Below are positions 1-60,612 of a stretch of DNA of 60,612 bases, piece by piece. The stretch is from Desulfurellaceae bacterium. Its GTDB lineage: Bacteria > Desulfobacterota > Binatia > Bin18. A program made the position numbers and the translations under genes. The stretch's first letter is position 1. The number at the start of each line of letters is the position of its first letter. The notes below the pieces were generated by a model, which saw nothing but the letters and a program-made list of their open reading frames with translations, was not told the origin of the DNA and searched no databases. The DNA lies in contig JAGWBB010000009.1 of the NCBI GenBank assembly GCA_021296095.1, positions 4,388 to 64,999 on the forward strand, written 5' to 3'.

Positions 1-476
1 TCACCCTTGCTGTTGACCAGCTCGGTGATCCACTCGGTGCCGACGTTGTCCACATACTGGGGCTTCTGTTCCTGATTCCACATCAGCTTGGCCCCGGCCA
101 GCGGATCGTTGGGGTCGATATTGGGGAAGGGCACCCCAGCCACATAGTTGAACATCTCGCGCCCGTCGGGCGAGATCTCGACCTGGCCGGAGTATTTCTC
201 GGTCGCCTCTTGGAACAGCTTGGGCAGCGGGATCGGGATTGTCTCGATGACCTTGATCTCCATGCCCTGCTCGACATACCATGCCACGCCGGGGATGATC
301 AGCTCGCCGGCTTCGGCCATATTGTCTTTGGTGAACACCTCGCCGGTGTATTTGTGCTCGGGGCCGATACATTCGACCAGGGTGCATTGGTCATAGGCGT
401 TGACTGGAGCCGCCAGACCTAGTGCGCCGACGGCCAGCGCGGCACAGGCGGTTCCCAGGAACTTTCTTAGCTTCAT
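1..476 (-). CDS. DUF1329 family secreted protein (3' part missing)
   Basis: The gene runs off the left edge, so only the first 158 codons are visible. The start at 476 follows a strong AAGGAGG six bases upstream. The protein opens with a signal peptide of about 26 residues (KLRK, a hydrophobic run, then a cut near VNA-YD). The mature part resembles DUF1329 proteins, including the PNDPLAGAK and MWNQEQKP segments. DUF1329 proteins are periplasmic or outer-membrane associated, usually about 400 residues, and often sit beside DUF1302 barrels and catabolic genes; their function is unknown. A DUF1302 barrel lies at 44340-46127, far from this gene. The family call rests on pattern memory, so it is moderately sure. 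Confidence 0.7.
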   Translation of the reverse strand, partial: MKLRKFLGTACAALAVGALGLAAPVNAYDQCTLVECIGPEHKYTGEVFTKDNMAEAGELIIPGVAWYVEQGMEIKVIETIPIPLPKLFQEATEKYSGQVEISPDGREMFNYVAGVPFPNIDPNDPLAGAKLMWNQEQKPQYVDNVGTEWITELVNSKG

Positions 477-620
477 GATATTCCCTCCTTGGGTGGGATT
501 GTGCGATGACGGCAGTGCGGCGTGCAGACAGGGTGGACCACGTTCCATACCTTTTCCTCTCCGTACTGCCAGACGATAGCAGACAAGCCGGAAGGTCAAT
601 AGTCCGATCAGAGGCTTTTT

Positions 621-1301
621 TCACCGTCCTGGGGAGGGCTCTTCTCGGCTTTTCCGTTCCAGCATCCCGTCGATGATGGTCTCAAGATTGGTCTGGGAAA
701 CGGTCGTGACCCGGATCCAGCCGTCAAGAACGAGGCCGGGCACCGAATCGATCTGGTAGCGACGCCCCAGGGCCAGGCTGCGGGCGACCTCGGCCTGGCC
801 GTCTTCGCCCGCCAGGCGGGTCAGCAGCAGTTCCGGGTCAAGCCCAACCCTGTCCGCCACGCGGGCCAGGCCGTCCCGGCTGGTGATGTCGAGCCGCTCT
901 TCAAACTGAACCCGGAAGAGTGCCTGTTGCATTTCGGGGCCTAAGCCGAACTCGTCGGCCACGGCATAGGCGCGGGCCGGGATAGAGGACTTGGGGTCGA
1001 CGATCGGGTAGCCGAAGAATTCGACCCGCAAACGCGCGCCATATTTTTTTTGGAGGCTGGGGATGAGCTGGCTCACCGTCTGGTAGCAGGCCGGGCACAG
1101 AAAATCCTCGAAGACGGTCAGTCTGATCGAATCCGGTCGCGCCTCCTCGGGAGCGCGCCGGACAAAGAGGTAGGAGCCGGGGATGGAAGCGTAGTGGTCG
1201 AGCAGGTGCTCGTCGGCCCACCTCGGCTGGGCCAGGCACAAGACGGTCAGCAGGCCGAGTCCGAGGCGGATGAGCCGCCGTCTCCAGAGGGAGCGAGACA
1301 T
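621..1301 (-). CDS. DsbA-like thioredoxin-fold protein, exported
   Basis: A 226-residue protein with an N-terminal export signal (RSLWRRR, then a hydrophobic stretch to about residue 29). A thioredoxin-type active site C69-P-A-C72 sits in FEDFLCPAC, and a cis-proline loop (SVP, residues 186-188) lies near the C-terminus, as in DsbA and related DSBA-domain oxidoreductases. It most likely forms, isomerises or reduces disulfides in the periplasm. The frame stays open to 1370, but the start at 1301 is preferred because it gives a proper signal peptide. No DsbB or CcdA partner is adjacent. The divergent neighbour is skp, another envelope-folding factor, which fits a role in periplasmic protein quality. 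Confidence 0.8.
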   Translation of the reverse strand: MSRSLWRRRLIRLGLGLLTVLCLAQPRWADEHLLDHYASIPGSYLFVRRAPEEARPDSIRLTVFEDFLCPACYQTVSQLIPSLQKKYGARLRVEFFGYPIVDPKSSIPARAYAVADEFGLGPEMQQALFRVQFEERLDITSRDGLARVADRVGLDPELLLTRLAGEDGQAEVARSLALGRRYQIDSVPGLVLDGWIRVTTVSQTNLETIIDGMLERKSREEPSPGR

Positions 1302-1460
1302 GGGTGTGACACTCCGATTGCGCGGGTAGGTTTGCCCCAGGCTTGGAGCATACCCGGCCGCTCGGTGCAAGAGGCGGAGAAGCAGGTTCTTGTCTGCTCC
1401 TGCGCTGGCGGGCTATAGTGCCGGGGTATTTGCCAGTCTTCATGGAGTGAGGAGGATATC

Positions 1461-2024
1461 ATGCGCCGGTTGTCGTTTGTGATGTTATCAATCTTTTTGG
1501 CCTTTTCCTTTGCCCTGGTCGCACTCGGTGGGGCAGCTCAGGAGGAGGGCCAGAGTGCCCTGAACGGCGTCAAAATCGGCTATGTTGACTTGGTTCGGGC
1601 CATGGCCGAGTGCGAGGCCGGCAAAAAAGCCCAGGACCAACTCAAGAAGGAAGTCGAGAATTCAGAGCAGCGTTTGCTGAAGCAGCGGGAGCGGGTCGAA
1701 CAGATCAAGGAGGAGCTCGAAAAAAAGGCCATGGTCCTGCGTGAAGAGGAACGCGACGCCCTGGGACAGGACTACCGTCAGAGTCTGCGGGACTTTGAAC
1801 GGCGCTATAAAGATGCCGAAGAGGATCTGAAGATCAAGGACAGGCAGCTGACCGGTCGGATCATGATGCAGCTACAACAGATTGTGGCCGAGCTGGGCGA
1901 AAAGGGCGCCTATACGGTGATTCTGGAGGGTAATAACACCGTCGTTCTCTACGGCCAGCAGAATATCGACCTGACCGACCAGGTCATCCAAGAACACAAT
2001 AAGCGTTTCTCCCAACAGAGTTAG
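1461..2024 (+). CDS. skp: OmpH/Skp-family periplasmic chaperone
   Basis: A 187-residue protein with a cleavable signal peptide (residues 1 to about 26), the family opening KIGYVDLVRAM near residue 37, and a long charged coiled coil at roughly 50-140, rich in K, E, R and Q. Skp is a trimeric periplasmic chaperone whose coiled-coil tentacles hold unfolded outer-membrane proteins on the way to the BAM complex. The start has a good ribosome site (GAGGAGGATATC before ATG). In many genomes skp follows bamA and precedes lpxD; here it stands alone, divergent from the DsbA-like gene and convergent with acnA. The fold assignment is firm; the substrate role is by family. Confidence 0.85.
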   Translation: MRRLSFVMLSIFLAFSFALVALGGAAQEEGQSALNGVKIGYVDLVRAMAECEAGKKAQDQLKKEVENSEQRLLKQRERVEQIKEELEKKAMVLREEERDALGQDYRQSLRDFERRYKDAEEDLKIKDRQLTGRIMMQLQQIVAELGEKGAYTVILEGNNTVVLYGQQNIDLTDQVIQEHNKRFSQQS

Positions 2025-2031
2025 GAGCCCA

Positions 2032-2057
2032 GGGGCGGGCTCTCAGTCTCCCGCCCC
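2032..2057. terminator. Possible shared hairpin terminator between skp and acnA
   Basis: An 8-bp G/C stem (GGGGCGGG at 2032-2039, CCCGCCCC at 2050-2057) with a 10-base loop lies between two convergent genes. Neither strand has a T tract after it, so if it acts in termination it is a weak or Rho-assisted site. Confidence 0.4.
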
Positions 2058-2070
2058 CCAGGCCGGCCGC

Positions 2071-4773
2071 CTAGGCCCGGGCGACCAGCTGTCGCAACAC
2101 ATAGTGCAGAATGCCGCCGTGCCGATAGTATTCGACCTCTATCGGCGTATCGATCCGGACGCGGACCGTGACCTCCTGGCTCTGTCCATCGGCCCGGTGG
2201 ATGGTCAGCGTCGCGTCCTGCTGAGGGCTGAGGTCGTCGCCGATGCCGGTCAGATCAAAGGTCTCGCTGCCGTCCAGACCCAGCGCCTGGGCGCTGGTGC
2301 CGTCTGTAAACTGACACGGCAAGACGCCCATACCGACCAGGTTGCTGCGGTGAATCCGCTCAAAGCTGTGGGCAATTACGGCTTTGACGCCGAGCAGGGC
2401 CGTGCCCTTGGCCGCCCAGTCGCGTGAGCTGCCGGTCCCGTACTCCTGGCCGGCAATCACGACCAGCGGTGTCCCGGCCGCCTGGTAACGGACCGCCGCG
2501 TCATAGATGTCCATCTGCTGCCCGTCGCCATTGGCGTAGTAGTGGGTCACCCCGCCCTCGGAGCCCGGCACCATCAGGTTTTTGATGCGGACGTTGGCAA
2601 ACGTGCCCCGCGTCATCACCCGGTCGTTCCCCCGCCGCGAGCCGTAGCTGTTGAAGTCTGGGACGCCGACCCCGTTGTCTTGCAGATATTGGCCGGCGGG
2701 CGAACTGGGTTTGATCGCCCCGGCCGGACTGATGTGGTCGGTAGTGACCGAATCGCCCAGCACGGCCAGCGGCCGGGCGCCGATAATCGGGCTGATGGTC
2801 CCCGGCTCGGGTCCGAACGCGGCAAAAAACGGCGGCTCTTGAATATAGGTCGAAGCCGGATCCCAGTCGTACAGGGTGCCGGTGGTGCTGGCGATGTCGT
2901 TCCACAGGGGGTTGTCGGCGCTCAGGTCGGCGTACAAACCGCGATAGGTGTGCGGCTCGCGTGCGGCCTGGATGAGGGTCTGGATTTCTGCGGAGCTGGG
3001 CCACAGATCGCGCAGGTAGACCGGCTGGCCGTCGGTGCCCGTGCCCAGCGGCTCGGTATTCAGGTCGATATCGACCCGACCGGCCAGGGCGAAGGCCACG
3101 ACCAGAGGCGGGCTCATGAGAAAATTGGCCTTGATGTTCTGGTGCACCCGCGCCTCGAAGTTCCGGTTGCCGCTCAACACGCTGGCGGTGATCAGGTCAT
3201 GGCTGGTCACCGCCGCCTCAATGTCGGGATCGAGCGGGCCCGAGTTGCCGATGCAGGTCGTGCAGCCGTAGCCGACCAGATGAAAGCCGAGCCGATCCAG
3301 ATAGGCCTGGAGCCCGGTCTCGTCCAGATACTCGGTCACGACCCGCGAGCCCGGACCCAGGGACGCTTTGACCGTGGGGCGAATCGTCAGGCCCTTTTCA
3401 ACCGCTTTTTTGGCGACTAGGCCGGCCGCCAGCATGACGCTCGGGTTTGAGGTGTTGGTGCACGAGGTAATGGCCGCAATCAGCACATCGCCGTGGCCGA
3501 TATCGCCTGAGCCGTTGATGTTGATGGGATAGCGCGTGCCCAGCTCGTCCGGCGACTTGGCATAGCCGTTCTCGCTCGCCGGCTGCTGAAACAGGTCGGC
3601 AAAGGTCTGTTTCAGGTCCGGCAGATTGATCCGGTCCTGGGGGCGTTTGGGACCGGCCACCGCCGGCTGGACATCGGCCAGGTCGAGTTCCAGAACCTGG
3701 CTGTAGCTGCACTGGTCTTTGCCTGGGATGCCGAACATGTCCTGAGCCTGGAAGTAGCGCCGAAAGGCATCGACCTGCTCTTCGCTGCGACCGGTTGCTG
3801 TGAGATACCGGCAGGTCTCTTCATCGACTGGGAAAAAGCCCATGGTCGCCCCATATTCCGGGGCCATATTGGCAATCGTGGCGCGGTCGGTCAGCGGCAG
3901 CTGGGCTGCGCCTTGGCCGTGGAATTCGACAAACTTGCCGACGACTTTTGCCGCCCGCAGCAGCTCGGTGCAGTGCAGCACCAGGTCGGTTGCGGTCACG
4001 CCCTCTCGCAGCGACCCCGTCATATGCAGACCCACGACATCCGGGGTCAGAAAGTAGACCGGTTGGCCCAGCATGCCGGCTTCGGCCTCAATACCACCAA
4101 CGCCCCAACCGACTACGCCCAGGCCGTTGATCATGGTGGTGTGCGAGTCGGTTCCGACCAGCGTATCCGGGTAATACACCCCGTCTTTTTCCAGCACGCC
4201 CTTGGCCAGGTATTCGAGATTGACCTGGTGCACGATGCCGATACCGGGTGGCACGACCTTGAAGCTGTCAAAGGCTTGCATACCCCATTTGAGAAACTGA
4301 TAGCGCGCCTGGTTGCGCTCGAATTCTCTCTGCATATTCCGCTCAAGGGCGTTGCCGACACCGGCATAATCGACCTGAATCGAGTGATCGACCACCAGAT
4401 CAACCGGCACCAGCGGCTCGATCAGCTTGGGGTCTTTGGCCAGCTTGGCGACCGCCGAGCGCATGGCCGCCAGGTCAACCAGCAGGGGCACGCCGGTAAA
4501 ATCCTGCAACACAATCCGGGCCACGGTGAACGGAATTTCTGCCGTCCGGGTGTCGTGGGGTCCCCAGCCGGCGAGATTGCGCACGTCGCCTTCCTCGATA
4601 CGCGTCCCGTCGTAGTTGCGCAGCACCGATTCGAGCACGATGCGGATGCTGACTGGCAGGCGCGAAATCTGCCCCAGGCCGTGGCGTTCCAGTTGGGGCA
4701 GGGAGTAAAACCGGGCCGTCTGACCGTTGCCCAGCTTGAATGTTTGCAGGCTCTCAAAAAGATTATGCGGCAT
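2071..4773 (-). CDS. acnA: Aconitate hydratase (AcnA/IRP1 type)
   Basis: A 900-residue aconitase converting citrate to isocitrate in the TCA cycle, close in length to the AcnA family. The three cysteines that hold the [4Fe-4S] cluster are visible: one in [10 protein letters not shown] near residue 436 and two in [12 protein letters not shown] near 502-505. Other family blocks are [19 protein letters not shown] and the C-terminal swivel-domain [15 protein letters not shown] with the substrate-binding arginine. The frame is open to 4962, but the start at 4773 (MPHNLFESL) matches the usual AcnA N-terminus and follows GGAAGAG. The gene is monocistronic, divergent from rmlC across a 217-base gap that holds an inverted repeat. 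Confidence 0.95.
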
Positions 4774-4904
4774 GGCTCTTCCTTTTCTGGACAGGAATAA
4801 AATACGGCACCCGAGGCACCTGGGTTCGGCCCGTTTTGTATACGGCTTGGGGGGCACAAGGCAAGCTGGTGGTCTTTTCCCTGCTATGGATTTCACGTAC
4901 ATCC

Positions 4905-4954
4905 AAGGGGAACGATGATCTCTTCTTGATGAGCTGGTCATCGTCGTTCCCCTT
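4905..4954. repeat. Inverted repeat in the acnA-rmlC divergent intergenic region
   Basis: AAGGGGAACG at 4905-4914 is matched by CGTTCCCCTT at 4945-4954, a perfect 10-bp pairing. A few more pairs follow if a 3-base bulge is allowed. It lies 37 bases before the rmlC start and about 130 bases before acnA. There is no T tract, so an operator or a 5'-leader structure is more likely than a terminator. The function is not shown by the sequence. Confidence 0.5.
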
Positions 4955-4990
4955 GCAGGCAAGAGCCCTGAGCCCGGCGGAGGAGGCGCG

Positions 4991-5533
4991 ATGAAAGTCC
5001 GTATTACTGAACTGCCCGAGGTCCTGATTGTTGAACCCGAAGTCTTCGAGGACGAACGGGGATTTTTCCTCGAAACCTATCACGCTCGCAAGTATGCAGA
5101 GGCGGGTATTCCGGCGGTCTTTGTCCAGGACAATCATTCCCACTCGCGGCGACATACCCTGCGCGGCCTGCACGCCCAGGGGCGGCATCCGCAGGGCAAG
5201 CTGGTCCGCGTGGTCCAGGGTGAAATCTTTGACGTGGCGGTCGATATCCGTCCCCGCTCGGCCACCTTCGGGCGCTGGGTCGGGATGCGGCTGTCGGCTC
5301 AGAGTTTCCACCAGGCGTATATCCCGCCCGGCTTTGCCCACGGCTTTTGTGTACTGAGCGAGAGTGCCGAGGTGGTGTATAAGTGCACCGAGTTTCACGA
5401 TCCGAGCGACGAAATCGGGATTGTGTGGAACGATCCTGCCATTGGTATTGCGTGGCCGGTGGTGGAGCCGATTGTGTCCGACAAGGACAGACACGCGCCG
5501 CGTTTGGCCGAGGTGGCCGACAGGCTGGGCTGA
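4991..5533 (+). CDS. rmlC: dTDP-4-dehydrorhamnose 3,5-epimerase
   Basis: A 180-residue cupin-fold epimerase of dTDP-L-rhamnose synthesis (third step; makes dTDP-4-keto-L-rhamnose). Recognised by the opening [13 protein letters not shown], the [11 protein letters not shown] block, FVQDNHSHS, the RGLH motif with the catalytic histidine, and IPPGFAHGF. The family usually has Tyr after RGLH, where this protein has Ala (RGLHAQ). A GGAGGAGG site sits just before the ATG at 4991. The rest of the pathway (rmlA, rmlB, rmlD) is not in the window, so the gene is detached from its usual operon. The 3' end lies 11 bases from a tRNA-Glu gene on the opposite strand. Confidence 0.9.
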
Positions 5534-5544
5534 CAGGACAGGAC

Positions 5545-5618
<74 letters not shown>

Positions 5619-5639
5619 TTGTAGCGGAGCGGAGGGTAT

Positions 5640-5711
5640 GAGCCGACCGGGGCTCGAACCCGGGACCCTCTGCTTAAAAGGCAGATGCTCTACCGACTGA
5701 GCTATCGGCTC
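5640..5711 (-). tRNA. tRNA-Lys (anticodon TTT)
   Basis: Minus-strand cloverleaf with acceptor GAGCCGA/TCGGCTC, D-arm GCTCAGTCGGTAGAGC, anticodon stem TCTGC/GCAGA around loop CTTTTAA (anticodon TTT), and T-arm CCGGG-TTCGAGC-CCCGG. It lies 21 bases from the tRNA-Glu gene on the same strand, so the two are probably co-transcribed. Confidence 0.95.
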
Positions 5712-5820
5712 GGTCTGGCCAAAAACATAGCTGATGAGAGCGTATAACTCAAACCCCTGCGGTGGGTTTCCTGGCCGTCCGGCGTTGACTTGCTCCGCGG
5801 CCGCCTGTTAGCGTTCGGCC

Positions 5821-7245
5821 ATGACACGCGTTCGTTCACGTTTTGCCCCCAGTCCGACCGGGTATCTGCACATCGGCGGTGCGCGCACCGCGCTGTTTGC
5901 TTATCTGGCCGCCAAGGAGCACGGCGGCACCTTCGTGCTGCGTATCGACGATACCGACCGGCAGCGCTCGACCCCGGAATTCCAGGCCGACATGCTCGAC
6001 GCGCTGGGCTGGCTTGGGCTGGAAGGCGACGAAGGCCCCTATTTTCAGAGCCAACGCACAGCACTGTACCAGGAGGCGAGCGAGCGGCTGCTGGCCCAGG
6101 ACAGGGCCTACCGCTGTTACTGCACGCCTCAGGAGCTGCAGGCCAAACGCGAGGCTGCCCTGGCAGCGGGCCGTCAGCCGGCCTACGACGGAACCTGTCG
6201 CACGTATACCCCGCAGCCCGGTGACCGGCGGGCGTTTACGCTCCGCTTCAAGGGACCCAGGGAAGGCCAGACGGTCGTTGACGACATCATCAAGGGGCGG
6301 GTCGTTTTCGAGAATCAGGAACTTGACGATCTGATCCTGGTCCGCTCGGACGGCTCGCCGACCTATAATTTCTGTTCCGTGTGTGACGATGCCGACCTGC
6401 GGATCAGCCATATCGTGCGCGGCGATGACCATCTGACCAATACCCCGCGCCAAGTTCTGATCTTTCAGGCGCTTGATGCCGACCCGCCGGCCTTTGCCCA
6501 CCTGCCCCTGATTCTCGGCCCCGATCGGGTACGGCTCAGCAAACGGCATGGGGCAACCGCGGTACGCGCCTATCGTGAGCTGGGCTATCTGCCCGACGCT
6601 CTGGTTAATTTTCTGGCCCGTCTGGGCTGGTCACACGGCGATCAGGAGGTGTTTTCGTGGGCCGAGCTGCTGGATACCTTCCGTCTTGCCGATGTCGGCA
6701 AATCGGCCGGGGTGTTTAATGCCGAGAAGCTGGAATGGCTCAATTTTCAGTACCAGCAGGCCCGCTCGCCGGCCCAGATTCGCCAAGAGGTCCAGCCCTT
6801 TCTGGCCGACAAAGGCTATCGTTTGCCCGATGACGAGCGGCTCGAACAGATGCTGGCCACGCTCCAGCCCCGGGCCAAAACTCTGTGTGAGTTAGCGGAG
6901 GCGGCGCATTTTTATCTCACCGACGCCCTGACCTTTGAGGACAAGGCGGTCAAGAAATTTTTGACGCCGGACGGCTTGGTCCTGCTCGAACAGGTGCGCC
7001 GGCGGCTCGCCGGTGTTGCGGACTGGACCGAACCCGGACTGCAGACCGTCTTCGGCGGTCTGATGCACGACCTCGACCTCAAGCTGGGCAAGATCGCCCA
7101 GCCGGTGCGGGTGGCGCTGACCGGCGGGACGGCCAGTCCAGGTATCTTCGAGGTCATGGTCGCCCTGGGCCAGGACCAGACGCTGGCCCGCCTGGATGCC
7201 GCCCTGACGACGCTGGGGACGGGAAAAGGGCAGATTTCGGCTTGA
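5821..7245 (+). CDS. gltX: Glutamyl-tRNA synthetase
   Basis: A 474-residue class I synthetase that charges tRNA-Glu. The nucleotide-binding signature is PSPTGYLHIGGAR (HIGG at 17-20), and the KMSKS equivalent is RLSKRHG near residue 238. The LVRSDGSPTYNF block and the helical C-terminal anticodon-binding domain fit bacterial GltX in order and length. It is flanked by tRNA-Glu(TTC) on one side and tRNA-Gln(CTG) and tRNA-Glu(CTC) on the other, in an isolated translation cluster. If this organism lacks GlnRS, a non-discriminating GltX would also misacylate the tRNA-Gln for the GatCAB route; the sequence alone does not settle this. Confidence 0.95.
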   Translation: MTRVRSRFAPSPTGYLHIGGARTALFAYLAAKEHGGTFVLRIDDTDRQRSTPEFQADMLDALGWLGLEGDEGPYFQSQRTALYQEASERLLAQDRAYRCYCTPQELQAKREAALAAGRQPAYDGTCRTYTPQPGDRRAFTLRFKGPREGQTVVDDIIKGRVVFENQELDDLILVRSDGSPTYNFCSVCDDADLRISHIVRGDDHLTNTPRQVLIFQALDADPPAFAHLPLILGPDRVRLSKRHGATAVRAYRELGYLPDALVNFLARLGWSHGDQEVFSWAELLDTFRLADVGKSAGVFNAEKLEWLNFQYQQARSPAQIRQEVQPFLADKGYRLPDDERLEQMLATLQPRAKTLCELAEAAHFYLTDALTFEDKAVKKFLTPDGLVLLEQVRRRLAGVADWTEPGLQTVFGGLMHDLDLKLGKIAQPVRVALTGGTASPGIFEVMVALGQDQTLARLDAALTTLGTGKGQISA

Positions 7246-7279
7246 CTTCGGCCCGGCGGTTCTTTATTTTCTGGGCTGT

Positions 7280-7351
7280 TGAGGTGTGGGCTAATTGGTA
7301 AGCCACCTGACTCTGGATCAGGCGATTGTAGGTTCGAGTCCTACCACCTCA
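7280..7351 (+). tRNA. tRNA-Gln (anticodon CTG)
   Basis: Cloverleaf with acceptor TGAGGTG/CACCTCA, anticodon stem CCTGA/TCAGG around loop CTCTGGA (anticodon CTG), and T-arm GTAGG-TTCGAGT-CCTAC. The T1-A72 first pair is typical of bacterial tRNA-Gln. It begins 34 bases after gltX and may lie on the same transcript. Confidence 0.92.
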
Positions 7352-7358
7352 GCTTCCA

Positions 7359-7429
7359 GGTCCCATCGTCTAGCGGTTAGGACGCCGGCCTCTCACGTCG
7401 GTAGCACGGGTTCGAGTCCCGTTGGGACC
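7359..7429 (+). tRNA. tRNA-Glu (anticodon CTC)
   Basis: Cloverleaf with acceptor GGTCCCA/TGGGACC, anticodon loop CTCTCAC (anticodon CTC) on a 5-bp stem with one G-T pair, and T-arm ACGGG-TTCGAGT-CCCGT. It lies 7 bases after tRNA-Gln and is a second glutamate isoacceptor next to gltX. Taking the pair G-C one base further in leaves a mismatch in the acceptor, so this frame is preferred. Confidence 0.92.
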
Positions 7430-7602
7430 ATTCTCCTGTTCGCTCTCTGGCTACTCGCCCCATTTCTCGGCAGACCAATCTGTGCCCCGGGCTGCTCGCC
7501 CGGCAGCGGCGCGTGCTAAGAATTTCCAGCCAAGACAACCGGCCACGTCCGGCGCATTCCCCGGCTCTGGTATTCCTCGCTCGCTGTGCTAATGCTAATT
7601 GG

Positions 7603-7608
7603 TATAAG
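7603..7608 (+). promoter_or_regulatory. Possible -10 element of the prkA operon
   Basis: TATAAG matches the -10 consensus at five of six places in an otherwise GC-rich leader, about 55 bases before the prkA start. No convincing -35 hexamer lies 16-18 bases upstream. That would suit a stress-sigma promoter but is also what chance would give. Confidence 0.25.
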
Positions 7609-7658
7609 AAATGCCTCAGAGCCGACAACCTGTAACATAACCATTCAGTGTTCAGGGG

Positions 7659-9599
7659 GTGGAGATGGATGAAAACAGCAAGCATGAATTTGAGCGACTG
7701 ATCCAGGAAGACCGCGAGAACCGCGAGAGCAAGCACTGGAGCGGCACCTTCATCGACTACCTGGAAAAGGTCAGACAAGACCCCTCTATCGTCAAGCACG
7801 CCCACGCGCGCATCTACGATATGATTGTGCAGGAGGGGGCGACGGATATTAACGAAACCGACGACCCGCGTGTCAGCCGCCTGTTCAAGGACGAGTCCCT
7901 GAGAGTCTACAATTTTTTCAAGGACGAATTCTTCGGGATCGAAGAAACGCTGGCCCAGATTTCCCGCTACTTTCAGTCCGCAGCCATGCGGGGCGAGGAG
8001 AATCGTCAAGTCCTGTATCTGATGGGACCGGTCGGGGCGGGCAAGAGTTCGCTGGTTGAAAAATTGCAGCGCGGCCTCGAGGGCCTCGATCCGATCTACA
8101 TGATTGAGGACTCTCCGATGTTTGAGGAGCCGCTGCTCCTCATCCCCCGCCATCTGCGTCAAGAGTTTGAAAAAATGCTCGACGTGCGGATTGAGGGCGA
8201 CCTGTGTCCGGTGACCCGCTGGCGGCTGCGCGAGGAGTTCAACAACGCCTACGAGAAGATGTCGGTGACCACGGTCGGGTTTTCAAAACGCAACCGCCGC
8301 GGCGTCGGTATCGTGCCGCCGGTCGATCCGAATAACCAGGACACCTCGGTGCTGATCGGGTCGGAGGATATCTCCAAGCTCGACCGCTACTCCGAGGGTG
8401 ACCCGCGCGTGCTCGAACTGAACGGGGCGTTCAACGTCGGCAACCGGGGCATGGTGGAGTTTATCGAGGTCTTCAAAAACGAAACCGAATACTTGCACGC
8501 CATGATCACGGCCACCCAGGAGAAGTTTGTTCCCGCGCCGGGCCGTCACGGCACCGTGTACGTGGACACGGTCATTGTCGCCCACTCCAACGAGGCCGAG
8601 TGGCAGAAGTTCAAGGCCGACCATACCAACGAGGCGATTCTGGACCGCATCGTGGTGGTCAAGGTGCCCTACAACCTGCGTCTGTCCGAAGAGGTCAAGA
8701 TCTACCAGAAGATGCTGCACAACTCGGACTTTCGGGCCAGCGTCGCGCCGCATACCCTGGAGGTGGCGGCCATGTTCGCCATTCTGTCGCGTCTCGAACC
8801 CTCGGCCAAGTGCGATCTGATGACCAAGCTCCACCTGTACAACGGGGAAGAGGTGGTCGAAAAGGGCCGGACCAAGAAAATCACGGTCAAGGAGCTGCGC
8901 GAGGACGCCAAGCGGGAGGGCATGTTCGGGATCTCGACCCGTTTCATCATGAAGGCGCTCGACAACGCCCTGTCTGAAGGCGGCTCGTCGATCAATCCGA
9001 TCAGCGTCCGTGAGGCCCTGATCCGCATGGTTAAGGCCATGGACGCCCCGGACGATACCCGTAAACAGTATCTCGAATTCCTCCAGGACGTGATTCACAA
9101 AGAGTATCTCGAACTGCTTGAAAAGGAGATCACCAAGGCGTTTGTCTACTCCTACCAGGAGCAGGCCGAAACGCTCTTCCAGAACTACCTTGATCATGCC
9201 GAGGCCTACGTCAACCAGACCAAGGTCATGGATCGCAACACCAAGGAAGAGCTGTTGCCGGATGAGGGCTTCCTCAAGTCTATCGAAGAGCAGATCGCCA
9301 TCATCGGCTCGGCCGCGGACGGCTTTCGACAGGAGGTGATCGCCTATCTGTGGGCCTCGTCGCGGCGCGGCGATCGGGTGACCTACGAGAGCTATGAGCC
9401 GCTCAAGGATGCGATCGAGAAAAAGCTGATGGGCTCGGTCCGGGATATCAGCCGGGTCATTACCAAGGCCCGGACCCGGGACCAGGACCAGCAGCACAAG
9501 CATGGCGCGATGGTCCAGCGGCTGATCGAACTCGGCTATCCCGAGGACAGCGTGGATATCGTGCTGAAGTATGCGGCCAACCATCTGTGGAAGGACTGA
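7659..9599 (+). CDS. prkA: PrkA/YeaG-family serine protein kinase
   Basis: A 646-residue protein of the PrkA family: an AAA+ ATPase core followed by a C-terminal PrkA domain. The Walker A motif GPVGAGKSS lies near 122-130, and the protein has usual family length. In Escherichia coli YeaG is induced in stationary phase and under nitrogen starvation; in Bacillus PrkA affects sporulation. The listed start is a GTG; an ATG two codons on (7665) follows GGTGGAG directly and may be the true one. It begins the three-gene run prkA-yeaH-spoVR, the conserved yeaG-yeaH-ycgB stress set. The family is certain; the target proteins are unknown. Confidence 0.93.
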   Translation: MEMDENSKHEFERLIQEDRENRESKHWSGTFIDYLEKVRQDPSIVKHAHARIYDMIVQEGATDINETDDPRVSRLFKDESLRVYNFFKDEFFGIEETLAQISRYFQSAAMRGEENRQVLYLMGPVGAGKSSLVEKLQRGLEGLDPIYMIEDSPMFEEPLLLIPRHLRQEFEKMLDVRIEGDLCPVTRWRLREEFNNAYEKMSVTTVGFSKRNRRGVGIVPPVDPNNQDTSVLIGSEDISKLDRYSEGDPRVLELNGAFNVGNRGMVEFIEVFKNETEYLHAMITATQEKFVPAPGRHGTVYVDTVIVAHSNEAEWQKFKADHTNEAILDRIVVVKVPYNLRLSEEVKIYQKMLHNSDFRASVAPHTLEVAAMFAILSRLEPSAKCDLMTKLHLYNGEEVVEKGRTKKITVKELREDAKREGMFGISTRFIMKALDNALSEGGSSINPISVREALIRMVKAMDAPDDTRKQYLEFLQDVIHKEYLELLEKEITKAFVYSYQEQAETLFQNYLDHAEAYVNQTKVMDRNTKEELLPDEGFLKSIEEQIAIIGSAADGFRQEVIAYLWASSRRGDRVTYESYEPLKDAIEKKLMGSVRDISRVITKARTRDQDQQHKHGAMVQRLIELGYPEDSVDIVLKYAANHLWKD

Positions 9600-9652
9600 G
9601 CCGGCCAGAGCGCATACCATCCGCCCACGGATAGGGGCCGGAGTGGAAGACT

Positions 9653-10882
9653 ATGTCAGACACCATCTTTCGTCCCTACTCGTCCTCTGACTCCCTGCGG
9701 TCCGACCGGAGCGCGACCGACCGTCAGCGCCACCGTCAGAAGGTCCGTGAGGCGGTCAGGGAGAACATTGCCGACCTGATCGCCGAGGAGTCCATCATCG
9801 GCAAAAACAAGGACAAGATCATCAAGGTGCCGATCCGGGGGATGAAGGAGTACCGCTTCATCTATGGCGAAAACGCCCCCGGCGTCGGCCAGGGGGATGG
9901 CAGCTCCCAACCCGGTCAGGTGGTCGGCAAGGCCAACGGCGAGGGCCAGGGACCGGGTGAGGGCCAGGCCGGTGATCAGGCCGGGGTCGATTATTATGAA
10001 ACCGATGTGACGCTCGAAGAGCTGATCGACATCATGTTTGAAGACCTCGAACTGCCCGACCTCGAACGTAAGACCCTGCGCGAGATTCCGTCCGAGCGGG
10101 TCAGCAAGCGCAAGGGCTTCCGCAAAATGGGAGTGCGGGTCCGGCTCGACAAACGGCGGACGGCGATGGCCCGGATTCGGCGCAAGGTGGCGGTCATGCG
10201 GCGCGACGGCCTGAGCGAGTGGGATCCCGAACAGCGCTTTCCGTTTCACACCGACGACATGACCTACCGCCACCTGGTCGAGGACGTGCGCCCCGACTCG
10301 AACGCGGCAGTGGTGTGTATCATGGATACCTCGGGGTCAATGGACACGATGAAGAAGTACCTGGCCCGTAGCTTCTTCTTTCTGCTCTATCAGTTTGTGA
10401 GCACAAAATACGACAAGGTCGAACTCGCCTTTGTCGCCCATCACACCGAGGGCCGTGAGGTCACCGAAGACGAGTTCTTCTACAAGGGCGAGTCGGGCGG
10501 CACCTTCATTTCATCGGGCTACAACAAGGCGCTGGAGATCATTCAGGAGCGCTATCACCCGAGTCTGTGGAACGTCTACGCCTTTCACTGCTCGGACGGC
10601 GATAATTTCGAGTCCGACAATCCGGCCACCCTCAGGGCTGCCCAGGAGCTGTGCGAGATGTGCAATCTGTTCGGCTACGGGGAGATCAAACCCCTGGGCT
10701 CGCGCTATTACGAGAGTTCGATGCTCAATATTTTCCGGCGTCTGGAGGCCGACAATTACCAGACGGTCCTTATCGAGCGCAAGGAGGACATCTGGCCGAG
10801 TTTCCGGGCCTTCATGTCAAAAGAACAGGGCGAGCGGACGCAGGCCAGCGCCAGGTCGGCCGCCGAGCAGCCGGCCGAGTGA
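9653..10882 (+). CDS. yeaH: YeaH/YhbH family protein (DUF444)
   Basis: A 409-residue DUF444 protein. A Gly/Gln-rich flexible segment (about 80-110) is followed by an RRKVAVMRR block and a von Willebrand A-like domain whose metal-binding DTSGSMD (near residue 223) has the DxSxS MIDAS pattern. It lies 53 bases after prkA and is followed closely by spoVR, the usual order. VWA-like proteins paired with AAA+ ATPases often act as a chaperone or remodelling couple, so a direct partnership with PrkA is reasonable but inferred. A GGAGTGGAAG ribosome site precedes the ATG. Confidence 0.9.
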   Translation: MSDTIFRPYSSSDSLRSDRSATDRQRHRQKVREAVRENIADLIAEESIIGKNKDKIIKVPIRGMKEYRFIYGENAPGVGQGDGSSQPGQVVGKANGEGQGPGEGQAGDQAGVDYYETDVTLEELIDIMFEDLELPDLERKTLREIPSERVSKRKGFRKMGVRVRLDKRRTAMARIRRKVAVMRRDGLSEWDPEQRFPFHTDDMTYRHLVEDVRPDSNAAVVCIMDTSGSMDTMKKYLARSFFFLLYQFVSTKYDKVELAFVAHHTEGREVTEDEFFYKGESGGTFISSGYNKALEIIQERYHPSLWNVYAFHCSDGDNFESDNPATLRAAQELCEMCNLFGYGEIKPLGSRYYESSMLNIFRRLEADNYQTVLIERKEDIWPSFRAFMSKEQGERTQASARSAAEQPAE

Positions 10883-10905
10883 GGGGCCGTCGAAGGGAAC
10901 AGGCT

Positions 10906-12336
10906 ATGGCAGACTGGGACGTGCGAGAGCTCGAGCGCTGGAACGAGAAGATCCAGGCCAAGGTCGAGGACTTCGGCCTGTCCTGCTATCCGCAGGAGTT
11001 TGAGGTGTGTGACCATTCTCAGATGCTGGGCTATATGGCCTATCACGGCATGCCGTCACACTATCCGCACTGGTCGTTCGGCAAGAGTTACGAGAAGCTG
11101 AAGACGATGTACGACTACGGGGTGTCGGGCCTGCCCTACGAGATGGTCATCAACTCCAGCCCGGCCATCGCCTATCTGATGCGGGATAACTCCCTGTGTC
11201 TGCAGATCCTGACCATCGCCCACGTGTACGGCCACAACGACTTCTTCAGGAACAACTTCACCTTCCGCCAGACCGGGGCGGAATCGACGATCACCCGCTG
11301 CAAAATCCACGCCGAGCGGGTTCGGGCGTACAGCGAAGATCCGTCGATCGGGGTGGAGAAGGTCGAGGTCTTGCTCGACTCCGCCCACTCCCTGGCCATG
11401 CAGTGCCGGCGCAATCTGGCCATCAAAAAGCTCGCGCCCGAAGAGGAACGCAAACGCGCGCTGGAAGACGCTCAGCCCAAAGACGACCCCTTCCGCGCCA
11501 TTCATAAACCGCAGGCCTATACCCAGCCCGATCTGCACAAAGTCCCGCTCTCGCCGGAAGAGGACATCCTGTTGTTCATCCGCGACTATAATCCGTATCT
11601 GAGCGAGTGGGAGAAAGACCTGCTGACCATCGTTCACGAGGAGTCGCAGTATTTCATTCCGCAGATGGAAACCAAGATCATGAACGAGGGCTGGGCCAGC
11701 TTCTGGCATCGTGAGATCATGAACAGCCTCGGGCTGCCCCAGGAGTTGTACCTCGAATTCCTGGTCCGTCACAATCAGGTCGTCCGCCCGCACCCCCAGG
11801 GCATTAACCCCTATCACCTCGGCCTGAAGCTGTGGGACGATATCAAGCGTCGCCATGACGAGCCCACGCCGGAAGAAATCGAGAAGTACGGCCAGCCCGA
11901 AAAGACGGGCCTGGAGGCGATGTTCGAGGTCCGCGAGGTTGACCGCGACGTGTCCTTCCTGCGGCGCTTTTTGACTGAAGAGTTGATGCGCGAGATGGAC
12001 ATGTTTCAGTACGAGCCGCGCGGCGACGAGCTGGTCATCTCACACGTATCGGATAAGGACGGTTGGCGGGAGGTCAAAGAGACCCTGCTCAAGACCGTCG
12101 GCATGGGCACCGTCCCGGTGCTCAAGGTCGAGGATGCCGACTACAGCCAGAACCGGACCCTGTATCTGAAGCACCACCACGACAGTCGAGACCTCCAACT
12201 CGAACACGCCGAGCGCTGCTTGTCCTACCTGCACCGGCTGTGGGGCCATGAAGTCGTGCTCGAAACCGTTGTCAACGGCAAGCGGATCATGCTGTCCCAC
12301 AGCGACAAGGGCTTTGCCGCCCGGCCGCTCAAATAG
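10906..12336 (+). CDS. spoVR: SpoVR family protein
   Basis: A 476-residue SpoVR-family protein (YcgB in Escherichia coli). It starts MADWDVREL and carries the family blocks YPQEFEVCDHSQMLGYMAYHGMPSHYPHWSFGK and EGWASFWHREIMN. The His/Glu-rich segments (HEESQ, WASFWHRE) hint at a metal site, but no activity is proven for the family. The frame is open upstream to 10651 inside yeaH; the ATG at 10906 with AAGGGAAC before it is the natural start, 23 bases after yeaH. It is the third gene of the prkA operon and ends 11 bases from the convergent ispF. Confidence 0.93.
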   Translation: MADWDVRELERWNEKIQAKVEDFGLSCYPQEFEVCDHSQMLGYMAYHGMPSHYPHWSFGKSYEKLKTMYDYGVSGLPYEMVINSSPAIAYLMRDNSLCLQILTIAHVYGHNDFFRNNFTFRQTGAESTITRCKIHAERVRAYSEDPSIGVEKVEVLLDSAHSLAMQCRRNLAIKKLAPEEERKRALEDAQPKDDPFRAIHKPQAYTQPDLHKVPLSPEEDILLFIRDYNPYLSEWEKDLLTIVHEESQYFIPQMETKIMNEGWASFWHREIMNSLGLPQELYLEFLVRHNQVVRPHPQGINPYHLGLKLWDDIKRRHDEPTPEEIEKYGQPEKTGLEAMFEVREVDRDVSFLRRFLTEELMREMDMFQYEPRGDELVISHVSDKDGWREVKETLLKTVGMGTVPVLKVEDADYSQNRTLYLKHHHDSRDLQLEHAERCLSYLHRLWGHEVVLETVVNGKRIMLSHSDKGFAARPLK

Positions 12337-12347
12337 GCCGCACGAAC

Positions 12348-12833
12348 TCACCCTTCTTCTGATTCCAGCAGCACCACGGCCTCGGCCAGCATGCCTTCTC
12401 CACGCCCGATATAGCCCAGCTTTTCGCCTGTCGTGGCCTTGATGTTGACCGCTGCCGGCTTGGCGTCGAGGGCTGCGGCCAGTTGCTCGCGCATCGCCTG
12501 TCGATACGGCGCCAGTTTGGGCTGCTGGGCAAAGACCGTAATATCGGCATTGCCCAGGCGAAAGCCGTGCTCCTTGACCAGGGCCATGACGACGCGCAGC
12601 AGCCCGAGGCTTGACGCCCCCCGATACTGCGGGTCGGAGTCGGGAAAGTGCTGGCCGATATCCCCCGCCCCAATCGCGCCCAGCAGAGCATTGCTCAGCG
12701 CGTGACACACCACGTCGGCGTCCGAGTGGCCGGCCAGACCCGTGTCCCACGGAATATGGATGCCGCCCAGAATGAGTTTGCGACCCGGCTCAAGACGGTG
12801 AATATCGGCGCCGTGACCCACGCGAAATCGCAT
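12348..12833 (-). CDS. ispF: 2-C-methyl-D-erythritol 2,4-cyclodiphosphate synthase
   Basis: A 161-residue enzyme of the MEP isoprenoid pathway that cyclises CDP-methylerythritol 2-phosphate with loss of CMP. The zinc ligands are in GADIHR (D10, H12) and GHSDADVVCHAL, and FPDSDP and ATTGEKLGYIGRGEG are family marks. The length is typical. It is a stand-alone IspF rather than an IspDF fusion, and ispD is not in the window. It follows htpG on the minus strand with a gap of 10 bases, so the two are likely co-transcribed, an uncommon pairing. Confidence 0.95.
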   Translation of the reverse strand: MRFRVGHGADIHRLEPGRKLILGGIHIPWDTGLAGHSDADVVCHALSNALLGAIGAGDIGQHFPDSDPQYRGASSLGLLRVVMALVKEHGFRLGNADITVFAQQPKLAPYRQAMREQLAAALDAKPAAVNIKATTGEKLGYIGRGEGMLAEAVVLLESEEG

Positions 12834-12843
12834 GCCCCGCCTC

Positions 12844-14796
12844 CTAGAGGCTGCGGACCATCAGGTCTGCAACGCGCCGGTTGAAGGCTGCCGGGTCGGG
12901 CAGTTCCGAACCCTCGGCCAACAGGCCATAGCCAAACAACAGCTGGGCATACTCGCCAAGCGCGACATCCTGGTTGTCGTGCTGGAACCGCTCGTAGAGC
13001 TTGGTCAGAATCGGATGGCTGGGGTTTAGCTCCATGACCCGCTTTTGTTTGGGCAGATCAGCCTGGGTCTGGGCCAAGAGTCGTTCGAGCTGCGGGCTAT
13101 GGTCGTGCTCGGCGCCGACCAGACACACCGGTGAGCTGGTCAGGCGGGTCGACAGCCGGACTTCCTTGACGTGCTCATCAAGCTCCTTGTGGAGAGTTTC
13201 AAGCAGACCGGCATAATCCTGGGCCTGCTCTTTGAGGGCTTTTTCGGCTTCTTGCCGCTCGCTTTCGCTGCCCAGCTGGACCGTGCCCTTGCCGACCGAC
13301 TGTAAGGGTTTGCCCTCGAACTCGGTCACCGCCTGGACGACCAGCTCATCCACCGGATCGACCAGGTACAAGACCTCATAGCCCTTGTCCTTGAAGGCTT
13401 CGAGGTGGGGTGAGTTTTCCACGCTGCGACGCGACTCTCCGGTCAGATAGTAGATTGCGGTCTGCTCGGTCCGCATGCGCTCGACATAGTCCTTGAGGCT
13501 GGTCAGCTTTTCCGGGTCGTGCGAGGACGGGAAACGCAGCAGCGGCAGCAGGCGGTCCTTGTTCTCGGGATCTGCGCTCACGCCCTCTTTGAGCGTGCGG
13601 CCGAACTGCTCCCACACCGTGGTGAAGGTATCGCCGTCCTTGGCGGCCAGGTCGGTCAGGGCGTCCAGCACCCGTTTGCTCAGCCACTGGCGGATCTGGC
13701 TGATATGGCGATCCTGCTGAAGCCGCTGGCGCGAGATATTGAGCGGCAGGTCGGCCGAGTCGACCACGCCTCTGAGGAAGCGCAGATAGCGCGGCAGCAA
13801 GTCCTCGCAGCGCTCCATGATCATCACCCGTTGGGCGTACAGTTGCAGGCCGAACGGGGCGGTGTGGTAGTACAGATCGAACGGCGCCTGGGATGGCACG
13901 AAGACCAGCGCCTGGAATTCAAAACGCCCCTCGGCGCGGAAGGTCAGCGTCTTCAGCGGCGGGTTCCAGTCGTGGGCGACATGGGTGTAGAACTGGCCGT
14001 ACTCTTCCTCGCTCACCTCTGACTGCGGCCGGGTCCAGATCGGCTTCATGGAATTGAGGGTCGTATCCTCAACAACCACGCGGGTGGAGCCGTCCTCTTT
14101 GGGCGTGCCGTCCGCGTCGCGTTCCGGCTCGTGACGCTCCTGTTCCATTGTGATCGGGTAGGACACAAAGTCGGAGTGGCGTTTGACGATGCTGCTGAGC
14201 GTCCACTGCTGGGTGAAGTCGTCGAGGCCGTTTTCCGGGTCGGCGGGCTTCAGGTCGAGGCTGATTGAGGTGCCGTGCTGGGCGCGCTGGGCCGGGCTGA
14301 GGCGATATTCCCCGTCGCCGCTCGATTCCCAGGCGGTGGCGCTGTCCTGGCCGGCCCGGCGGGTGATCAGGCGCACCCGGTCGGCGACCATAAAGGCAGA
14401 ATAAAATCCCACCCCGAAGCGCCCGATCAGCTCGGCCAGAGCCTGCTCGGATTGCCCCTCGGCCCTGGCCTGATCGAGCAGGTTGCGGGTGCCGGACTGG
14501 GCGATTGTGCCGATGTTGGCAATGAGTTCCTCACGGCTCATGCCGATGCCGTTGTCGTGAAGGGTCAGGCGGCGCGCATCGCTATCGACCTCGATCCGGA
14601 TTTCGGGCGTGTGGTTTTCGGCCACCAACTCCGGCTGGGTGAGGGCTTCGAAACGCAGGCGGTCGATCGCGTCCGAGGCATTTGAGATGAGTTCGCGCAG
14701 AAAGATTTCCTTGTCGGTATACAAGGAATGGATCATGAGCTTGAGGAGTTGGGTGGTTTCTGCCTCAAAGCGATAGGTTTCGGCCTGAGCTTCCAC
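12844..14796 (-). CDS. htpG: Chaperone HtpG (Hsp90)
   Basis: A 650-residue bacterial Hsp90. The N-terminal ATP-binding domain shows ELISNASDAIDRLR, the DNGIGM lid motif and GRFGVGFYSAFMV. The middle domain has the SRQRLQQDRHI segment, and a C-terminal dimerisation region follows. It is a cytosolic ATP-dependent chaperone induced by heat and oxidative stress in many bacteria. A GGAGGCAGACACC site precedes the start. It is divergent from the secreted-protein gene at 14943 and leads into ispF. No CIRCE-type inverted repeat was seen in the 146-base leader. Confidence 0.95.
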   Translation of the reverse strand: MEAQAETYRFEAETTQLLKLMIHSLYTDKEIFLRELISNASDAIDRLRFEALTQPELVAENHTPEIRIEVDSDARRLTLHDNGIGMSREELIANIGTIAQSGTRNLLDQARAEGQSEQALAELIGRFGVGFYSAFMVADRVRLITRRAGQDSATAWESSGDGEYRLSPAQRAQHGTSISLDLKPADPENGLDDFTQQWTLSSIVKRHSDFVSYPITMEQERHEPERDADGTPKEDGSTRVVVEDTTLNSMKPIWTRPQSEVSEEEYGQFYTHVAHDWNPPLKTLTFRAEGRFEFQALVFVPSQAPFDLYYHTAPFGLQLYAQRVMIMERCEDLLPRYLRFLRGVVDSADLPLNISRQRLQQDRHISQIRQWLSKRVLDALTDLAAKDGDTFTTVWEQFGRTLKEGVSADPENKDRLLPLLRFPSSHDPEKLTSLKDYVERMRTEQTAIYYLTGESRRSVENSPHLEAFKDKGYEVLYLVDPVDELVVQAVTEFEGKPLQSVGKGTVQLGSESERQEAEKALKEQAQDYAGLLETLHKELDEHVKEVRLSTRLTSSPVCLVGAEHDHSPQLERLLAQTQADLPKQKRVMELNPSHPILTKLYERFQHDNQDVALGEYAQLLFGYGLLAEGSELPDPAAFNRRVADLMVRSL

Positions 14797-14942
14797 GGTG
14801 TCTGCCTCCTTTGCGCTGCCGGACTGTTCCTGCTTGAATAATCATTCCTGGGCTCACGTCAATCGTGCGCTTTCTTCCCGGGGTCACTTCCTGCTATGAG
14901 CAGGGCATGTCGCAGGAGGAGCGAGCAAAAAAGGGGGAGTTC

Positions 14943-15950
14943 ATGCACACAGCGGTCTGGAGTCTGGCAGGTATGGCCGGTCTGGTTTTGGCAGTCGCCG
15001 GCGGTGGACTGGCCACCGCTGCGCAACAGACCACAGAGTACGATATCACCGAAGCCGAGATGGGCTGTGAAGAGGCGCACCAGATCACCCGTCGGGCGCT
15101 CGAACGGCTGCACTACCAGGTGGCCGACGGCCCTCCGACGACCGACACGGGGAGCACGATTACCGCCCAGCGGATGGGCTTCTGGGGAGAGCCGGAGCCG
15201 GTGTCGGTCGCCATCTCGTGTACGGCTGACGGCGTCCAGCTTGCCCCTCGGGCCGCTATTCCGCCATGCGAGCAGGCCAACCGGATCATGCGCAAGGCGG
15301 TTGAAAAGGCCGGCTATGCGGTGACGACCTATCAGCCCGCGGCCCTGGGCGGGATGGGTCGGGTTCGGGGCGAGAAGCCCGAGCACGAGCCCCTGGAACT
15401 GATCATTACCTGCGAGGTGGAGCGCAACCGGGTTATTGTCGATACCAGTTCCGAGAGCCCGCTGATGGCTGCCGATACTGGCTTCTATGACGCCTTTTCG
15501 GACTTCCAGCGTGGCTTTTACGCCATGTTTCGGGCGGTGGTGGACGAATTTGCCTACCGCCAATCCGCCCACCACCAGGCTCAGGTCGCCAACATGGATC
15601 AGGTCCAGATCGGCATCGTGCCGATGATCCCGGCCGATGTCCAACGCCAGTTTGGCGAGAGTCTGACCGAGCTGCTGCCTGTCCGCATTACGCTTTTCAA
15701 CTCAACCACCAACGCCTATGTTCTGGAAACCGACAACATCGTGCTGCTGGCCGATTCGGGCCGGCGGGTCAAGCCGGCCGCCCCGTCCGACCACGCCCTG
15801 CCCCAGCCGCCTCTGGCCAACCAGACGCTGCCGCCTGGCGGCTATGTCGAGGGCTATCTGTTCTATCCGTCCGGGGTGTATACGGGCGCGCGCGGTTTTC
15901 TGACCGAGCAGAAACGCCAGGAGCGCGAGGGATTCAGTGTGCAGTTCTGA
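14943..15950 (+). CDS. Secreted protein of unknown function with an internal duplication
   Basis: A 335-residue protein with a signal peptide (to about residue 27). I do not recognise a named family. Residues about 41-100 and 108-165 are two copies of one unit. Each begins with a cysteine in a helical segment (C42-EEAHQITRRALE and C109-EQANRIMRKAVE) and ends in a strand with a second cysteine (AISC93 and IITC157), which suggests one disulfide per copy. The C-terminal half (200-335) looks beta-rich, with PPGGYVEGYLFYP resembling extracytoplasmic carbohydrate- or surface-type sandwich folds. The start at 14943 follows AAAGGGGGAG; an ATG at 14907 is in frame but gives no signal peptide. Confidence 0.7.
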   Translation: MHTAVWSLAGMAGLVLAVAGGGLATAAQQTTEYDITEAEMGCEEAHQITRRALERLHYQVADGPPTTDTGSTITAQRMGFWGEPEPVSVAISCTADGVQLAPRAAIPPCEQANRIMRKAVEKAGYAVTTYQPAALGGMGRVRGEKPEHEPLELIITCEVERNRVIVDTSSESPLMAADTGFYDAFSDFQRGFYAMFRAVVDEFAYRQSAHHQAQVANMDQVQIGIVPMIPADVQRQFGESLTELLPVRITLFNSTTNAYVLETDNIVLLADSGRRVKPAAPSDHALPQPPLANQTLPPGGYVEGYLFYPSGVYTGARGFLTEQKRQEREGFSVQF

Positions 15951-16042
15951 GGCGCTGTCTTGATCGTCGGCTTTTTTTCCCATACGCTGACGAACTGACC
16001 AAGCACTTCCCACACACTCTAGCTCAGCACTGACAGACGCCC

Positions 16043-17848
16043 ATGAACGAAGCAAAAAACGACGTCCCTGAGAGTCCGCCCAGCCTCCAGACCGAGTCTC
16101 ACGAACTCCAGCGTAAAGATTTCGCCAGCGATCAGGACTATGCGCTGCACTGCCTGCGCCACTCCTGCGCCCATGTGCTGGCCCAGGCCGTGTTGGAGTT
16201 GTTTCCGTCCAGCCGGCTGGGAGTCGGGCCGGCCGTTGAAAACGGCTTCTATTACGATATTGAAACGCCCCAGCCCCTGTCCGACGAGGATCTGGCCCGG
16301 ATCGAAGAGCGGATGCGGGAGAACATTGCGGCCGATCATGCCTTTGTGCACGAGAACTGGTCGCGCCAGGAGGCCGAAGACTATTTCGGTCAGCGCGGCC
16401 AGACCTTTAAGCTGGAGATCATGCGTGATCTGGGGCTGGAGGACTGCTCGATCTATAAACAGGGCGATTTTGTTGACCTGTGCCGCGGCCCGCACGTCCA
16501 ACACACCGGACAGCTGCCCCACTTCAAGCTGCTCAAGATTTCCGGCGCCTACTGGCGCGGGGACGCCCACAACGCGCAGATGCAGCGCATCTACGGCACC
16601 GTGTGGCAGACTGCGGAAGAGCTACAGAAGCACCTCGAGCGGCTGGAGGAGGCCGAGAAACGCGACCACCGGAAAATCGGTCAGGACATGGAACTGTTCG
16701 CTCTGTTTCCCTTCAGTCCGGGCTCTCCGGTTCTGCTGCCGAACGGCCTGACCGTCTACAAGCTCTTGCAGGACCGTATGGGCCGGCTGCTCAAGGCCGA
16801 GGGCTATCAAGAGGTGCGGGGACCGGTGCTGTGTCACCAGAGCCTGTGGCAGACCTCGGGCCACTGGGAAAAATTCAAAGACAATATGTTCTTGATAGAG
16901 CAGGAGGGTGGCGCGTATGGGCTGAAGCCGATGAACTGCCCGGTCCATATGAGCATCTTCAAGATGAAGACCAAGAGCTACCGCGACCTGCCGTTTCGTA
17001 TCCACGACGAGAGTACCCTGCACCGCAACGAGCTGTCCGGGACCCTGGCCGGCCTTGCCCGTCTGCGCATGTTTCATCAGGACGATACGCATATCTTTGT
17101 CGCCAAGGAGCAGGTTCCGGCCGAGATCGAACGGCTGCTCAACATGGTCGCCCGGGTCTATTCCGCCTTTGACCTGGAGTATTCGTGCAAATTCTCAACC
17201 CGGCCCGATAACTTCATGGGTGAACAGAGCCTGTGGGATATGGCCGAAACCACCCTCCAGACCCTGCTCGAAGACAAGCACATCCCCTATCAGATCGACC
17301 GGGGCGGGGGAGCCTTCTACGGGCCGAAGATCGATATCGATGTCAAAGACACCCTTGGCCGGGCCTGGCAGCTGGCCACCACCCAGGTCGATTTTCAGAT
17401 GCCGCAACGCTTCGAGCTGAAATACGCCGCTGCCGACGGCTCGCTGCAAACGCCGGTCGTCATCCACTCCGCCATCTATGGTGCGATCGAGCGGTTCATG
17501 GCCCTGCTGATCGAAAACTGTGCCGGCCAGTTTCCGGTCTGGCTGGCCCCCGAACAGGCCAGGGTCTTGCCGGTCAGTGATCGCTTCCAGGACTACGGCG
17601 ACGAGGTGTGCCGGCGCCTGGTCGACCACGGCTTGCGGGCGACCCTGGATACCAGCTCCGAGACCCTGTCGGCCAAGATTCATAAGGCCCACCCCTACCG
17701 TATCCCGTATCTGCTGATTGTCGGCGGCAAAGAGGTCGCCAACCAGACCGTGTCGGTACGCACCAGAGCCTCGCGCAAGAACGAGGTGGTCGGCGTTGAG
17801 CAGTTCATCGCCCGACTGCAAGAAGAAGACCGCCGCGGCTTTGACTAG
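16043..17848 (+). CDS. thrS: Threonyl-tRNA synthetase without an N-terminal TGS domain
   Basis: A 601-residue class II synthetase for tRNA-Thr. The editing domain is present (H40-SCA-H44 and the CRGPHV block), followed by the catalytic core with the zinc ligands expected in MNCPVH, MFHQDDTHIF and VIHSAIYG, and the C-terminal anticodon domain. Usual bacterial ThrRS is about 640 residues and begins with a TGS domain of roughly 60 residues. Here a charged, low-complexity leader of about 35 residues takes its place. The 92-base upstream gap is too short to hold the missing domain. The infC-rpmI-rplT genes that often follow thrS are absent; ldcA starts 3 bases later. Confidence 0.93.
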   Translation: MNEAKNDVPESPPSLQTESHELQRKDFASDQDYALHCLRHSCAHVLAQAVLELFPSSRLGVGPAVENGFYYDIETPQPLSDEDLARIEERMRENIAADHAFVHENWSRQEAEDYFGQRGQTFKLEIMRDLGLEDCSIYKQGDFVDLCRGPHVQHTGQLPHFKLLKISGAYWRGDAHNAQMQRIYGTVWQTAEELQKHLERLEEAEKRDHRKIGQDMELFALFPFSPGSPVLLPNGLTVYKLLQDRMGRLLKAEGYQEVRGPVLCHQSLWQTSGHWEKFKDNMFLIEQEGGAYGLKPMNCPVHMSIFKMKTKSYRDLPFRIHDESTLHRNELSGTLAGLARLRMFHQDDTHIFVAKEQVPAEIERLLNMVARVYSAFDLEYSCKFSTRPDNFMGEQSLWDMAETTLQTLLEDKHIPYQIDRGGGAFYGPKIDIDVKDTLGRAWQLATTQVDFQMPQRFELKYAAADGSLQTPVVIHSAIYGAIERFMALLIENCAGQFPVWLAPEQARVLPVSDRFQDYGDEVCRRLVDHGLRATLDTSSETLSAKIHKAHPYRIPYLLIVGGKEVANQTVSVRTRASRKNEVVGVEQFIARLQEEDRRGFD

Positions 17849-17850
17849 AC

Positions 17851-18780
17851 GTGTCCGTCGTGCAGCCCCTCCACACACCGCCCCGGCTGCGGCCCGGTGA
17901 TCGTATCGGGATCATCTCTCCGGCCGCCGGGGTGGACGCGGAACGGCTGCGCCGCGGCTGCCGGGCCGTAGAGGAACTGGGCTTTGTCGTCCGGCTCGGC
18001 GAGCATGTCCTGGCCCGCCACCGCTTTTTGGCCGGCACCGATGCGCAGCGCGCCCACGAGCTGTCGGCCATGTTCCATGACCCCACGGTACAAGCGATCT
18101 TCTGCTCCCGGGCCGGCTATGGAAGCGGACGTCTGCTGCCCCGGCTTGATTTTCGGGCTCTGGCCCAGCGGCCGAAGATTTTTCTCGGCTATAGCGATGT
18201 GACGCTGCTGCTGAACGCCCTTGTGCAACAGGCAGGACTGGTGTGCTTTCACGGCCCTCTAGTGGCGGGCGAGTTTGCCGACGGCCTGTCGGCCGGCTCC
18301 CGCTCCCACCTGCTGGGCCTGCTCAGTCACGGCACCGGCCAGGCGCGTCTGACCTTCCCCACGGCGATCCGGCCGGGGGTAGCCGAAGGGCGTTTGTTGG
18401 GCGGCTGTCTGTCCGTTCTGACGGCAAGCCTGGGCACGCCGTTTGCGATCGAGACACGGGGCTGTGTGCTGTTTCTTGAGGATGTCGGCGAGCGGCCGTA
18501 CCGGGTGGACCGGATGCTGACCCAGCTCAAACAGGCCGGCAAGCTCGACGGGCTGGCCGGAGTGATCTTCGGCGAGATGAGCCGCTGCTGGGAAGAGCCG
18601 GGCGAGCTAAGCCCGCTGCTGGCCGTGGTTGAGGATGTTTTTGCCGACTCCGCCTATCCGGTTGGTTTTGGCCTGCCGGCCGGACACGGGGGGGAGAATT
18701 TTGCCCTGCCGCTCGGAACGCGGGTGCGTCTCGATACGGAGCGGCAGGAGCTGCGGTTTCTGGAGTCGGCCGTGATCTGA
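17851..18780 (+). CDS. ldcA: LD-carboxypeptidase (peptidase family S66)
   Basis: A 309-residue serine peptidase of the LdcA/MccF family. The nucleophile Ser92 lies in AGYGSGRLLP, the glutamate in FLEDVGERPYRVDRML, and the histidine in the C-terminal GHGGENFALPLG. LdcA removes the terminal D-Ala from murein tetrapeptides in the cytosol during recycling. The gene begins with GTG, 3 bases after thrS, and so is probably coupled to it. Two genes downstream is mpl, which uses the tripeptide product. This context favours a recycling role over microcin C immunity, the other activity of family S66. Confidence 0.88.
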   Translation: MSVVQPLHTPPRLRPGDRIGIISPAAGVDAERLRRGCRAVEELGFVVRLGEHVLARHRFLAGTDAQRAHELSAMFHDPTVQAIFCSRAGYGSGRLLPRLDFRALAQRPKIFLGYSDVTLLLNALVQQAGLVCFHGPLVAGEFADGLSAGSRSHLLGLLSHGTGQARLTFPTAIRPGVAEGRLLGGCLSVLTASLGTPFAIETRGCVLFLEDVGERPYRVDRMLTQLKQAGKLDGLAGVIFGEMSRCWEEPGELSPLLAVVEDVFADSAYPVGFGLPAGHGGENFALPLGTRVRLDTERQELRFLESAVI

Positions 18781-18878
18781 GAGGTGGTGCTCGGCCGACA
18801 CTGCTGCCTGGGCTGGAAGAACTAGAGGGCGAGCGGCCAGACGCTTGAGGGCAGGCCGAGGCTAAGGGAGAGGCGAGG

Positions 18879-20024
18879 GTGGATTTCTCTTCGGTAGACA
18901 GACTGCTCACACGCGCAGTTCGACAAGGGGTGTTCCCCGGCGCCGCGCTCCTGGTGAGGCAGGCCGGCGAGGTCATCTACCGTCGGGCCTGCGGGCTGCG
19001 GTGCCGCGAGCCGCAGCCCGCGCCGATGACGGCCGAGACCGTTTTTGATCTGGCCTCGCTCACCAAGCCGCTGGCCACAAGTCTGGCCGTCTTCCTTTTG
19101 ATTGCCCAAGAGCGGCTGCGCTTTACCGACCCGGTCAGCCGCTTTCTGCCCGATTTTCGGGGTGGGCAGAAAGACCGGGTGACGATCCGCCACCTGCTGA
19201 GCCACGCCTCCGGTCTGCCGGCCTGGCGTCCCTACTTCGAGGCGCTCAGCAGCGCAGAACACCGCGCTACTGAGAGACCCTTGCTGGCCACCCGCCTGGG
19301 CCGTGAATGGGTGTACGCCCAAATCCAGCGTGAACCGCTTGATGCTACGCCCGGCGAGCGGGCCGTATACAGCGATCTCGGCTTCATGCTGCTCGGCGCG
19401 CTTGTTGAACGACTGAGCGGACACGCCCTCGACGACTACTGTCGGCAGCATATTTTTGCTCCCCTGGGGCTGCCCGCCACGTCCTTTGTCAATCTGGAGG
19501 AGTCCAGTCCCGGCTTTGCGTCATGTGCCGCCACCGAACGCTGTCCGTGGCGCGGACGGGTGGTGTGCGGGCAGGTGCATGACGAGAACGCCTACGCCAT
19601 GGGTGGGGTGGCGGGCCACGCCGGGGTGTTTGCAAACCTGGATGATGTGGACCGCTTGGTCGGCTGTCTGGTGGACTGCTATCATGGCCGACATGCTTTC
19701 CTGCCCGCCGCTCTGCTCCACGAGTGCTGGCAGCGTGACGCACGCGTACCCGGCTCGAGCCGAACGCTGGGTTGGGATACCCCCTCGGCTCAGGGCTCGA
19801 GCGCCGGCCAGCTGTTCTCCGTCCGCTCGGTCGGCCACCTCGGGTTTACCGGCACCTCGGTCTGGATCGACCTGGAGCGCCAGGTCCACGTTATTCTTCT
19901 CACCAACCGGGTACATCCCAGCCGTGACAATACTGCTATTCGGACCTTCCGCCCGCGCCTGCACGACGCCGTGCTGCGCGCCGTGCTGGGCAAAGATGAA
20001 GGCAGAGCGCTGAACGATGAATGA
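18879..20024 (+). CDS. Serine hydrolase, beta-lactamase/penicillin-binding class C fold
   Basis: A 381-residue protein with the S60-L-T-K63 active-site motif, a YSDLG motif serving as the tyrosine element, and a C-terminal HLGFTGTSVWID block in the place of the third motif (HTGFTG type). There is no clear signal peptide, so it is probably cytosolic. Proteins of this COG1680 group include esterases, D-amino-acid peptidases and true class C enzymes; sequence alone cannot choose. Its place between ldcA and mpl, overlapping mpl by 8 bases, points to murein-peptide metabolism. It starts with GTG after GAGAGGCGAGG. Confidence 0.82.
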   Translation: MDFSSVDRLLTRAVRQGVFPGAALLVRQAGEVIYRRACGLRCREPQPAPMTAETVFDLASLTKPLATSLAVFLLIAQERLRFTDPVSRFLPDFRGGQKDRVTIRHLLSHASGLPAWRPYFEALSSAEHRATERPLLATRLGREWVYAQIQREPLDATPGERAVYSDLGFMLLGALVERLSGHALDDYCRQHIFAPLGLPATSFVNLEESSPGFASCAATERCPWRGRVVCGQVHDENAYAMGGVAGHAGVFANLDDVDRLVGCLVDCYHGRHAFLPAALLHECWQRDARVPGSSRTLGWDTPSAQGSSAGQLFSVRSVGHLGFTGTSVWIDLERQVHVILLTNRVHPSRDNTAIRTFRPRLHDAVLRAVLGKDEGRALNDE

Positions 20025-21471
20025 ACGCACCCCCCACTCCCTGCCCCCCCAGGCTCACATCCACCTGATCGCCGTTGCCGGTGTCGGCATGGCGACGCTG
20101 GCCCTCATGCTCAAGGAACGCGGCTATCGGGTGACGGGTTCGGATCACGGTATCTACCCGCCGATGAGCGATGTGCTGGCTCAGGCGGATATTGCGGTGA
20201 TGCTGGGCTATCATGCCCATAATTTAGATCCGCCGCCCGATCTGGTCGTGGTCGGCAATGCGGTGTCGCGCACCAACCCGGAAGTCCAGCGCCTGCTCGA
20301 CACCCGGATTCCGTATGTGTCCTTCCCGCAGGCCGTGGCCGAGTTTTTCCTGGCCGATAAGCGTCCCCTGGTGGTTGCCGGGACACACGGCAAGACCACC
20401 ACCACGGCGCTGCTGGCCTGGGTGCTGGAACGGGCCGGGCTCCAGCCCGGCTTTTTGGTCGGTGGGCTGAGTCAGAATTTCGGCCGGGGCTATCAGCTCG
20501 GGGCCGGCGCCTACTTTGCGATTGAGGGTGACGAGTACGATTCGGCCTTTTTTGACAAGGGACCCAAGTTTCTGCACTACCGACCCGAGGCGGTGTTGCT
20601 TAACGCGGTCGAGTTTGATCACGCCGATATCTACACCGATTTAGCCCACATCAAAGCGGCCTTTTGTCGTCTGCTCGACATTGTGCCGGCTACCGCCCCG
20701 GTCCTGATCTGTCACGACTTTCCCGCCGCCCTGGAGGTAGCGCGTTCGTACCGGGGTGAGTACGCCAGCTTTGGATTTCACCCCGAGGCCGACTGGCAGG
20801 TCGGCGATGCTGTTGACGACGGCAGCCGGTTTCACTTCAGCGCGATCCGCCACGGCCAGGAGCACGGCCGCTTTTCCCTGCCCTCAATGGGCCGCATGAA
20901 CGTCCGTAACGCCTTGGGCGTGATCGCCCTGACCCACGCGCTGGGTCTGGCCGGCGAGCAGACCGCGCCCGGCCTGGCCAGCTTTGGCGGCGTGGCACGC
21001 CGCCAGGAACTGGTCGGAGAAGCGCGCGGGGTGACAATCATTGACGACTTCGCCCACCATCCGACCGCTGTGGCGGTGACTATCGAAGCTGTGCGGCTGC
21101 GCTACCCCGGGCGCCGTCTGTGGGCGGTCTTTGAGCCGCGCTCCAACACCTGCCGGCGACGGGTGTTCCAGCAGCCGCTCACCCGCGCCCTAGCCACGGC
21201 TGATCAGGTGGTGATTGGTCCCGTTTTCAGTAAACCCCAAGATCCGCTCGCCGGCCAGGACCTGTTCTCCCCGGCCGAGCTGGTCGCCGATCTTCGTGCG
21301 GCTGCAAAGAGCGCCTATCCGGGGCGCAGCGTGGATGAAATCTGTGCCTTTCTGACTGACACCTGCCGGCCGGGCGACGTGGTGCTGATCATGTCGAACG
21401 GGGCGTTTGGCGGGCTGCCGCGCAAATTGCTGGCTGCGCTGGAGGAAAAGACCGCCGCCGCCGACGGGTGA
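20017..21471 (+). CDS. mpl: UDP-MurNAc:tripeptide ligase (murein recycling)
   Basis: A 484-residue Mur-ligase family enzyme. The N-terminal Rossmann part (HLIAVAGVGMATLALMLKERGY) is the Mpl/MurC type, the P-loop AGTHGKTTTT lies near 121-130, and VEFDHADIYTDL and the DDFAHHPTAV block are Mpl-specific as I know them. It joins the recycled L-Ala-gamma-D-Glu-meso-DAP tripeptide to UDP-MurNAc. Its start overlaps the serine hydrolase by 8 bases, so translation is coupled, and ldcA in the same run supplies the tripeptide. It ends 19 bases from the convergent CDF transporter. Confidence 0.92.
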   Translation: MNERTPHSLPPQAHIHLIAVAGVGMATLALMLKERGYRVTGSDHGIYPPMSDVLAQADIAVMLGYHAHNLDPPPDLVVVGNAVSRTNPEVQRLLDTRIPYVSFPQAVAEFFLADKRPLVVAGTHGKTTTTALLAWVLERAGLQPGFLVGGLSQNFGRGYQLGAGAYFAIEGDEYDSAFFDKGPKFLHYRPEAVLLNAVEFDHADIYTDLAHIKAAFCRLLDIVPATAPVLICHDFPAALEVARSYRGEYASFGFHPEADWQVGDAVDDGSRFHFSAIRHGQEHGRFSLPSMGRMNVRNALGVIALTHALGLAGEQTAPGLASFGGVARRQELVGEARGVTIIDDFAHHPTAVAVTIEAVRLRYPGRRLWAVFEPRSNTCRRRVFQQPLTRALATADQVVIGPVFSKPQDPLAGQDLFSPAELVADLRAAAKSAYPGRSVDEICAFLTDTCRPGDVVLIMSNGAFGGLPRKLLAALEEKTAAADG

Positions 21472-21490
21472 GAGGCCCGGGCCGGTAGCC

Positions 21491-22387
21491 TCAGACACTC
21501 TCCGGTGCGGCCTGTTTGCAAAAGGGTTCTTCCTCGCTCCGTTCGATCTGGAGGGTCGCGTGGTCAATGCCAAAGCGGTCGCGCAGACGGTGCGAAATCT
21601 GGTGTACGAAGCTGTCATCGGCCCAGCGACGGGGAACGACCAGATGGGCGGTCAGGGCCACCTCGGTCGTGCTCATCGCCCAGATATGCAGATCGTGGAC
21701 TGTGGCCACGTCCGGCAGGCCGCTCAGATAGGTTTCGACCGCCACCGGATCAATCGTGTCGGGCACCGAATCCAGGGCCAAGTTGACCGAGTCGCGCAGC
21801 AAGCCCCAGGTGCTCATCAGAATCAGCGCACTGATGAGCAGACTGATCGTCGGGTCCAGCCACAGCCAGCCCGTCGTCATAATGGCGAGGCCGGCAATCA
21901 CCACGCCCAGCGACACCCCGGCATCGGCCGCCATGTGCAAATACGCGCCCCGAATATTCAGGTCGTGTTTGCGGCCCGACACAAAGAACAGCGCCGTGGC
22001 CGTATTGATCACCACCCCAAGTCCGGCCACCATGATAATCGTCCCCCCGCTCACCGGTCGCGGAGTGGACAGCCGCCCAATCGCCTCCCAGGCAATCCCG
22101 CCCAGGACCAGCAGCAGCAGCAGGGCGCTGAGAAGCGAGGCCAGAATCGTCGCCCGCCGAAACCCATAGCTGCGTCTGGGGGTGGGTTTGCGGGTGGCCA
22201 GGATGCTCGCCCCCCAGGCCAGCAGCAGGCTCAACACATCGCTCAGGTTGTGTCCGGCGTCGGCCACCAGCGCCAGTGAGCCGGTCAGCACGCCGTAGGT
22301 CGCTTCCACACCCACAAAGACGATATTGAGCGACACCCCCAGGCTGAAAGCCCGGTTGTAGTTGGGGGTATCGTGTTGATGCGCCAT
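21491..22387 (-). CDS. Cation diffusion facilitator (CzcD/ZitB-type) transporter
   Basis: A 298-residue inner-membrane zinc-type exporter with the expected six transmembrane helices. The first metal-site motif is DAGHNLSD in helix 2 and the second is HMAADAGVSLG in helix 5, followed by a cytosolic C-terminal domain (VHDLHIWAMS). It starts HQHDTP, a short histidine-containing tail. The open frame extends to 22621, but the start at 22387 matches the family. It is the last gene of the slt-SDR-CDF run on the minus strand, 35 bases after the SDR gene. Zn/Co/Cd proton antiport is the likely activity; the exact metal is not shown. Confidence 0.9.
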   Translation of the reverse strand: MAHQHDTPNYNRAFSLGVSLNIVFVGVEATYGVLTGSLALVADAGHNLSDVLSLLLAWGASILATRKPTPRRSYGFRRATILASLLSALLLLLVLGGIAWEAIGRLSTPRPVSGGTIIMVAGLGVVINTATALFFVSGRKHDLNIRGAYLHMAADAGVSLGVVIAGLAIMTTGWLWLDPTISLLISALILMSTWGLLRDSVNLALDSVPDTIDPVAVETYLSGLPDVATVHDLHIWAMSTTEVALTAHLVVPRRWADDSFVHQISHRLRDRFGIDHATLQIERSEEEPFCKQAAPESV

Positions 22388-22422
22388 AGCGAATGAGTGG
22401 TTGGCGAGCAACGAGAGACGGC

Positions 22423-23244
22423 TCAGTGCAGTTCCATCCCGCCGTCTACATTCATGGCCTGACCGGTCACATTTTCCGCGCTGGCCAGATACACCGCCAG
22501 CTGGCCGATGTCGGCCGGTGTCTGAGCCCGACCCAGGGGAATCAGGGTCGTCAGGTAGCGCTGCCAGGCGTCTTCTTTTGTTTCGTCGCCGCGTTTCATG
22601 GTCTCGGCCAGGTACTCCCACATCTGGGTACGGAGAATGCCGGGGCAGATCGCGTTGACCCGGATGTTGGCCGAGGCGAGTTCTTTGGCCAGGGAATTAG
22701 TAAACCCCACCACCGCAAACTTTGACCCGCAGTAGTGCGATAAGCCCGCCGCGCCGTTCTTGCCGGCCACCGAGGCAATATTGATAATGCAGCCGTCTCC
22801 CCGTGCTTTCATGGCCGGGATGGCGGCCTGGCAGGACAGAAACACGCCTTTGACATTGACGTCAAACGTCAGATCCCAGGCTTCTTCGCTCATCGTCTCG
22901 ACCTGGGCGATATTCACCACCCCGGCGTTACAGACCAGGATATGGAGAGCGCCCAGCTGCTCGCGCGTGTCTGCCACCATGCGCTGGGCGTCGGCTTTTT
23001 TGGTCACGTCGGCCTGCAGGGCGACCGCCCGTCGGCCCAGGCTTTTGATCGTTTCGACCGTCTCCTGGGCGGCGCTCAGCCCGCCGACGGCCGCACTTTG
23101 GTACTGCTGAGCGGGGCTGCTCAGCTGTTCGATGTCGGCAATCGCCACGTCGGCCCCGGCCTCGGCCAGGGCCAGGCTGATCCCGCGTCCGATCCCTCGG
23201 CCGCCGCCGGTCACCAGGGCGACTTTTCCGCTCAGTTGTGCCAT
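22423..23244 (-). CDS. Short-chain dehydrogenase/reductase
   Basis: A 273-residue classical SDR. The cofactor motif TGGGRGIGRG lies at about 12-21, NAG at CNAGVV, and the catalytic Ser-Tyr-Lys triad is in IASVAGKNGAAGLSHYCGSK (S, then Y-x-x-x-K). The C-terminal NVTGQAMNVDGGMELH is typical of 3-oxoacyl reductase and alcohol-type SDRs. An acidic residue after the second strand (IADIE) suggests NAD rather than NADP. The substrate is unknown. The start overlaps the end of slt by 13 bases, so the two are coupled; a functional link with murein turnover is not obvious. Confidence 0.88.
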   Translation of the reverse strand: MAQLSGKVALVTGGGRGIGRGISLALAEAGADVAIADIEQLSSPAQQYQSAAVGGLSAAQETVETIKSLGRRAVALQADVTKKADAQRMVADTREQLGALHILVCNAGVVNIAQVETMSEEAWDLTFDVNVKGVFLSCQAAIPAMKARGDGCIINIASVAGKNGAAGLSHYCGSKFAVVGFTNSLAKELASANIRVNAICPGILRTQMWEYLAETMKRGDETKEDAWQRYLTTLIPLGRAQTPADIGQLAVYLASAENVTGQAMNVDGGMELH

Positions 23245-25355
23245 GTGGTCTCCTTCCTGTGGGTGAGCCGGGCCTGCGGACCCAGCGAGATGACGGTGTT
23301 TGCAGGCTCATACAGCCGTCGATAGGTGCGATAGTTGCGGAGCACTTTTTTGACATAATTGCGGGTTTCGCGGTAGCTGATGTGTTCGACAAACTCGTCG
23401 GCTGCGGCGTCCGGGAAGCGGCTACGCCACTTTTCAACCGCGTCCGGCCCGGCATTATAGCCGGCGAGGCCCAGGATCAGATTGTCCTCATAGCGGCTGA
23501 GCAGCTGGCGGAGGTAGCGCGTGCCAAGGGCGATATTGCGGTCGGGGTCGGTCAGGCGCAGTTCCGCGCCCGGCAGGGGCTGGACCAGGCGTGCTGCGGT
23601 ACTGGGCAGCAGCTGCATCAGACCGTAGGCGCGGGCCCGCGATACAGCCTGCGGGTCGAACAGACTCTCCTGACGGATCAGGGCCAGGATCAGGTACGGG
23701 TCGAGCCGCTGGGCTTGGGCGTGGGCTTGGAGGACATCCCAGTAGGCCAGCGGAAAGTCGTAGCGCCGGCGTTTGCCGACCGTCAGGGCGCGGGCCAGCC
23801 GCAGGGCTCGATTATGGTCTTCCAGCCGGTGGTACTCGGCCAGGAAAAATTGACGAAAGGCCGGGCTGTTGGGGGCGGCCTGGTGGAGCCGGTCGAGTTC
23901 GCGTCGGGCGAAGTCGATGAGCCCCAGCCGGGACAGGGCTTGGCTGCGCCGGTAGTAGGTGGCCAGACGCGCCGAGAGCGCTGGATGCTTGACCGTGGGC
24001 TGGGCTCCCAAGGCCAGCGGCCGGGGCGGGTGGCCGAGGCGTTTTTCCGCCCATAAGGCGTAGTAGCCCTCGGCCTCATCCTGGACCAGCCGGCGATACA
24101 ACGCCTTGGCCCGGTCGTGCTTGGCCTGTTTGTCGAGGCTGCGCGCCTGCCAGTACAGGGCGCTGCGCGCCTCCGGGCTGTTGGGGACCAGGCGGATAAG
24201 GCTGGCAAAGCCCCGCTCGGCCTGGTCGAAATCTCCACGCTGATAGGCCATCCAGCCCTGACGCCAGCGTCCGTCCCGAGCCACTGTGGTGGCGGGAAAG
24301 CGCTCGGCCAGCAGTTGGTAGATGTGACTGGCGCGCGCATCGTCCTTGTGGGTCTGATGGATGCGACCGACGGCGTACAGGGCCTCGGCCGCCAGCTTGT
24401 GGCGCGGGAATTGCTCGGCCAGGCGCTCAAACAGGGCTAGCGCCTGCTCGTCCTGATCGGTATTCCACAGCAGTCTGGCCCACGCATATAAGGCCCTGGC
24501 GCTGTTCGGGGCGCGCTCGGCCAGGGTTTGCAGAGCCGTGGCCGCATCTTCGATCCGGTCCTGGGCCTGATAGATTTTGGCTGTGGCACGGAGTTCTTTG
24601 GCCGACAGCTGGCCGAGCGAGAAGTGCTGCTCGAACTGCTGACTCAGGGCTGCCAGAGCCGGGCGGTCGGCCTCCAGGGCGAGCAGCTGCATTTCTTCAA
24701 TATAGCCCGCCGAATCTGTGGGACGAAATCCCTCGGACGCCCGGCGGAGCCGCACGACGTGCGTTTTAGCGGCGTGACCGACGCTGGACAGCGCGGCCGT
24801 GCGGCGCAGCTGTTGATACAAGTCATAGGCCCTGTGGGCTTGGCCGGCGTGTTCCCGGGCCTGGGCCGCAACAAGCGTCGCCGCGTGCCGAACCGTCTCC
24901 GGTGCCGCCTCGGCGCTGCGGGCGCGGTCGGCATGGCGGACGACCGCAGTCCAGTTTTTTTTCGCCTGGGCCAGCCGGGCCAGAGCCAGGCTGGCGTGGG
25001 CCTGCCAGGGGCTGATAGGGTGCTCTTCCAGCAAACGCAGCCAGGTGTGTTGTGCCCGGGCGGGCTGGCCGGTCTCGAGCTGGGCCTGGGCCAGGTAGTA
25101 CAGGCTGTAGTCGGCCAGGAGCGGGGAGGCCGCTACGGCCTGCTCCAATACAGGCAGGGCCTGGACAAAGCGGCCGTCCTGGACCGCCCGGTAGCCCTGG
25201 CCAAAGAGCTGGCCGGGGGTGGCCGGTGTCTGGCTGCGGCCCAGGTCGGCAGACCAGGCCCAGGTCAGATAGGCCAGACACATCAGGCACGCCAGCAGGG
25301 GAGTGAGCCTCAGGCCGAGGCTCGGTTTTTCTTGGGATGTTGAGGAAGATGACAT
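23232..25355 (-). CDS. slt: Soluble lytic murein transglycosylase
   Basis: A 707-residue periplasmic enzyme of the Slt70 type. It has an N-terminal membrane or signal segment (about residues 17-35), a long superhelical region of TPR-like alpha repeats (50-520), and a C-terminal goose-lysozyme-like SLT domain. The catalytic glutamate is in ALIRQESLFDP near residue 563, followed by GLMQLLPSTA and AGYNAGPDAV. It cleaves glycan strands to 1,6-anhydro-MurNAc products, the input to the recycling route of ldcA and mpl about 3 kb away on the other strand. It leads the run slt-SDR-CDF. Confidence 0.92.
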   Translation of the reverse strand: MSSSSTSQEKPSLGLRLTPLLACLMCLAYLTWAWSADLGRSQTPATPGQLFGQGYRAVQDGRFVQALPVLEQAVAASPLLADYSLYYLAQAQLETGQPARAQHTWLRLLEEHPISPWQAHASLALARLAQAKKNWTAVVRHADRARSAEAAPETVRHAATLVAAQAREHAGQAHRAYDLYQQLRRTAALSSVGHAAKTHVVRLRRASEGFRPTDSAGYIEEMQLLALEADRPALAALSQQFEQHFSLGQLSAKELRATAKIYQAQDRIEDAATALQTLAERAPNSARALYAWARLLWNTDQDEQALALFERLAEQFPRHKLAAEALYAVGRIHQTHKDDARASHIYQLLAERFPATTVARDGRWRQGWMAYQRGDFDQAERGFASLIRLVPNSPEARSALYWQARSLDKQAKHDRAKALYRRLVQDEAEGYYALWAEKRLGHPPRPLALGAQPTVKHPALSARLATYYRRSQALSRLGLIDFARRELDRLHQAAPNSPAFRQFFLAEYHRLEDHNRALRLARALTVGKRRRYDFPLAYWDVLQAHAQAQRLDPYLILALIRQESLFDPQAVSRARAYGLMQLLPSTAARLVQPLPGAELRLTDPDRNIALGTRYLRQLLSRYEDNLILGLAGYNAGPDAVEKWRSRFPDAAADEFVEHISYRETRNYVKKVLRNYRTYRRLYEPANTVISLGPQARLTHRKETTWHN

Positions 25356-25407
25356 TTCCTATTATTCTCGGTTCGTCATAGCAAAAAAGAGACGAGGACG
25401 CGAACGC

Positions 25408-25851
25408 ATGTGGACGAAAAACGGTGAACACAAACCGCGACCGGGCTGGCTGGCGGTGGGCTGTGTGCTTCTGCTGCTGGGCTGTAGCTCGATCCCGGGT
25501 TTCCGATCTGAACCCGAAGACGAGGGCGCTGATGTGGGCCAGCGGCTGTATCTGCAAGTCTCGCCCGAAGAGGCACTTGATATCCTGACCGCGCTTGCCC
25601 CGGAACACGGCTGGGAGGTCAAAAGCATCGGCAACCAGTATGACCTGACCGGACCGCGCGGCAAATATTTCCGTCTCGAAACCCAACGGCTGATCGGTGG
25701 CGCGTCCGAAATGAGCGGGGTGTTTTTCGGCGACCCCAAGGGCAGCTATGTCCTGGTCGGCAAGCGGGAGATGGGCTTGCCCGAAGACCTGGTCGCTCCG
25801 CTCAAGTCGGCCATCGAGGCTGAGTCAGGCGCCGAAGCGCCGCAGCCGTAG
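25408..25851 (+). CDS. Small predicted lipoprotein, function unknown
   Basis: A 147-residue protein with a lipoprotein signal: positive N-terminus, hydrophobic core at 14-25 and lipobox LLGC with Cys26. The mature part (about 120 residues) is predicted alpha/beta; [23 protein letters not shown] and [18 protein letters not shown] are its clearest stretches. I do not know the family. The frame is open to 25303, but the ATG at 25408 follows GACGAGGACG and gives the signal peptide. It is divergent from slt, and its last 27 bases overlap the end of the convergent copper ATPase gene. Confidence 0.65.
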
Positions 25852-28041
25852 CGAGTTGCTGATGACCGACACCGAGCTGAGGGCCATGGCCAGGGCGGCC
25901 AGCATGGGATTAAGCAAGACCTGGAAGAACGGATACAGCACGCCTGCGGCAATCGGAATACCGGCCACATTATAGGCAAAGGCCCAGAACAGATTCTGCT
26001 TGATCAGCCGCATGGTGCGGCCGGACAGGCGGAGCGCCGTCACCACCGAACCGAGGTCAGCCCGGACCAGGGTGATATCTGCGGCGTCCATGGCCACATC
26101 CGTGCCTGTGCCGAGAGCGATGCCGACATCGGCCTGGACCAGGGCCGGGGCGTCGTTGATGCCGTCTCCGACCATACCGACGACGTGCCCGTCGGCCTGC
26201 AAGCGCGTGATCTCGGCAGCCTTGTCCTGGGGCAGCACCTCGGCCACGACCCGGTCGATGCCGGCCTGGCGGGCAATCGCCTCGGCCGTGGGCTGCCTGT
26301 CCCCGCTGAGCATCACGATGTCCAGGCCCAGCTGACGCAGCTGTGCCAGGCTGGCCACAGCCTCGGGTCTGAGCCTGTCGGCCACGCCGATCAGGCCGAC
26401 GGCCCGGCCGTCCATGGCTACAAACAGAGGCGTTTTTCCCGACTCGGCGAGCTGCTGGGCGTCCGTCTGAAGCCGACCGATGTCAACTGCCCGTTCGTGC
26501 AGCAGACGCTGGGTGCCGAGCAGGACGGCCCGGTCTCCGAGCCTGCCGCTCACCCCCTGACCCGGCAGGGCGGTAAAAGCCTGCGCCTCGCTCAGGGTCA
26601 GCCGCTGGGCCTGGGCGTGGCGGACAATCGCCTGGCCGAGCGGATGTTCGCTCGTGCGTTCCAGGCTGGCCGCCACCCGCAGTAGCTCGGTTTCCGCCAT
26701 GCCCGGCGCAATCACGTCGGTCACCTCCGGCTGACCGGTGGTCAGGGTGCCGGTCTTGTCGAAGACCAGGGTGGTCAAGCCTTGGGCTCGCTCCAGGGCC
26801 TCGCCGCTCTTGATCAGCACCCCGTGCTGAGCGCCCCGGCCGGTGCCGACCATGATGGCGGTCGGGGTGGCCAGGCCCAGCGCGCACGGACAGGCAATAA
26901 TCAGCACGGCGACAAAGTTCATGACCGCAAGAGACAGCGGTCCCCACACCAGCCAGACGACAAGGGTCAGGCCGGCCAGGCCGATGACGCTTGGCACGAA
27001 GTAGGCCGCGATGGTATCGGCCAGGCGCTGGATCGGGGCTTTGGTGGTCTGGGCGTGGCGGACGAGGCGGACGATCTGGGCCAGCCGGGTGTCCTGCCCA
27101 ACATGGGTCGCCTCAAAGGTAAACGCGCCGGTCTTGTTCAGGGTCGCCCCCACCACCGGCTGTCCGGCCCGCCGGTCAACCGCCAGGCTCTCCCCGGTCA
27201 GCATGGACTCGTCAATCACCCCGGTTCCGCTGAGGATCAGACCATCGACCGGGATCTGTTCGCCCGGGCGGACCGCGATGTGGTCGCCGACCCGGACCTC
27301 GGCCAGCGGCACTTCGCTCTCGCCTCCGTGGTGGACGAGGCGGGCGGTCTGCGGCTGTAAGTCGAGCAGGCCCCGGATGGCGTCGGCCGCCCGTCCCTTG
27401 GCCCGGGCTTCCAGAAAGCGGCCCAACAGAATGAGGCTGATAATCATGGCTGCGGTTTCAAAATAGACCTGGGGCGTCTGGCCGGCGGCGACGAACAGGC
27501 TGGGCGCCAGGGCCGCCACCGCACTATAGCTGTAGGCTGCCGAGGTGCCGACCGCGATCAGTGTGTTCATGTCGCTCGTGCCGTGGCGGGCCGCGTTCCA
27601 GGCGCCAGTATAGAACTGCCGGCCGAGCCAGAATTGGACCGGCGTGGTGAGGAGCAGGAGCACCAGGGGATGACTGAGGAACGGCAGGCTCAGCATTGAG
27701 CCGAGCATGATCAGGCTGCTCAGGCCGGCGCTGAGGCCGAGCGTGCGTTTCAGCGCGGACAGCTCGGCCTGCTGGTGTTGGTCCAGACTGACCTGGTCGT
27801 GCTGCTCAAGGGCTTCAAAGCCGACCGACTGAATGGCCGAGCTGAGGGCGGCCGGGCCGGTCTGGTCGGGCTGGTATGCAATCAGCGCGTCTTCGCTGGC
27901 CAGACTGACGCTGGCCCGCACGACCCCGGGGGTAGCCAGCAGAGCGCGTTCGACCTTGCCCACACACCCGGCGCAGTGCATGCCGCGAATCCCGACGACT
28001 GTTGTTGTTGGCTCGTGCTCCACAAGCGGTTCGGCTGCCAT
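25825..28041 (-). CDS. copA: Copper-translocating P1B-type ATPase
   Basis: A 738-residue metal ATPase. An N-terminal heavy-metal-binding domain has GMHCAGC (Cys23, Cys26). The transmembrane CPC motif (ACPCALG, near 384) marks the Cu+ group. The phosphorylation site DKTGTLT lies near 430, the HP motif is in SEHPLGQAI, and [10 protein letters not shown] is in the ATP domain. It exports Cu+ from the cytosol. The family usually has one or two HMA domains; there is one here. No CueR/CopY-type operator was recognised upstream, and no copZ is adjacent. It is divergent from the LarA-like gene and overlaps the lipoprotein gene by 27 bases at the 3' end. Confidence 0.93.
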
Positions 28042-28170
28042 GATGTTTCACCCTCCCTATACATCCTGCTCCCGAGCGCCAAGGTCAAGGCCCGTTGTTT
28101 GACCCGGCCTGGGGGCTGTGTCAGACTGCCGGGTCAGGTATGCAGTCCTGCCTGGAAGAGAGGACACACC

Positions 28171-29604
28171 ATGGCCGATACCAAAACCGTTGCTGTCGTA
28201 TGCGGTGATACGCGCGTCGATGCCCAGCTGCCGGACCGCACCGCGCTGCTGCGCTCCCCGGCGCCGCTGCCCGCGCTGGCCGATCCCCAGGCCGCGATTC
28301 GAGCCGCCCTGGCGCGTCCGATTCAGCATGAGCCGATCACCAAGCTGGTCGGTCCGGCCTCAAAGGTCACGATTGCCTTTGACGATCCCGTGATCCCCCA
28401 GATTCCGATGAAAGCCCCCGACTTTCGGGCCCTGGCCATTCCGATTCTGCTCCAGGAACTCGACAAGGCCGGTGTCCAGCGCCACAACATCAGCCTGATC
28501 TGCGCCAACGCCCTGCACCGCAAATGGACGACGAGCGAGCTGGCCACCATCCTCGGGCCTGAGATCGCCAATACCTTTGGGCCGAGCCGCCTGTTTTGCC
28601 ATGACGCCGAAGACCCCGACAACCTGGTCGGCCTGGGCGAGACCCACCGCAGCATCGAGGTCGAGGTCAACCGGGCGGTCCTGGACTCCGATCAGGTCTT
28701 TTACGTCAACATCACCAGCCTGCCGTTTCACGGCGGCTGGAAGTCGGTGGCGATTGGCCTGAGTTCCTTTCGCTCGATTCGCCATCACCACCGGCCGTTC
28801 CGGGCGGCCAGCGGCAAGTCGGTCATGGACGCCAAGCGCTCGGCGTTCCAGAAGCTGGTGGGAGAAATCGGGGCGGTCATTGACCGGGCGCTGGCCGCCA
28901 AGGGACGCCGCATCTTCACCCTCGAATCGGTCCTCAACAGCGCCCAGCCGGCCGAGCTGACGGCGGTCTTCGCCGGCCACATCCCCGAGGTCCACGAGCG
29001 GACCCTGGACAAGCTGTACGAGCAGCAGGTGCTGTCCGTGCCCCAGCAGACCGATGTCGGCATCTTCGGCATTCCCAACCAGACCTACTATGCCAACCTG
29101 TCCACGACCAACCCGATCCTGATCCGCAACCAGGCCCTGTCGTACAGTTTCGGCCTGTACCAGCAGCGCCCCCTGATCCGTGAGGGCGGGATCGGGATTT
29201 TTGTCAATCCGTGCCGGTCCGGCTTTCACGCCCGTCACCATCCCTCTTATATCGAGCTGTACGACGAGCATCTGTCCGAGACCCAGGACCCGTTTGAGCT
29301 GTGGGAGGTGTACGCCGACGATTTTGCCCACCGGCCCGAGTATGTGCACAAATACCGCTACGCCTACGGCTTTCACGGCGCACATCCGCTGATTTTATGG
29401 GGTCAGGGCGCGTTTCCGCTCAAACATATGGGACGCGCCTTTCTGGCCGGCGCCGAAGACCCCGAGGCTGCCCGGCGGGTCGGCTTTGAGCCCTTTGCCA
29501 CGCTTGAGGAGGCGGTTGCCGAGGCCGAGGCGTGTCTGGGCAAGGACTGCACGATTGCCCATCCGTCAATGCCGCCGATGTTTGTCAGCGCAGTGGGCGC
29601 CTGA
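28171..29604 (+). CDS. LarA-like (DUF2088) nickel-pincer racemase-family protein
   Basis: A 477-residue protein of the lactate-racemase LarA family. The family's HR block (NALHRKWT) and the GGWK segment holding the lysine that binds the nickel-pincer cofactor are present, followed by a histidine-rich RHHHRPF. The N-terminal DxTRP-type substrate motif of LarA is changed here to DDPVIPQIP, so the substrate may differ from lactate. The cofactor makers larB, larC and larE are not in the window. The frame opens further upstream, but the ATG at 28171 after GAGAGGACAC is the sensible start. Other DUF2088 proteins act on varied 2-hydroxy acids; the exact reaction is unknown. Confidence 0.75.
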   Translation: MADTKTVAVVCGDTRVDAQLPDRTALLRSPAPLPALADPQAAIRAALARPIQHEPITKLVGPASKVTIAFDDPVIPQIPMKAPDFRALAIPILLQELDKAGVQRHNISLICANALHRKWTTSELATILGPEIANTFGPSRLFCHDAEDPDNLVGLGETHRSIEVEVNRAVLDSDQVFYVNITSLPFHGGWKSVAIGLSSFRSIRHHHRPFRAASGKSVMDAKRSAFQKLVGEIGAVIDRALAAKGRRIFTLESVLNSAQPAELTAVFAGHIPEVHERTLDKLYEQQVLSVPQQTDVGIFGIPNQTYYANLSTTNPILIRNQALSYSFGLYQQRPLIREGGIGIFVNPCRSGFHARHHPSYIELYDEHLSETQDPFELWEVYADDFAHRPEYVHKYRYAYGFHGAHPLILWGQGAFPLKHMGRAFLAGAEDPEAARRVGFEPFATLEEAVAEAEACLGKDCTIAHPSMPPMFVSAVGA

Positions 29605-29613
29605 GCTGCCGGC

Positions 29614-30384
29614 CTAGTCGAAGCGCGCGCGGTAGATGCGTTGGCGTCGGGAGCTGTCGGCCAGCTTGCGGAACAGCCGGCCCCGAAAGACCATCAGGAC
29701 GTACAACAGCCCGGCGTTCAGGGCGGCTACCAGCAGGGCTGCCGGCGAGCCTGACAGCAGGCTGCCGAACAGAGTCGGAAAAGACAGCCGGCCGATCTCC
29801 AGCGGCGCGGCCAGGATCGACACCGGCAGCACGACCGCCGACACCAGAGCCAGCCCGACCAGCGGGACAAACCACTCCACCCCGTTGTCCCACAGAAAAT
29901 CCAGACTTTCCTGGAGCATGGCGAAGCCGGTGCTGCGGCCCTGATAGATGATCTCGGGGATCGGGTTCAGAATGATCAGCAGGACCAGGTTGATAATGGA
30001 CAAGACGGTCTGCGAAGACTGGCCCGGCACGACCAGAATGCCGAGCAGGGTACGCAGGATGAACACGAAGAACAGAATGCTGATGACCGAGCCCCAGTAC
30101 GGTCGCCAGCTGTCGAGCAGCTCTCGGGGCTGGACGCGGTTGCCCTGCACGACCTCGGCAATGAAGTAGAGATACGAGCCGCTGCACATGGCCACCACAA
30201 AACCCAGGATAAAACCGCCGACCAGGCCCAGCGGGGCGGCGAAGACGGATGTCACGAGCAGGATCAGCAGATACACAAAGGGCAGCAGGACGACCCACCA
30301 GGCGCGCTGAATTCTTTGCCAGGTTTCGAGGGCGGCGGTGGCGTACAGGCGCAGCGTGGCCCGGATCAGGGCGGCCCAGTCCAT
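29614..30384 (-). CDS. Polytopic membrane protein, function unknown
   Basis: A 256-residue protein with about six hydrophobic helices (near 29-48, 50-76, 97-119, 123-143, 171-193 and 213-233), a basic C-terminus (RRQRIYRARFD) and an amphipathic N-terminus. I do not recognise a family. The open frame reaches 30564, but those 60 extra residues are the antisense of the nitroreductase gene; the ATG at 30384 (MDWAALIRATLRL) is used. It lies 22 bases after the nitroreductase gene on the same strand and is probably co-transcribed. It ends 9 bases from the LarA-like gene on the other strand. Confidence 0.7.
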   Translation of the reverse strand: MDWAALIRATLRLYATAALETWQRIQRAWWVVLLPFVYLLILLVTSVFAAPLGLVGGFILGFVVAMCSGSYLYFIAEVVQGNRVQPRELLDSWRPYWGSVISILFFVFILRTLLGILVVPGQSSQTVLSIINLVLLIILNPIPEIIYQGRSTGFAMLQESLDFLWDNGVEWFVPLVGLALVSAVVLPVSILAAPLEIGRLSFPTLFGSLLSGSPAALLVAALNAGLLYVLMVFRGRLFRKLADSSRRQRIYRARFD

Positions 30385-30406
30385 AGTCTGTCCGATCTTG
30401 TCCGAT

Positions 30407-31048
30407 CTATGGGTAGGGCGTTCCCCAGCGATCCTGGAACGTGACCTCTTCGAGTCCCAGCCGCGATACCGGACCGAACTTGCCGATGGGATAGCCGACC
30501 GGCAGGATGGCAAACGTCTCGGCGTTGTCGGGCAGTTCCAGGATGCGTTTGACCTCGTCTTCATACAGCAGGTGGCGCGTCGTCAGCGTCGCGCCCAGAC
30601 CGAGGCCGCGGGCGGCCAACAGCATGTTCTGGATGGCCGGATAGATGGACGCGCCCGACATTTTTGGCAGACCGATGGACGCGGCAAAATCACCCACCAG
30701 ACAGCCGACAATCAGAACCGGCGCCTCGTGAAAGTGCTCGGTCAGGTAGACGACCGCTCTCAGCATGCGCTGTTTTTGCTGCTCGGTTTTGCCGGGTGGG
30801 GGCGGGTTGGACTCGTAGCGTGCCAACACCTGGTCGAGCGCCTTTTTGTACACGGCCTGGAGCTGCTGTTTGACGGCCGCATCCTTGACCACAATGAACC
30901 GCCAGTGCTGGACATCGCCCCCGCTGGGAGCGCCGAGCCCGGCGGCGATAATCCGTCGGATCAGGGCGTCGGGCACCGGGTCGGGTTTCAAACGGCGCAT
31001 CGCCCGCATGGTGTGCAGGGCTTCAAACAGTCCAATTTCGTCCGCCAT
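30407..31048 (-). CDS. Nitroreductase-family FMN oxidoreductase
   Basis: A 213-residue flavoprotein of the nitroreductase fold. The opening MRAMRRLKPDPVPDALIRRIIAAG with its FMN-phosphate-binding arginines, the APSGGDVQHWRFIVV block, and the C-terminal LPVGYPIGKFGP are family marks. An insertion of about 40 residues (YESNPPPPGKTEQQ) lies in the middle. These enzymes form dimers and reduce nitro compounds, quinones or flavins with NAD(P)H; some members do quite different chemistry. It is followed by a membrane-protein gene 22 bases on. The substrate cannot be read from the sequence. Confidence 0.85.
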   Translation of the reverse strand: MADEIGLFEALHTMRAMRRLKPDPVPDALIRRIIAAGLGAPSGGDVQHWRFIVVKDAAVKQQLQAVYKKALDQVLARYESNPPPPGKTEQQKQRMLRAVVYLTEHFHEAPVLIVGCLVGDFAASIGLPKMSGASIYPAIQNMLLAARGLGLGATLTTRHLLYEDEVKRILELPDNAETFAILPVGYPIGKFGPVSRLGLEEVTFQDRWGTPYP

Positions 31049-31118
31049 ACAAGGCCCTCCTGTGAGGCTCTGCTTGTATCACGCGGGACAGCGGAAAGGA
31101 ATTGCCGGTCGGGTGTCC

Positions 31119-32429
31119 TCAGAACAGGTGCAGCGACTGGGCCAGGATGGTGGCTATGGCGATTGGCGCCACATAGCGAATCAGGAACAGCCAGCCGCTG
31201 TACAGGCGCTGGCTCATCCCCCCGACCATGAACTCCTGGCGGCGTACGGTCTGACTGAGGACCCAGCCGGTGAAGATCGCGATCAGCAGGCCGCTCGTCG
31301 GTAGCATGTAGTTGGTGACAATACGGTCGGCCAGGCCAAAGAACCCGGCGCTCAGGTCTGAGGGAATGCCGCACAGGAAAATCACCCCGCCGATGAGCCA
31401 GGTCGCCCGGCTCCGGCTCCAGCCCATCTCGTCAATGCAGTAGGCGACCACGACCTCGAGCACGGAGATGGCCGAGCTGAGGGCGGCAAAGCTCAGCAGC
31501 ACAAAGAAGACCAGGGCCAGCAGCTGTCCGGCCGGCAGCTGGGCGAACGCCGTCGGCAGGGTCTGGAAGATCAGCCCCGGCCCGGCGCTCGGCTCCAGCT
31601 GGAAGGTAAACACGAGCGGAAAAATCATAAAACCGGACAGCAGGGCGACCAGCGTGTCGCCGCCCGCAATATAAAACGCGGGCCGGACGAGGTCGGTGTC
31701 TTTTTGCAGATAACTGCCATAGGTGATCATGATCCCGCCCGCGATGCTGAGCGAAAAAAATGCCTGGCCCATGGCCTCCAGCACCGACCGGGCGGTCAGC
31801 TGATCCCAGCGCGGACTCAGCAGAAAGGCGATGCCCGCCCGCGCCCCGTCCGTTTGCACGGCATACACCAGCAGCCCGCACAGCATGACGAACAATAGCG
31901 GCATCATGATCTTGTTGCCGCGCTCCAGACCGCCCGCCACGCCGCGCACGACAACCACAACCGTGGCCAGCATGAAAACGGCGTGCCAGCCCATTTGGCT
32001 CAGGCCGCTGGTGGTCAGGTCGGTGAACAGGCCGCTAATGGTCTCGGCCGACTGCCCGGCGAAGCTGTTGGTGAGGGACAGGACGATGTAGTGCAACACC
32101 CAGCCGCCGACTACGGCGTAGTAGGACAGCACCACAAAGGACGCCGCCGCCGGCAGCCAGCCGGTCGAGGCCCAGGCCGAGCCCGGCCGCAGGGCTTGGA
32201 AGCTGCCGACGACGTTACGCTGAGTGTGGCGACCGATCAGAAATTCGGCCAGCATGACCGGAATGCCCACGGCCAGCACGCAGCCCAGATAGACCAGGAC
32301 AAAGGCCGCGCCGCCGTTCTGGCCGGCAACAAACGAGAAGCGCCAGATGTTGCCCAGCCCGACCGCCGAGCCGATTGCGGCCAGGATAAAGCCGAATGAA
32401 CCGGACCAGTTCCCGCGTGCCTGCGCCAT
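31119..32429 (-). CDS. Sodium:neurotransmitter symporter (SNF/NSS) family transporter
   Basis: A 436-residue inner-membrane protein of the LeuT fold. The first helix with its unwound substrate and sodium site reads AAIGSAVGLGNIWRFSF, and helix 6 holds the SLSIAGGIMITYGSY block. Bacterial members carry amino acids or small amines with sodium. At about 11 helices and 436 residues it is like the shorter bacterial type (MhsT, Tyt1) rather than LeuT itself. It lies downstream of the split-barrel gene but behind a hairpin terminator, so it probably has its own promoter. The ligand is unknown. Confidence 0.9.
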   Translation of the reverse strand: MAQARGNWSGSFGFILAAIGSAVGLGNIWRFSFVAGQNGGAAFVLVYLGCVLAVGIPVMLAEFLIGRHTQRNVVGSFQALRPGSAWASTGWLPAAASFVVLSYYAVVGGWVLHYIVLSLTNSFAGQSAETISGLFTDLTTSGLSQMGWHAVFMLATVVVVVRGVAGGLERGNKIMMPLLFVMLCGLLVYAVQTDGARAGIAFLLSPRWDQLTARSVLEAMGQAFFSLSIAGGIMITYGSYLQKDTDLVRPAFYIAGGDTLVALLSGFMIFPLVFTFQLEPSAGPGLIFQTLPTAFAQLPAGQLLALVFFVLLSFAALSSAISVLEVVVAYCIDEMGWSRSRATWLIGGVIFLCGIPSDLSAGFFGLADRIVTNYMLPTSGLLIAIFTGWVLSQTVRRQEFMVGGMSQRLYSGWLFLIRYVAPIAIATILAQSLHLF

Positions 32430-32470
32430 GCGTGTCCCTCGCGGCCCGCCCGGCTACGCAGACGGGCTAC

Positions 32471-32495
32471 AAAAGGGCGGAGGAAGACTCCGCCC
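32471..32495 (-). terminator. Rho-independent terminator of the cyclophilin/split-barrel operon
   Basis: Reading on the minus strand, an 8-bp stem GGGCGGAG/CTCCGCCC with loop TCTTC (32495-32475) is followed by TTTT (32474-32471). It begins 18 bases after the stop of the gene at 32513. It is the clearest intrinsic terminator in the window. Confidence 0.75.
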
Positions 32496-32512
32496 GTCTC
32501 AGGCTTGGCTCT

Positions 32513-32989
32513 TCAGTCGGCCGGTTGGTATTTGATCAGCACCCGCGAGCCGTCGGCAAAGCCCGACCGGAAGCCGCTCTCGAACGACTGCCAGCCGCCG
32601 GGGTATTTCTGAGCTAGGCGCTCAAACAAGAGTGCGGTCAGCTCGGCATCGTTGACAATGGAGCCGGTGGCGTCAAAGGCCGGGCCGTCAGAGCTTCCCA
32701 GGGCGACCCTGGCTTTGGTGCGGCCAGCCTCGATCCGTCTGGCCCGGTAGGTCGTCTTGGGCGTTCCGACCCACACCGCTCCGTCGTGGTACATGTACCA
32801 GATCTCGGCCGGGCGACCCAAGTCGCCGCTCTTCCGCTCGGTCGCAATATAGGCGTAGGTGCTGGTGGTGAGGGCCTGCTCAAGCTCTGCCGAGAGTTCG
32901 ACGGCGGACACCGGCTGAGACATGAGCAGCAGGCCGCTGAGGGTCAGAACGGTGCCTGCCAGGATAGTGCTTGCCCACACATGCCGCAT
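32513..32989 (-). CDS. Exported FMN-binding split-barrel (PPOX-type) protein
   Basis: A 158-residue protein with a signal peptide (about 1-29, ending QPVSA). The mature part resembles pyridoxamine-phosphate-oxidase-like split barrels: TSTYAYIATERKSGDLGRPAEIWYMYHDGAVWV is the usual first two strands, and KARVALG is the third. Such proteins bind FMN, F420 or haem, or act as reductases, and are normally cytosolic; a signal peptide is unusual. It is the last gene of the run of two cyclophilins, 16 bases after the second, and is closed by a terminator. The fold call is moderately sure; the cofactor is unknown. Confidence 0.65.
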   Translation of the reverse strand: MRHVWASTILAGTVLTLSGLLLMSQPVSAVELSAELEQALTTSTYAYIATERKSGDLGRPAEIWYMYHDGAVWVGTPKTTYRARRIEAGRTKARVALGSSDGPAFDATGSIVNDAELTALLFERLAQKYPGGWQSFESGFRSGFADGSRVLIKYQPAD

Positions 32990-33005
32990 GGTCTTCCTCC
33001 TGTTG

Positions 33006-33500
33006 TTATTCGGCTGCGAGTTCTTTGGCCGACTGAATCACCACTGGCGTGACGGGCACGTCGTCGTGCATGCCGCTGCGCCCGGTGGCCACCGCCTCGA
33101 TCTGGCGCACCACGTCGAGACCCTCGACCACTTTGCCGAACACGCAGTAGCCAAAGTTGGCCTGGCCCTGGTGGTTCAGAAAGTCGTTGTCTTTGACGTT
33201 GATGAAGAACTGCGAGGTGGCCGAATCGACCACATTGGTGCGGGCCATGGCAAGCGTGCCGAGTTCGTTTTTGAGGCCGTTGGCGGCCTCGTTCTTGATG
33301 GGCGGCTTGGTGCTCTTCTGCTGCATGTCCGAACTGAAGCCGCCGCCCTGGATCATGAAGCCGGCAATCACCCGGTGAAAAATCGTGCCGTCAAAGAAGC
33401 CGTCGTTGACATAGCCCAGAAAGTTGCTGACGGTCTCGGGGGCTTCCTTGTCGTACAGCTCAATCTTGATCTCGCCCAGTGAGGTTGACAGGAGTACCAT
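33006..33500 (-). CDS. Cyclophilin-type peptidyl-prolyl isomerase, cytosolic
   Basis: A 164-residue single-domain cyclophilin. The catalytic arginine is in [16 protein letters not shown], with [18 protein letters not shown] and [13 protein letters not shown] following. There is no signal peptide, so it acts in the cytosol, assisting proline isomerisation during folding. It lies 36 bases after a second cyclophilin gene that carries a lipoprotein signal. The two mature proteins are about two-thirds identical by eye, so they arose by tandem duplication. A GGAGGAGG site precedes the start. Confidence 0.92.
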
Positions 33501-33536
33501 ACCTCCTCCTTTTGCGTGTGCGCGACCGGCGCGGCC

Positions 33537-34136
33537 CTAGCCGTCGGTCGGTTCGACTGCTGCGACGACTCTGGCCGACTGAATCACAATCGGCTCCAGG
33601 GGCACGTCATCGTACATGCCGTGGCGTCCGGTCTGGACGCCTTCCATCTGTTTGACCACATCGAGACCCTCAATCACCCGGCCAAACACACAGTAGCCGA
33701 AATTGGCCTGGCTCTGGTGATCCAGAAAGGAATTGCGGGTGACGTTGATGAAAAACTGAGAGGTCGCGGAATGGGTGGCGTTGGTGCGCGCCATGGCGAC
33801 CGTTCCCTCGTCGTTCTGGAGGCCGTTATCAGCCTCGTTTCTGATTGGCCGCTTGGTGTCTTTTTGTCGCATGTCCGGGCTGAAGCCGCCGCCCTGGACC
33901 ATGAAATTGGGAATCACCCGGTGAAAGATCGTGTTGTCGTAAAAGCCGTCGTTGACATAGTCGAGAAAGTTCTTGACCGTCTCGGGCGCCTCTTCTTCGT
34001 ACAGGCCGATCTTGATCTCGCCCATCGAGGTCGACAGAACGACGACCGGTCCGTCCGGTGGATCGGCCTCGGAACAGGCCGGCAGGCTGATGAGTAAAGC
34101 GCCGGTCAGAGCGATGATGCAGGCAACACTCCGCAT
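33537..34136 (-). CDS. Cyclophilin-type peptidyl-prolyl isomerase, lipoprotein
   Basis: A 199-residue cyclophilin with an N-terminal lipoprotein signal (hydrophobic core, lipobox LPAC, Cys21). The catalytic block is IFHRVIPNFMVQGGGF, with [18 protein letters not shown] as in its neighbour. It would be anchored in the envelope and assist folding in the periplasm. The frame opens to 34256, but the ATG at 34136 is preceded by GAGAGGGGAACC and starts the signal. It is the first gene of the run of two cyclophilins and the split-barrel protein, giving one cytosolic and one envelope isomerase from one transcript. Confidence 0.9.
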   Translation of the reverse strand: MRSVACIIALTGALLISLPACSEADPPDGPVVVLSTSMGEIKIGLYEEEAPETVKNFLDYVNDGFYDNTIFHRVIPNFMVQGGGFSPDMRQKDTKRPIRNEADNGLQNDEGTVAMARTNATHSATSQFFINVTRNSFLDHQSQANFGYCVFGRVIEGLDVVKQMEGVQTGRHGMYDDVPLEPIVIQSARVVAAVEPTDG

Positions 34137-34180
34137 ACTGTGGTTCCCCTCTCGCGTTGCGGTTCGGGGCTTCTTGTATC

Positions 34181-34213
34181 CCAGCCAGGGGGGGAAGAAA
34201 AGACCCTGGCTGG
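34181..34213. terminator. Hairpin between the amidase gene and the cyclophilin operon
   Basis: A perfect 10-bp stem (CCAGCCAGGG at 34181-34190, CCCTGGCTGG at 34204-34213) with a 13-base loop. It lies downstream of the isochorismatase-fold gene and upstream of the cyclophilins, all on the minus strand. No T run follows, so termination is possible but not sure. Confidence 0.4.
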
Positions 34214-34229
34214 CTGGGCTCGCTTTTGA

Positions 34230-34262
34230 AGTCACAGGGCAAAAGTCACAGGGCAAAAGTCA
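34230..34262. repeat. Short tandem repeat, 14-bp unit, about 2.4 copies
   Basis: AGTCACAGGGCAAA occurs twice head to tail (34230-34243, 34244-34257), with AGTCA beginning a third copy. It lies just after the 3' end of the amidase gene in non-coding sequence. The function is not apparent. Confidence 0.8.
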
Positions 34263-34289
34263 AATGTACAGACCTGAGGCACGGGTGGG

Positions 34290-34922
34290 CTACAGCCGCT
34301 CCAGGTAGGCGATCACGTCGCTGGCACGGACCACATCGCCGTATTTGGCCCCAATATCAAACACGTTGGCCTCGTGCGGCTCCTCGGCGCGGTCGCCGAT
34401 GGCTTCGAGCGGCACGATGGGACGGAAGCCGTTGGCCAGAGCGTCCATCACCGTTGCCCGCACACAGCCGCTGGTCGTACAGCCGGTGACAATCAGGGTA
34501 TCGACGCCCTTCATGGTCAGGGTTGAGGCCAGGTAGGTGCCGAAGAAGCCCGAGGCGTACTTCTTGACGATGACCAAGTCGTGGTCCTGGCGGTCGAGGC
34601 GCGGGTCGAGTTCGACCAGCTGGCTGCCCAGGGTCAGCAGGCGCAGCGACGGCACCTTTTCCGGCCACAAACCGGCGTCGTCCTGGCGGTGGGGGTCGTA
34701 GCCGACCACGGTAAAGATGATCGGTACGGCTTTGGCCCGGGCGGCCGCAATGAGCTGGTTTGTCGCCGCTACCTCGGCGTCAAGATTGCCGGCCAGGGGC
34801 GACTGTTCCGGGGCGGTGAATCCCAGCTGCAAATCGACCACGACCAGGGCCGGCTTTTTGCCGTAGCCGAGGGTATGGCCGAGCTGGGCGCGCTGGTAGA
34901 TGGCGTGTTTGTCCTGTGGCAT
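34290..34922 (-). CDS. Isochorismatase-fold cysteine hydrolase, N-carbamoylsarcosine amidase-like
   Basis: A 210-residue cysteine hydrolase. The catalytic triad can be placed: Asp30 in VVVDLQLGF, Lys120 or 121 in VIVKKYASGF, and Cys153 in TGCTTSGCVRATVMDA. The TTSGCVRAT segment is the form seen in N-carbamoylsarcosine amidases rather than in true isochorismatases or nicotinamidases. It would hydrolyse an N-carbamoyl amino acid to amine, CO2 and ammonia. This fits its operon: a hydantoinase (35282-36700) that makes N-carbamoyl acids is two genes upstream, with a cupin between (gap of 9 bases). The substrate is inferred, not shown. Confidence 0.82.
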   Translation of the reverse strand: MPQDKHAIYQRAQLGHTLGYGKKPALVVVDLQLGFTAPEQSPLAGNLDAEVAATNQLIAAARAKAVPIIFTVVGYDPHRQDDAGLWPEKVPSLRLLTLGSQLVELDPRLDRQDHDLVIVKKYASGFFGTYLASTLTMKGVDTLIVTGCTTSGCVRATVMDALANGFRPIVPLEAIGDRAEEPHEANVFDIGAKYGDVVRASDVIAYLERL

Positions 34923-34931
34923 GGCTGCTTC

Positions 34932-35261
34932 TCATTTCCGCTGGGGTTTGGGAGCCATGAAAACCAGGACGGTCAGCCGGCCCGGACCAGGGTTGTGGAA
35001 GCCGTGCTCGGAGCCGGACGGAGCGAGCGCGATCTCGCCCGGACCGATGTCCCGGGTCTCGCTGCCGAGTTGGACGCGGCCACTGCCTTCGAGCACGTAA
35101 TAGACCTTGTCCGAACCGGCATGGGTGTGAGGCGTCTGCTCCTGGCCGGGCTCAAAGCAGTACACGTCGCAGAACATCCGCTCGGTGGTAAACAGGTTGA
35201 CCTTGTTCATCTTTTCGGCCGCAAACGCGACCTGGGCTGCTACGTGTTTGACACTGTCCAT
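34932..35261 (-). CDS. Small cupin-domain protein
   Basis: A 109-residue single-domain cupin. The first metal motif is TPHTHAGSDKVYYVLEG (two histidines; Asp or Lys where Glu is usual), and the second is ALAPSGSEHGFHNPG. Cupins of this size are often metal-dependent dioxygenases, isomerases or sugar/acid-binding proteins. The gene sits between a hydantoinase and a carbamoyl amidase with gaps of 20 and 9 bases, so it is probably part of that pathway. One idea is a racemase- or isomerase-like helper, but no family match supports that. The start at 35261 gives the standard size; the longer frame is an antisense shadow. Confidence 0.8.
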   Translation of the reverse strand: MDSVKHVAAQVAFAAEKMNKVNLFTTERMFCDVYCFEPGQEQTPHTHAGSDKVYYVLEGSGRVQLGSETRDIGPGEIALAPSGSEHGFHNPGPGRLTVLVFMAPKPQRK

Positions 35262-35281
35262 AGCTGTGTTCTCTCCGAAGC

Positions 35282-36700
35282 TTATAATCCGCGGGGTTGG
35301 ACCACCTGGCCGACAAACCGCCCGCTCGGCGCCTGGCCCACAATCTCTCCGTTTTCCATGACCAGGGCGCCCCGCAAAAAGGTCATGACCGGGATACCCT
35401 TGACCCGGCGTCCCTCCCACAGCGAGTAATCGGCTCGCGAGCGCATACGGTCCACGCCCAGCACGGCTTCTTTTTCAGGATCAATGACGACAATATCGGC
35501 GTCGGCGCCCAGGGTCAGCGCACCCTTCCTGGGGTAGACGCCGTACAGCTTGGCCGCGTTCTCGGACAAGACCTTGGCCAGCGTGACCAGATCAAGCCGT
35601 CCGGTGTTGATCCCCTCGTTGAACATCAGGGGCAGGGTGTCGGCTACCTGGAGGTTGATGCCGACCCGGCAATCCCAGAAGTCCCCGTCCGTCTTGAACG
35701 ACGCCGAGTAGGTCAGGCTGTCCGTGCCGACCACCGACAGGCTGCCCTCTTGCAGACCCTGCCACAGGCGTTCCCGGTCGGTTGCAAACCGGATCGGGGG
35801 CTGGATTTTGGCCTTGCCGCCCATGCCTTTGGCGTCCATCTCGGGTGCGGTGGTGTTGAGAAAGCAGGCCACGGTCTCGCCCACGACATTCAGACCCTGG
35901 CTGCGCAGCTGCTTGACCGTCTCGACCGTATGGGCGGCGCTGATATGAACCGGATAGATGGGCACGCGCAGCTGGTTGGCAATCAGGCCATAGGTATAGA
36001 CCTGGACGCTTTCGGCCCAGGCCGGGCTGGACTCGGCCCAGGCGGTGAGCTGGTCGGCGCGGCCCGTCTGCCGCAGTCGGTCAATCAGAATGCCCCGCAC
36101 ATAGGGGTCTTCGGCGTGAATCTTGGCAAAGGTCGGCGGCCCGCAGCGGGCCAGCTGCTCGCAGGCCTGGTGGAAGAAGGCCGGGGTGATGCCCTCGGGG
36201 TTCATACCGAAGGCCTCGGCCTGAGAACCGGCGTAGCCGGTGAAAAATTTATAGGACACGCCGCCCTTGTGGGCCACTTCCGGAATGTCGGCCACTTGGT
36301 CGAGGGTATTGACCACACAGGTGATCTTGAAATCGCACCACGAGTGGCCGGTCCCGCACTGCAGGGCCTGATCGAACAGCTGCGGCAGCGGCTCCTGGCC
36401 GATCAGGGTGGTGGTGGCGATTGTCGTCACCCCGCCGAGCAGACAGTCCTTGGTATCGCGCAGGAAATCCTCGGTCATGGCGTCATCGCCAAAGCGATCG
36501 GCAATGCCGAAGTGGACATGCGGATCGAAGGTGCCGGGGAAAATGATTTTTTCCCCTACGTCGATGGTCCGTTTTGCCTGGCCCAGACTCGGGCTGGCCC
36601 CCACGGCAACAATCTGTTCTCCCTCAATGGCGACGCCTCCCCGTATGACGCCGTTTGGAGTCACCACCAAGCCGTTCTTCAGGACGATGTCATGCGCCAT
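35282..36700 (-). CDS. Dihydropyrimidinase/hydantoinase-family amidohydrolase
   Basis: A 472-residue cyclic amidohydrolase. The metal site is recognisable: H61-x-H63 in FDPHVHFG and the lysine expected to be carbamylated, K151, in VSYKFFTGY. VHISAAHT supplies the later histidine. Enzymes of this family open hydantoins or dihydropyrimidines to N-carbamoyl amino acids, in the cytosol and usually as tetramers. It leads the run hydantoinase-cupin-carbamoyl amidase, so ring opening followed by decarbamoylation is a consistent two-step route. N-methylhydantoin, allantoin-type or pyrimidine substrates are all possible. The frame and start agree with the family (MAHDIVLKNGLVVTP). Confidence 0.88.
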   Translation of the reverse strand: MAHDIVLKNGLVVTPNGVIRGGVAIEGEQIVAVGASPSLGQAKRTIDVGEKIIFPGTFDPHVHFGIADRFGDDAMTEDFLRDTKDCLLGGVTTIATTTLIGQEPLPQLFDQALQCGTGHSWCDFKITCVVNTLDQVADIPEVAHKGGVSYKFFTGYAGSQAEAFGMNPEGITPAFFHQACEQLARCGPPTFAKIHAEDPYVRGILIDRLRQTGRADQLTAWAESSPAWAESVQVYTYGLIANQLRVPIYPVHISAAHTVETVKQLRSQGLNVVGETVACFLNTTAPEMDAKGMGGKAKIQPPIRFATDRERLWQGLQEGSLSVVGTDSLTYSASFKTDGDFWDCRVGINLQVADTLPLMFNEGINTGRLDLVTLAKVLSENAAKLYGVYPRKGALTLGADADIVVIDPEKEAVLGVDRMRSRADYSLWEGRRVKGIPVMTFLRGALVMENGEIVGQAPSGRFVGQVVQPRGL

Positions 36701-36778
36701 GTGTGCTTCCCCCTTTTTCCCAGGCGGGGCGATTATCCCGCTACGCCTGGTCCGCTGTCAACACAAAGAAGACGCGCG

Positions 36779-37525
36779 CTAGTAGCTGACCTTCAGCAAA
36801 AACAGGCCCTGGGGCGGCGCCGTTTGCCCGGCCAGGGTCCGGTCGCGGGCGGCAAAGATCCGGGCGAAGCCCTCAACGCTCAGCCGGCCGCGCCCGACAT
36901 CGTACAGGCTGCCGACGATATTGCGGACCATGTGACGGACAAAAGAGCGTGCCTCGACCTCATAGGCCAGCACCTGCCCGGCCCGCCTGACGCTGCTGCG
37001 CAGCACCGTCCGCACCGGGTCGTGCTCGACCGAGTCGGCGCCCTGAAAGGATGAGAAATCGTGTTGGCCGACCAGCAGACCGGCGGCCCGATCCATGGCG
37101 CCGATGTCGAGCTGCAGCGGCACGTGCCAGCTATAGCGGGCCCATACGGCCGAGCGGTCGGACCGGTTCCAGATCTGGTAGCGGTAGGTGCGGCTGTGGG
37201 CATCACGGCGGGGGTTGAAGGTCTCGCTGGTGGTTTCGAGTCGCCTGACGGCCATATCCGCGGGCAGCAGGGCGTTCAGGCTGTGTCGGAGCCGTCCAGG
37301 ATCGCGTGGCTGGCTGGTGCGAAAGGCCACGACTTGGCCCAGGGCGTGCACCCCGGTATCGGTCCGGCCGGCCGCCCGCACCCGAATGGGCTCGTTGCAG
37401 AGACGGGCCAGGACGGCTTCCAGCCTGCCCTGGAGGGTTTCCGCGTTGGCTTGCAGCTGCCAGCCATGGTAAGCGGTGCCGTCGTATTCGAGAACGCATT
37501 TGTAGTGCATGGCGCGCGTCATCAT
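36779..37525 (-). CDS. truA: tRNA pseudouridine(38-40) synthase
   Basis: TruA makes pseudouridine at positions 38-40 in the anticodon arm of many tRNAs. The catalytic aspartate is D56 in AAGRTDTGVHALGQ, with LEYDGTAYHGWQ near the start and the C-terminal RSFVRHMVRNIVGSL. The length (248 residues from 37525) is normal. In-frame starts at 37525, 37522 and 37510 cannot be told apart, since none has a strong ribosome site; the last begins right before the conserved KCVLEYDG. It lies 78 bases before the hydantoinase gene and is divergent from the racemase gene. Confidence 0.92.
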   Translation of the reverse strand: MMTRAMHYKCVLEYDGTAYHGWQLQANAETLQGRLEAVLARLCNEPIRVRAAGRTDTGVHALGQVVAFRTSQPRDPGRLRHSLNALLPADMAVRRLETTSETFNPRRDAHSRTYRYQIWNRSDRSAVWARYSWHVPLQLDIGAMDRAAGLLVGQHDFSSFQGADSVEHDPVRTVLRSSVRRAGQVLAYEVEARSFVRHMVRNIVGSLYDVGRGRLSVEGFARIFAARDRTLAGQTAPPQGLFLLKVSY

Positions 37526-37660
37526 AGCCAATTCCGGTGTGAGCCGACAGCGCTCGAACCGGTCTGTCTGTCGGATACCGGCTTGCAAATTCTCGACAAA
37601 ATAGCATAGTCTTTCAGGCCGTTGCTCCAGCCGCCTGGAGCAGAACAGAAGGGAGAAGAT

Positions 37661-38812
37661 ATGGGTGTTTTATCCGGGTATAAGGTCGTTGAGTTTGCGG
37701 GCATTGGTCCCGCTCCGATGTGTGCGATGCTGCTCTCAGACATGGGAGCCGAGGTTCTGCGGATCGACCGGGCTGAGGATGCCAGCCTGGGCATCCCGAC
37801 CGACGCGAAGTTCAATCTGCTGGGTCGCGGACGCCGCTCGGTGGCGCTCGATCTGAAGAAAGAGGACGGCACCGAGGTCGCCCTCAGGCTGGTCGGGCAG
37901 GCTGACGCGCTGATCGAAGGCTTTCGGCCCGGGGTGATGGAACGCCTGGGACTCGGACCGGACGTGTGCATGGCCCGCAACGAGCGCTTGGTCTACGGCC
38001 GCATGACCGGCTGGGGCCAGGAGGGGCCGCTCGCCCCGGCCGTGGGTCACGACATCAACTACATCTCCCTGGTTGGCGCCCTGCACTCGATCGGTCGCAA
38101 GGGTGAAGCCCCGGTGCCTCCGCTGAACCTGGTCGGCGACTTTGGCGGGGGCGGGGTGTATCTCGCTCTTGGCGTGGTCGGGGCGCTGTTGGAAGCCCAC
38201 AGGTCGGGCAAAGGCCAGGTCATTGACGTGGCCATGATCGACGGCGCGGCGTCGCTGATGACGGCGATTTTCGGGCTGCGGGCGGCCGGCCGCTGGACCG
38301 ACGAGCGGGGGGATAACATCCTCGATACCGGGGCGCACTATTACAACGTGTACGAAACCAGCGACGGCAAATACATCGGCATCGGCTCGATTGAACCCAA
38401 GTTCTACGCCGAACTCCTGCGGCTGACCGGTCTCGAGGGTCAGGAGCTGCCACGCCAGAACGACAAGACCGCCTGGCCGGACTTCAAGGACCGCCTGACG
38501 GCCATCTTCAAGACCAAGACGCGCGACGAATGGGACCAGATTCTGGAGGGCAGCGACGTGTGTTACGCGCCCGTCCTGAGCATGGAAGAAGCCCCCAATC
38601 ATCCGCATAACAAGGAGCGCGGGACGTTCGTGGAGATTGACGGAGTGCCGCAACCCGCCCCGGCGCCGCGTTTCAGCCGCACGCCGAGCGCCATCCAACG
38701 GCCACCGGCCAACCCCGGCGAGCATACCGAGGAAGCCCTGATCGACTGGGGTTTTGAGACCGCAGATCTTGAGCGGCTGCGCACCAGCGGCGCGATCGGA
38801 GTCCGCGCTTAG
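37661..38812 (+). CDS. Alpha-methylacyl-CoA racemase-like CoA transferase (family III)
   Basis: A 383-residue family III CoA transferase. The pair of catalytic residues known from alpha-methylacyl-CoA racemase is present: H130 in VGHDINYISL and D160 in LVGDFGGGG. Pure CoA transferases of the family normally have a single catalytic Asp and lack this histidine, so racemisation of 2-methylacyl-CoA (for beta-oxidation of branched acids) is the more likely activity. The start at 37661 follows GAAGGGAGAAGAT. The gene stands alone, divergent from truA. It may work with the acyl-CoA dehydrogenase at 59313, but the two are 20 kb apart. Confidence 0.87.
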   Translation: MGVLSGYKVVEFAGIGPAPMCAMLLSDMGAEVLRIDRAEDASLGIPTDAKFNLLGRGRRSVALDLKKEDGTEVALRLVGQADALIEGFRPGVMERLGLGPDVCMARNERLVYGRMTGWGQEGPLAPAVGHDINYISLVGALHSIGRKGEAPVPPLNLVGDFGGGGVYLALGVVGALLEAHRSGKGQVIDVAMIDGAASLMTAIFGLRAAGRWTDERGDNILDTGAHYYNVYETSDGKYIGIGSIEPKFYAELLRLTGLEGQELPRQNDKTAWPDFKDRLTAIFKTKTRDEWDQILEGSDVCYAPVLSMEEAPNHPHNKERGTFVEIDGVPQPAPAPRFSRTPSAIQRPPANPGEHTEEALIDWGFETADLERLRTSGAIGVRA

Positions 38813-38849
38813 CGCCGTGTGGACCGACCCGAACCGGTGAACGCCTTTT

Positions 38850-38898
38850 CTGGGAGCGCGACCGCTGCGTCAAGCTAGCGTCACGGCCGCGCTCCCAG
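38850..38898. repeat. Palindromic element, 11-bp perfect arms
   Basis: CTGGGAGCGCG (38850-38860) pairs perfectly with CGCGCTCCCAG (38888-38898) across 27 bases that include GCGTCA twice and the small palindrome GCTAGC. It lies 37 bases after the racemase stop. No T tract follows, so it may be a REP-like interspersed element that also stops transcription. Confidence 0.6.
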
Positions 38899-38986
38899 AC
38901 TCCAGGAACGATACGAGATTCTTCTGGCCCGATCTCAGAGATGGTGAGCTACGTATTCAGGCAGCCTGAGCGTGGCGGCCGCTGCC

Positions 38987-39091
38987 TCAGGCGTTCCCTT
39001 TCCACTTGAGTCCCTTGTCGAACAGGACAATAAAGAGTCCGATCAGAACAAGCACGCCGAAGACCGAGAATGCCACGGTAAATGGATTCAT
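38987..39091 (-). CDS. 34-residue single-span membrane protein
   Basis: A very short ORF: MNPFTVAFS, then a continuous hydrophobic stretch (about residues 7-24, VFGVLVLIGLFIVLF), then a charged tail DKGLKWKGNA. An exact GGAGG sits 7 bases before the ATG. The tail-in orientation fits the positive-inside rule. Codon choice is less GC-biased than in the large neighbours, as often seen in small hydrophobic proteins. There is no co-directional gene nearby, so it would be its own transcript. Small membrane proteins of this shape often modulate a transporter or enzyme complex; no partner is indicated. Confidence 0.6.
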   Translation of the reverse strand: MNPFTVAFSVFGVLVLIGLFIVLFDKGLKWKGNA

Positions 39092-39116
39092 TGCCGGACC
39101 TCCATACCATCGAAGA

Positions 39117-39215
39117 CATACCCTGTCCGATTTTCAGCGCAACGCCAAGATCCATCTCAAGCGGCAGCGGCCGACTTGGAAGACGCCTGCCGATAGATTG
39201 CTAAAGCTGACATGA
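39117..39215 (+). pseudogene. Remnant of a Phd/YefM-type antitoxin gene
   Basis: In one frame the sequence reads LSDFQRNAKIHLKRQR, very like the N-terminus of Phd-family antitoxins (SDFQRNAK-HL-RL). After that the usual TGKP-VLTVNG block is missing; the frame continues WKTPADRLLKLT and stops. No start codon with a ribosome site precedes it. The reading is a decayed or frameshifted antitoxin. The stop overlaps the start of the next small ORF (ATGA). The match rests on about 15 residues, so it is tentative. Confidence 0.4.
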
Positions 39216-39439
39216 GTCATGGTGCAATGAATAGACGCGGATTTTATACCATTGAGTCGCATGCCGGGACTGCGAGAGACTGCGCGGACAGACTTGCCGC
39301 CTTGATCCAGTCGTGGATGGAAGGGAACGACGCCGACGAGCAGGGGGAAACAATCGCATATCTCATCCATGCTCTGGACGAAGACCGGTTGTCTGACCGT
39401 AAGCTTTTCCCAAGAGAACTGAAAGGCAAGAGCTGGTGA
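39212..39439 (+). CDS. 75-residue hypothetical protein
   Basis: A small acidic protein, GFYTIESHAGTARDCADRL then a helical region ending DEDRLSDRKLFPRELKGKSW. I recall similar short hypothetical proteins with an ALDEDRLS-RKLFP ending but no function for them. It follows a decayed antitoxin (ATGA overlap), and its stop overlaps the GTG start of the TonB receptor frame by four bases. Either ATG (39212 or 39227) could be used; neither has a clear ribosome site. Whether it is a leftover of a toxin-antitoxin locus or an independent gene cannot be told. Confidence 0.5.
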   Translation: MSHGAMNRRGFYTIESHAGTARDCADRLAALIQSWMEGNDADEQGETIAYLIHALDEDRLSDRKLFPRELKGKSW

Positions 39440-41595
39440 GCCGGGTCATCCTGCTACCTGGAGAAAAGTGCCGCGCCGTGCGCCGTCTGTGCGGCTGGGC
39501 GTGGTGTGTCGTCGTGCTGCTGTGGGCGGCAGGTCTGAGCTACGGCCAGGACACAAGCGGCCGGCAAGAAGCCGGGCGGGTGTCCGCCGAGGCAACACAA
39601 CGGATGCCGCTGATCACCGTCACCGAGCGCCGCCCGATCAGCGCGGCTACCGAAACACGCGTGCGCGAAAATGATTTTGCCGTCCGGCCGCATAACACGG
39701 CCTCGGAAATGCTGAATAATCTGCCCGGATTCGTGGCCGGCCAGCACGCCGGGGGCGGCAAAGCCATGCAATACTTCCTGCGCGGTTTTGATAATGACCA
39801 CGGCACTGACGTGGCCATCAGCGTTGACGGTATCCCCGTCAATATGGTCAGCCATGCCCACGGTCAGGGCTATGCCGACCTGAATTTTTTGATCCCCGAA
39901 GTCGTCGAGTCCATTGATTACCGCAAAGGCCCGTATTTTGCGGACTCCGGGAATTTCGCCAACTCGGGCTCGGTCAACTTCATCACCAAAGACGATACTG
40001 TCGAAAATTCGCTCCGCGCCGTGGGCGGGTCGTTCAACACCATGCGCTATGTCGGCATCCTGTCGCCGCGCCTCGGTCCGGTGCAAAGCCTGATTGCCAA
40101 CGAAGTCTACTTCACCGATGGGCCGTCCAAGCACGGCGAGCATTTCGTCAAATATAATTTCTTCGGCAAGTTTACCCTCAGGCCCAACCCACGCTCCAAG
40201 CTGAGTCTGTGGACCTCGCTGTATACCGGCGATTGGGACGCCTCGGGCCAGATCCCGCTCCGAGAGGTCAACAGCGGCCGACTGGACCGCTTCGGTTCGC
40301 TCGACCCGAGCGAGGGCGGACGCTCTGATCGGGAAAACGTGAACCTCATCTACACGGCCACCCCAAGCCTGGAGAAAAGCTGGTCCGTGCAACTCTACTT
40401 CAGCCGCTACCGGCTGCGCATGTTCTCGAATTTTACCTTTTTCAGCGGCGATCCGGTGCGGGGCGATGGCATTGAACAACTCGACACCCGGGTGCTGTTT
40501 GGCGGCCGAGCCCAGTATCGGCGCATGTGGACACTCGGCGGCATGCTGCTTGAGAGCAGCCTTGGTTTTGAGACGCGCAACGATAACGCCGATGTCGGCC
40601 TGTTCCGGCAGCAGCGCCGGCAACGGTTTTCTACCACCCAGAAAGTCGAGGTGTGGGAGAACGCTTTCAGCGGCTACACCCAGCACGAGCTGTTTTTGCG
40701 GGAGTGGCTGCGGTTCATCGTTGGTCTGCGCGGTGACTTCTTTGTCTTTGATGTTGACGGCCGGTCTCGGCCCGGCGCGACAGACGCCCCGCAGCTCCAG
40801 GGAGATGCGACCGACGGCATTGTCAGCCCCAAGGCCAGCCTGATCGTGTCGCCCTTTACCGACCCTGCGAGCCTCTGGCACCAGACCGACCTGTTTCTCA
40901 ATTTTGGCATGGGCTATCATTCCAACGATGCCCGGGACGCGGTCCAGCCGGGGGGCAGCGGGCTGGCTCGCTCAAGCGGTGCGGAAATCGGGGCGCGCAC
41001 CAATCTGTACAATCGGATCGAGTTGGCCGCCTCGCTGTGGTGGCTTGACCTGGGCAGCGAGCTGGTCTTTGTGGGTGACGAGGGCACGACCGAACAGCGC
41101 GGTCCCACCCGCCGCTGGGGCGTGGATGCTGAGGTCCGGGCCGAAGTCTTGCCCTGGCTGCTGCTCGACTATGATCTGACCTATGCCGATCCCCGCTTTC
41201 GCGTCACCGGCGAGGCCATTCCCCTGGCGCCGACCCTGCTGATGAACGGGGGGCTGACGGCCTACCCGGCCGAGAATCTGTCTGCCGCCCTGCGGGTGCG
41301 CTTCCTGGACGACCGGGCCGCCAATGAAGACCGCAGCGTGATTGCGCGGGGTTATAGCCTGATTGACCTGCTCCTGCGTTACCGCTGGCGCAACATTGAG
41401 CTGTCTTTTGATGTACTCAACCTGGCCGACACCGACTGGCGGGAAACGCAGTTTGCCACGGAATCCTGTGTGCGGCGCGAACTCGGCCGAGACAGCCGGT
41501 GTCCGCGCCGCGGTGGCGGACCGGGGATTCTGGACACGAATGTGGTGTCCGGCTACGGCATCAATGTCCGTGGCGGACTGACCGTGTTTTTCTAG
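39436..41595 (+). CDS. TonB-dependent outer-membrane receptor
   Basis: A receptor of up to 719 residues. It shows a signal peptide (best from the GTG at 39478: RRLCGWAWCVVVLLWAAGLSYGQ), a TonB-box-like ITVTE, a plug domain (SEMLNNLPGFVAGQHAGGGKAMQYFLRGFDNDHG), and a C-terminal 22-strand barrel ending in the aromatic pair FF required for insertion. The GTG at 39436 overlaps the preceding ORF; 39478 follows CTGGAGAAAAG and is at least as likely. It imports a scarce ligand using TonB-ExbBD energy, perhaps a metal chelate or cobalamin. No TonB, transporter or Fur-type operator is next to it, so the ligand is open. Confidence 0.88.
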   Translation: MSRVILLPGEKCRAVRRLCGWAWCVVVLLWAAGLSYGQDTSGRQEAGRVSAEATQRMPLITVTERRPISAATETRVRENDFAVRPHNTASEMLNNLPGFVAGQHAGGGKAMQYFLRGFDNDHGTDVAISVDGIPVNMVSHAHGQGYADLNFLIPEVVESIDYRKGPYFADSGNFANSGSVNFITKDDTVENSLRAVGGSFNTMRYVGILSPRLGPVQSLIANEVYFTDGPSKHGEHFVKYNFFGKFTLRPNPRSKLSLWTSLYTGDWDASGQIPLREVNSGRLDRFGSLDPSEGGRSDRENVNLIYTATPSLEKSWSVQLYFSRYRLRMFSNFTFFSGDPVRGDGIEQLDTRVLFGGRAQYRRMWTLGGMLLESSLGFETRNDNADVGLFRQQRRQRFSTTQKVEVWENAFSGYTQHELFLREWLRFIVGLRGDFFVFDVDGRSRPGATDAPQLQGDATDGIVSPKASLIVSPFTDPASLWHQTDLFLNFGMGYHSNDARDAVQPGGSGLARSSGAEIGARTNLYNRIELAASLWWLDLGSELVFVGDEGTTEQRGPTRRWGVDAEVRAEVLPWLLLDYDLTYADPRFRVTGEAIPLAPTLLMNGGLTAYPAENLSAALRVRFLDDRAANEDRSVIARGYSLIDLLLRYRWRNIELSFDVLNLADTDWRETQFATESCVRRELGRDSRCPRRGGGPGILDTNVVSGYGINVRGGLTVFF

Positions 41596-41740
41596 AGGGT
41601 GTTATACACTTTTTTGCTGCGATTAATTTTCCTCAGAGAAATCACTGACTTGCAGGAGCTACCTCAGCAAGTGGTATTGTGCGGTCCTGTGAAAAACCTG
41701 CAGAAAACCAACAGCTTGTCAGAAGTTACTAACACGCTCT
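41594..41740. mobile_element. MITE-like element with terminal inverted repeats
   Basis: AGAGGGTGTTA (41594-41604) and TAACACGCTCT (41730-41740) are inverted repeats matching at 10 of 11 places, with weaker matching (ACTT) continuing inward. The 147-base interval is clearly more AT-rich than its surroundings and holds no ORF. It could be a non-autonomous transposon or the ends of a decayed IS. The left end coincides with the TAG stop of the TonB receptor. A direct target repeat was not found. Confidence 0.5.
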
Positions 41741-41813
41741 GGAGGGAGGATTGACAGCCGCATTCTAAGAGTGCGATACGGCACGCAAGTCCCGTTGTAG
41801 ACAGGAGGCTTGT

Positions 41814-44117
41814 ATGTCATTGCGGTCACATCCGGAAGAGCACGTCGCAGCCCTGCAGAATCGGCTCGCCTACACCGAACGTCTCAAACAGCTGATGAAC
41901 CGCATCCACGCGGCCCAAAATATCGACCAGCTGCTGATCAGCCTGCAAGACGACATGCTGACCCTGTTTGAGGCCGAGCATCTCACCCTGTACGCCGTGG
42001 ATTACGACACGCGTGAACTCTACTCCCGGTTTCTGGATCTGGACAGCATCCAGGAAATCCGCCTGGACCTGAACGAGGCCAGCATTGCCGGGTTTGTCGC
42101 CCGCAGCAAACGCACGGTCAATCTGGCCGACGCCTACGATAGTGCCGAGCTGGCCCGTCTCCACCCGGCCCTGCGCTTTGACCGCTCCTGGGACGAAAAA
42201 ACCGGGATTCGGACTCGACAAGTCCTGACGCTTCCGGTGTGTGGTTCGGACGGCGCGTTGACCGGTGTGCTGCAACTGCTCAACAAGACGGGCGCGGCGC
42301 GTTTCTCCCAGGCCGACGAGGAAAAAGTCGGCGAGCTGGCCCGCACGCTGGGCATTGCGTTGCACAACCAGTACCAGCTGGCCAAGCGCCAGCCCCACAA
42401 GTTCGACTCCCTGCTGGCCGCCGGCCTGCTGAGTCAGGACGAGCTGAACGAGGCAAAAGACCGGGCGCGGCAGTCGGGTCGCAGCGTGGAGGCCGTCCTG
42501 CTCGAACGCTACAAGGTCAGCAAACACGAACTCGGCCGCTCGCTGAGCCAGTACTACGGCTGTCCTTTTCTCGAACCCAGCCCGCAGCTGGTGATTGACG
42601 CCGACCTGGCCAGGAAGATCAGCGTCAACTATCTGCAAAGCAACGACTGGCTGCCGCTCCAGGCGACCGATACCAGCGTCGAAATCCTGACCAGCCAGCC
42701 CCACTCGGTCCAGTACCGCCACGATATCCAGCGGCTCTTCCCGGGCCTCAAGATCGCCTACCGGATCGGCCTGGTCGAGGACATCCGCGAAATCAGCCGG
42801 GCTCTGGTCGGCGAACGCGAGCCGGCGGCCGGCGGGGACTCGCTCCAGGCTATTCTGCGCCAGCTGGCGGCGGAATCGCCGACCCACACCCCGACCGACG
42901 AGGGGCCCGACGAGAACGACAGCGCGGTCGTCCGGCTGGTCAACCGCATGATCGGCGAAGCCTATCAGCAGGGCGCCTCGGACATCCACCTCGAACCCTA
43001 TGGCGAGCAGAAAGAAACCCTGATCCGCTTTCGGGTTGACGGCCGCTGTCACGAATACCTCAAGGTTCCGGCCCAGTACCGTCGTCCCCTGGCCTCGCGC
43101 CTCAAGATCATGGCCAACCTCGATATTGCCGAGCGGCGCAAGCCCCAGGACGGCAAGCTCAAGTTCCGTCTGCCGACCAGAGAGATTGAGCTGCGGGTGG
43201 CCACAATTCCGACCGCCGGCACCGACAACGAGGATGTCGCCCTGCGCATTCTGACCGCCGGCGAGGCGCTGCCCCTGGACAAGATTCAGATGGCGGACGC
43301 CAACCTCACAGCCTTTCGAGCCCTGCTCGACAAGCCCTACGGCCTGATCCTGTGCTCGGGTCCGACCGGCTCGGGAAAAACGACCACCCTGCACTCGGCG
43401 CTGGGCGCCATCAATACGCCCGACAGAAAAATCTGGACTGCGGAAGACCCGGTCGAGATCACCCAGTACGGCCTGCGCCAGAGCCAGGTCCAGCCCAGAA
43501 TCGGCTACGACTTTGCCGCAGCCATGCGCTCCTTTTTGCGCGCCGACCCGGACGTCATCATGGTCGGCGAAATCCGGGATCGGGAAACCGCCCGGATCAG
43601 CATCGAGGCGTCCCTGACCGGTCACCTGATCCTGAGCACCGTGCATACCAACAGTGCCGCCGAGACCATCACCCGCCTGCTCGAAATGGACATGGACCCG
43701 TTTCATTTTGCCGACGCCCTGCTCGGCATCCTGGCTCAGCGCCTGGCCCGGACCATCTGTGCGGACTGTAAAGAACCCTACCGGCCGTCCGGGCAGGAGT
43801 ACGAGGCCCTGGCCGCAGGCTATGGTCCGGCCGCGTTCGCCGAGCTGGACCTGCCCGACACCGCCGACTTCGTGCTGTACCGGGGGCGCGGCTGCGAGGC
43901 GTGTCAGCACACCGGATACAAGGGACGCCTGGGGCTGCACGAACTCCTCGTCGCCAGCGATGATATCAAACGCCTGGTCCACAGCCGCGCCACCGCTGCC
44001 GAACTCCGCCAGGTCGCGCTGGCCCAGGGCATGACCACCCTGGTTCAGGACGGCATTCGCAAAGTCCTCCAGGGCTGGACCGATTACAGCCAGGTACGGG
44101 CGGTGGCCCTACGCTAG
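41814..44117 (+). CDS. GAF-MshEN-PilB/GspE-type secretion ATPase
   Basis: A 767-residue protein in three parts. Residues about 20-185 form a GAF sensor domain (AEHLTLYAVDYDTRELYSRF). Residues about 196-300 look like an MshEN/GspE N-terminal domain (LLSQDELNEAKDRARQSGRSVEAVLLER), which binds cyclic di-GMP in some proteins, although the usual RLG start is RSV here. The rest is the type II/IV motor ATPase: Walker A GPTGSGKTTT near 517-526, Walker B region PDVIMVGEIRD near 575-585, and a zinc knuckle of CADC (about 649) and CEAC (about 693). It would power pilus or secretion-type assembly. It is an orphan with no pil or gsp genes nearby. CAGGAGGC precedes the start. Confidence 0.88.
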   Translation: MSLRSHPEEHVAALQNRLAYTERLKQLMNRIHAAQNIDQLLISLQDDMLTLFEAEHLTLYAVDYDTRELYSRFLDLDSIQEIRLDLNEASIAGFVARSKRTVNLADAYDSAELARLHPALRFDRSWDEKTGIRTRQVLTLPVCGSDGALTGVLQLLNKTGAARFSQADEEKVGELARTLGIALHNQYQLAKRQPHKFDSLLAAGLLSQDELNEAKDRARQSGRSVEAVLLERYKVSKHELGRSLSQYYGCPFLEPSPQLVIDADLARKISVNYLQSNDWLPLQATDTSVEILTSQPHSVQYRHDIQRLFPGLKIAYRIGLVEDIREISRALVGEREPAAGGDSLQAILRQLAAESPTHTPTDEGPDENDSAVVRLVNRMIGEAYQQGASDIHLEPYGEQKETLIRFRVDGRCHEYLKVPAQYRRPLASRLKIMANLDIAERRKPQDGKLKFRLPTREIELRVATIPTAGTDNEDVALRILTAGEALPLDKIQMADANLTAFRALLDKPYGLILCSGPTGSGKTTTLHSALGAINTPDRKIWTAEDPVEITQYGLRQSQVQPRIGYDFAAAMRSFLRADPDVIMVGEIRDRETARISIEASLTGHLILSTVHTNSAAETITRLLEMDMDPFHFADALLGILAQRLARTICADCKEPYRPSGQEYEALAAGYGPAAFAELDLPDTADFVLYRGRGCEACQHTGYKGRLGLHELLVASDDIKRLVHSRATAAELRQVALAQGMTTLVQDGIRKVLQGWTDYSQVRAVALR

Positions 44118-44271
44118 AGCGTTTCACGTTAGGCTGTAGCCCCGCCGTTCCGCTCTCGTCAGGCCGGACGTGATCCGGCATTCCCTGCTTCGACTTCGCT
44201 CCGCTCCGCTCAGCATGAACGGGTAACGCGCCTGAAGTCGAAGGGCGACACAGCATCGTGAAGTGCGCTAG
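44114..44271. mobile_element. CTAG-flanked MITE-like element
   Basis: A 158-base interval starts CTAGAGCGTTTCACG and ends CGTGAAGTGCGCTAG, so it is bounded by CTAG on both sides with imperfect inverted ends sharing TTCACG. Inside is a second inverted repeat, CTTCGACTTC (44188-44197) and GAAGTCGAAG (44234-44243), around GCTCAGCATGAACGG, a motif I know as a widespread interspersed repeat. It has no ORF. The first CTAG includes the TAG stop of the ATPase gene. A related start lies at 60533. Confidence 0.45.
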
Positions 44272-44339
44272 CCCGCCCCCAAACCCTACTTTCAGCAGCC
44301 CCGGCTTTTCGCTATGCTGCCCCGACTTGGGGAGCACTT

Positions 44340-46127
44340 ATGAGAAATACCGGTAGGACCTGTTCGGTGGGGCTGGGTGTGGGCATCCTGTTCAGTCTGC
44401 TCGCCTCTTCGGCCTGGGCGATCTTTGTCGACGAGGCCGAGACCATTCGCTTCAACGGCCGGATGTATAACCGGACGGCCATGGCGGTCGAGAGCGCGGC
44501 CGACAACACCCGCATTCAGACGCCGTATAACAGCTGGAACATGCTGCAAAACCGGACCTTCGTTCAGATGGAGCTGCGTCACAACCTGACCGATCTGATC
44601 ATGGGCCGGTCTGACGGTCCGCTGGCTGCGGTCCAGTCCCTGCTGAGTCCCCTGGGCTTTCTGGCGCCCGACGATTTCGAGTATTTCGTGACCTATCGCG
44701 GCGAGTACGACGGGGTGTGGGACTTTGGCCCGGACGTGTTCAGCGAGCGCTTTCCGCTGCTGAGCGACTGCGGACCGGCGAGCAAGGTCAAACAGAAACA
44801 GCCCCAGGCCTTCGGCTGTAGCCAGGTCGATACGCGCCGACGCCGGCGCAGTCGGCACCGGCTGTTTGAGGCCTATATCAACTATACCAAGGGGCCCCTG
44901 TTTGTCCGCCTCGGCCGCCAGAACCTGTCGTGGGGCGAGACCGACGTGTTCCGCCTGATGGATCAGATCAATCCCCTGGACGCCAGCTTTGGCGGCTTTC
45001 TGGTCACCCTGGACGAGCGGCGCATCCCGCTCGACATGCTGCGGGTGGTGTACGGCCTGGGCGGTGTCGGGCCGCTGTCGGAACTCAACCTGGAGGGCTT
45101 TATGGTCGTGGACGACGAGGTCTCCACGCCCACCCCGGCCGGTTCGCCGTGGTCCACGCCCAACCCGGCCGGTATTCGGTCTGCCCTCAAAAAACCGGCC
45201 CGCAATTTCACCGACCTGCGGGGCGGTGGACGCGTCGTCGGCGTGTGGGGCGATTTCATGTTCACCGTGGCCCACTACTACACCTATCTCGACGGGGCGA
45301 CAGGCCGCGTGGTTACCCCGACCGGCGATTCGCCGCTCAGGCTCAGCGAGTTCCGCGAGGCGGGTCGGCAGGGTGAAGTCGGGCGCTACCTGTTTGATAA
45401 TTTTCAGACCAATATCCTGTTTCCCAAGGTCCAGATCAGCGGGGCAAGCCTGACCTTTGGTCTGCCCAGCCTGTCGGCCATCGTGCGCAGCGAGTTTGCC
45501 TACTTCTACGCCGAGCCGTTTTTCAAGAACGCGTCCCCGACTCAGCTGCTCGGGCCGATTGCCGACCCGGACAACTTTGCCCTCACCCCCGGTTACAGCC
45601 AGGTCGCCTGTCCGTCCTCGGTCAGCAACGACGTGTGCCTGCGCTACAAGAGCGACATCGACCGCTCAGACGTGATCCGCTGGGCGGTGGGTATGGACAT
45701 GGACCGCTATATCCAGCTGCTCAATCCCCAGCAGTCGTTTGTGCTCAGCGGTCAGATTTTCGGCACCCATATTCTGGACTTTAACGATACCAAGCTCAGC
45801 TCGGTCAGAGACAGCTTCGGCTTTGGCCACTTCGCCGTTCCGGTTCTCGATCCGAACCGAAGGAATACGTCCTTTGTGAACATGGACCAGCATCAGCTGA
45901 TCAATACCCTGTCCATCTCAACCGCTTACCGCTCGGGCGCGATCTCGCCGGCCCTGGTCTTCCTATACGACTGGCAGGGCGCGTGGCTGGTGCAGCCGGG
46001 CATTACCTTTACCCGCGACCCGTTCCGTTTCATTATCCAGTACAACTACATCGACGGACAGTATAACGGCATCGGCTTTTTACGTGACCGCGACAACCTG
46101 ATCGTGCAGCTCGAGGTGGTCATCTGA
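44340..46127 (+). CDS. DUF1302 family outer-membrane barrel
   Basis: A 595-residue protein with a signal peptide (to about residue 27, SSAWA) and then a long beta-barrel pattern. FNGRMYNRTA, LRHNLTDL and the typical RLGRQNLSWGETDVFRLMDQINPLD block identify DUF1302; the last residues RDNLIVQLEVVI match an outer-membrane terminal strand. DUF1302 proteins are thought to be porin-like or adhesin-like and are often linked to hydrocarbon, steroid or lipid use together with DUF1329 proteins. The next gene, an HpaB-like enzyme, starts 16 bases later, so the pair is one transcript and the barrel may admit that enzyme's substrate (inference). Confidence 0.8.
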   Translation: MRNTGRTCSVGLGVGILFSLLASSAWAIFVDEAETIRFNGRMYNRTAMAVESAADNTRIQTPYNSWNMLQNRTFVQMELRHNLTDLIMGRSDGPLAAVQSLLSPLGFLAPDDFEYFVTYRGEYDGVWDFGPDVFSERFPLLSDCGPASKVKQKQPQAFGCSQVDTRRRRRSRHRLFEAYINYTKGPLFVRLGRQNLSWGETDVFRLMDQINPLDASFGGFLVTLDERRIPLDMLRVVYGLGGVGPLSELNLEGFMVVDDEVSTPTPAGSPWSTPNPAGIRSALKKPARNFTDLRGGGRVVGVWGDFMFTVAHYYTYLDGATGRVVTPTGDSPLRLSEFREAGRQGEVGRYLFDNFQTNILFPKVQISGASLTFGLPSLSAIVRSEFAYFYAEPFFKNASPTQLLGPIADPDNFALTPGYSQVACPSSVSNDVCLRYKSDIDRSDVIRWAVGMDMDRYIQLLNPQQSFVLSGQIFGTHILDFNDTKLSSVRDSFGFGHFAVPVLDPNRRNTSFVNMDQHQLINTLSISTAYRSGAISPALVFLYDWQGAWLVQPGITFTRDPFRFIIQYNYIDGQYNGIGFLRDRDNLIVQLEVVI

Positions 46128-46143
46128 ACAGGAGGACAAGACG

Positions 46144-47586
46144 ATGGGTCTGCGCACACCCGAACAGTACAAAGACGCCCTGAGGGACGGCCGCGAGGTC
46201 TATTATCGGGGAGAGCTGGTGCCCGATGTCACCGCCCATCCGGTCATCGGCAAGGCGGTCAACCACGCCTGTATCGACTATCAGATGGCCGAAGACCCCC
46301 GCTACCGGGATCTGGCCGTGATCAGCGACCCCGACCTGGGCGACTATTCGCGCTTCTATCATATTCCCCGCAATACCGAGGATCTGCTGCAACGCAGCCG
46401 TCTGATTGCGGCCAGCACCCGCGAGGGCGCGACCCTGGTCGTGCTGATTAAAGAGATCGGCACCGACGCCCTGTTTGCCCTGCATGTTGTGGCCGAAGAA
46501 ATGGCCAAGCGCGGTAAGCCCGAATACAAGGAACGGGTTCGCAAGTATTACGAGCTGTGTCGCGACCGGGACTACGGCGTGGCCGTGGCCCAGAGCGATG
46601 TCAAGGGCGACCGGGGGCTCGGCCCCCAGGGTCAGGCGCACGACGACTACTACCTGCGGGTGGTGGAAGAGCGCGCGGACGGCATTGTGGTGCGCGGTGC
46701 CAAGACGCATACCTCGGTCCTGACCAACACCGACGAGGTCATCGTCCTGCCGACCCGAGCGATGAAACCGGACGACGGCGCCTACTCCGTGGCCTTTGCC
46801 CTGCCGGCCGCAACCAAGGGGCTCAAGCTGCTGGCCAGCTCCTACGGTGGGACGCCAAGAGACCCGTTTGAGTTTCCGATCAGCGCCAGTCATAAAATGA
46901 TGGAAACGCTGACGGTTTTTGACGATGTGTTCGTGCCCTGGGAGCGCGTGTTCCTGAACGGCGAAACCGAAGCGGCCGGCTTTCTGGCCCTGACCTTTGT
47001 CAAATTCCATCGCTTCACCGCAGTATCGTATAAACTGCCCCTGCTGGAACTGCTGGCCGGCGCGGCCCAGGCGATTGCCGAGTACAACGGCATTGAACGG
47101 GCCGGCCATATCCGGGAGAAGCTGACCAAGCTGGCGACCTATCACGCCACGGTCCAGGGTCTGATTTTCGCCGCCGCCCATAACCACGAAATCGTGGCAC
47201 CGGACATTGCGGTGCCGAACACCCTGCTGACCAACGTCGCCAAGTACCAGTTCGCCTCGAACTATCACACTGCGGTGCAGATGGTGCAGGACGTGAGCGG
47301 CGGTCTGCTGGTCACCGGCCCGGCGGTCGAGGACTGGCGCAGCGAGGCGACCGGGCCGTATCTGGAAAAATACTACGGCGGCAAAAAAGGCACCTCGGCC
47401 GAAGAGCGCGTCCGGCTGCTGAACCTGATCTCTGACCTGACGGCCGGTGACTATGGCGGCTATCAGGAGGTGCTGGCCGTCCACGCCGAGGGTTCGCTGG
47501 AAGCCGAGAAACTCCAGACCTACCGCGAATACGACTTTGCGACCGCCGCCGACTATGCCCGGGAGCTGGCCGGAATCAAGAAGTAG
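46144..47586 (+). CDS. HpaB/4-hydroxybutyryl-CoA dehydratase superfamily flavoprotein
   Basis: A 480-residue protein of the HpaB family with the acyl-CoA-dehydrogenase-like fold. RTPEQYKDALRDGREVYYRGELV is the family start, and GAKTHTSVLTNTDEVIVLPTRAM is the core flavin region. In 4-hydroxybutyryl-CoA dehydratase, cysteines near 99 and 103 and a later H-C pair hold an iron-sulfur cluster. Here the first region is EGATLVVLIKEIG without cysteine, and the later site reads HRFTAVSYK with serine instead of cysteine. A flavin-dependent aromatic hydroxylase is therefore likelier than a dehydratase. GGAGGACAAG precedes the start. It follows a DUF1302 barrel gene in one transcript; no HpaC reductase is adjacent. 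Confidence 0.82.
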   Translation: MGLRTPEQYKDALRDGREVYYRGELVPDVTAHPVIGKAVNHACIDYQMAEDPRYRDLAVISDPDLGDYSRFYHIPRNTEDLLQRSRLIAASTREGATLVVLIKEIGTDALFALHVVAEEMAKRGKPEYKERVRKYYELCRDRDYGVAVAQSDVKGDRGLGPQGQAHDDYYLRVVEERADGIVVRGAKTHTSVLTNTDEVIVLPTRAMKPDDGAYSVAFALPAATKGLKLLASSYGGTPRDPFEFPISASHKMMETLTVFDDVFVPWERVFLNGETEAAGFLALTFVKFHRFTAVSYKLPLLELLAGAAQAIAEYNGIERAGHIREKLTKLATYHATVQGLIFAAAHNHEIVAPDIAVPNTLLTNVAKYQFASNYHTAVQMVQDVSGGLLVTGPAVEDWRSEATGPYLEKYYGGKKGTSAEERVRLLNLISDLTAGDYGGYQEVLAVHAEGSLEAEKLQTYREYDFATAADYARELAGIKK

Positions 47587-47624
47587 GAGCGGGCAGCGGC
47601 CGCAGTGCTACTGAGACGCAGCGC

Positions 47625-47846
47625 TCAGGCTGCATACCGAAGCACCTCTAATTCCGCCGTGCTATCGGTGCGCACGAGGAGCATCTCAACACGCGCCATG
47701 ACCGTGTCCTCGATGAGATATTCGCGGCAGGACGCGCATTGCAAGACCGGCAGTTGCTTGAGGATGACGATGCGCTCCTCGGAAAGTTTGAACGGCAAAT
47801 TGGTCAGTGCCGAAATCATACGATCGCCACACACGCCACACTTCAT
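47625..47846 (-). CDS. YgiT-type zinc-finger protein (antitoxin partner)
   Basis: A 73-residue protein with two zinc-binding pairs, C3-x-x-C6 (MKCGVCGDRM) and C37-x-x-C40 (LQCASCREYL), in the YgiT/MqsA N-terminal pattern. Such proteins usually follow a DUF4258 toxin-like gene. Here the gene upstream on the same strand is a shortened DUF4258-like remnant whose TGA overlaps this ATG. AAGGAGAAACCC gives a good ribosome site. There is no separate HTH domain as in full MqsA. The zinc-finger call is sure; its antitoxin role is from family context. Confidence 0.8.
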   Translation of the reverse strand: MKCGVCGDRMISALTNLPFKLSEERIVILKQLPVLQCASCREYLIEDTVMARVEMLLVRTDSTAELEVLRYAA

Positions 47847-47956
47847 GGGTTTCTCCTTCGGGTCTTATTGACGTGGTAGGTCCAGAAAATCCGGCCATCA
47901 CGAAGGCACCGCCGAATAAACGCGACAGGATCATCGGGAAGCTGTCGTTCAGCCAT
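47843..47956 (-). pseudogene. Truncated DUF4258-type toxin remnant
   Basis: A 37-codon frame reads AERQLPDDPVAFIRRCLRDG, then RIFWTYHVN, and ends KTRRRNP. The first 30 residues match the usual start of DUF4258 proteins, which continue for about 100 residues. KTRRR looks like the normal C-terminal tail. An in-frame deletion joining HVN to KTRRR would explain the sequence, leaving the ATGA overlap with the zinc-finger gene intact. The toxin fold cannot form from so little, so the gene is called broken. The family recall is from memory. Confidence 0.6.
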
Positions 47957-47987
47957 AGCTCAAATCTAGCTGGGGTTTGCAGTAGAC

Positions 47988-49814
47988 TTACTCCACTGTC
48001 ACACTCTTGGCCAGGTTGCGGGGCTGGTCGACATCGGTGCCGCGGTACAGGGCAACATGGTAGGCCAGCAGCTGAAGCGGAACCGTCAGCATGATGGGCA
48101 TCAGCAGGTGGTGGGTGCGGGGGACCTGAACGATTTCCCAGGCAATATCCTCCAGCTCGGGCGACGGCGCGTCGGTCAGGGCGATGATCCGTCCGCCACG
48201 CGCCTCGACCTCTTTCATGTTGCTGAGCGTCTTGGCGTACACGGCGTCTTTGGGAAGCAGCACGACCACCGGCAGCTGGTCGTCAATCAGCGCGATGGGG
48301 CCGTGTTTCATCTCTCCGGCCGGATAGCCCTCGGCATGGATGTACGAGAGTTCCTTGAGCTTGAGCGCCCCTTCGAGCGCGATGGGATAATTCACCCCAC
48401 GCCCCAGGTATAGGAAATCGTCGGCGTGGCCATATTTTTTGGCGATTTTTTCAACGCTACGCTCTTTATTCAGGAGCTGTTGGACGAGAGCAGGCAGATT
48501 GACCAGGTCTTCGAGGAGCCGCTGACCGGTGGCTTGGTCGAGAACGCCGCGGCGTCGGCCAAGATACACCGCCAGCAGGTAGAGCGCCGTGACCTGGGTC
48601 GTAAACGCTTTGGTTGAGGCGACGCTGATCTCCGGTCCGGCGTGGGTATAGACGACCATGTCGGCCTTACGCGGGATCGAGGCGTCGACCACATTACAGA
48701 CAGTGAGGGTTGTGGCCCCAGCCGTCCGGGCATACTCCAGCGCCGCCAGGGTGTCGGCCGTTTCGCCCGACTGCGACACGGTCAGGACCAGGCTGTCGGC
48801 GTCAAGGGGTGGATTGCGATAGCGGAATTCACTGCCGTAATCGACCTCGGCCGGAATACGGGCCAACTCTTCCAGGAAAAACTTGCCCAGCAGACAGGCG
48901 TGCCAGGCCGTGCCGCAGGCCAGCAGCGCAACGCGTTTGATCGAGTCCAGGACCCGGCCGTGAGCCTCGAGTTCGCCCAGCCACACATGCCCCTCCTCGG
49001 CTCGGATGCGGCTCCGCATGGTATCGATAATGGCCTGCGGCTGCTCGTGAATCTCCTTGAGCAGGAAGTGCTTATAGCCCTCCTTCTGGGCGGTCAGCGC
49101 GTCCCAGCTCACATGGCGTGGCGCACGTTCGACCGGCTGACCGTCAAAGTTGGAGAAGCGGACTCCCCCACGGCTGACCTCGGCCAGGTCGCCGTCGTCG
49201 AGGAAAGCAACCTGGCGGGTATAGTCCAACAGGGCCGGGATATCGGACGCAATGAAGTTCTCGCCCTCCCCCAGACCGACAACAATGGGCGTCGCGTTCT
49301 TGGCCGCAATAATGGTATCGGGCTGGCTCTCGCACAGGGCGACAATGGCAAACGAGCCGGCCAGGCGTTTCAGGGCGGCCCGGGTGGCCTCGGCAAAAGT
49401 CAGTCCGTCCTGGATATGCTGGTCGATGAGATGCGAGATCACCTCGGTATCGGTCTCCGAGCTGAAGCGTCGACCCCGGGCGAGCAGTTCGTGGCGCAGC
49501 TCCAGATAGTTTTCAATAATGCCGTTGTGGATGACCACCACCTGTCCGGCCCGGTGCGGGTGGGCGTTCTCCTCGGACGGTCGTCCGTGGGTGGCCCAGC
49601 GGGTATGGCCCACGCCGACCGTGCCCTGGACCGGCTCGGCGCGCAGGACGTGGTCGAGGTTCTCCAGCTTGCCGACCGAGCGCCGCAGCACGATCCCGTT
49701 GCCGGCCACCGCCAGCCCGGCCGAGTCATAGCCCCGGTAGGCCAGACGTTGCAGCCCCTGGTACAACAGCGGGGCAGCCTGACGGTGGCCGACATAACCG
49801 ATGATGCCGCACAT
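47988..49814 (-). CDS. glmS: Glucosamine-6-phosphate synthase (isomerizing)
   Basis: A 608-residue enzyme that makes glucosamine-6-phosphate from fructose-6-phosphate and glutamine, the entry to amino-sugar synthesis. The N-terminal glutaminase has the catalytic Cys2 (MCGIIGYVG), RGYDSAG and GHTRWATHG. Two SIS sugar-isomerase domains follow, with SQSGETADT and, at the C-terminus, NLAKSVTVE. It lies 11 bases after glmU on the minus strand, so the two steps to UDP-GlcNAc are one operon. That gap leaves no room for a glmS ribozyme directly before it. Confidence 0.96.
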   Translation of the reverse strand: MCGIIGYVGHRQAAPLLYQGLQRLAYRGYDSAGLAVAGNGIVLRRSVGKLENLDHVLRAEPVQGTVGVGHTRWATHGRPSEENAHPHRAGQVVVIHNGIIENYLELRHELLARGRRFSSETDTEVISHLIDQHIQDGLTFAEATRAALKRLAGSFAIVALCESQPDTIIAAKNATPIVVGLGEGENFIASDIPALLDYTRQVAFLDDGDLAEVSRGGVRFSNFDGQPVERAPRHVSWDALTAQKEGYKHFLLKEIHEQPQAIIDTMRSRIRAEEGHVWLGELEAHGRVLDSIKRVALLACGTAWHACLLGKFFLEELARIPAEVDYGSEFRYRNPPLDADSLVLTVSQSGETADTLAALEYARTAGATTLTVCNVVDASIPRKADMVVYTHAGPEISVASTKAFTTQVTALYLLAVYLGRRRGVLDQATGQRLLEDLVNLPALVQQLLNKERSVEKIAKKYGHADDFLYLGRGVNYPIALEGALKLKELSYIHAEGYPAGEMKHGPIALIDDQLPVVVLLPKDAVYAKTLSNMKEVEARGGRIIALTDAPSPELEDIAWEIVQVPRTHHLLMPIMLTVPLQLLAYHVALYRGTDVDQPRNLAKSVTVE

Positions 49815-49825
49815 GTCCCTGGTCC

Positions 49826-51262
49826 CTAGCCGTCGGTGTCTTTTTTCTCGGCCTGTTTGTCTGTCTCTCTGGCCCGCTTTGCCGCAGTCCAGCCCTCGCG
49901 CGTGTGTTGTTGACGGGGGTTGAACACCAGCGCTCCGGCCGGCACATCACGACGCACGGTGGTGGCGGTGGCGATGTACACATCGTCATGAACGGTAATC
50001 GGGGCGACCAGGGTGGTATCGGAACCAACCTGGACTCGGTCGCCGATCCGGGTCCGGTGCTTGCGGAAGCCGTCGTAGTTGCACGTAATTGTGCCAGCCC
50101 CAATATTGGCGTCTCTGCCGATCTCGGCGTCCCCGATATAGGCCAGGTGCTTGGCCTTGGTGTGTTGGCCGATGACCGACTTCTTGACCTCCACGAAATT
50201 CCCCACCTCGGCCTCGGGGGCCAGCACGGCCTGACCGCGCAGATGACAAAACGGTCCGGCCGAGCTGCGGTCGGCCAGCTGGCTGTCGGACAGGACGACC
50301 GAAAACAAGACGTGGACATCGTCGCCGATCTGGCAATTCTCGATATACGCGCTGCCGTCGATCCGGCACCGGGCTCCGATCCGGGTCCGGCCCTTGAGCT
50401 GGGTGTTGGGCCCGATGACCGTATCCTGGCCGATGGTCACGTCTTCGTCAAAATAGACCGTCTGGGGGTCTTCCAGAGTCACCCCGCGGGCCATCCACTT
50501 TTTACGCAGCTGCTCCTGTTTGGTGTGTTCCATAGCGGCCAGATCCTCTCGGGAATTCACCCCACCAAGCTCTCCGGCGTCTTGCGCCAACACCGCCCGG
50601 CTGGGCAGCCCAGCCCCCACGGCCTGAGCGACGATATCGGTCAGATAGTACTCGGCCTGCGCATTGTCGGGCCGCAGGGCGCGCAGGGCGGGAAACAGAA
50701 ACGCGGCCTGCGCACAATAAATGCCCGAGTTGATCTCATTGATGCGCCGTTCCTGGGCGGACGCGTCGCGCGCTTCCACAATCCTGCTCAGCCGACCGTC
50801 CGGCGTCCGCACCACCCGACCGTAATCGGCCGGGTCGGGCACACGCGTGGTGAGGACTGACACGGTCGCCCGCGTCGTCCGGTGGTCGTGAACAAAGTCG
50901 GCCAGGGTCGGCGTGGTCAGCAGCGGTGTATCGCCACACACGATCAAGACCTGCCCCTGCCAGTCAACAAACGCCGGCTGAGCGGCCAGCACCGCATCAC
51001 CAGTGCCGCGCTGTTGGGGCTGAACGGCGAACCGGACATCCGCACCGCCACACGCCTGCCGCACCGCGTCGGCCTGGTGGCCGACGACGACGACCAGGCG
51101 CTCGGGGTGCAGACGCTGGGCGGCACGGATGATGTGAGCCACCAGGGGTTTGCCCGCCACGCGGTGTAGGACCTTGGCCTGTGCGGAACACATCCGCTTT
51201 CCCAGGCCGGCGGCGAGAATGACAATGCCGAGCTGACTATCCTGAGCGATATTCCACCCCAC
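49826..51262 (-). CDS. glmU: Bifunctional N-acetyltransferase/uridyltransferase GlmU
   Basis: A 478-residue two-domain enzyme. The N-terminal pyrophosphorylase has the nucleotide-binding start VILAAGLGKRM and the QRGTGDAVLAA block; the lysine in AKVLHRVAGKPL is retained. The C-terminal left-handed beta-helix (from about residue 260) shows hexapeptide repeats and the acetyltransferase region YIGDAEIGRDANIGAG. It converts GlcN-1-P to UDP-GlcNAc, the precursor of murein and LPS. It forms an operon with glmS. The usual loop after GKRM has M-x-S-D-LPK; here it is MCSAQAK, a mild change. The ATG at 51262 has no strong ribosome site. Confidence 0.95.
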   Translation of the reverse strand: MGWNIAQDSQLGIVILAAGLGKRMCSAQAKVLHRVAGKPLVAHIIRAAQRLHPERLVVVVGHQADAVRQACGGADVRFAVQPQQRGTGDAVLAAQPAFVDWQGQVLIVCGDTPLLTTPTLADFVHDHRTTRATVSVLTTRVPDPADYGRVVRTPDGRLSRIVEARDASAQERRINEINSGIYCAQAAFLFPALRALRPDNAQAEYYLTDIVAQAVGAGLPSRAVLAQDAGELGGVNSREDLAAMEHTKQEQLRKKWMARGVTLEDPQTVYFDEDVTIGQDTVIGPNTQLKGRTRIGARCRIDGSAYIENCQIGDDVHVLFSVVLSDSQLADRSSAGPFCHLRGQAVLAPEAEVGNFVEVKKSVIGQHTKAKHLAYIGDAEIGRDANIGAGTITCNYDGFRKHRTRIGDRVQVGSDTTLVAPITVHDDVYIATATTVRRDVPAGALVFNPRQQHTREGWTAAKRARETDKQAEKKDTDG

Positions 51263-51327
51263 CCGTGAGACAGGTTCTGGGGAAGGTGCCGGTCAGCCCT
51301 CCCCGTCCGCCTGGCGCCTCGCCACAC

Positions 51328-52452
51328 CTAGTCTTCAACCGAGTCTTTGGCCTGCGGCTGGCGTGACGGCAGGCTGTCGAACCAGGGCAAGACCAGGGTG
51401 TCGTTGATGGAGTAGGTATAGGCGTGGCCCCAGTCGGGCAGCTCCTTATACTCCACCTTGGTAAAGGCGCTCTTCTGGAGCAGTTCGTAGGCCATCTGTG
51501 CGGTGGCAACCGGAAACATGAAATCCTTGCCGCCGTGGACGATATAGATCGGCAAATCCTTGGCCTTGTCCAGATTGAACATGCCGACGATCATGCCGGC
51601 CGCAGCAATCGGCGCGGCGCCGGCAAACAGCTTGGGACAGCTCAGCCCGATCGCATAGCTGAACGAGCCGCCGTCAGACAGGCCGCTGACAAACAGCCGG
51701 CCAATGTCGATACTGTACTCGTCGAGCAGGGTCTCGACCATCGACAGAATAGAACGGATATCAACCCCCGGTCGCTGCAAGGACCACGTTCCGCCCAGGG
51801 ACTTGGGCGACAACAGCATATAGCCCGCGCTCTTGGCCGCCCGCAGCCAGGTCAGCAGGTAGTCGTCCCCACGACCATGCCCACCGTGCAGGGTAATCAC
51901 CAGGGGCCAGGACCGGCTCGGGTCGTAATATTCGGGTACGTACAGCGAATACTCGGCGTGCTTGTCGGTACTCGGCCGGTGGATGACCCCGGTCTGGGCT
52001 TCAACGCCCGCAACCGGCGTCTCCAGCTCGTCCCAACGCGCCAGGGCGTCCGGCAGCACCCAGTATTCCCGCAGCTTCGGCAGCTCGGCGCGTAGCTCGT
52101 ACAGGGCGTATTTGCCGAGCGAGAAGGCGCGACGGCTCTGCATATAGGCGACAATGAAGTTCGCCTCGGAGCCGGTCAGAAAAGAGGTGTAGGCGTCCTC
52201 CAGCTGTTCCAGGGCTTCCAGCCATTTCTTGTGGAAGGCTTCACCGCCGTCCGGCACTTCGAGGCCCTCGAGTTCGGCGTTCAGGGGGGGGAAGATATCG
52301 CCCCCGACCCGGTCAAACACGTCTTGCTTGGCCTGCTTGATCTGACCCAGATGCATGTGTTCTTGCAGCCACTCGAAAGCCCGCAGGAAGACCAGGATTT
52401 TTTCTTCCTGAGCACTGATGATGGCCCGATAGTCTTCTGCTGCAATCGCCAT
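51328..52452 (-). CDS. Alpha/beta hydrolase, phospholipase/carboxylesterase type
   Basis: A 374-residue protein in two parts. The first about 170 residues are helical, with no match I know. The second is an alpha/beta hydrolase: LVITLHGGHGRG (oxyanion loop) and the nucleophile in SGLSDGGSFSYAIG (GxSxG, near residue 258). The aspartate is likely in HGGKDFMFPV and the histidine in WGHAYTYS. It is akin to carboxylesterases and polyhydroxybutyrate-type esterases. There is no signal peptide. An AAGGAGGGCC site fixes the start at 52452; the longer frame is upstream noise. It is divergent from selA, and the substrate is unknown. Confidence 0.82.
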   Translation of the reverse strand: MAIAAEDYRAIISAQEEKILVFLRAFEWLQEHMHLGQIKQAKQDVFDRVGGDIFPPLNAELEGLEVPDGGEAFHKKWLEALEQLEDAYTSFLTGSEANFIVAYMQSRRAFSLGKYALYELRAELPKLREYWVLPDALARWDELETPVAGVEAQTGVIHRPSTDKHAEYSLYVPEYYDPSRSWPLVITLHGGHGRGDDYLLTWLRAAKSAGYMLLSPKSLGGTWSLQRPGVDIRSILSMVETLLDEYSIDIGRLFVSGLSDGGSFSYAIGLSCPKLFAGAAPIAAAGMIVGMFNLDKAKDLPIYIVHGGKDFMFPVATAQMAYELLQKSAFTKVEYKELPDWGHAYTYSINDTLVLPWFDSLPSRQPQAKDSVED

Positions 52453-52535
52453 ACGGCCCTCCTTGTGTGAGGCAAAGCTAGCCTCCCCTCCATACAGTTG
52501 CAAGAGGCACACCCATATGCCAAGGTAGCCGCGCC

Positions 52536-53948
52536 ATGAAGACCGCCAAAAACGCGACCGAGCGGGCTGCTCGCGAGTTGCTGCGCCGTCTCCCGGCGGT
52601 TGAAAAGCTGGTCTCATCGTCCGATTTCCACCCTCTCCTCCAACGCTACCAGCGAGGCTATATCACACACACCGTCCGCGACGTACTGGCCGGTCTGCGC
52701 CAAGACATCCTGGACGGCTCGCTGAGCGAGGAGCTGACCCAGTCGGCCATTGCCCACAGGGTCAGGCAGCGGCTGGCCGAGGCCGAGCAATCGCCCCTGC
52801 GCTCGGTTATCAACGCCACCGGCACCGTGCTGCACACCAATCTGGGCCGGGCGCTGCTGGCAAAAGCGGCGGTGGACGAGGTCGTCCGCGCGGCCACCAC
52901 GCCAGTGACTCTGGAGTACGATCTGAGCGCGGCCGGGCGCGGCGACCGCGATGCTCTCATTGAGGCCGATCTGTTAGCCCTGACCGGTGCCGAGGCGGCC
53001 ACCGTTGTCAACAATAACGCCGCAGCCGTGCTGCTGGCCCTGAATTCCGTGGCCGAAGGCAAAGAAGGTATTGTCTCACGCGGTGAGCTGATCGAGATTG
53101 GCGGTGCGTTTCGGATTCCCGACGTGATGCGCAAAAGCGGTGTCGTGCTGCGCGAGGTCGGCACCACCAACCGCACCCACGCCCACGACTACGCCGAGGC
53201 GATTGGACCCGAAACCGGCGTGCTGTTGAAAGTCCATCCGAGCAATTACCGGATCGTCGGTTTCAGCAGCGAGGTCAGCCTCGGCGATATCGTCGCCCTC
53301 GGTCACGCCCACCAGATTCCGGTCATGGAAGACCTGGGCGCCGGGGCGCTCATCGACCTGTCCGACTATGGCCTGCCCAGAGAACCGATTGTGTCCGAGC
53401 GGGTGGCGACGGGTGCCGAGCTGGTGACCTTCAGCGGCGACAAACTGTTAGGCGGCCCGCAGGCCGGGCTGATTGTCGGCCGCCGGGAGTGGATTGCGCG
53501 TATTAAAGCCAACCCGCTGAAACGCGCCCTGCGGCCCGACAAGCTGACCCTGGCCGCCCTCGGCGCAACGCTGCGGCTGTACCGCCAGTCGCCGTGTCTG
53601 AGCGTCGAGCTGCCAACCCTGCGCTGGCTCACCCGACCCGTGGCAGAGCTGGACGCGCTTGCCGCCCAGGCCGTGCCGCTCTTGCACGGGCGGCTGGGCC
53701 GCGACTTCCGCATCACGCTCGAAGACGCCACGGCTCAGATCGGCAGCGGCGCCCTGCCCGAGGAGAGCCTGCCCAGCCGGGCGCTTGTGATTCGCCATCC
53801 CCGGCTTTCGGCCGAGCATATCGCGGCCCGGTTTCGCGCCGCGCCCACGCCCATCCTGGGCCGGATTCGGGACGACGCCTTCATGTTGGATTTGCGGGGC
53901 GTCTTTCAGCCCCACGAACTGGTCCCTGCCGCAGCGCAGGCCGACTGA
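52536..53948 (+). CDS. selA: L-seryl-tRNA(Sec) selenium transferase
   Basis: A 470-residue PLP enzyme that converts Ser-tRNA(Sec) to Sec-tRNA(Sec) with selenophosphate. The N-terminal domain has RRLPAVEKLV; NATGTVLHTNLGRA is the highly conserved block; and the PLP lysine is K303 in TFSGDKLLGGPQAG. It is full length. The tRNA-Sec gene lies 8 bases downstream on the opposite strand, so the two are convergent. selB and selD are not in the window, and no selenoprotein ORF is evident, but these two genes together show that the organism very probably uses selenocysteine. Confidence 0.95.
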   Translation: MKTAKNATERAARELLRRLPAVEKLVSSSDFHPLLQRYQRGYITHTVRDVLAGLRQDILDGSLSEELTQSAIAHRVRQRLAEAEQSPLRSVINATGTVLHTNLGRALLAKAAVDEVVRAATTPVTLEYDLSAAGRGDRDALIEADLLALTGAEAATVVNNNAAAVLLALNSVAEGKEGIVSRGELIEIGGAFRIPDVMRKSGVVLREVGTTNRTHAHDYAEAIGPETGVLLKVHPSNYRIVGFSSEVSLGDIVALGHAHQIPVMEDLGAGALIDLSDYGLPREPIVSERVATGAELVTFSGDKLLGGPQAGLIVGRREWIARIKANPLKRALRPDKLTLAALGATLRLYRQSPCLSVELPTLRWLTRPVAELDALAAQAVPLLHGRLGRDFRITLEDATAQIGSGALPEESLPSRALVIRHPRLSAEHIAARFRAAPTPILGRIRDDAFMLDLRGVFQPHELVPAAAQAD

Positions 53949-53955
53949 ACGAGAC

Positions 53956-54050
53956 TGGCGGAGAAGGGATGGAGTCGAACCATCCGCGCAACTTACGCCA
54001 CGCAACTCGGTTTTGAAGACCGGTGCGGCCACCGGGCCACATCCTTCTCC
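53956..54050 (-). tRNA. selC: tRNA-Sec (anticodon TCA)
   Basis: Minus-strand gene of 95 bases including an encoded CCA. It has an 8-bp acceptor (GGAGAAGG/CCTTCTCC), G discriminator, long D-stem, anticodon loop CTTCAAA (TCA), a long variable arm with a 6-bp stem, and T-arm GATGG-TTCGACT-CCATC. The 8+5 acceptor/T arrangement is the bacterial type. One C-A mismatch lies at the outer end of the anticodon stem. It lies beside selA, and hisS begins 130 bases beyond on the other strand. Confidence 0.95.
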
Positions 54051-54180
54051 GTCGGGGAAGAGAGTATAGGGTTTTTCGGTCGGAATAAAAAGCCGGGCCG
54101 GCCGGCAAGCAGACGTCGGGACCTTGACCAGCCGGCCATATCTTGATTTCCAACCGGGTAGCGCGAAGGAGTTGGAAGCG

Positions 54181-55536
54181 ATGCCAAGTACCAAGCCCCC
54201 GAGTGGGATGCGCGATTATCTGCCCGAGGCCGTGTCCAGACGCCGCTATGTGGTGGCGACCATAGAGGAGGTGTTTCAGCGCCACGGCTTTGTGCCGCTC
54301 GAAACGCCGGCGATTGAGAACCTGTCCACCCTGCTCGGCAAATACGGCGAGGAAGGCGACCAGCTGTTGTACCGGCTGCTGCACCGGGGGGATAAGCTGA
54401 GCCGGGCGCTGGCCGAGCCCTCGGTCGATACGGCCGCCCTGGCCGAGCTGGGCCTCCGCTATGACCTGACCGTCCCGCTGGCCCGCGTGGTAGCCCACTA
54501 CGGCCAGCAGCTGCCGCGCTTTTTCAAGCGCTATCAGATCCAGCCGGTGTGGCGCGCCGACCGGCCGGCCAAGGGACGCTTTCGGGAGTTCTACCAGTGC
54601 GATGTCGATATGACCGGCACCAGCTCGCCGCTGGCCGAGGTCGAGGTCATGAATGCCGTGTGCGGCGCGCTGCTGGCCCTCGGCTTTGCCGGCTTTGCCG
54701 TCGCGCTGAACCACCGCGCGCTCTTACGCAGCCTGATTGAGGCGGCCGACATCGAGCCTGCTTTGGAAGGCTCGGCCCTGATTGCCCTGGACAAGCTGGA
54801 TAAAATCGGCCCAGCCGGGGTGCGCGAGGAATTGACCCAACGCGGCATGAGCCAAGCGTCGGCAGAGCGGCTGCTGGCCCTGACGACCGGCACCGAGCAG
54901 GCCGACAACACCCGTATCCTGCGTGAGCTGCGCGCCGCCCTCACCTCGCCCGAGGCCCGGCGGGCGCTCGATGAGCTGGACACGCTTTTGGCGCTCAGCG
55001 CCGACACCCCGGCCGGTCCGCTGCTGCGTCTCAGCCCGGCCCTGGCGCGGGGTCTCAGCTATTACACCGGCCCGATTTTCGAGATCATTTCGCCGGATTT
55101 CAGCGGCTCGCTGGGCGGCGGCGGTCGCTACGACAACCTGGTCGGCATGTTCAGTGGCAAACAGGTGCCGGCGGTTGGTTTCTCGCTGGGCCTGGAGCGG
55201 ATTCTGCTGCTGATGGAAGACGGCCGCATGTTCCCCGACCTCCAGCTGCGGGCCCAGGTCATGGTGTGTCCGCTGCCCGACACGCCGCTGGCTGCGGTGA
55301 CGGGTCTGGCAGCCCGGCTACGCCAGGCCGGGATTACCGTCGAGCTGTATCCAGAACAGGCAAAACTCGGCCGCCAGCTGTCTACCGCCGACAATCTGCA
55401 TATCCCCTACGCCCTGATCATCGGACCGGACGAGGTGGCCCGGCAGACCTACAGCCTCAAGAATCTGGCCACCGGACAGCAGGACAGCCTGGACGAGGCG
55501 GGCCTGATTGCCACCCTGGGGCAGATCGGAAAATAG
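54181..55536 (+). CDS. hisS: Histidyl-tRNA synthetase
   Basis: A 451-residue class II synthetase. PPSGMRDYLPEAV is the N-terminal block; motif 2 is in QPVWRADRPAKGRFREFYQCDVD; the histidine-binding LARGLSYYTGPIFEI and motif 3 GLERIL follow; the C-terminal anticodon domain ends the protein. The frame is open from 54124, but the ATG at 54181 follows GAAGGAGTTGG and fits the family. It belongs to the group of translation genes in this window and lies 10 bases before the metallo-beta-lactamase-fold gene, so the two may be co-transcribed. Confidence 0.94.
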   Translation: MPSTKPPSGMRDYLPEAVSRRRYVVATIEEVFQRHGFVPLETPAIENLSTLLGKYGEEGDQLLYRLLHRGDKLSRALAEPSVDTAALAELGLRYDLTVPLARVVAHYGQQLPRFFKRYQIQPVWRADRPAKGRFREFYQCDVDMTGTSSPLAEVEVMNAVCGALLALGFAGFAVALNHRALLRSLIEAADIEPALEGSALIALDKLDKIGPAGVREELTQRGMSQASAERLLALTTGTEQADNTRILRELRAALTSPEARRALDELDTLLALSADTPAGPLLRLSPALARGLSYYTGPIFEIISPDFSGSLGGGGRYDNLVGMFSGKQVPAVGFSLGLERILLLMEDGRMFPDLQLRAQVMVCPLPDTPLAAVTGLAARLRQAGITVELYPEQAKLGRQLSTADNLHIPYALIIGPDEVARQTYSLKNLATGQQDSLDEAGLIATLGQIGK

Positions 55537-55546
55537 AGGCACAACG

Positions 55547-56281
55547 ATGCGGGTCACGGTTCTGGGCGCGGGCGACGCCTTCAGCAGCGGCGGTCAGCGT
55601 CAGAGCGGCTATCTGGTCGAAACCGACAGCGCCACGTTTTTGCTGGACTGCGGCACGACCACGCTGCTGGCGCTGAAAACGCTGCGGATTCCGGCCAATC
55701 GGATCGACTTCGTGGCCATCAGCCATCTGCACGGCGACCACTTCGGCGGCCTGCCCTTTCTGTTCCTCGAATACCTGTACGAGCAGCCGCGCAGCCGTCC
55801 GCTGCACATCGCCGGACCGCCGGGCATACAGGAACGCGTCCTGGCCCTCCACCGCGTCATGTACGGCGAGCTGTCCACCCGCAATCCGTCCTTTGGCCCG
55901 GAATTTCACCAGCTCCCGCCGGGCCGACCGGCCCGGGTGTGTCAGGTCGAGCTGTTGCCTTTTCGCGTTCCGCATCAGGTAGACGAGATTTCCCTGGGCT
56001 ACCGGGTGGCGGTTGACGGCAAATCACTCCTGTACTCCGGCGACTGTGGCTGGAACGAAGACCTGGTTCGCCACGCCCAGGGCACGGACCTGTTTATCTG
56101 CGAGTGCTGCTTTTTTGAGACCCGGACCTCGTATCACATCAGCTATCCGCAGCTGGCCGAACACGCCCCCCGCCTGGACTGCAAACGCCTGCTGCTCAGC
56201 CATCTCGGCCGCGAGGTCTTGGAACGTCTGCCCCAGCTCAGGCTGGAGTGCGCGACCGACGGCTTGGTGCTCGAGGTGTAG
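55547..56281 (+). CDS. Metallo-beta-lactamase-fold hydrolase (RNase Z-like)
   Basis: A 244-residue protein with the zinc motif HLHGDHFGG, a GDCGWNEDL metal aspartate, and a late LLSHLG histidine, the set seen in RNase Z/AtsA-type beta-CASP-less hydrolases. It is shorter than full RNase Z and lacks its flexible arm as far as I can see, so phosphodiesterase or arylsulfatase-like activity is as likely as tRNA 3' processing. It is next to hisS and tRNA-Sec. Since tRNA-Sec encodes CCA but the Glu and Lys genes here do not, a tRNA-end nuclease is needed somewhere, yet nothing ties it to this gene. The start at 55547 lies 10 bases after hisS. Confidence 0.78.
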   Translation: MRVTVLGAGDAFSSGGQRQSGYLVETDSATFLLDCGTTTLLALKTLRIPANRIDFVAISHLHGDHFGGLPFLFLEYLYEQPRSRPLHIAGPPGIQERVLALHRVMYGELSTRNPSFGPEFHQLPPGRPARVCQVELLPFRVPHQVDEISLGYRVAVDGKSLLYSGDCGWNEDLVRHAQGTDLFICECCFFETRTSYHISYPQLAEHAPRLDCKRLLLSHLGREVLERLPQLRLECATDGLVLEV

Positions 56282-56314
56282 CGAAGCCCGGCTGCGTGGC
56301 GCAAGACCGGCCGC

Positions 56315-57535
56315 TCAGCCGCCCGACAACAGGCGTCCCAGCGCGGTCCACAGCTGAAACAGGCCCAAGGCTGACACCACCACCACGACCAGCGTGCCTA
56401 AGAGATTGGCCAGCCAGCCGTTGGTGTGCTCGCCCAGGAGTTCCCGGCGGTTCATCACGATCAGCAGGAAGACGGCGACGGCCGGCAGCAGCACGCCATT
56501 GATCGCCTGGGCGACAATAATCACTGCCACCGGACTCTGGCCGACCACCGCCAGCCCTGTTCCAATCAGCACGATCACGCCCCACACCGCCCGCAGCCGC
56601 CAGCTGCGTAAATCGCGCGGCCAGCCCAGGATGCCGGCCGTGGCGTAGGCCGCGGCCAGGGGAGCCGTCATGGCGCTGGTGATGCCGGCACACACCAGGC
56701 CGGCGGCGAAAAAAGACCGGGCGGCCGAACCGAGCAGCGGCGTCAGCTGGTCGGCCATTGCCCCGACATTGTCCAGCGGGATGCCGCGAACGAAGAACGC
56801 GCCGGCGGCCGTTGAGACAACCGCCAGAGTTACCACGCCCCCAATCGACACCGACAGCCAGGTATCACGCCTGGCGATGCGCAGCGCTGTCGGCTGAGGC
56901 AGTCCGTCGGCCCAGCGTTCCCGCACCGCCTCGGCGTGCAGGAACAGGTTATAGGGCACGACCGTCGTGCCAATCAGGGCCACAATGAGCAGCACGGAGT
57001 CGGCGGGCAGACTCGGCCAGGCCGCACCCCGGATCAGTTCGTCCACAGAAGGACGGGCCAGCACGGCGGCCAGGACAAACACCAGGCTCATACCCAGCAC
57101 CAGGACGAGCAGGCAGCGCTCAATCGCCCGATAGGTTCCCAGGGCCAGCAGGCAGACGACCAACAGCCCGGTGCCCAGCGCCCACAGCTGGGAAGGACCC
57201 CCGCTCAGCAGCGCCAGACCGGCGGCCGCTCCGGTGATATTGCCGGTTTCAAAGGCCGCATTGCCGCCACCAATACCAACCACGACCAGAGCGCACACGG
57301 GTAGCCGCAGACGCGAGTCGGCAAAGACCGTCCGCAGGGCTTGGCCAAGACCCCGACGGCTGACAAGGCCCAGCCGGGCGGCCATCTCCTGGAGGACAAT
57401 AGTGGCCAGGACCGAAAAGATGAGCGCCCACACCAGGCTATAGCCGAAGCGGGCGCCGGCCAGGCTGGCCGTTGTCACCGTGCCCGGCCCGATAAAGGCG
57501 GCCACGACCAGAAAACCCGGGCCGTAGTGTTTCAT
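56315..57535 (-). CDS. NRAMP-like transporter lacking the standard metal-site motifs
   Basis: A 406-residue protein of about 11 transmembrane helices with the NRAMP layout. In classical NRAMP proteins helix 1 carries DPGN and helix 6 carries MPH with a following Asn, which bind Mn2+ or Fe2+. Here helix 1 reads IGPGTVTTA and helix 6 VVPYNLFLHA, so the metal aspartate, methionine and histidine are replaced. NRAMP-related magnesium transporters are known to differ at this site, but I cannot assign this one to them. A 56-residue ORF ends 6 bases before this gene. The fold is sure, the substrate is open. Confidence 0.85.
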   Translation of the reverse strand: MKHYGPGFLVVAAFIGPGTVTTASLAGARFGYSLVWALIFSVLATIVLQEMAARLGLVSRRGLGQALRTVFADSRLRLPVCALVVVGIGGGNAAFETGNITGAAAGLALLSGGPSQLWALGTGLLVVCLLALGTYRAIERCLLVLVLGMSLVFVLAAVLARPSVDELIRGAAWPSLPADSVLLIVALIGTTVVPYNLFLHAEAVRERWADGLPQPTALRIARRDTWLSVSIGGVVTLAVVSTAAGAFFVRGIPLDNVGAMADQLTPLLGSAARSFFAAGLVCAGITSAMTAPLAAAYATAGILGWPRDLRSWRLRAVWGVIVLIGTGLAVVGQSPVAVIIVAQAINGVLLPAVAVFLLIVMNRRELLGEHTNGWLANLLGTLVVVVVSALGLFQLWTALGRLLSGG

Positions 57536-57541
57536 GCCAGA

Positions 57542-57712
57542 CTACCAGCCGGCCATATCTTTTTTGGCAATGATTTGGGTCGGCGTGACCCACACGATCA
57601 GTTCTCCCGGCACGACGTGGGGATGGCCGTCGGCCCTGACCGTGACGCACTGGGCGGTGCGCGCCTGCTCGCGCGGAAAGGTCCAGACTTCGCCGGACGG
57701 CATGCGTTTCAT
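57542..57712 (-). CDS. 56-residue hypothetical protein upstream of the NRAMP-like gene
   Basis: A short ORF: MKRMPSGEVWTFPREQA, then a beta-like middle (VTVRADGHPHVVPGELIVWVTP), ending KKDMAGW. The third codon positions are strongly G or C, as in the real genes of this window, so coding is likely. It ends 6 bases before the NRAMP-like start and shares its strand, so they probably form one transcript. The start at 57712 is uncertain because no clear ribosome site is seen, and a second ATG lies three codons on. No family is recognised; the conserved look suggests a small regulator or accessory of the transporter. Confidence 0.55.
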   Translation of the reverse strand: MKRMPSGEVWTFPREQARTAQCVTVRADGHPHVVPGELIVWVTPTQIIAKKDMAGW

Positions 57713-57792
57713 GCCCGGACTATGGCCGATTTCTTCTGACGAAGAAAGGCAGGAATGGGCCAGCGCCCGCGCGCGGAAAATTCTGGACTAGG

Positions 57793-57818
57793 GGCGGGTT
57801 TGACCCCCCCTACCCGCC
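57793..57818. promoter_or_regulatory. Inverted repeat in the divergent intergenic region
   Basis: GGCGGGT (57793-57799) and ACCCGCC (57812-57818) form a perfect 7-bp pair over 12 bases. The site lies between the start of the small ORF at 57712 and that of the MFS gene at 57928, which point away from each other. This suits an operator better than a terminator. The G/C richness of the region makes chance possible. Confidence 0.3.
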
Positions 57819-57927
57819 TGGTGAATGGCGTCTTATCCAGTCTTGCTCCCTCAGCCTTGCCCCCTCTTCCCGACCCATAGTAGAGTCAGCCCGGCTGCCC
57901 ACGGTCGGAGGCGAAGGAGGAGACACC

Positions 57928-59217
57928 ATGGCACGACCGGTCCGCCACAACATGATTGGCCTGCTGTTCTGCAGCTCGGTCGTCAACTACATCGACCGGG
58001 TCAATATCTCGGTTGCCGCCCCGGTCATCATGGCCGTCACCGGCTGGGATAAAGATCGCTTCGGACTGGTCTTCTCGGCCTTTCTGGTCGGTTATGCGCT
58101 GTTCCAGATTCCCGGCGGCCTGGTGGCTGATCGCTGGAGCGCCCGCAAGGTGTTGGCCGTGGCGTTTTGCGGCTTTTCACTGTTCACCGCCCTGACTCCG
58201 CTGGGCCAGCTGGGCTTTGTGCTATTCCTCAGCATGCGCTTCCTGGTCGGGGCGTTTGAGTCCCTGACCTTTCCGGCCCTGACCTCGCTCAACTCGCGCT
58301 GGATTCCACGCACCGAGTTCGGCCGGGCTCAAACGATCAGCATCTCGGGTATCACCGTCGGCCAGATGATCGCCTATCCGCTGACGACCTGGATCGTCGT
58401 TCAGTTCAGCTGGCCGAGCGTATTTTATTTTAACGCCGTGCTCGGCTTTGTGTGGGCTGCGGTATGGCTGTGGTACGCGACCGACACGCCCCGCGAACAC
58501 CCGCGCATCAGCCAGGCCGAACGGGACTATATCGAGTCCAACCTGTCGCCCAAGCCGAGCGATCCGCTACCCATCCGCACCCTGTTTCGCAGCCTGCCGC
58601 TGTTGACCGTGTGCCTCAGCTATATGGGCTATGCCTACATCGGCTGGATGTTCCTGTTCTGGTTTCCGACCTATCTGGTCGAAGGCCGCGGGATGTCGCT
58701 GGCAACCATGGGCCTCATGGGCGTCCTGCTGCACGGGGCGGGCTTCCTGGGCATTATCGGCGGAGGCGCGGTGTCGGACTGGCTGCTGCGCAAGGGCTGG
58801 AGCGCCCAGTTCGCCCGGGCCCGGCTGGCCGGGTTCGGGGTCGGGCTGTCCCTGCCCTTTCTGCTCGGCGCGGCCGTGGTGCCCTCGACCACGCTGTGCG
58901 TCTTGTTTCTGATCGTCTTTTACTTCTTTTTTGCCAGCGCGGTGGCCGGCTATACGACCGTGTCGATTGAGTTCAACCCCCACTTTGCCGGAGCAATCTT
59001 TGGCATGATCAACTGCCTGGGCAGTTTTGCCGGCATCTTCGGTCCGATGACCGCCGGCTTCATGCTGGCCGGCGGAGGAAACTGGACCCTGCCGTTTTTT
59101 ATCGCCACCGGAGTCGGCTGCGTGTGTACGGCCATCCTGCTGGTTGTGCCGATTCGGCCGATTGCGTTTGCCGGCTTCTCCGTTTCAGAAAGTGAAGGAC
59201 GGCAGGCCGAGGCCTGA
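57928..59217 (+). CDS. Major facilitator transporter, anion:cation symporter type
   Basis: A 429-residue protein with 12 predicted helices. The first helix has NYIDRVNISVAAPVI, the hallmark of the ACS family (hexuronate, phthalate, vitamin and organic-acid symporters). The loop 2-3 signature is GGLVADRWSARKV. The family carries anionic organic substrates with a cation. A GGAGGAGAC site precedes the start. The gene is 95 bases before the acyl-CoA dehydrogenase gene on the same strand, so it may bring in a carboxylic acid for that pathway; a separate promoter between them is possible. Confidence 0.9.
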   Translation: MARPVRHNMIGLLFCSSVVNYIDRVNISVAAPVIMAVTGWDKDRFGLVFSAFLVGYALFQIPGGLVADRWSARKVLAVAFCGFSLFTALTPLGQLGFVLFLSMRFLVGAFESLTFPALTSLNSRWIPRTEFGRAQTISISGITVGQMIAYPLTTWIVVQFSWPSVFYFNAVLGFVWAAVWLWYATDTPREHPRISQAERDYIESNLSPKPSDPLPIRTLFRSLPLLTVCLSYMGYAYIGWMFLFWFPTYLVEGRGMSLATMGLMGVLLHGAGFLGIIGGGAVSDWLLRKGWSAQFARARLAGFGVGLSLPFLLGAAVVPSTTLCVLFLIVFYFFFASAVAGYTTVSIEFNPHFAGAIFGMINCLGSFAGIFGPMTAGFMLAGGGNWTLPFFIATGVGCVCTAILLVVPIRPIAFAGFSVSESEGRQAEA

Positions 59218-59232
59218 GAATACGACCCATAT

Positions 59233-59261
59233 TTGACTTCAATGCGGCTATTTCCTAAGGT
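59233..59261 (+). promoter_or_regulatory. Possible sigma-70-like promoter before the acyl-CoA dehydrogenase gene
   Basis: TTGACT at 59233-59238 is near the -35 consensus and is followed at 17 bases by TAAGGT (59256-59261), which shares three of six places with TATAAT. It lies 51 bases before the start at 59313. The weak -10 makes this only a candidate. Confidence 0.3.
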
Positions 59262-59312
59262 AGCGGGCGCTGACAAGATCGCCCCACGGCGTGCCACGGA
59301 AGGAGCCCGAAC

Positions 59313-60524
59313 ATGGATTTTGAATATTCGCCCAAGGTTGAAGAGCTACGCCAGAAAGTCCAGGACTTCATGGACGAGTACGTCTACCCCAACGAAAAAA
59401 CGTATCACGAGCAGCTCGACAGCCAGGGTAATCGGTGGCAGATTCCGCCCGTTCTGGAGGAACTCAAGCAACAGGCCAAGGCCCAGAACCTGTGGAACCT
59501 GTTCCTGCCCGAGAGCGATTACGGCTATGGCCTGAGCAACCTGGAATACGCGCCGCTGGCCGAGATCATGGGCCATGTGCACTGGGGGTCCGAGGTGTTC
59601 AACTGCTCGGCCCCGGATACCGGCAACATGGAAGTCCTGTCACGCTACGGCACCCAGGAGCAGCAGGACCGCTGGTTGCAGCCCCTGCTGAACGGTGAGA
59701 TCCGCTCGTGCTTTGCCATGACCGAGCCGGCGGTCGCCTCGTCCGACGCGACCAATATCGAGTCGAGCATCGTGCGCGACGGCGACGAGTATGTCATCAA
59801 CGGCCGCAAATGGTGGTCGTCGGGCATGGGCGACCCGCGCTGCCAGGTCATCATCTTCATGGGCAAGACCGATCCCGACAACCCGAGCCGCTACTTGCAA
59901 CAGTCGCAGATCCTGGTGCCGCGCGACACACCGGGCATCAATATCGTTCGTATGCTGTCGGTGTTCGGCTATGACGACGCGCCCCACGGCCATGCCGAGG
60001 TTGAGTTCGAGGATGTCCGGGTACCGGCCTCAAACATGATTCTGGGTGAGGGCCGGGGCTTTGAAATTGCCCAGGGCCGGCTGGGCCCGGGCCGGATCCA
60101 CCACTGCATGCGGCTCATCGGGCAGGCCGAGCGCGCCCTGGAGAAAATGTGCAAACGGACTAAGTCACGCGTCGCCTTCGGCAAGCCGGTTTCAGAACGG
60201 ACGGTGACCCAGGAGCGGATCGCCGAGGCCCGCATCTCCATTGAGCAGGCCCGGCTGCTGACGCTCAAGGCCGCCCACATGATGGACACGGTTGGCAATA
60301 AGGCCGCCCGGGCCGAAATTGCGATGATCAAGGTCGCCGCGCCCAATATGGCCCTCAAGGTGATCGACTGGGCCATGCAGGCCCACGGCGGCGGCGCGGT
60401 GGACGAAGAGTTCGGCCTGGCCAAAGCCTATGCCCAGGCGCGGACCCTGCGCTTTGCCGACGGCCCGGACGAGGTCCACCGCAACCAGATCGCACGCCTG
60501 GAGCTGCGCAAGTACGACGCATAG
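59313..60524 (+). CDS. Acyl-CoA dehydrogenase
   Basis: A 403-residue FAD enzyme that makes the first double bond in beta-oxidation. [19 protein letters not shown] is the ACAD signature 1 region. [32 protein letters not shown] leads to the C-terminal helical domain, with [22 protein letters not shown] and [16 protein letters not shown] at the end. That resembles the ACAD10/11-type group, which handles long or modified acids; the DEVH segment supplies the expected base region. AAGGAGCCCG precedes the start. The protein would pass electrons to ETF, which is not in this window. The MFS gene is upstream on the same strand. Confidence 0.93.
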
Positions 60525-60532
60525 TCCCGTCC

Positions 60533-60612
60533 CTAGAGCATTTTCACGCTATCTTGAGTCATGGCCGGCTGGGCGCCGTCATCAGGGGCTGCTTCGGACG
60601 GGTAACCTGGGA
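60533..60612. repeat. Partial CTAGAG element at the right edge
   Basis: The sequence CTAGAGCATTTTCACGCTA starts 9 bases after the acyl-CoA dehydrogenase stop and is closely similar to the left end of the element at 44114 (CTAGAGCGTTTCACGTTA). Both also contain ACGGGTAAC further in. The element continues past the window, so its right end is unseen. Confidence 0.45.

Follow-up and report, generated by a model that had tools for sequence, protein, structure and literature searches.

A putative type IVa pilus motor of the PilB type with an N-terminal GAF domain and a degenerate MshEN region

The gene and its surroundings

The window (the whole stretch of 60,612 nucleotides analysed here, in whose positions all coordinates are given) is part of a MAG that is 96.9% complete. 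It contains an intact gene for a protein that combines a GAF domain, an MshEN region and an ATPase of the PilB type, hereafter the GAF motor. The earlier note had read this fusion from the letters, and all three domains exceed their Pfam cut-offs. It had also placed the gene between two outer-membrane protein genes, and the flanking genes indeed encode a TonB-receptor Plug protein (39436-41595) and a DUF1302 protein (44340-46127). The gene consists of the following features:

41814-44117, plus strand: gene for the GAF-MshEN-PilB-type ATPase, 767 aa (intact ORF from ATG to stop, 767 codons; Pfam GAF, MshEN and T2SSE; dN/dS)
41925-42362, plus strand: GAF domain of the PDE type, residues 38-183 (Pfam PF01590; nearest solved sequences; model)
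42282-42320, plus strand: NKFDE motif, residues 157-169, with N157, K158, F164, D168 and E169 (alignment of 32 homologues)
42396-42554, plus strand: degenerate 53-residue c-di-GMP part of MshEN, residues 195-247 (motif loss; score below the NF053729 cut-off)
42555-42818, plus strand: C-terminal subdomain of MshEN, residues 248-335 (Pfam PF05157, 37.8 bits)
42912-44096, plus strand: T2SSE/PilB-type ATPase core, residues 367-761 (Pfam PF00437, 412.7 bits; phmmer to PilF/PilB/GspE structures)
43359-43385, plus strand: Walker A, residues 516-524 (identical in 32/32 homologues)
43551-43580, plus strand: Walker B stretch, residues 580-589, DVIMVGEIRD (8/10 positions invariant in 32/32)
43620-43652, plus strand: His box, residues 603-613 (8/11 positions invariant in 32/32)
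43758-43769, plus strand: first CxxC of the tetracysteine (metal-binding) motif, residues 649-652 (both Cys in 32/32)
43893-43904, plus strand: second CxxC of the tetracysteine motif, residues 694-697 (both Cys in 32/32)

The GAF match reaches 32.4 bits (cut-off 22.4), the MshEN match, which covers the second half of that domain, exceeds a cut-off of 23.1 bits, and the T2SSE match is likewise over its cut-off. The alignment used throughout comprises 32 GAF-bearing homologues, 12 from a panel of 18 related genomes (G000 to G016 and G050) and 20 from the wider phylum; the copy of G009 is split over two contigs and was omitted. Most positions of the Asp box are also invariant in this alignment. 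With its T2SSE domain, which includes the Walker A and Walker B motifs as well as an Asp box and a His box, the protein belongs to the superfamily of T2SS and type IV pilus secretion ATPases. The solved structures most similar to its ATPase core are PilF/PilB and GspE, and the protein stays below the cut-offs of both equivalogs: it scores 482.3 bits with PilB (TIGR02538, cut-off 675.65) and 472.3 bits with GspE (TIGR02533, cut-off 630.25).

Judged by sequence comparison, the gene is under purifying selection and not a chance ORF, since an orthologue with 95% identity, followed by downstream genes identical in kind, occurs in the second genome of the genus (G001), and dN/dS over the whole gene is 0.11-0.18 in three pairs. 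In three pairs the values are 0.12-0.19 for the GAF part and 0.19-0.35 for the N-terminal part of MshEN. Within the family the ATPase has a mean pairwise identity of 66%, against 51% for the GAF domain and 40% for the N-part of MshEN.

The genome's own pilC is located on contig C7, and the GAF motor is thus adjacent to neither pilC nor pilT. We scanned 36 neighbourhoods (the window, 13 from the panel, 20 from the phylum and two gammaproteobacterial ones) with pil, gsp and chemosensory queries over up to about 10 kb per side, some being ended by contig ends. Single receiver domains aside, 33 of the 36 are without a match to these queries, which divergent small pil genes may escape. Matches consist of a T2SS locus in G009, where the motor shares a contig with T2SS genes and is found about 7 kb from gspF, and of chemosensory genes at the gammaproteobacterial locus L036; for the phylum homologue L181 a convergent pilC lies 44 bases away, inside the 100-base margin of the scan. 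At L036 the motor is preceded by an MCP gene and by a CheA-like hybrid gene (Hpt, HATPase, CheW and REC domains); these neighbours may represent a pilus chemosensory operon of the Chp type. Several genomes of the family have the same two genes next to the motor, one for an acyl-CoA synthetase and one for an amidohydrolase (both named by eye). A functional link to the neighbouring genes was considered and rejected, as in the other genomes the neighbours vary and are mostly housekeeping-like.

The GAF domain, the MshEN region and their exchange

The c-di-GMP-binding motif of MshEN domains occurs in two copies and is given as RLGxx(LVI)(LVI)xxG(LVI)(LVI)xxxxLxxxLxxQ in the part of Wang et al. 2016 (PMC5013675) used here. 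Residues 195-247 keep the correct spacing of this motif pair, with HKF...A and SVE...Y in place of RLG...Q, and reach 22.3 bits with NCBIfam NF053729 (cut-off 38). The degenerate RLG start noticed earlier is real, and it is common to the whole family. None of the 32 homologues retains the Gly (G3) or the final Gln (Q24) of either 24-residue motif; the Arg position, with R or K counted, is kept by 1/32 in motif 1 and 0/32 in motif 2, the first Leu by 0/32 and 3/32, respectively. The same residues are missing from two gammaproteobacterial homologues that were scored separately. The best score of the window protein is 11 of 22 positions, inside the range of shuffled sequences (n=100, mean 9.74, maximum 12 of 22), and the protein is thus not classed as an MshEN c-di-GMP receptor; with the same scoring the values are 17 for both the G016 and the G005 canonical PilB, and 14 for the PilB of G050 as well as for the genome's own GspE. 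As read from the alignment, the c-di-GMP contacts of MshEN are lost family-wide (32/32).

Nearest in sequence to the GAF domain among solved structures are CyaB2 (1ykd, 2.8e-20) and PDE10A (2zmf, 3.4e-13), followed by an HD-GYP protein (4mcw), for which we know of no ligand, and by PDE2/5/6. The GAF domains of CyaB2, an Anabaena cyclase, and of PDE10A bind cAMP. We rely on a model of the GAF domain alone (pLDDT 86), the full-length AlphaFold model having a pLDDT of 61.6 and its structure search serving as a rough check only. The GAF fold proposed in the earlier note is recovered in this model, with Z-scores to solved GAF domains of up to 19.9. The best values belong to GAF domains of ptsP (19.9 and 19.8), followed by PDE10A and cAMP-bound Lcd1 (both 18.3) and by PDE5 and 4mcw (both 18.0). 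Because these Z-scores lie close together, the modelled fold is a general one that does not pick out a single ligand. By its sequence the domain belongs to the PDE type, with a confidently predicted fold, and its ligands cannot be read from the sequence with confidence.

The NKFDE motif is described as conserved in cNMP-binding GAF domains in the excerpts of PMC4411481 and PMC11977230 used here. It is complete in the window protein (N157, K158, F164, D168, E169) and in 10 of the 32 homologues including it, the individual residues being kept in 32/32 (N), 25/32 (K), 32/32 (F), 28/32 (D) and 17/32 (E). For the GAF-b domain of CyaB2 the contact residues named in the excerpt of PMC4411481 are R291, T293, I308, D356 and N359. 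A pairwise alignment with CyaB2 places H56, T58, F73, D127 and T130 of the window protein at these positions, two being identical and three substituted. Asp stands at the position of Asp356 in 32/32 homologues, and Thr at the position of Thr293 in 28/32; the position of Arg291 is Arg in 19/32 and His in the window protein, where Phe is found at the position of Ile308. The two gammaproteobacterial homologues have lost the Asp of the pocket as well as the Lys of NKFDE.

The N-terminal half, used as query, matches 60 of 297 sampled genomes of the phylum at 1e-20 or better. The match covers the GAF part in 54 of them and the MshEN part only in 6, so that the fusion, which the earlier note took to be an uncommon way to gate such a motor, is fairly widespread in this phylum. 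In 51 of the 54 the match is found in a frame of 763-987 aa and in three (G134, G190, G301) in frames of 199-341 aa. Distant full-length homologues with 41% identity exist in Gammaproteobacteria. The GAF-motor family forms one clade with a support of 100/100. REC-fused PilB-type ATPases, seen in G003, G005, G026 and G039, form a separate clade (100/100), with the REC domain assigned by Pfam on L126 and L127.

One member departs from this architecture. From residue 189 onwards the orthologue of G050 shares 60% identity with the window protein, and it carries two MshEN repeat pairs at the position of the GAF domain, the better of which scores 18/22 (PLG...Q, KLG...Q) and is near-canonical. As the G050 form is nested within the GAF clade (98/100 for a fork that also holds G016), the GAF domain was probably replaced by tandem MshEN in the lineage of G050, as far as the sequences indicate.

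No GGDEF match was found in the source genome; altogether 12 of the 18 panel genomes are without one, including 9 of the 13 that bear the GAF motor. GGDEF proteins are present in the other four panel bearers (G004, G005, G008, G011) and in all 22 bearers tested outside the panel (22/22); G050 has two matches. The idea of the earlier note that GAF control may have replaced c-di-GMP control gains strength from the putative exchange in G050 and from the GGDEF result in the source genome. Absence of c-di-GMP is not a precondition, because many bearers have GGDEF proteins. As an explanation of the family as a whole, lack of c-di-GMP was rejected: a small set of 7 genomes fitted, with GGDEF only in the swapped one, and an extended set of 80 broke the pattern. 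Matches to class III cyclase domains occur in all 18 panel genomes, five of them in the source genome. Two of these five were inspected for the catalytic motif: L212 keeps both metal-binding Asp and the Asn/Arg pair, and L211 is without the Asn.

Pilus and T2SS components in the source genome and its relatives

Three T2SSE proteins of the source genome exceed the cut-off, namely C1, the GAF motor and C6, and the GAF motor is hence not the sole PilB homologue, a point that the earlier note had proposed to check. C1 is a GspE: it scores 647.5 bits against the GspE cut-off of 630.25 and 601.9 bits against the PilB cut-off of 675.65, and in the tree it clusters with two GspEs whose genes adjoin gspF, from G016 and G050 (100/99). 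On these grounds we rejected C1 as a canonical PilB. The ATPase on C6 is TadA-like, a name given from gene order, with two T2SSF-family genes following. A T2SS contig (C98) holds gspF, gspL and part of gspD, and no gspE was found on it. The genome's GspE is displaced as well, being located beside lepA, and the separate location of the GAF motor is thus not the special feature it had seemed.

The motor had also been called an orphan, which in the functional sense the pilus genes of the same genome do not support. PilM, PilO and PilQ (the latter over the cut-off of TIGR02515), together with PilN and PilP found by tblastn, adjoin aroK-aroB on C6. The platform protein on C7 fits the PilC model best (467.5 bits, cut-off 700; GspF 375, cut-off 424), and the platform on C98 fits GspF best (410.8 bits, below the cut-off of 424); both are below NCBIfam cut-offs and were named by the best-fitting model and by their relatives. 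No canonical PilB was found in the source genome; PilT has no match over its cut-off there and is not detectable in the genus. The GAF motor is the most likely pilus motor because the genome has pilMNOPQ and a pilC and holds no other PilB candidate.

Across the panel the GAF motor is present in 13 genomes, the swapped form in G050 and remnants in G002, G010 and G013; neither GAF motor nor PilB was found in G003, which is 88% complete. A pilus-type PilC occurs in 15 of the 18 genomes, consisting of all 14 with the motor or the swapped form plus G003, and in none of the three with motor remnants. Strong PilM matches (>100 bits) are found in 11 of the 18 and not in G001, G002, G003, G004, G007, G010 and G013. 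PilQ is matched closely in 10 genomes (at 58% or more) and less well in G050; G002, G010 and G013 hold remnants, and nothing close was found in G001, G003, G005 and G016.

Nine genomes (G000, G001, G006, G007, G009, G011, G012, G014, G015) combine PilC with the GAF motor. Since the sole other PilB-type ATPase found there is GspE, these nine have no candidate for the extension ATPase of the pilus besides the GAF motor. Their GspE is linked to lepA on every contig that extends that far; in G009 and G012 it is split or truncated at contig ends. Three class relatives, G005, G016 and G050, have both a PilB and a member of the GAF-motor family, with a matching PilC directly downstream of the canonical PilB, which in G016 and G050 scores over the PilB cut-off. 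G004 and G008 harbor an additional ATPase of a third type (81% mutual identity), which in G008 is found beside its own platform and pseudopilin. The GAF motor may be supernumerary in these five genomes. G003 encodes PilC, GspE and a REC-fused motor, which may play the part of the pilus motor there.

In G002, G010 and G013 all that is left of pilMNOPQ is ~50 codons from the start of pilM and ~196 of pilQ, and motor fragments remain at the expected site between the acyl-CoA synthetase and the amidohydrolase. The motor and pil loci are more than 0.5 Mb apart in G007 and G015. The breakpoints at both loci are common to the three genomes, with a larger deletion of the motor gene in G013. Because these breakpoints are shared, the joint decay of motor and pil operon probably reflects about one event; a count of three independent co-losses was downgraded accordingly, though intact genomes are interleaved with G002, G010 and G013 in the concatenated tree. 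GspE is intact in all three, and G002 also keeps its T2SS locus. GspE and PilT also persist in G010 and G013, which have neither a T2SS platform nor an intact pil operon, so motors can outlive their machines. In G007 pilM to pilP are deleted, with pilQ, pilC, pilA and the GAF motor intact.

Interpretation and relation to known systems

With moderate confidence we favour the reading that the encoded protein, a PilB-type motor from a distinct subfamily, serves type IVa pilus extension, with its input through the GAF domain and a cyclic mononucleotide as the leading candidate for the ligand. The motor would power the extension of a pilus system whose genes are dispersed. As allosteric input, the N-terminal GAF domain would stand in for a functional MshEN motif that binds c-di-GMP, and cAMP or cGMP would be the foremost candidate ligand. 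These parts differ in standing. From the sequences, the motor likely drives a type IVa pilus, and that its GAF domain gates it is quite likely. The choice of cAMP or cGMP as ligand is tentative. The pairing with PilC is inferred, and so are the gating, the ligand and the direction in which the motor responds.

The ligand is the point at which a rival reading comes closest. The motor role would be the same, and the GAF domain might bind another small molecule or might act chiefly in dimerising or in docking a partner such as a chemosensory protein, which we hold to be a serious possibility at somewhat less than even chances. A PDE-like GAF domain that binds neither cAMP nor cGMP is described for Dcsbis in the part of PMC4937426 used here; its NKFDE motif, however, is degenerate, whereas that of the window protein is complete. 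The His and Phe at two of the CyaB2 contact positions, the ptsP GAF domain as best fold match (Z 19.9) and the gammaproteobacterial homologues without pocket Asp or NKFDE Lys, one of them beside chemosensory genes, also speak for this rival. Against this stand the pocket Asp in 32/32 homologues, a PDE-type loop that is kept in the family, and class III cyclase matches in each of the 18 panel genomes.

Other rivals concern the machine that is driven. The GAF motor might be an accessory or alternative ATPase of the T2SS, or be shared between systems, as its family falls outside the cut-offs of both PilB and GspE and the G009 copy is found some 7 kb from gspF. We consider this improbable: the source genome has a GspE over the cut-off that groups with the gspF-adjacent GspEs (100/99), and G002 lost the motor and the pil operon yet keeps its T2SS locus and GspE. 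There is similarly little likelihood that the protein is an orphan motor without a pilus partner, kept for another membrane function or for DNA uptake. Such a role would fit the 33 of 36 neighbourhoods without a nearby pil or gsp gene and the retention of the motor in G007 after the loss of pilM to pilP, but a pilus-type PilC accompanies the motor or its swapped form in 14/14 panel genomes, and the motor has decayed where PilC is absent and pilQ is cut.

A motor of the pilus under GAF input thus remains the preferred reading. Its most specific version, in which cAMP or cGMP bound to the motor's own GAF domain switches the pilus motor directly, in a genome without detectable diguanylate cyclases or PilT, is rather unlikely as it stands. 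If true, a mononucleotide messenger would control pilus dynamics at the post-translational level through one motor, and PilB-type motors would be able to exchange their input modules (GAF, MshEN, perhaps REC) in the course of evolution. We know of only one second messenger that controls PilB-type motors directly, namely c-di-GMP, which acts via MshEN. A widespread subfamily without c-di-GMP contacts and with a PDE-type GAF domain would be a second route of input, and the putative natural exchange of GAF for MshEN in G050 would mark where such inputs plug in.

Within the literature searched, which left most subscription journals outside, we recognised no description of a GAF-PilB fusion by title or by the start of an abstract. 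The closest known system is PilB (TIGR02538), with which the GAF motor shares an MshEN-type N-domain, the T2SSE core, Walker A and B, Asp and His boxes and the tetracysteine motif, PilF/PilB being its best relatives in the PDB. Unlike PilB, it has an additional N-terminal GAF domain and a degenerate c-di-GMP motif, is not found beside pilC/pilT, stays below the equivalog cut-off and forms a clade of its own. MshE of Vibrio cholerae and other MshEN receptors have the same domain position and 53-residue spacing, but the R, L, G and Q contacts are missing from both motifs of the GAF motor. The GAF domains of CyaB2 and PDE2/5/6/10 have the NKFDE, IAG..A....VN..DAY and D..TG..T signature in common with it; the GAF motor differs in its single GAF domain, in an insert between DAY and RFD, and in its output, which is a secretion-type motor and not a cyclase or phosphodiesterase. 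The REC-fused PilB-type ATPases follow the same plan of a signalling domain, an MshEN region and a PilB-type ATPase, with REC in the place of GAF and in a separate clade.

Retraction motors and remnant loci

Whole-genome searches of the two genomes of the window's genus, its own (G000) and its sister (G001), returned no match to the retraction motors PilT/PilU over the TIGR01420 cut-off, while such a match is present in the remaining 16 of the 18 panel genomes. Judged from these profile matches, the pilus of this genus may operate without a dedicated retraction motor. In three panel genomes (G002, G010 and G013) the GAF motor gene and pilMNOPQ are reduced to remnants (L207, L208, L209; L201, L202, L203) that have breakpoints in common. 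The three genomes do not form one clade in the concatenated tree, and breakpoints common to genomes so scattered suggest either recombination among relatives or an incorrect tree. G010 and G013 retain PilT as well as the type II secretion ATPase GspE, adjoining lepA; a type II secretion platform, a pilus-type pilC and an intact pil operon were all not found in these two genomes.

Surroundings and copies of the GAF motor

Immediately upstream of the GAF motor, several genomes of the phylum have a short ORF, roughly 84-110 aa long (L175_9, L178_8, L180_10, L183_7, L192_8, L193_10); no such ORF was called in the window. G004 carries a second copy of the GAF-motor family (L057, 7469-9907), split between two frames.

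Receiver-domain ATPases and cyclases

At four loci, a PilB-type ATPase carries a response-regulator receiver domain at its N-terminus:

L126, 1186-3384 (by Pfam)
L127, 2151-4442 (by Pfam)
L131 (by-eye reading)
L132 (by-eye reading)

Class III cyclase domain matches number 106 in G003 and 57 in G006, many of them within frames of about 1100 aa. In G003 the receiver-domain protein is the sole PilB-type ATPase apart from GspE. All four receiver-domain ATPases belong to a clade distinct from the GAF family.
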